Below are positions 1-23,561 of a stretch of 23,561 nucleotides of DNA, piece after piece. The stretch is from positions 1 through 23,561 of IMG/VR virus record IMGVR_UViG_3300006917_000157. One strand, written 5' to 3'. This stretch comes from a virus. Both the position numbers and the translations under genes were made by a program. Within the stretch, counting starts at the first letter, position 1, and each line of letters starts with the position of its first letter. Under the pieces are notes generated by a model, which did not search any database, was not told where the DNA came from, and saw nothing but the letters and a program-made list of their open reading frames with translations.

Positions 1-1290
1 CCGAGCGCCAAAGCTCTTGAAGTTAAGGAATCTAAAAGTGTCGTTGAAACGGAAGATGACCTTGCTGTCAGCGTCCGCGGCGACAAACGTGCCGGTGTTG
101 TTGTTCGCTTCCGGCATGGTGCCGTCGATAAAGAACTGCTCGAAGTACGTTGCGCCCGTACCGACGACGTTGCGGTCGTTGGTCGTCTTGCTCGTCAGGT
201 AATGCTTTGTGAAGTTCTTAACATTCTCTGGCTGCATGTAGCGCAGGTTTGCCTGCGAAGTCCACGAAGCGTTTTCGTTGGACTGGCCGAGGAAGATATT
301 TCCAGAGTTGCCTGTTGCACCCTCTGAGAACTCGTATCCGTAGGCTTCCGTTGAGTAGCCGGTGAATACGTTGTTTGCTGCGTACTGCGTCAGCTTGAAG
401 CAGATCGCGAGCGGGGACATCGTGACAATAGTGAAGCAGCCCAAACCGCTAAACACGTTTTCAATACAGCCGTGCGTGGCGTTGCCCTTCAACTCGTAGT
501 GAACATGGCACTCGCGAGAGATCATGTTCGTGAATACGTTGGCATTCGCCAGACCGCCGAGGAATACGCCGATATCACAGTTCGTGATATGGACGTTGCT
601 CACTCGGTTAAAGAACTGCACCCGAGCAGTAGTCGCAGACCCGTCGAACTTGATGCCGTAGCAGCTCGTCGCGCCGGTCGTGTCGGTCGTGCGATGACCC
701 ATGATGTAGATGTTCTGGATCGACGCATAGAGCGTAGTCAGGGTCGGGTGCAGGGCGATGATGCCGTCCGTGCCACCGTTGATCTTCTGGTGATCAAACT
801 GCATGTGACGAATGCTCGAGCACTCGCTGAGTCTGATGATCGGGCCGGCCGTGCTGGCCGCGTCCTTAAAGAGCAGGGTGCCATCGGTGTACGGGTATGA
901 CGGGTAGTAGTCCCCGGTCGCCGTAGCGCCAAACAGGCTGCAACCGTTCGGAACCGTGACCGTGCCATTGATGCGGTATCGGCCAGCCGGCACAAACACA
1001 TTGGCATGCAGGGAGAGCGCGGTCGTGAACGCGGAGGTGCTGTCTGCCACGCCGGTCGGGTCTGCCCCGTAGTCAACGACGCTCGGAGCCTCGCGCAGTT
1101 TCGCCTCTGTAGATCGAACGCTGGCCGAGGTAGACTGCTTGAACCCGCCACCCGGCAGGCCGCCCATCGTCGTGCCGTCGTGCGTGACGATCGCCTTCTT
1201 GTCGGTGTCGTAGGTAAACTCACCGATTGCACCAGTAAAGACGCTGTGCTGCGACGTTGTTCCGCGTCGGTGTTTAAGCTCGCTTGACAT
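1..1290 (-). CDS. Tailspike / receptor-binding protein, pectate-lyase-like fold (partial, runs off left edge)
   Basis: A 430-codon frame opens with ATG at 1290 and contains no stop down to base 1, so the C-terminus lies outside the window. It starts one base after the TGA of the anchor gene (TGA-C-ATG), which suggests translational coupling. Residues about 8-45 (RRGTTSQHSVFTGAIGEF, then a DTDKK...THDGTT stretch) resemble the N-terminal domain of phage tropism-determinant and tail-fibre proteins (Mtd_N-like). Residues about 71-90 (VVDYGADPTGVADSTSAF) are the classic start of the Pectate_lyase_3 right-handed beta-helix (PF12708). The body is rich in Asn, Gly, Thr and aromatic residues, with N/I/F-rich rungs typical of beta-helices. 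The likely role is host surface recognition, possibly with polysaccharide-degrading activity. Catalytic residues cannot be assigned here. Calling it a tailspike is inference from the fold and from its place directly after the tail-fibre anchor. Confidence 0.85.
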   Translation of the reverse strand, partial: MSSELKHRRGTTSQHSVFTGAIGEFTYDTDKKAIVTHDGTTMGGLPGGGFKQSTSASVRSTEAKLREAPSVVDYGADPTGVADSTSAFTTALSLHANVFVPAGRYRINGTVTVPNGCSLFGATATGDYYPSYPYTDGTLLFKDAASTAGPIIRLSECSSIRHMQFDHQKINGGTDGIIALHPTLTTLYASIQNIYIMGHRTTDTTGATSCYGIKFDGSATTARVQFFNRVSNVHITNCDIGVFLGGLANANVFTNMISRECHVHYELKGNATHGCIENVFSGLGCFTIVTMSPLAICFKLTQYAANNVFTGYSTEAYGYEFSEGATGNSGNIFLGQSNENASWTSQANLRYMQPENVKNFTKHYLTSKTTNDRNVVGTGATYFEQFFIDGTMPEANNNTGTFVAADADSKVIFRFNDTFRFLNFKSFGAR

Positions 1291-1291
1291 G

Positions 1292-1897
1292 TCAGAGACC
1301 TCCGAGGTCGTAGCGGTAGATGATAACCGCATCCGCTACGCTTCCCAAATCCACAGGGAAGCTCGCCAAGGGGTTACCGTTTGCGATGATGTTTTCCAAG
1401 TCGTCAACAGAATTGAATAGGTACGGCTTGCCGGTCGAGTCGAATCCCAAGACCTTCCGCAGCCTGTTTGCCACCGTTGGCAGTCGCATATCGAGAGCAG
1501 AGTTGTCCCCGATCGGGGTGCGGATCGACCTGACCACGCCCTCGTTGAGCTGCTGAGTCAACATCGTCAGCTTGTCGAGCGACTGCTCGATGGACTCTGC
1601 CGGCAGCCTGTCGTTCGGTAGCAGGTCGGTTGCTTGAGTCAGCGGTACGCCGCGGTAGATCACCAGCGTCGTCCCAGTCGCCGGGGCCACGGTCATCGTG
1701 ACGGTGCCACCGCTTGTGACGCCAGCCCCTGTCACCGTGTAGTTGGTATCCAAGAGCTGCACGGTCTCGACGCCGGCAGAGGAGTAGAGCGAGACGCCGA
1801 GCTGGCTGTTCGCTAGAAAGTAGAACGGCACCGCAAATGCGGTCGTCGTCCCGTTGCCGGAGTAACTAACTCTTGCTGTTGTCGATGAAACGGTCAT
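1292..1897 (-). CDS. T7-type tail-fibre N-terminal anchor protein
   Basis: This 201-aa protein matches the N-terminal domain of T7 gp17-type tail fibres (Phage_T7_tail, PF03906). Diagnostic stretches are the Y-x-G-x-G-x-T-x-F start, FAVPFYFLANSQLGVSL, the dYTVTGAG...SGGTVT hairpin, VIYRGVPLTQATDLLPNDR, and the ESIEQSLDKLTMLTQQLNE helix. In T7 this domain docks the fibre onto the tail tube. Here the gene ends soon after the domain, so it is an anchor without a fibre shaft. The binding part is probably the separate tailspike encoded directly downstream. The start has AGGAA seven bases upstream, formed partly from the TGA stop region of the giant gene. The gap to that gene is 10 nt. Confidence 0.9.
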   Translation of the reverse strand: MTVSSTTARVSYSGNGTTTAFAVPFYFLANSQLGVSLYSSAGVETVQLLDTNYTVTGAGVTSGGTVTMTVAPATGTTLVIYRGVPLTQATDLLPNDRLPAESIEQSLDKLTMLTQQLNEGVVRSIRTPIGDNSALDMRLPTVANRLRKVLGFDSTGKPYLFNSVDDLENIIANGNPLASFPVDLGSVADAVIIYRYDLGGL

Positions 1898-1907
1898 GGG
1901 TTATTCC

Positions 1908-4900
1908 TCATTGCGCGGCTTCCGAGGGCGCGAGCAGGAATTCCTGCCCTTGCTCTCGTTCTATCTGACGCTCCATGCGTCGCAAGTAACCGGGGTTCAA
2001 CGCCTCTTGAATCTGGTAAAGCACAAGGTAGTCAAGAACTATACGGCTGTAGAACAGATTCATAAATGGGGTATTGGCGATCAGGATACGAAACGCCGAG
2101 GCAGCGACATCATCCCCGCGCATGGCCCGTTGACGCAGCTCGTCAAGGTCGCCAATCACTCCAAGCGTCGGGCCGGCCAGCGTATCGACAATGTTTCGTC
2201 CGTACCTGTTGGATTGCCCCAACAGGAAGTCACCATAGATGCCGAGTGCGCCGCCTTGCAGCATGGCCACTAACCATGTCTGAACATTCTCGGGATCTCG
2301 AGGTGTCTTGCCCTTGAGCAGATCCTTGGCAGCCATCGCGATATAGCCAAACGCCGTCATCATTAGGATCATCTGCGCGAGGCCGAGCATGTCGCCCTTG
2401 CCATACTTGAGATATTCAGGCAGCGAGCCATAACCGCGGCCGTAGATTTCTCGGCCAAATACCTGCCGGGTAAGCGCAGTCGGGAAGCCCTTAAACTGAG
2501 CAACGTACCGAGCGATCTCACCCCAGAACGTACCGGGCCTCTGCCCTCGTACCCAGAAATAGCGCGACCGAATGTCGGGCTCGATTACAGCGGTCATAGC
2601 CTGATCGATGATGAAATTACGCAGCCGATCGGCAAGGTCTCGGCGCGCATTAACCGCCGCGGCGTCCGTTGGCTCGCGGCCGATCTTAGTCAGGTACTCG
2701 CGGAATGCCTCGATGTCGAGTTGGTTGATTCGTTCTGGCACAACATAAGTGCGTTTATCGGCGGCTTCAATAAAGCCCTGCCGGATAACATCCCACTCTG
2801 GAGCGGTAATCCCATACTGGTCGAACAGTCGCTTAGCGTTAGAGTCGAGCCCATCGAACGACGTATTGCGGAGGGAGCCCAGCCAATTAGCCGTGCCAAG
2901 CTCCATGCTTTCACGCAGGGTATCTGTCCACCATTGCAATCCATTCAGCCGGAAGAAAACTCGCATTAGATCGGCAGATCCGGCAGACATCAGATCGTCT
3001 GAATCGAATCGAGTAGCGACGCTCCCGACAAGGTTATCGGCCACCGTGTCGATCATCCCGAGGATACGCTTGCGCTCGCCCTTGGCGCGCCCTTGCAGTA
3101 GGCCGCTGATTCCTTCGGCGATACCAGAGAACAGGCCGCCGCGGCCTTGATACTTGATCTGGCTGGCATAGACCGGCAGGTCGGTGACAGCCGAGATAAC
3201 TGCACCGCCAAGTTTCGCCATTGATTGAACCACGCGCACGTTCGATCCGACGCGAGCGGCCATTGCGCCGCCGGGGACGTTGGCTCGACCGTCAAGCATG
3301 GAGAGCAACGCCTCCGCGGTATCTCGCGTTCCGGCAAACTTTTCACGCAGCTCTGGAGTGCGAATGATCGCGGCCTCAACCTCAGCCATAACCGCCTTGA
3401 GTGTGTAGCCGGGGTTCGGGCCGAGAACTCGCATAAGCCCCGCTTGCTGCGCAGCGCGACCGAGATCGCCAAGGATTGCCTCATTCAACTTGCCGACGCC
3501 AAACTCAGTCAGGTAATCGAACTCGGCATCCGCGTCCTTGAAGTAGATCACGCGAGACTGCGAGGCGCGGCGCGCAAGCGAGCCCGGTGCCGTGTAGGCG
3601 GCAGCCTCATCATCGATTGCCGACAAGTGGCGGCCGGCAGAAAGGTCAGCATAGACCACATCGAGGAACTCCTCGAGGTTCTGTCCCGGCTTCAAGGTGC
3701 GCTCAACGTCAATGCGCTGGCGCACAAAGTCCTTCCATTCTTTATCGCCAGCCGCACGGATTTTCATAAAGTCATGCTGCTGCCGAGTAATGTATCCCGT
3801 CAGGTCGCGAATCCACGCGCCGAATCGGTTGCGAGTGTTGCGGGAATCTTCTCGGTACTTGTAGACGATCTTGGCGATCTTGACCGCAGTCGGGTCAAGA
3901 CCCTCAAGGCGAGGATTGTCGCGGCCCATCTGATACAGAGCGCGGGCAACATCGCGAGAGTAAGCATCGCTTGCAAACCCTTCGACAAGACCCTCTTGCT
4001 CCATCTCGGCGAGCATGCCCTTAGTCCAACGAGTGAAGTATGTGCGCTGCCAATGGAACGCCGAGTCTTTGGAGCCGAACCGAGCGAACGACGAACCGCC
4101 GAGCAGAGAAAGCAGACCCTCGGACGGGTTGTCTGCAAACTGAGTCAGGATGCGACCGACCGCTTTGGTGCGCGCCGCGAGACTGAGCGCAGCATTGCGG
4201 GCTGCGATCGTGGCATCGAGCTTGATGTTATTGGCGAGCGAGTTTGCTGCGCGGGTCGCATCGCCCTCGAGCGAGTCGATCTTGTCGGCGGCCGTGAACT
4301 GCTCCTGCGCTTTCTTGAGTGTAGAGCGAACGCGGGTGTTTTCATCCTTCAGCCGAGCCAGAAGCGTGTCGATCTCCATCGCCGTGAGCTGGCCTTTAGA
4401 TGCCGCTTGCATTGCACTTCGCGCGGCGGCGTTGTTGCCGATCCTGTCGGCGGCAGCGCGCACGGCCTGAGCGTAAACGTCTGCGCGGGCGATCGCGTCA
4501 TCGAACGGGCGCATCTGTTCTTTCGTGTCGCCAGCGTTGTATGCCATGCCTTCCTCAAACACGGCTTTCTGGCGCATGGCTTCGGCAGCATCAAGATCGC
4601 GTAATGGCAAGAACGCTTCGCTGGTTTCCGGCGAAATTCTGGCTCGTCGGTCTCGCGGAATGATCCGCCCACCACGATCTTGTTTTGCGCCAACAGAAAT
4701 TGCGCGACCGCTCTCGTCGATGAAAATTGTGTCAAGCGCCACGTTACGCATCGCCTGAGCCGACGCATGGTCTTTGGTCACCGCGAAAATAAACGATGAA
4801 TCACTTGTCAGCGCGAACTTACGCAAGGCAAACATTGCACTAGCTTTGCCTTGCGGAGTGTTGCCGTAAGACATGATTTTTTCTTGCGGTACTTCAACGA

Positions 4901-7900
4901 TGTTTTGGACGATGTACCTATTATTCGTCGCAATCAGCACCGTGGACTTATTGTCGAACTTTAGTTCTCGAGCAAGGCCGGCAAGGTTTTCGGAGTTGCG
5001 AATTGGCATGGCCGCCATTTTCTTGAGGCGCAGCAAACTCGGCTGTCCAAAATCTTTCTTGATTGTCTCGGACGCTCCGTCTGCCTTGATTACGGAATAC
5101 TCATTGGTATCGATAATCACATGATCGCGGAACTCCATCCCGCGTCTCTTGAAGAACTTGGCGACGTTTGTGGTGAACTCAATATCAGCCGAGCTTGGTC
5201 TGGCGATCTCGCTTGGATGATTATGCAAAAGATAAACGCCGCGCGCGCCGATCCCGTATGCACGGTCGATAAGCTCGTTTAAGAAGTCGGTGGCCTCTGG
5301 CCCTATCCATCCAGCGGCGGCGGCCGGCAGCCGAGATGTTGCCCCTATCTGCCCAACAATGTTTCCGTTTTCGTCAGTAAAGACATATCGCAATGTCTCA
5401 AACCGCGGATCGCGGTAGACCTGAGCGAGTGTGGCAAAGTCTTCTGTCGAGGTTACTTTTTGCCCGACAAGGGAAGCTCTCTGTCTTTCAGCGAAATCAC
5501 GCGACAAGGAGAGTGCAAGTAGGTCGGAGGAGGATCGTAGATCATCCACCGCTTTGACTGCGGCGCGCTGGGCTGCGACAGCTCGCGGGCCGCTTTGAGT
5601 CGGAACTGGCCCGAGATCGAGATACAGTTGGAGCTGCTCATTTACTGTGAACGCTTCTGATTTAGAAATTCGCTTACCAGCTCGTCCTGTTCGTCTTGCG
5701 CGTTGCTCGGCCTGTAGCTCTTCATCAACTGCTCGAGTGGCTCCGTCGATTCGATCTCTGGAGATTCCTCGTCCTTCGGCGAGCTTGGCTGCTGCATTGG
5801 CGTAGTCTGGAGCTGCATCGTCTGCATATCCGGCTTCGACTGCTTCATCTGCTGCACCCGCTGCATCATATAACCTTTTCTCAGGATACCAGAGCAAGGC
5901 TTGCATGTCAGCCATTGTTAACTCTGGATTGTCTTTCTGTAACTGCTCGAGGGCTACGCCAAAGACCTTGCGGAGACGGCCGCGCTCTGGCGGGCCGGAC
6001 GGGGCTTCCTTTTGTCCGTCGAGGTATTTAGCGAGTGCGTTGCCGGTTTTGCGAATCTCATCGCCTAACCCAACTCTAACCTTGCCTTTCTTCAAAGCGC
6101 CGACAATCGAGCCCAATGTCTCTTCGGAAAATCCAACGCCGATCTGGTTGATAGCCGCCCTGTTTGGCTTTTTGGTGCTAGCCTTAGCAATCGCAAAAGC
6201 AATTTCATCTGGCCGCCCCAGAGCAATCTTCTTGCCGAGTATGCCTTCAAGCGCCTTGCGCTGATCCTTGTCTAGCAGTTTGACAAGTGAAACAAGGGAC
6301 TTTTTCTTGGCGGCAACCTGCGCCGGGTTTTCCTCGATGAGCGTTCCAGTCCACCGGCCCCATGTACGCATGAGCCAGCGGTCGATTGTGAGCTGCTCAA
6401 AGTTGCCGTACAGGTTTGAAAAGAATCCGTTGCCGATCTTCGGGCCAAGAATGGCCGAGCCGTAGACTTGGGTCGAAAGGTTTTCGCCGCCAACCTCAAG
6501 CCCAGAGAATGCATTGATGTTTTTAACTGTATCTTTCGACCGCATGAAGTTCTCAAGCGCATCGAATCCATGCTGCTTGAGCATCACGTTGTAAAGCTCG
6601 AGAGAGTCGTTAATAGCGCCAGAGGCTGTGCCAATGCCTATATCTGTTGGCATGCGGCCTGTCTTTTTCCATGCCTCATATGCCCGCATCGCAAGCTCGA
6701 AATTCTTGTCAACCTTCAGCCCGTTTGACGTAACGGCCAGCGCCCAAGTAAACGCAAACCTATCCTCTCGGCTCTTAAGGATCTCGGGATGAATCAGCGA
6801 GATGATGCGGAGCGCCTTGGTAACCTTCTCGTTGTACCAGCCGACCGCGTTCGCATTGTCGCGTAAAGCAACACGCGCCTCGCGCACGGCCATGCGGATC
6901 AGATACCGCTCAACCTCTGGAGTCATTTCCGCGAGGTCAACACCGGCATCGCCCGCGGCAGCATTAACCGCGTCTTGAATTTCCTTCTTGAAAGAACGGT
7001 TGTTTGGGAACTCTTTGCTGCGAGCAAGCTCAAAGGCCGCCTCGACGTTGGCGACATTGTCCACAGTAACCGGAACGTCGCCGTACTGCTGTGGCTCTTC
7101 TTGCACCATCAGGCTGCGACGGAATTCGCCCTCGGCGTTTACCGCATTGACAGCCTCGTCAGCAGCCGCTCGAGCATCGGCAAGCGCGGCATCGGCGGCA
7201 TCCAGCATCGGGACACGACTCGGATCTGGCGTCTCAGCGGCCGCTTCAAAGTCCACCAATGCAGCCTGATCAGGACGGAAGTTTTCGACCGCGGCATTGC
7301 GGGCAGACTGGATTGGGAAGTCTGGGCCACCGCGGGCAAGTGACGGATCAAGCTCGACGATTGGGTCGACGTTGATATTCCGAGCGTCCATAGCTTGCGC
7401 GACGCCAGTCTCAAGTGCGGCACGGCGAGTTGCAGGATTTAGCGATTCGGCGACATTGGCAGCCGCGTTCTCGGCATTGAGTCGTTCCGCAAACGCCTCG
7501 TACTCGCGCAGAGTCTCGGGGTCAATTTCACGGGCAACATCAAACTCGGCGCGCGCCTCGTCATCCATAGACCGCAGGCGATCGGCGATCTGCGCCACAG
7601 ACATATCCCGGCTAAACCCCTCGGCTTCCATTCGGGAGATGTAATCGCGGCCATAAATGAAACTAGAGAGTTTGTTGCGTACTGATCCTTGCCAGATCTT
7701 GTTGCCGCCAATGTCCTCCATCAGCGCATCAAAAATCTCGGAATCGGTGATGTTGTTGTAATCGGCTTTGTCAGGGAAATAACCGGCTTCAAACAATCGC
7801 TCGCGAACCGAGTCCATGCCAGAGGTTTGCCGGTTTTCTGGCGTATCTCTACGAACCAGCCCCGGCGCAGTCTTGTTATTGACGTCGCGCGCAGCCAGTT

Positions 7901-8906
7901 CACCCCCCTGATCGATGATGCCCCCGGTTCGGCGAATAAACTCGGTAATCGATACCGCTTTCTCGCCGGTTGCGATTGACACCTGCTTGGAGTTATTCGG
8001 GTCAAGGTCGTAAATGCTGTTCAGTTCTTTCAGGATCTTTTGGGCCGACTCGGTGTAGGCGTCCACAGGCTGGACAGTCGTCGGCTCAAACCGTTTGGTA
8101 GTCTCAACGCGAACTGGAGGCGGTACATCGGGAGCCGCCGGCAGCGTTTCCCGTGACTCAATAATGGCCTGCTGGACGGCAGCATCGACATCATTGCGCG
8201 GAGGCAGCGCCTCAAGCCCTCTGAGGCGACGGACGGCTTCATACCCTGCCCCGCCCACGGCATGGAGACCGCCGCCCAAAACGCCTCCAAATGCGATATT
8301 AAGCAGGGAGTCGACGCCGTCGTATTCGGCCTGTTCGGCTTGGGCCGTGCTTAGGATAAGCGGCTCAACCAACGCAGCGCCGGCAGCGCCTTCGACGAAA
8401 CCGACGCCAGCTCGAACCCCAGTGCGGCCTAACAGCCCGGCTTGCGCTCGGAGCATGGCCGCATACTTCGCTTGACTGACTACCGGCACGAACGCCGTTG
8501 CGATATTGATTGGGTCAAAAAGTGAATAGCCGAGACTCGCGGCCACTTTCGCAGTTCCGCGGCCAAACCCGCTGGGGCTTCTGGAATACAACTCGGCGCG
8601 TCTATTCTCAATCCGCTTGCGACGGATAAGTATGTCGAGCGCCTCTTGGGTAATGCCCTGATCAGGAACAGTCAGTTGTTCGCGGAGCCCCGCCGATCCG
8701 AGCTGCGCTCTTGCGCTTTCTGCTGACAGGATGTTTCCGGTTTTGCGCGCCTCTGAAAGCTCAAGCCCCCTAACAATGGATTGCGTTGGGCTAAATTCAA
8801 ATGCTTCGCGACCAACCTCAATAAGTTCCTCGCCCAGCGTTGGCTCACGAACTTCGACTTGCCGCTCGTATGGCTTACGGAGAGAAAGCAGGCCGTCAAA
8901 GCTCAT
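1908..8906 (-). CDS. Giant internal virion / ejection protein (T7 gp16 position), 2332 aa, with JAMM-type domain
   Basis: This single uninterrupted frame takes up 30% of the window. It overlaps the upstream 686-aa gene by ATGA. Its position after gp13-, gp14- and gp15-like genes and before the tail-fibre anchor matches T7 gp16, but it is well over 1.5 times as long. Visible blocks are: residues about 126-220, a conserved hydrophobic segment (SLFDPINIATAFVPVV ... VRAGVGFVEGAAGAALVEPL) seen in phage giant ejection proteins; about 690-1015, a block resembling a domain of phage polyvalent proteins (FFSNLYGNFEQLTIDRW and MQALLWYPEKRLYD); about 1160-1285, a RadC/JAMM-like domain; a long Ala/Arg-rich helical middle; and C-terminal hydrophobic segments at about 2171-2199 and 2208-2231. 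No lytic-transglycosylase motif was recognised. The likely role is an inner-core protein ejected into the host envelope with the DNA. Confidence 0.9.
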   Translation of the reverse strand: MSFDGLLSLRKPYERQVEVREPTLGEELIEVGREAFEFSPTQSIVRGLELSEARKTGNILSAESARAQLGSAGLREQLTVPDQGITQEALDILIRRKRIENRRAELYSRSPSGFGRGTAKVAASLGYSLFDPINIATAFVPVVSQAKYAAMLRAQAGLLGRTGVRAGVGFVEGAAGAALVEPLILSTAQAEQAEYDGVDSLLNIAFGGVLGGGLHAVGGAGYEAVRRLRGLEALPPRNDVDAAVQQAIIESRETLPAAPDVPPPVRVETTKRFEPTTVQPVDAYTESAQKILKELNSIYDLDPNNSKQVSIATGEKAVSITEFIRRTGGIIDQGGELAARDVNNKTAPGLVRRDTPENRQTSGMDSVRERLFEAGYFPDKADYNNITDSEIFDALMEDIGGNKIWQGSVRNKLSSFIYGRDYISRMEAEGFSRDMSVAQIADRLRSMDDEARAEFDVAREIDPETLREYEAFAERLNAENAAANVAESLNPATRRAALETGVAQAMDARNINVDPIVELDPSLARGGPDFPIQSARNAAVENFRPDQAALVDFEAAAETPDPSRVPMLDAADAALADARAAADEAVNAVNAEGEFRRSLMVQEEPQQYGDVPVTVDNVANVEAAFELARSKEFPNNRSFKKEIQDAVNAAAGDAGVDLAEMTPEVERYLIRMAVREARVALRDNANAVGWYNEKVTKALRIISLIHPEILKSREDRFAFTWALAVTSNGLKVDKNFELAMRAYEAWKKTGRMPTDIGIGTASGAINDSLELYNVMLKQHGFDALENFMRSKDTVKNINAFSGLEVGGENLSTQVYGSAILGPKIGNGFFSNLYGNFEQLTIDRWLMRTWGRWTGTLIEENPAQVAAKKKSLVSLVKLLDKDQRKALEGILGKKIALGRPDEIAFAIAKASTKKPNRAAINQIGVGFSEETLGSIVGALKKGKVRVGLGDEIRKTGNALAKYLDGQKEAPSGPPERGRLRKVFGVALEQLQKDNPELTMADMQALLWYPEKRLYDAAGAADEAVEAGYADDAAPDYANAAAKLAEGRGISRDRIDGATRAVDEELQAEQRARRTGRAGKRISKSEAFTVNEQLQLYLDLGPVPTQSGPRAVAAQRAAVKAVDDLRSSSDLLALSLSRDFAERQRASLVGQKVTSTEDFATLAQVYRDPRFETLRYVFTDENGNIVGQIGATSRLPAAAAGWIGPEATDFLNELIDRAYGIGARGVYLLHNHPSEIARPSSADIEFTTNVAKFFKRRGMEFRDHVIIDTNEYSVIKADGASETIKKDFGQPSLLRLKKMAAMPIRNSENLAGLARELKFDNKSTVLIATNNRYIVQNIVEVPQEKIMSYGNTPQGKASAMFALRKFALTSDSSFIFAVTKDHASAQAMRNVALDTIFIDESGRAISVGAKQDRGGRIIPRDRRARISPETSEAFLPLRDLDAAEAMRQKAVFEEGMAYNAGDTKEQMRPFDDAIARADVYAQAVRAAADRIGNNAAARSAMQAASKGQLTAMEIDTLLARLKDENTRVRSTLKKAQEQFTAADKIDSLEGDATRAANSLANNIKLDATIAARNAALSLAARTKAVGRILTQFADNPSEGLLSLLGGSSFARFGSKDSAFHWQRTYFTRWTKGMLAEMEQEGLVEGFASDAYSRDVARALYQMGRDNPRLEGLDPTAVKIAKIVYKYREDSRNTRNRFGAWIRDLTGYITRQQHDFMKIRAAGDKEWKDFVRQRIDVERTLKPGQNLEEFLDVVYADLSAGRHLSAIDDEAAAYTAPGSLARRASQSRVIYFKDADAEFDYLTEFGVGKLNEAILGDLGRAAQQAGLMRVLGPNPGYTLKAVMAEVEAAIIRTPELREKFAGTRDTAEALLSMLDGRANVPGGAMAARVGSNVRVVQSMAKLGGAVISAVTDLPVYASQIKYQGRGGLFSGIAEGISGLLQGRAKGERKRILGMIDTVADNLVGSVATRFDSDDLMSAGSADLMRVFFRLNGLQWWTDTLRESMELGTANWLGSLRNTSFDGLDSNAKRLFDQYGITAPEWDVIRQGFIEAADKRTYVVPERINQLDIEAFREYLTKIGREPTDAAAVNARRDLADRLRNFIIDQAMTAVIEPDIRSRYFWVRGQRPGTFWGEIARYVAQFKGFPTALTRQVFGREIYGRGYGSLPEYLKYGKGDMLGLAQMILMMTAFGYIAMAAKDLLKGKTPRDPENVQTWLVAMLQGGALGIYGDFLLGQSNRYGRNIVDTLAGPTLGVIGDLDELRQRAMRGDDVAASAFRILIANTPFMNLFYSRIVLDYLVLYQIQEALNPGYLRRMERQIEREQGQEFLLAPSEAAQ
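5052..5429 (-). other. JAMM/MPN (RadC-like) metalloprotease-fold domain inside the giant ejection protein
   Basis: Residues about 1160-1285 of the giant protein contain LLHNHPSEIARPSSAD. Written as H1228-x-H1230-x7-S1238-x2-D1241 it fits the JAMM zinc-binding signature exactly, and the HNHPS core is typical of RadC (PF04002). Downstream, HVIIDTNEYSVI matches the beta-strand that follows in RadC-like proteins. The general-base glutamate that RadC-type proteins place on the strand before the motif is not obvious. The closest aligned position reads NIVGQIGATS, with Gln at residue 1186 (codon 5349-5351). The domain boundaries are approximate, and the loss of the Glu is inferred from alignment by eye. 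Confidence 0.8.
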
Positions 8907-10963
8907 TGAAGCCCTCGCACGGGGGTTCCCGGTTCACGCCTAATTTTTTCCTTCAAGGTCTCAGGCATGTTCCGCAACTGCTCCCATGTATAAATGACTG
9001 GATTGCCGCTCTTATCAAGCACGGGCTCCCTGTCGTACATCAAAGCAACGCGGTCATCGCTTGGCAACGTCTGCCAGTACGCATCTCGAATTCTGCTATA
9101 CCCAAGATCTTTTACGGCATTGTTTCTGGCTATTGTCAGCCCTTCTCGCAAGACGCGATTTGCCATCGCGCTCTGTCTTGGGACGCGAATCATGCTGTCC
9201 TCAATTTCCGCAAAGACGTACCGCTCGCCAACAACCTCGGAATACGCAAGATCGGCTGCATCGTTGACGCTTTTTCCGGCTCTGACGTAATCGACCGCAA
9301 GCCGATACGCCGCATCTTCAAGCATTGCGATCATTGATCCGTCGCCGCTCTGCCCTTGGAACGAGGCGAATACGTCGGTCATAACGTCGTTGACTTTGTC
9401 TCTAACGTCTTTAGGCGCTTTGCCTGAGGGCAATAAAGCATTGAGATCTTTTTCGGAAAGCGCAGACAACTCAATTAACCGATCCGCAGGTTTCTGGCGC
9501 ATTCCAGCGCCAATCACCGCAGCCGATCCCGGCAGCTCTTTAGCAACCTGAGCAAACACGTTCGGCCAATACTTGCCCCACTTCTGTCGTTCGGCAAGGA
9601 TGACCGCGGAACCAACCAGAGACTTATCGTCCTGCGATCGGCCATAGACTCTAGCAACGATGTCGTCGGCAACATTCTTCGGCAGGATTGCAGGATTCTG
9701 AATGCCGATGTTTCTCGCTTCAGTCACGGCCAGTCTGCCGTAATTCTGGGCGGCAGACATAGCGGCTTCTGGCGTCTGAGCAGAACCGATTGCTTCGTAT
9801 GCAGAGCGCAGAGACGGTGAGTTCTGGATTAGGAATGCGCCGGGATCGTCTTCTTGCTGTTTGACGATGTTTGTGTAGTTTCTTAACGCAAAATCGTATC
9901 GCTTGACCGCATCGGCTGCGCCTTTCTCGGTCTTTGGTTTTAGACTTTCAATCTTGGCGATCGCGCTTTGCCGGTTCATATTGGCAAGCGAGTTCATCAT
10001 CGGAGCAAGTTTTAATGTTTCCGAATAACTATCGTAGTCGTCGCCCATGCCGGCAGCGATAAATCTCGACCGCGGAATCGGATTTTGCGGAACGACGCCG
10101 ATGCTCATCAAAGCAGTCTGGTTTGCAACATCGTCTCGCAGAACGTCACGCAGTTCTGCTCTGCGACGCTCCTGCTCTCGTTTGATCTGCTCAAGTTCAG
10201 CTTCCGTCTGCGCGCTCAGTCGATTGCGATCATCCTGATCAAGATCATTGATAAATGCGAATGTCGACTTACCGGGCTCTGCTTTCAATTCTTTCTGAAT
10301 CGCAGCCGGATTTGCGCGCATCGATGAAAGCGCGGCATCAAGAGCCAGATTGCTTCGTGCCTTGGCCCACGCTTTTTCCCGTTTATCTACTGGAAGAATG
10401 GCGAATTGGAGCCCGACATCTTTCTTGACCGCTTCATAATCTTGCGGTTTGGCAGAGACGATAAGGCGACCAGACTCAAATGATTGCTCTGCCTTAGTTA
10501 TGTCGCGGTCTACCTTGGCATTAGCCTGCCAGCGCAGAGAACCATCCTGCACATTGAGGCCAAACGAATCAGCTTGCTCGCGCAGCCATGCGCGGGCGCG
10601 GTCAGACTTGGCCTGATTTACCTCATCGTCTGCAATCTCGCGATAGGCATTTAGAGCGCGGTTGGTGTAGTCATCAAGTTCGTCAGGTTTGGCAAGGGAT
10701 TCCTGCTCAAGCTGTCTAGACTTTTCAAGCCACCGAGATTTGATGCTGATGGCGCGCGAAGATGCATCGATCGCAGCCTCATCTTCTTTTCGCTTCTCAA
10801 TCTCCCGGTTCCGCTCGCCGATTAACTTTCCGGCTGCAACTGCCCCTCGAGCGATCGCCTCCGCGGTGTCCGCAGCCTGAGTGCCGACAGCAGCAAGCCC
10901 GCGGCCACTCGGCGTGGAGATGCGCGGGACAACCTGCTGTCTGTAGAACTCGAGCTTAGCCAT
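8903..10963 (-). CDS. Internal virion protein, T7 gp15-like position, 686 aa
   Basis: This is a long, soluble, mostly helical protein. The N-terminus (KLEFYRQQVVPRISTPSG) is typical of phage internal core proteins. It is followed by an Ala-rich helix and charged coiled-coil segments (about 45-110 and 250-275, with EQIKREQERRRAEL). No catalytic motif or membrane segment was recognised. It lies between the gp14-like and gp16-like genes. Its size is close to that of T7 gp15, which forms part of the inner core and the trans-envelope channel. The start has GGTGA about five bases upstream, seven bases after the previous stop. The end overlaps the giant gene by ATGA. The assignment rests more on position, size and general character than on a specific motif. 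Confidence 0.75.
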   Translation of the reverse strand: MAKLEFYRQQVVPRISTPSGRGLAAVGTQAADTAEAIARGAVAAGKLIGERNREIEKRKEDEAAIDASSRAISIKSRWLEKSRQLEQESLAKPDELDDYTNRALNAYREIADDEVNQAKSDRARAWLREQADSFGLNVQDGSLRWQANAKVDRDITKAEQSFESGRLIVSAKPQDYEAVKKDVGLQFAILPVDKREKAWAKARSNLALDAALSSMRANPAAIQKELKAEPGKSTFAFINDLDQDDRNRLSAQTEAELEQIKREQERRRAELRDVLRDDVANQTALMSIGVVPQNPIPRSRFIAAGMGDDYDSYSETLKLAPMMNSLANMNRQSAIAKIESLKPKTEKGAADAVKRYDFALRNYTNIVKQQEDDPGAFLIQNSPSLRSAYEAIGSAQTPEAAMSAAQNYGRLAVTEARNIGIQNPAILPKNVADDIVARVYGRSQDDKSLVGSAVILAERQKWGKYWPNVFAQVAKELPGSAAVIGAGMRQKPADRLIELSALSEKDLNALLPSGKAPKDVRDKVNDVMTDVFASFQGQSGDGSMIAMLEDAAYRLAVDYVRAGKSVNDAADLAYSEVVGERYVFAEIEDSMIRVPRQSAMANRVLREGLTIARNNAVKDLGYSRIRDAYWQTLPSDDRVALMYDREPVLDKSGNPVIYTWEQLRNMPETLKEKIRREPGTPVRGLQ

Positions 10964-10970
10964 GAATCAC

Positions 10971-11519
10971 CTATGCGTTTACGCGACCGCCTTGTGGCAG
11001 TAATGAGGTCGGTGCCATAGAACGTCGGGTTACCGCCGTTGGGCCGCTTACTTTTGGCGTGAATTTTGTGCTTGCGCGTCCGCTTGGGAACTGACCGCCA
11101 GCGGCGGCGTAAGTGCCAAGCCCAGCGCCAGCAGCCTGCAAGATGCCCTGCACCCATGACGGCCGGGATGCGCGGGTGATCCGTGCCTCGCTCAATAGAC
11201 TCTGCGCTTCAGTCTCGCCTTGATACGCCAGAGAAAGCGCGTCCAGTTCTGCCGCGGTCGCGGCCTGCTTGTAGACATCTCCGAACGTCACCGAGTCCAC
11301 AAGTCCAGCCTGCGCTCCGGCGGCTCGCAATTCACCGAACTGGCGGCGGGTCTCGCGACTAAGTGCCTCAGTCTCAAGCCCTGCCTGTTGTCGGGCAACA
11401 CCAGCCTGAGTCTCAAGCAGTTTCGCTTGTGCCGCGCCGACTTGTCGCGCTTGTCCAGTCGCCATCAAGGATGACGCCGCAGATGCTGCGGCTGCGATAA
11501 ACGGAATTGCTTGTGCCAT
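10971..11519 (-). CDS. Internal virion protein, T7 gp14-like (Ala-rich, membrane-active)
   Basis: This 182-aa protein starts with a hydrophobic Ala-rich stretch (IPFIAAAASAASSLMAT). A long Ala/Gln helix follows (ARQVGAAQAKLLETQAGVAR, then RETRRQFGELRAAGAQAG), and then a second hydrophobic Gly/Ala stretch (ILQAAGAGLGTYAAAGG) and a low-complexity basic tail. This is the usual architecture of gp14-type ejection proteins, which form the outer-membrane part of the ejection channel in T7. The start codon shares a base with the stop of the GNAT-like gene (TAATG). The next gene begins seven bases after its stop. Confidence 0.75.
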   Translation of the reverse strand: MAQAIPFIAAAASAASSLMATGQARQVGAAQAKLLETQAGVARQQAGLETEALSRETRRQFGELRAAGAQAGLVDSVTFGDVYKQAATAAELDALSLAYQGETEAQSLLSEARITRASRPSWVQGILQAAGAGLGTYAAAGGQFPSGRASTKFTPKVSGPTAVTRRSMAPTSLLPQGGRVNA

Positions 11520-11947
11520 TACATCACCCTCGAATACATGACCATATCGCTGCCGTCGTGGCCGAACGCTCGCATCAACCCTTCCTGCTCAAACCCGAGC
11601 ATTCTCGCCCATCTGTGTCCCGGCTCAAAGGTCGGATACACATACGCCTCTATCCTGCGAATACCGCAGCGATCCAAAAACCTCTCAACCTCGCGGTGCA
11701 GCGGCTTCATGCTTCTGCCCGCGTCCCAAGACAGCAGCGCCCATGCGGACGCCCTGCCCTTCCACAACTCCACCACCCCGGCGCAACAGATGATCCTGCC
11801 GTCCCGCCGAGCGGTATAGCAGGGGCCGGCATCTACCAGCTCCTGCCCGTATCCCGGCCGGCCTACAAACGCCGCCAGATACTCCTGCGCCGGTTGCAAC
11901 CTCAGTTCGTCGAGATGCTCCGGCTTGAACTTGACCACCTCGAGCAT
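11519..11947 (-). CDS. GNAT-fold protein in the gp13 position (virion-associated or assembly)
   Basis: This 142-aa protein has the layout of a GCN5-related N-acetyltransferase. It has an N-terminal strand-helix (LEVVKFKPEHLDEL), central strands (GRIICCAGVVELWKGRASAW), a helix (REVERFLDRC), and the C-terminal GNAT signature region (GHRWARMLGFEQEGLMR) followed by a final strand (SDMVMYSRV). The acetyl-CoA loop (Q/RxxGxG/A) is not clear, so enzymatic activity is doubtful. Many T7-like phages carry a GNAT-fold protein here, between the nozzle gene and the gp14-like gene, where T7 has gp13. It shares one base with each neighbour (TAATG on both sides), so it is translated as part of the tail/ejection block. 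Confidence 0.75.
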   Translation of the reverse strand: MLEVVKFKPEHLDELRLQPAQEYLAAFVGRPGYGQELVDAGPCYTARRDGRIICCAGVVELWKGRASAWALLSWDAGRSMKPLHREVERFLDRCGIRRIEAYVYPTFEPGHRWARMLGFEQEGLMRAFGHDGSDMVMYSRVM

Positions 11948-14859
11948 TAGCCCGCCGTTTCAAGCTCTGGATACAAAGCCACCACCGTGAGCGGCAGCGG
12001 CTGATCCGCAACCACCCAGATCCTTCCGTCCGTCTCGTAACCGCCGGGGAACGCTAGAACGTCGGTATCGCCAGTCAATGTCGGCGGCACCTCGTCCATG
12101 AAGTCGTTGCCCGTGCGGTATGGAATGTAATCAAGATTCGTCGCGCTCGGCCCAAACTTGCCGCCGAGGCTGTTGTAAAGCCTGAAGCCGAGCTTGTGGA
12201 TGCGCTTGGTCTTGGACTGCGCCGTACCTATGGACGCGCCTGCATCGATTCTCTGAGTCGCCAGAATCGACGTATACGGCAATCCAACCACCGCCCGAGA
12301 TGCCGGAGTCGGCAGCGTCACCGTGCCGTCAATCACTAGAAGCCCAGTCACCTCCGCTCCGTCTGCGAGCGCAGAAACCGTCTCGCCCTCGAGATGGTAA
12401 AGCCCGCGCAAAGTGCTAGACGTCAAACGCCATGTGCCGGAGGCAATGTCGTTGCTTGGGAACGCAGACAATATCTTGATGTAAACCAAATCTTGAGTGA
12501 CATAGCCGACGATCTCAGCTCTTGCGCTGCGCCACAGCTCGAGGCTTGAATCGTAATACCGATACACAATCTCTCGGCCAACGTCTGTTGGCAAGAATAT
12601 CGGGTCGTTGATGACAAAATCATCGCCATCTTCAGTCTGCAAGAATTCGTCTGCTTCGGTCACGATTTCAAAAGACGATGTTACTGTCGCGGTAATATCG
12701 CCTTCGATTTCAATGCCGTTGTTATTTTCAAGAAGTACCTTCTCGCCGCCTTCAAGCAAAACATCCCCAGCGCCGCCGATATTTAGAAACAGATCTGCAA
12801 ATATCGGGGAGTTGTATTCCAAAGCTGAATCCAAATACACCGCGCCTTGGATGTCATCTCCGTCCTCAAGAGACTGTGCAAGATATTCAACTGATCTCTG
12901 CGTGAACTGCACATCGGCTTCGGTGACGAGTTGATTCTCGCCTTCCGTAACCAAATCCTCTCCCGCTTCGGTACCAAGCTCATAGGCTACTTCGCCCTGT
13001 ATCGTACGGGATACAACCAGCCATACATCGTCCACATCGCCGTCAGGGCCGGGAATAACCTGCACCGCTTCGACTTTGGAATTAAGGCCGCCGATTGGAT
13101 GCTGGTGCCAACCGTAGATGTTTTGCTCGCGATCGTAGGTCAGGCCAATCAATCGACCGTCGCCGAGAACGCACCAGATAATGTCGTCCGGCTCCTTTTG
13201 GAATTCCATGTCGATGATGCCGGATTTAGTGATCTCGGGATAAAGCACACTCATATCCCGCGGCACCCACGCATCAGCTTGGATGTCGAACCGCAGCTCC
13301 ATAATTCTGCGCCCGCCTACTCGAGCAAACAGAATCGCGTCCTCGACTAGTACCGGCTCGAGCTCCATTGAACCCTCTGCCGATTGCAGATCAAACTTCA
13401 CATTCTCAGGCCCAAGCGCGGCGGTCGTAATGTTCTCGCGGATTGCAATCTCAGCGCCTGCCGTGCCTGCGATCAACGCATTGCCCGGTCGCAGCCAGCG
13501 GATCTTGTCGACGTTGCCGATCGCGATCGTGAGATTGAGCGCATTGTCAGCAAGGATCTCGCCCATCGTGTCAGGCGCATGAGAGCTGTAGTCGCCGGCC
13601 ACGGAACCGTAGACGTTCTGCCCGCCGGCCCAAAACAGCCGATCGCGCCAGAAACAAACCTTGTATGGGAATGAGCCGCCAAGGCCGCTTCCCCACGCGC
13701 CAATGCGGTACGCGCAGGACGTCGCAGAAAGCAATTCGCTTGGGGCAACGCCGGGGCCAATGATGTCGGCAGTCACTACCGTCGTGCTGGTGACTCCGGT
13801 GATCTTTAGTACCACATAGCCGGGGTGCAGGAACTTCCAAAGTACGCCGGTATTGCCGTCGTAATCTTGCCCTTCCTCATGGATCGGCCGCACAGCTCCT
13901 GTCGTCGCCGTGTTTTGTGCTTGGTAATACTTGCCACTCGACTTGCGAATGTCTCCGGTCGTAATCGATTTTCCGGTTTCCCATTGCGTCGTCGTAATGT
14001 TGATTGGCTGCAAGCGCAGCAGCATCCCTGTTCCATCAGTAAAGATCGGCGACGCAGCCGTTACAGTTACCGAGCCTGTCGTGCCGGAGAGCGTGAAGTC
14101 TACTTTGGTGTCAGGTTCGCGCTGGAACGGGCCATCAGTCGGTGCGTACTCGGCAAAGGCCCAGCTCGTATTCCCGCTGCGGGTCAGGGTGCGCGGAGCG
14201 TAACCTTCGCAGCCGATATAGAGAACGTCACCAGACTGAGCGATCGAAAGTGCGGAAGTGCCTTCTGCCGTGAAAAGATCTTCTTCGGTGTAGGGCGAGG
14301 CGATCGTATATACACGTTGTATATCGCCGTTCCCTAAGTAAGCGTCATAGTTTGTCGTGTCGATCGCGGCATCTTCGATGCTGTAAAGCTCAAACGTCTT
14401 GGCAGCCGTATTGATGTTCGTGACCTTGACGTAACGGCCATTGATCTGTGACATGCCCTGTACGTCTCTGACGTACATCCAATCGCCGTTAGCCGGGTCT
14501 GTTCCAACGTAAGTTATAACGCCGGGCTTTGCTTGCGTGATGTTGGAGACATCGAGCGCGTCCTCAAGAACAACGCCGCGGTCGGTGTAGAACCGACAAT
14601 ACTGGCCGCCAAACTCGATGACGTATGCTTGATCGAATGCAAACTCAAACTTTTGCAGCCAGACCTTTTTGTCTGGGTATAGCGCCTGCAAGACATGCTT
14701 AGTGCCGGGGCAACGCTTTGCCGGCCCCTGCGCGGTCGGGATAAACCGCCGCATACGGAACGCGCTCGATGCGTACTTATCAAAATCGGTGCGGCCGCTC
14801 ATCATCGGCCCAACTTCACCACCGTTGAAATTGACGACGGCTGGATTAGCGTTTGGCAT
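11947..14859 (-). CDS. Tail tubular protein B / nozzle (T7 gp12-like), 970 aa
   Basis: The N-terminus (NFNGGEVGPMMSGRTDFDKY, then CRRF-type residues and GPAKRCPGTKHV) is a hallmark of T7 gp12-type nozzle proteins. These form the lower tail tube and carry the fibres. The rest is beta-rich, with recurring Y-x-F/Y-S-I and W-x-W strands. It also has a region near residue 390-440 (FPYKVCFWRDRLFWAGGQ, VYGSVAGDY) that is conserved in this family. At 970 aa it is longer than T7 gp12 (794 aa). Part of the excess is an acidic repeat region around residues 627-753. The ATG directly abuts the TAA of the gp11-like gene. The stop overlaps the GNAT-like gene by one base. Confidence 0.9.
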   Translation of the reverse strand: MPNANPAVVNFNGGEVGPMMSGRTDFDKYASSAFRMRRFIPTAQGPAKRCPGTKHVLQALYPDKKVWLQKFEFAFDQAYVIEFGGQYCRFYTDRGVVLEDALDVSNITQAKPGVITYVGTDPANGDWMYVRDVQGMSQINGRYVKVTNINTAAKTFELYSIEDAAIDTTNYDAYLGNGDIQRVYTIASPYTEEDLFTAEGTSALSIAQSGDVLYIGCEGYAPRTLTRSGNTSWAFAEYAPTDGPFQREPDTKVDFTLSGTTGSVTVTAASPIFTDGTGMLLRLQPINITTTQWETGKSITTGDIRKSSGKYYQAQNTATTGAVRPIHEEGQDYDGNTGVLWKFLHPGYVVLKITGVTSTTVVTADIIGPGVAPSELLSATSCAYRIGAWGSGLGGSFPYKVCFWRDRLFWAGGQNVYGSVAGDYSSHAPDTMGEILADNALNLTIAIGNVDKIRWLRPGNALIAGTAGAEIAIRENITTAALGPENVKFDLQSAEGSMELEPVLVEDAILFARVGGRRIMELRFDIQADAWVPRDMSVLYPEITKSGIIDMEFQKEPDDIIWCVLGDGRLIGLTYDREQNIYGWHQHPIGGLNSKVEAVQVIPGPDGDVDDVWLVVSRTIQGEVAYELGTEAGEDLVTEGENQLVTEADVQFTQRSVEYLAQSLEDGDDIQGAVYLDSALEYNSPIFADLFLNIGGAGDVLLEGGEKVLLENNNGIEIEGDITATVTSSFEIVTEADEFLQTEDGDDFVINDPIFLPTDVGREIVYRYYDSSLELWRSARAEIVGYVTQDLVYIKILSAFPSNDIASGTWRLTSSTLRGLYHLEGETVSALADGAEVTGLLVIDGTVTLPTPASRAVVGLPYTSILATQRIDAGASIGTAQSKTKRIHKLGFRLYNSLGGKFGPSATNLDYIPYRTGNDFMDEVPPTLTGDTDVLAFPGGYETDGRIWVVADQPLPLTVVALYPELETAG
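12601..12981 (-). repeat. Acidic beta-hairpin repeat region within the nozzle protein
   Basis: Residues about 627-651 read as degenerate tandem units of the type L-x-TE-x-G-E (GTEAGEDLVTEGENQLVTEA). A second cluster at about 698-753 repeats the theme (GDVLLEGGEKVLLENN, then IVTEADEFLQTEDGDDFV). The units are short, acidic and beta-turn-rich. They are separated by a non-repeated stretch that includes ARYSTD-region DNA on the opposite strand. The repetition is visible in the protein but too diverged to be a clear DNA repeat. It looks like a surface insertion relative to T7 gp12. Its function is unknown. Confidence 0.5.
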
Positions 14860-15462
14860 TTAGAGCCTCACAGTCAGCCAAGTCGTGTCGGCGATGGACT
14901 CCGGTGGGTTTTCGATAGCATTGGCGCGGATCGCATCCATCAGCGCCATGCGGTAGTCACGCAGCGCGGCGTTCTTTTTTCCGTCCGATTGCGTCAGCGC
15001 CTCGGCCACGTTGTAAGCGATCGATGACGCAAACGCTTCGTCAAACGAGGTATCAAACTTCGTCGGGTCTGTCGTGCGCGCAAGATATCGCAGGTTCAGC
15101 GCGCCAGAAGATCGGGTCAGAATCTTGCCGCCCTCGAGCACATATTCTTGCCCACCGCTACTAATCAGATCGGACAGATCCGGCGCTGGGTAGTAGGCGT
15201 TGATCTGCAAGATCCGCAGACAGTCGGACGGTACGGGATATTGGTAGCTGTAGTCGAAAACTGGGGTATCGACCTCTGCTGCCAGAACCGCCCTTTTAAC
15301 GCAAAACCGCCAGTTATAGGTACGCTGCAACTTATCGCGCAGCATCGAATAGACAGCATTAACCTCTCGGGCAGGTTTTGTATTGTCCGAGAGGCTAGTG
15401 ATCCTCAAGTCACCAATCTTGGTGAGCGCGAGGTTAGCGATGACGACATCACTACTTGCCAC
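14860..15462 (-). CDS. Tail tubular protein A / head-tail adaptor (T7 gp11-like)
   Basis: This 200-aa protein shows the gp11-type pattern. An N-terminal helix (ANLALTKIGDLRITSLSD) leads to AREVNAVYSMLRDKLQRTYNW, with the R...W-F-C-K-R-A segment and YQYPVPSDCLRI, then a strand-rich centre, and a C-terminal helix (FDEAFASSIAYNVAEALTQS). In T7 this protein links portal to nozzle. The start is GTG (CAC at 15460-15462 on the plus strand), with GGGAG about seven bases upstream. No in-frame ATG near the N-terminus gives a better product. The stop (TAA) directly abuts the ATG of the nozzle gene. Confidence 0.9.
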   Translation of the reverse strand: MASSDVVIANLALTKIGDLRITSLSDNTKPAREVNAVYSMLRDKLQRTYNWRFCVKRAVLAAEVDTPVFDYSYQYPVPSDCLRILQINAYYPAPDLSDLISSGGQEYVLEGGKILTRSSGALNLRYLARTTDPTKFDTSFDEAFASSIAYNVAEALTQSDGKKNAALRDYRMALMDAIRANAIENPPESIADTTWLTVRL

Positions 15463-15480
15463 GGGCGTCTCCCGCGGCTA

Positions 15481-15675
15481 TTAGGCCGGAGGCCAAGTGT
15501 CCTGCGTAATCGCTTCCTTGATCGCTTCAAGCGCGAGCAACACTTCCATCTTGCTCATGTTTGCCGCGAGGTCGACGCGCACTTCGACGTCGGTCGTAGC
15601 CGTAGAGCTGGAGCCCTCGGTCACGTTGGCAACGCCCTGCTCGCCGCGGTCAATTCCATAAAAACGATCTGCCAT
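15481..15675 (-). CDS. Small conserved phage protein, 64 aa, function unknown
   Basis: This is a short acidic protein. It has an ADRFYGIDRGEQG start, a Ser/Thr-rich linker (EGSSSTATTDVEVRVD), and a C-terminal helix (SKMEVLLALEAIKEAI). It begins directly after the hairpin at 15690-15725, with GGAGAG as ribosome binding site about six bases upstream. It ends 18 bases before the gp11-like gene. Small proteins of this general look occur after capsid genes in related podoviruses, so it may be a minor virion or assembly component, but no function can be assigned. Confidence 0.75.
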   Translation of the reverse strand: MADRFYGIDRGEQGVANVTEGSSSTATTDVEVRVDLAANMSKMEVLLALEAIKEAITQDTWPPA

Positions 15676-15689
15676 GTTGGCTCTCCGTC

Positions 15690-15725
15690 AAGAAAGGGGC
15701 GGGCCGAGAATCCCCAACCCGCCCC
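15690..15725 (-). terminator. Intrinsic terminator-like hairpin after the cement gene
   Basis: On the minus strand an 8-bp perfect stem, GGGGCGGG (15725-15718) with CCCGCCCC (15703-15696), closes a 14-nt loop and is followed by TTTCTT. It sits 6 bases after the stop of the 165-aa gene and just before the ribosome binding site of the 64-aa gene. The U-run is short and interrupted, so termination may be partial. That would lower expression of tail genes relative to capsid genes. Confidence 0.7.
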
Positions 15726-15731
15726 GATTCA

Positions 15732-16229
15732 TTACGCCGTGTATCGACCGAGGAGCTTAACCGTGCCGGTGGCGTCAGCCGCCGCCGTCAGAGTCAGCGT
15801 CACATCGTAGAACACGCCGGGGTCGCTGGAGAGAGCAAGCGCGCTCCACAGCTCCTTACCGGAGTTCGCGATCGTGAACACCGCAGCCTCATGCAGAACG
15901 TCCGTGCCGTTCAGCGCGCCGTCCTTGAGGGACACGGCCGAGGCAAAGAAGTCCGCATCAACCACAGCGCCGCCATCAGCCGCATAGAGGCCAATGTCAG
16001 CAATGGTCGTGGTGCCAATATCCGGCGAATAGATCTTCAGATCCGTCATCACCGCATTCGACGGCACACGGAACATGCGGTAGGTCGAGGCAATGTCATC
16101 ACCAGAGGTGATCGCCGCCGTCGCTACTGCCACTCGTTCTGGGCCACCGTCAACGCGCGGGCTGTTGAAAACAACCGGCGTCGCGTCTGCGTTGGTGATA
16201 AGGGTCGACTTAACTGCTACAACTGCCAT
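15732..16229 (-). CDS. Probable capsid cement / decoration protein
   Basis: This 165-aa beta-rich protein has alternating hydrophobic strands and Gly/Asp turns (STYRMFRVPSNAVMTDLKIY, TTTIADIGLYAADGG, VFYDVTLTLTAAADA) and no catalytic motif. The strand pattern suggests a jelly-roll or other beta-sandwich, but that is inference. It follows the major capsid gene by 14 nt, with its own GGGAG ribosome binding site overlapping the end of that gap. It is followed by a terminator-like hairpin, so it probably shares a transcript with the capsid protein. In phage BPP-1 the gene after the capsid gene encodes a jelly-roll cement protein, and the surrounding gene order here matches. The alternative is another minor head protein. 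Confidence 0.65.
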   Translation of the reverse strand: MAVVAVKSTLITNADATPVVFNSPRVDGGPERVAVATAAITSGDDIASTYRMFRVPSNAVMTDLKIYSPDIGTTTIADIGLYAADGGAVVDADFFASAVSLKDGALNGTDVLHEAAVFTIANSGKELWSALALSSDPGVFYDVTLTLTAAADATGTVKLLGRYTA

Positions 16230-16243
16230 TTTCGTTTACTCCC

Positions 16244-17131
16244 TTATTCCGCGCAGAGAATGTCGACGATCTTCTTCTCCTCGGTGCGGGTAGCACCGAA
16301 CGTACCCATCAGGTAAACCTGATACGGGTGCGAGGAGAGATCGCGACGCTGCGTGACATTGGACATGATGTCGTTCCACATACCGAGGTGCATGCCAGAC
16401 GGCACCCACACCGGGCAACGACGGTGGCTCGAGCTCGTCGGCAGACGCTCCGTGTGAACGAAGTTGATGCCGAGGAAACGCGAGACCTTTCCGTCCTGCA
16501 ACACAGGCATGCCCGTGTTGTAGTCGTCGCTGGTCACCTGAATCTGACCGAGAAGATCGTCGTGCTGCTCAGCCGAGATGGCGCAATACACCGGCTCGGC
16601 ATCGAGGTCGACCTCGTTCTCCATCAGAATGCGGCGCGCCTCGCGGAGCTTGTCGACCGTGAGACCCACGTTGCCAGAGGCAGCGTAGTTCACAGCAACC
16701 TGCTGCGTCGAGGTCGGGAACGTCGTGCTGGTGCCGCCGGCCTCGCCAGTCTTGGCGGTGCCGAACATCGCCGAGATGATCACATCATCAACAGCGCGGC
16801 CCATCGCGTAGAGCCCGTTCTGCGAGTAGGCAGACTGCGGGTCAGCGAGGAGACGGAGCTTGTCGAAGCTATCGATCAGGTCGGCCCAGTCGTAGTCCTC
16901 GGGGAACACCCAGCGACGGTCGTTCGGGGTGTTGACCGGAACGATCGGCTGGTAGCGGGTCGAGACCGCACGGGCGCTCGTCGCACCGTACTGCGTCACA
17001 ACTTCCGACTGCTTGCCCTTGTACGAACCAGTCTGCACGGTACCGCGCAGCTTGGAGCCCTTCTGCTGCAACAGCAGCGAGATGTTCGTGCCGTACTGTA
17101 CGGCATAAACGCTTGCAATATTATCGGCCAT
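16244..17131 (-). CDS. Major capsid protein (HK97-fold)
   Basis: This 295-aa protein follows the scaffold gene, as major capsid proteins do. Features are an N-terminal arm (ADNIASVYAVQYGTNISLLL), an E-loop-like region (SEVVTQYGATSARAVSTRY, RRWVFPEDYDWADLIDSFDK), a spine-helix-like segment (GLTVDKLREARRILMENEVD), and a P-domain/A-domain region with AISAEQHDDLLGQIQVTS and FLGINFVHTERLP. Length and pattern fit capsid proteins of short-tailed phages. Expression signals are strong: an optimal GGAGGG six bases before the ATG and a private 223-nt leader. No N-terminal protease domain or delta domain is visible, consistent with a separate scaffold. Confidence 0.9.
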   Translation of the reverse strand: MADNIASVYAVQYGTNISLLLQQKGSKLRGTVQTGSYKGKQSEVVTQYGATSARAVSTRYQPIVPVNTPNDRRWVFPEDYDWADLIDSFDKLRLLADPQSAYSQNGLYAMGRAVDDVIISAMFGTAKTGEAGGTSTTFPTSTQQVAVNYAASGNVGLTVDKLREARRILMENEVDLDAEPVYCAISAEQHDDLLGQIQVTSDDYNTGMPVLQDGKVSRFLGINFVHTERLPTSSSHRRCPVWVPSGMHLGMWNDIMSNVTQRRDLSSHPYQVYLMGTFGATRTEEKKIVDILCAE

Positions 17132-17273
17132 GATTAGCCCTCCAAAAACAAAATGACATACTGTTCTCGGATGGCTTGTCCGTTACCGGGGCCAGAATCC
17201 TTGCCTGATACGCTCAAGCCGAGCGGCCGTCTTTCCGACTGTCAGCGGGGTCTCGCGACTTGCCCTGTCTCCT
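17132..17273 (-). promoter_or_regulatory. Capsid-gene leader (non-coding, promoter expected but not located)
   Basis: This is the only long non-coding stretch in the window. With the terminator and scaffold-end segment it spans 223 nt (17132-17354). It lies after a terminator-like hairpin and before the most highly expressed gene class in a phage, so a promoter is expected in it. I could not find a convincing sigma-70 -35/-10 pair. TTGAGC near 17215 has no good -10 partner, and TATGTC near 17160 has only a weak -35. A small hairpin, CGCTC-GGCTT-GAGCG (about 17211-17225), and an AU-rich stretch (TCATTTTGTTTTT) just before the ribosome binding site are visible. No T7-like promoter is repeated elsewhere in the window. 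Confidence 0.4.
17138..17143 (-). promoter_or_regulatory. Strong Shine-Dalgarno of the major capsid gene
   Basis: GGAGGG on the minus strand lies six bases before the capsid ATG (17131). It is preceded by a U-rich unstructured stretch. It is the best ribosome binding site in the window and fixes the capsid start. Confidence 0.85.
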
Positions 17274-23533: not shown

Positions 23534-23561
23534 AAATGCCTCTTAAACAAGAGTAAACCCA
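23534..23561 (-). other. Leader of the 105-aa gene and probable tail of an upstream gene
   Basis: The last 28 bases hold the ribosome binding site AAGAGG (23539-23544) and a TAA (23543-23545). The TAA could be the stop of an upstream gene reading G-F-T-L-V at its end. Too little sequence is present to identify that gene. Confidence 0.3.

Follow-up and report, generated by a model that had tools for sequence, protein, structure and literature searches.

The window (the whole 23,561-nucleotide stretch of viral DNA analyzed here, IMG/VR record IMGVR_UViG_3300006917_000157) appears to encode a JAB (JAMM) metallohydrolase of the RadC clade that is catalytically competent and forms part of the cargo of a podoviral internal virion protein. 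We assign this reading a probability of roughly 0.6. Comparisons of sequences and predicted models support the identity of the domain, its complete and conserved catalytic set, and the fused cargo architecture, around which we infer a bound metal, an activity, ejection into the host, a substrate, and a role for a second domain. The features that define the JAB domain are as follows:

1908..8906, minus strand: polyvalent internal virion protein at the T7 gp16 position, 2332 aa (open reading frame; PHROG matches)
5061..5468, minus strand: RadC-clade JAB domain, residues ~1147-1282 (Pfam RadC, hhalign, AF2 and Foldseek)
5184..5225, minus strand: H1228-x-H1230-x7-S1238-x2-D1241 metal/oxyanion motif (sequence; conserved in relatives)

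By sequence and model comparison, residues ~1147-1282 are a genuine RadC-clade JAB domain. Pfam RadC (PF04002) matches with E = 1.3e-11 and 44.9 bits, twice the cut-off of 22.1, hhalign of the domain to a RadC alignment gives a probability of 98.6, and the RadC structure 2qlc is the sole significant PDB sequence match; matches to the full RadC-protein models NF000642 and TIGR00608 fall far under their cut-offs. The motif pointed out in the sequence-only reading starts at H1228, the first residue of HNHPSEIARPSSAD in the giant protein, and is real: it lies within the Pfam RadC domain, and 0/2000 composition shuffles of the giant protein reproduce it. The JAB fold proposed along with the motif is well supported by an AF2 model of residues 1140-1300 (built from 21 sequences; pLDDT 81, pTM 0.78), for which Foldseek returned the RadC crystal 2qlc as the best match (E ~1e-8, TMt 0.74-0.81), followed by Rpn11, PfJAMM1, BRCC36, and CSN5.

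The phage JAB has in common with the RadC family (PF04002; Chlorobium tepidum 2qlc; E. coli YicR) the fold, the HNHPS-x5-PSxxD motif, the DHxI element, and a catalytic Glu before beta1. However, the HhH N-terminal region of the family was not recognized in the phage protein, the signature YRDPRFET(F/L)R leads into beta1, and there are ~8 more residues between beta2 and the helix. The phage domain also differs in being located inside a giant protein, where it is followed by a probable degenerate JAB. Of 16 phage-collection matches to the JAB domain, the five that were read all look like ordinary stand-alone RadCs, and the first scan of genome contigs with A2 gave no match.

The sequence-only reading had held that the canonical glutamate is missing and that Gln1186 occupies the general-base position, which would leave a degenerate binding module. 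Two codons bear on this claim:

5397..5399, minus strand: codon of E1170, the canonical JAMM glutamate (RadC Glu column)
5349..5351, minus strand: codon of Q1186 on strand beta2, not conserved (variable column in relatives and RadCs)

In an alignment with eight independent RadCs (2qlc, E. coli YicR, and six others), all eight have their invariant Glu in the column of E1170, and 15 more complete RadCs, picked by the Pfam profile, have a Glu 50 residues ahead of the first His, with the same spacing as in 2qlc. The E1170 position is Glu in 24/24 relatives collected with seeds lying outside this site. It is also Glu in 90/90 members of a wider set, many loci of which were collected with the seed YRDPRFET, which itself includes this Glu and guaranteed its presence there. 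The H, H, and D of the motif are present in 88 of these 90 relatives, and the remaining two rows lack this stretch. A profile comparison of Prok-JAB with RadC pairs Glu with Glu (probability 66), and the alignment of Prok-JAB with the phage set alone is weak and shifted. In the AF2 model, E1170 (model residue 31) directly precedes beta1 (model residues 32-38), which agrees with the published description of a RadC-like center having "one E residue at the N-terminus of beta1" (PMC11981726). In AfJAMM, E22 is the proposed acid-base residue (PMC300881).

By alignment and topology, E1170 is the JAMM glutamate at the predicted metal site. The sequence-only reading had named a conserved glutamate at that site as grounds for rejecting its own proposal; it searched the second strand, whereas the RadC Glu lies earlier, and the missing-glutamate claim should therefore be dropped. 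Although Gln1186 is invariant in the closest relatives, its column is non-catalytic and variable in RadC (H, D, E, E, T, C, H, and H in the eight proteins) and among the 90 relatives (46 Q, 24 E, 10 H, 7 A, 2 T, and 1 Y), and the RadC Glu column is filled by the E1170 position everywhere. Conservation also rules out the two glutamates that had been suggested as candidates, E1179 and E1204. On the alignment, a JAB without a general base is thus refuted, and we consider this reading extremely improbable.

The complete E-HxH-x7-S-x2-D set is conserved in ~90 divergent relatives, which argues for selection on catalysis, and the domain looks catalytically competent rather than degenerate. An intact JAB fold with a purely structural or binding role would fit the literature surveyed, in which we found no demonstrated activity of any RadC-clade JAB. 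However, the five active-site residues are almost strictly conserved among widely divergent proteins, which makes such a role quite improbable.

This protein does seem to contain a degenerate JAB-fold module, but in the form of the next domain:

4680..5006, minus strand: probable degenerate second JAB-fold domain, residues ~1301-1409 (AF2 model, Foldseek, co-conservation)

The AF2 model of this segment has the JAB order of elements (pLDDT ~80 over the core, pTM 0.55), and its top five Foldseek matches are the five chains of 2qlc (probability 1.00, TMt 0.51-0.59, E = 1e-3 to 1e-2). The HxH...D metal ligands are absent from the segment. A sequence profile comparison of the second domain with the JAB was not significant, so the assignment is a fold-level one from a single medium-confidence model, and residues ~1301-1409 are a probable degenerate copy of the RadC/JAB fold. 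Since this domain directly follows the JAB in 76/94 relatives, the two possibly constitute a conserved active/inactive pair. Similar pairs are found in MPN+/MPN- enzymes (Rpn11-Rpn8, CSN5-CSN6, and BRCC36-KIAA0157), in which an active JAB sits beside a ligand-free JAB fold. In contrast to those pairs, both predicted partners here belong to one chain and both are RadC-like. A tentative extension, which we rate below even odds, is that this single-chain RadC-fold pair is a phage counterpart of MPN+/MPN- enzymes, which tailed phages would inject as a hydrolase to attack nucleic acid or a conjugate in the host.

Immediately C-terminal to the second domain, residues ~1419-1437 carry the conserved motif RRxR(V/L/I)SPxTSxxFxYLR, which is found in 32/100 relatives of otherwise different architectures. 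In a separate observation, the L058 and L061 (Acidovorax) genomes each have two RadC-type matches close together. Those of L061 are in one 2407-aa open frame, possibly two JABs in one protein.

The JAB region is embedded between parts that resemble internal virion proteins, and the following features describe this setting:

8226..8837, minus strand: N-terminal part, a separate gene in relatives (Tr60_Ab31 ORF15, 49%; HTVC100P gp45, 34%)
5706..7076, minus strand: conserved cargo domain, residues 611-1067 (60% identity with the ctEw122 podovirus giant protein)
1917..4319, minus strand: C-terminal internal virion part, a separate gene in relatives (Tr60_Ab31 ORF16, 39%; HTVC100P gp44, 33%)
10971..11519, minus strand: gp14-like internal virion protein (phrog_418 internal virion protein, E = 1.3e-10)

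Within the 2332-aa protein, phrog_684 (virion structural protein) matches residues 1499-2330 with E = 4e-173 and phrog_3003 matches residues 23-247. In each of two phages, a pair of adjacent separate genes matches the protein: at residues 35-227 and 1530-2330 for Pseudomonas phage Tr60_Ab31, and at residues 24-221 and 1587-2328 for Pelagibacter phage HTVC100P. These genes are homologous to the N- and C-terminal parts and have a like order. However, the two parts remain separate in those phages, with no JAB cargo matched, whereas in the window they are fused. The giant protein is thus, by sequence comparison, a fusion of internal virion parts around ~1,250 residues of cargo. No Pfam match was found for the cargo domain at residues 611-1067. 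The ctEw122 giant protein that contains it has ART-PolyVal and LPD22 but is without RadC, and the domain is also present in Limnohabitans phage DC33.

The sequence-only reading placed the domain in a giant protein that is ejected into the host. The location of a RadC-clade JAB inside a giant phage protein is supported, and ejection is probable, as judged from the gp14-like neighbor and internal-virion synteny. The Pfam T7_gp14 match of the 10971..11519 protein is weak and under the cut-off. The C-terminal part and the protein encoded at 8903-10963 have no PDB sequence match, and hence no sequence link to the solved T7 core proteins. Elsewhere in the locus, a small open reading frame (11519-11947, minus strand) lies between the genes for tail tubular B and the gp14-like protein, a position at which HTVC100P has a putative acetyltransferase. 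A Pfam E1_FCCH match on the tail protein (11947-14859) scored 21.8 bits, under the cut-off, and is probably a chance match.

Relatives of the JAB domain occur in giant proteins with LPD5, ddrB-ParB, LPD1, SLT, ART-PolyVal, PBECR5, InPase, and LPD38 domains, with LPD38 in 6 of the 11 further relatives scanned. Domains of this kind are carried by injected polyvalent proteins (Iyer et al., 2017; PMC5512222), which combine several unrelated domains in one large mobile-element protein. The window protein does so with RadC, the conserved cargo domain, and the virion parts, and both it and its relatives are polyvalent proteins in that sense. Like the polyvalent RadCs of Iyer et al. (PMC5512222), the JAB described here is part of a giant multidomain mobile-element protein, and its relatives similarly join it to ART-PolyVal, ddrB-ParB, InPase, and LPD domains. 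The difference is that the present RadC resides in a podovirus internal-virion locus. The earlier survey is inconsistent on this point, as it reports RadC in prophage polyvalent proteins and elsewhere confines it to those of conjugative elements (PMC5512222).

The fused architecture raises the question of whether the JAB may be a self-processing peptidase that cuts the giant polypeptide and frees its N- and C-terminal parts. The split genes of Tr60_Ab31 and HTVC100P would fit such processing, as would the linker motif RRxRxSPxTSxxF after the JAB pair, and MPTase domains have been proposed to act in this way in other polyvalent proteins (PMC5512222). However, the JAB is also found in other architectures and the cleavage site is hypothetical, and we regard self-processing as unlikely.

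Somewhat less doubtful, although still on the unlikely side, is an enzyme that processes nucleic acids or nucleotides, in line with the proposal of Iyer et al. on RadC. RadC is fused to HhH and helicases (PMC5512222), and some JAB relatives carry SNF2, ResIII, and AAA_34/strawberry-notch domains. On the other hand, a DALI search with a RadC-like domain gave metalloproteases rather than nucleases (PMC11981726), and nuclease activity was not found in the literature surveyed.

Under the favored reading of a competent metallohydrolase, the metal ligands would be H1228, H1230, and D1241, with E1170 as the residue that activates the water and S1238 as the one that stabilizes the transition state. 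The JAB domain would enter the host together with the genome and hydrolyze a host-side bond early in infection, either in a protein or isopeptide, or in a nucleic acid or nucleotide. The degenerate JAB-fold domain may be the half that binds the substrate or a partner, a role that MPN- subunits have toward MPN+ enzymes. RadC JABs have been argued to be without the ubiquitin-tail groove (Iyer et al.; PMC5512222), which weakens an isopeptidase role.

These findings remove the false lead of a JAMM domain lacking its glutamate and put in its place a testable one, namely, a RadC-type active site that is widespread and strongly conserved among the internal-virion and polyvalent proteins of phages. 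The probable RadC-like segment without metal ligands that follows the JAB is a new point. Because the function of RadC is unsettled, a phage that uses RadC as cargo would provide a defined context for identifying the substrate of this domain.
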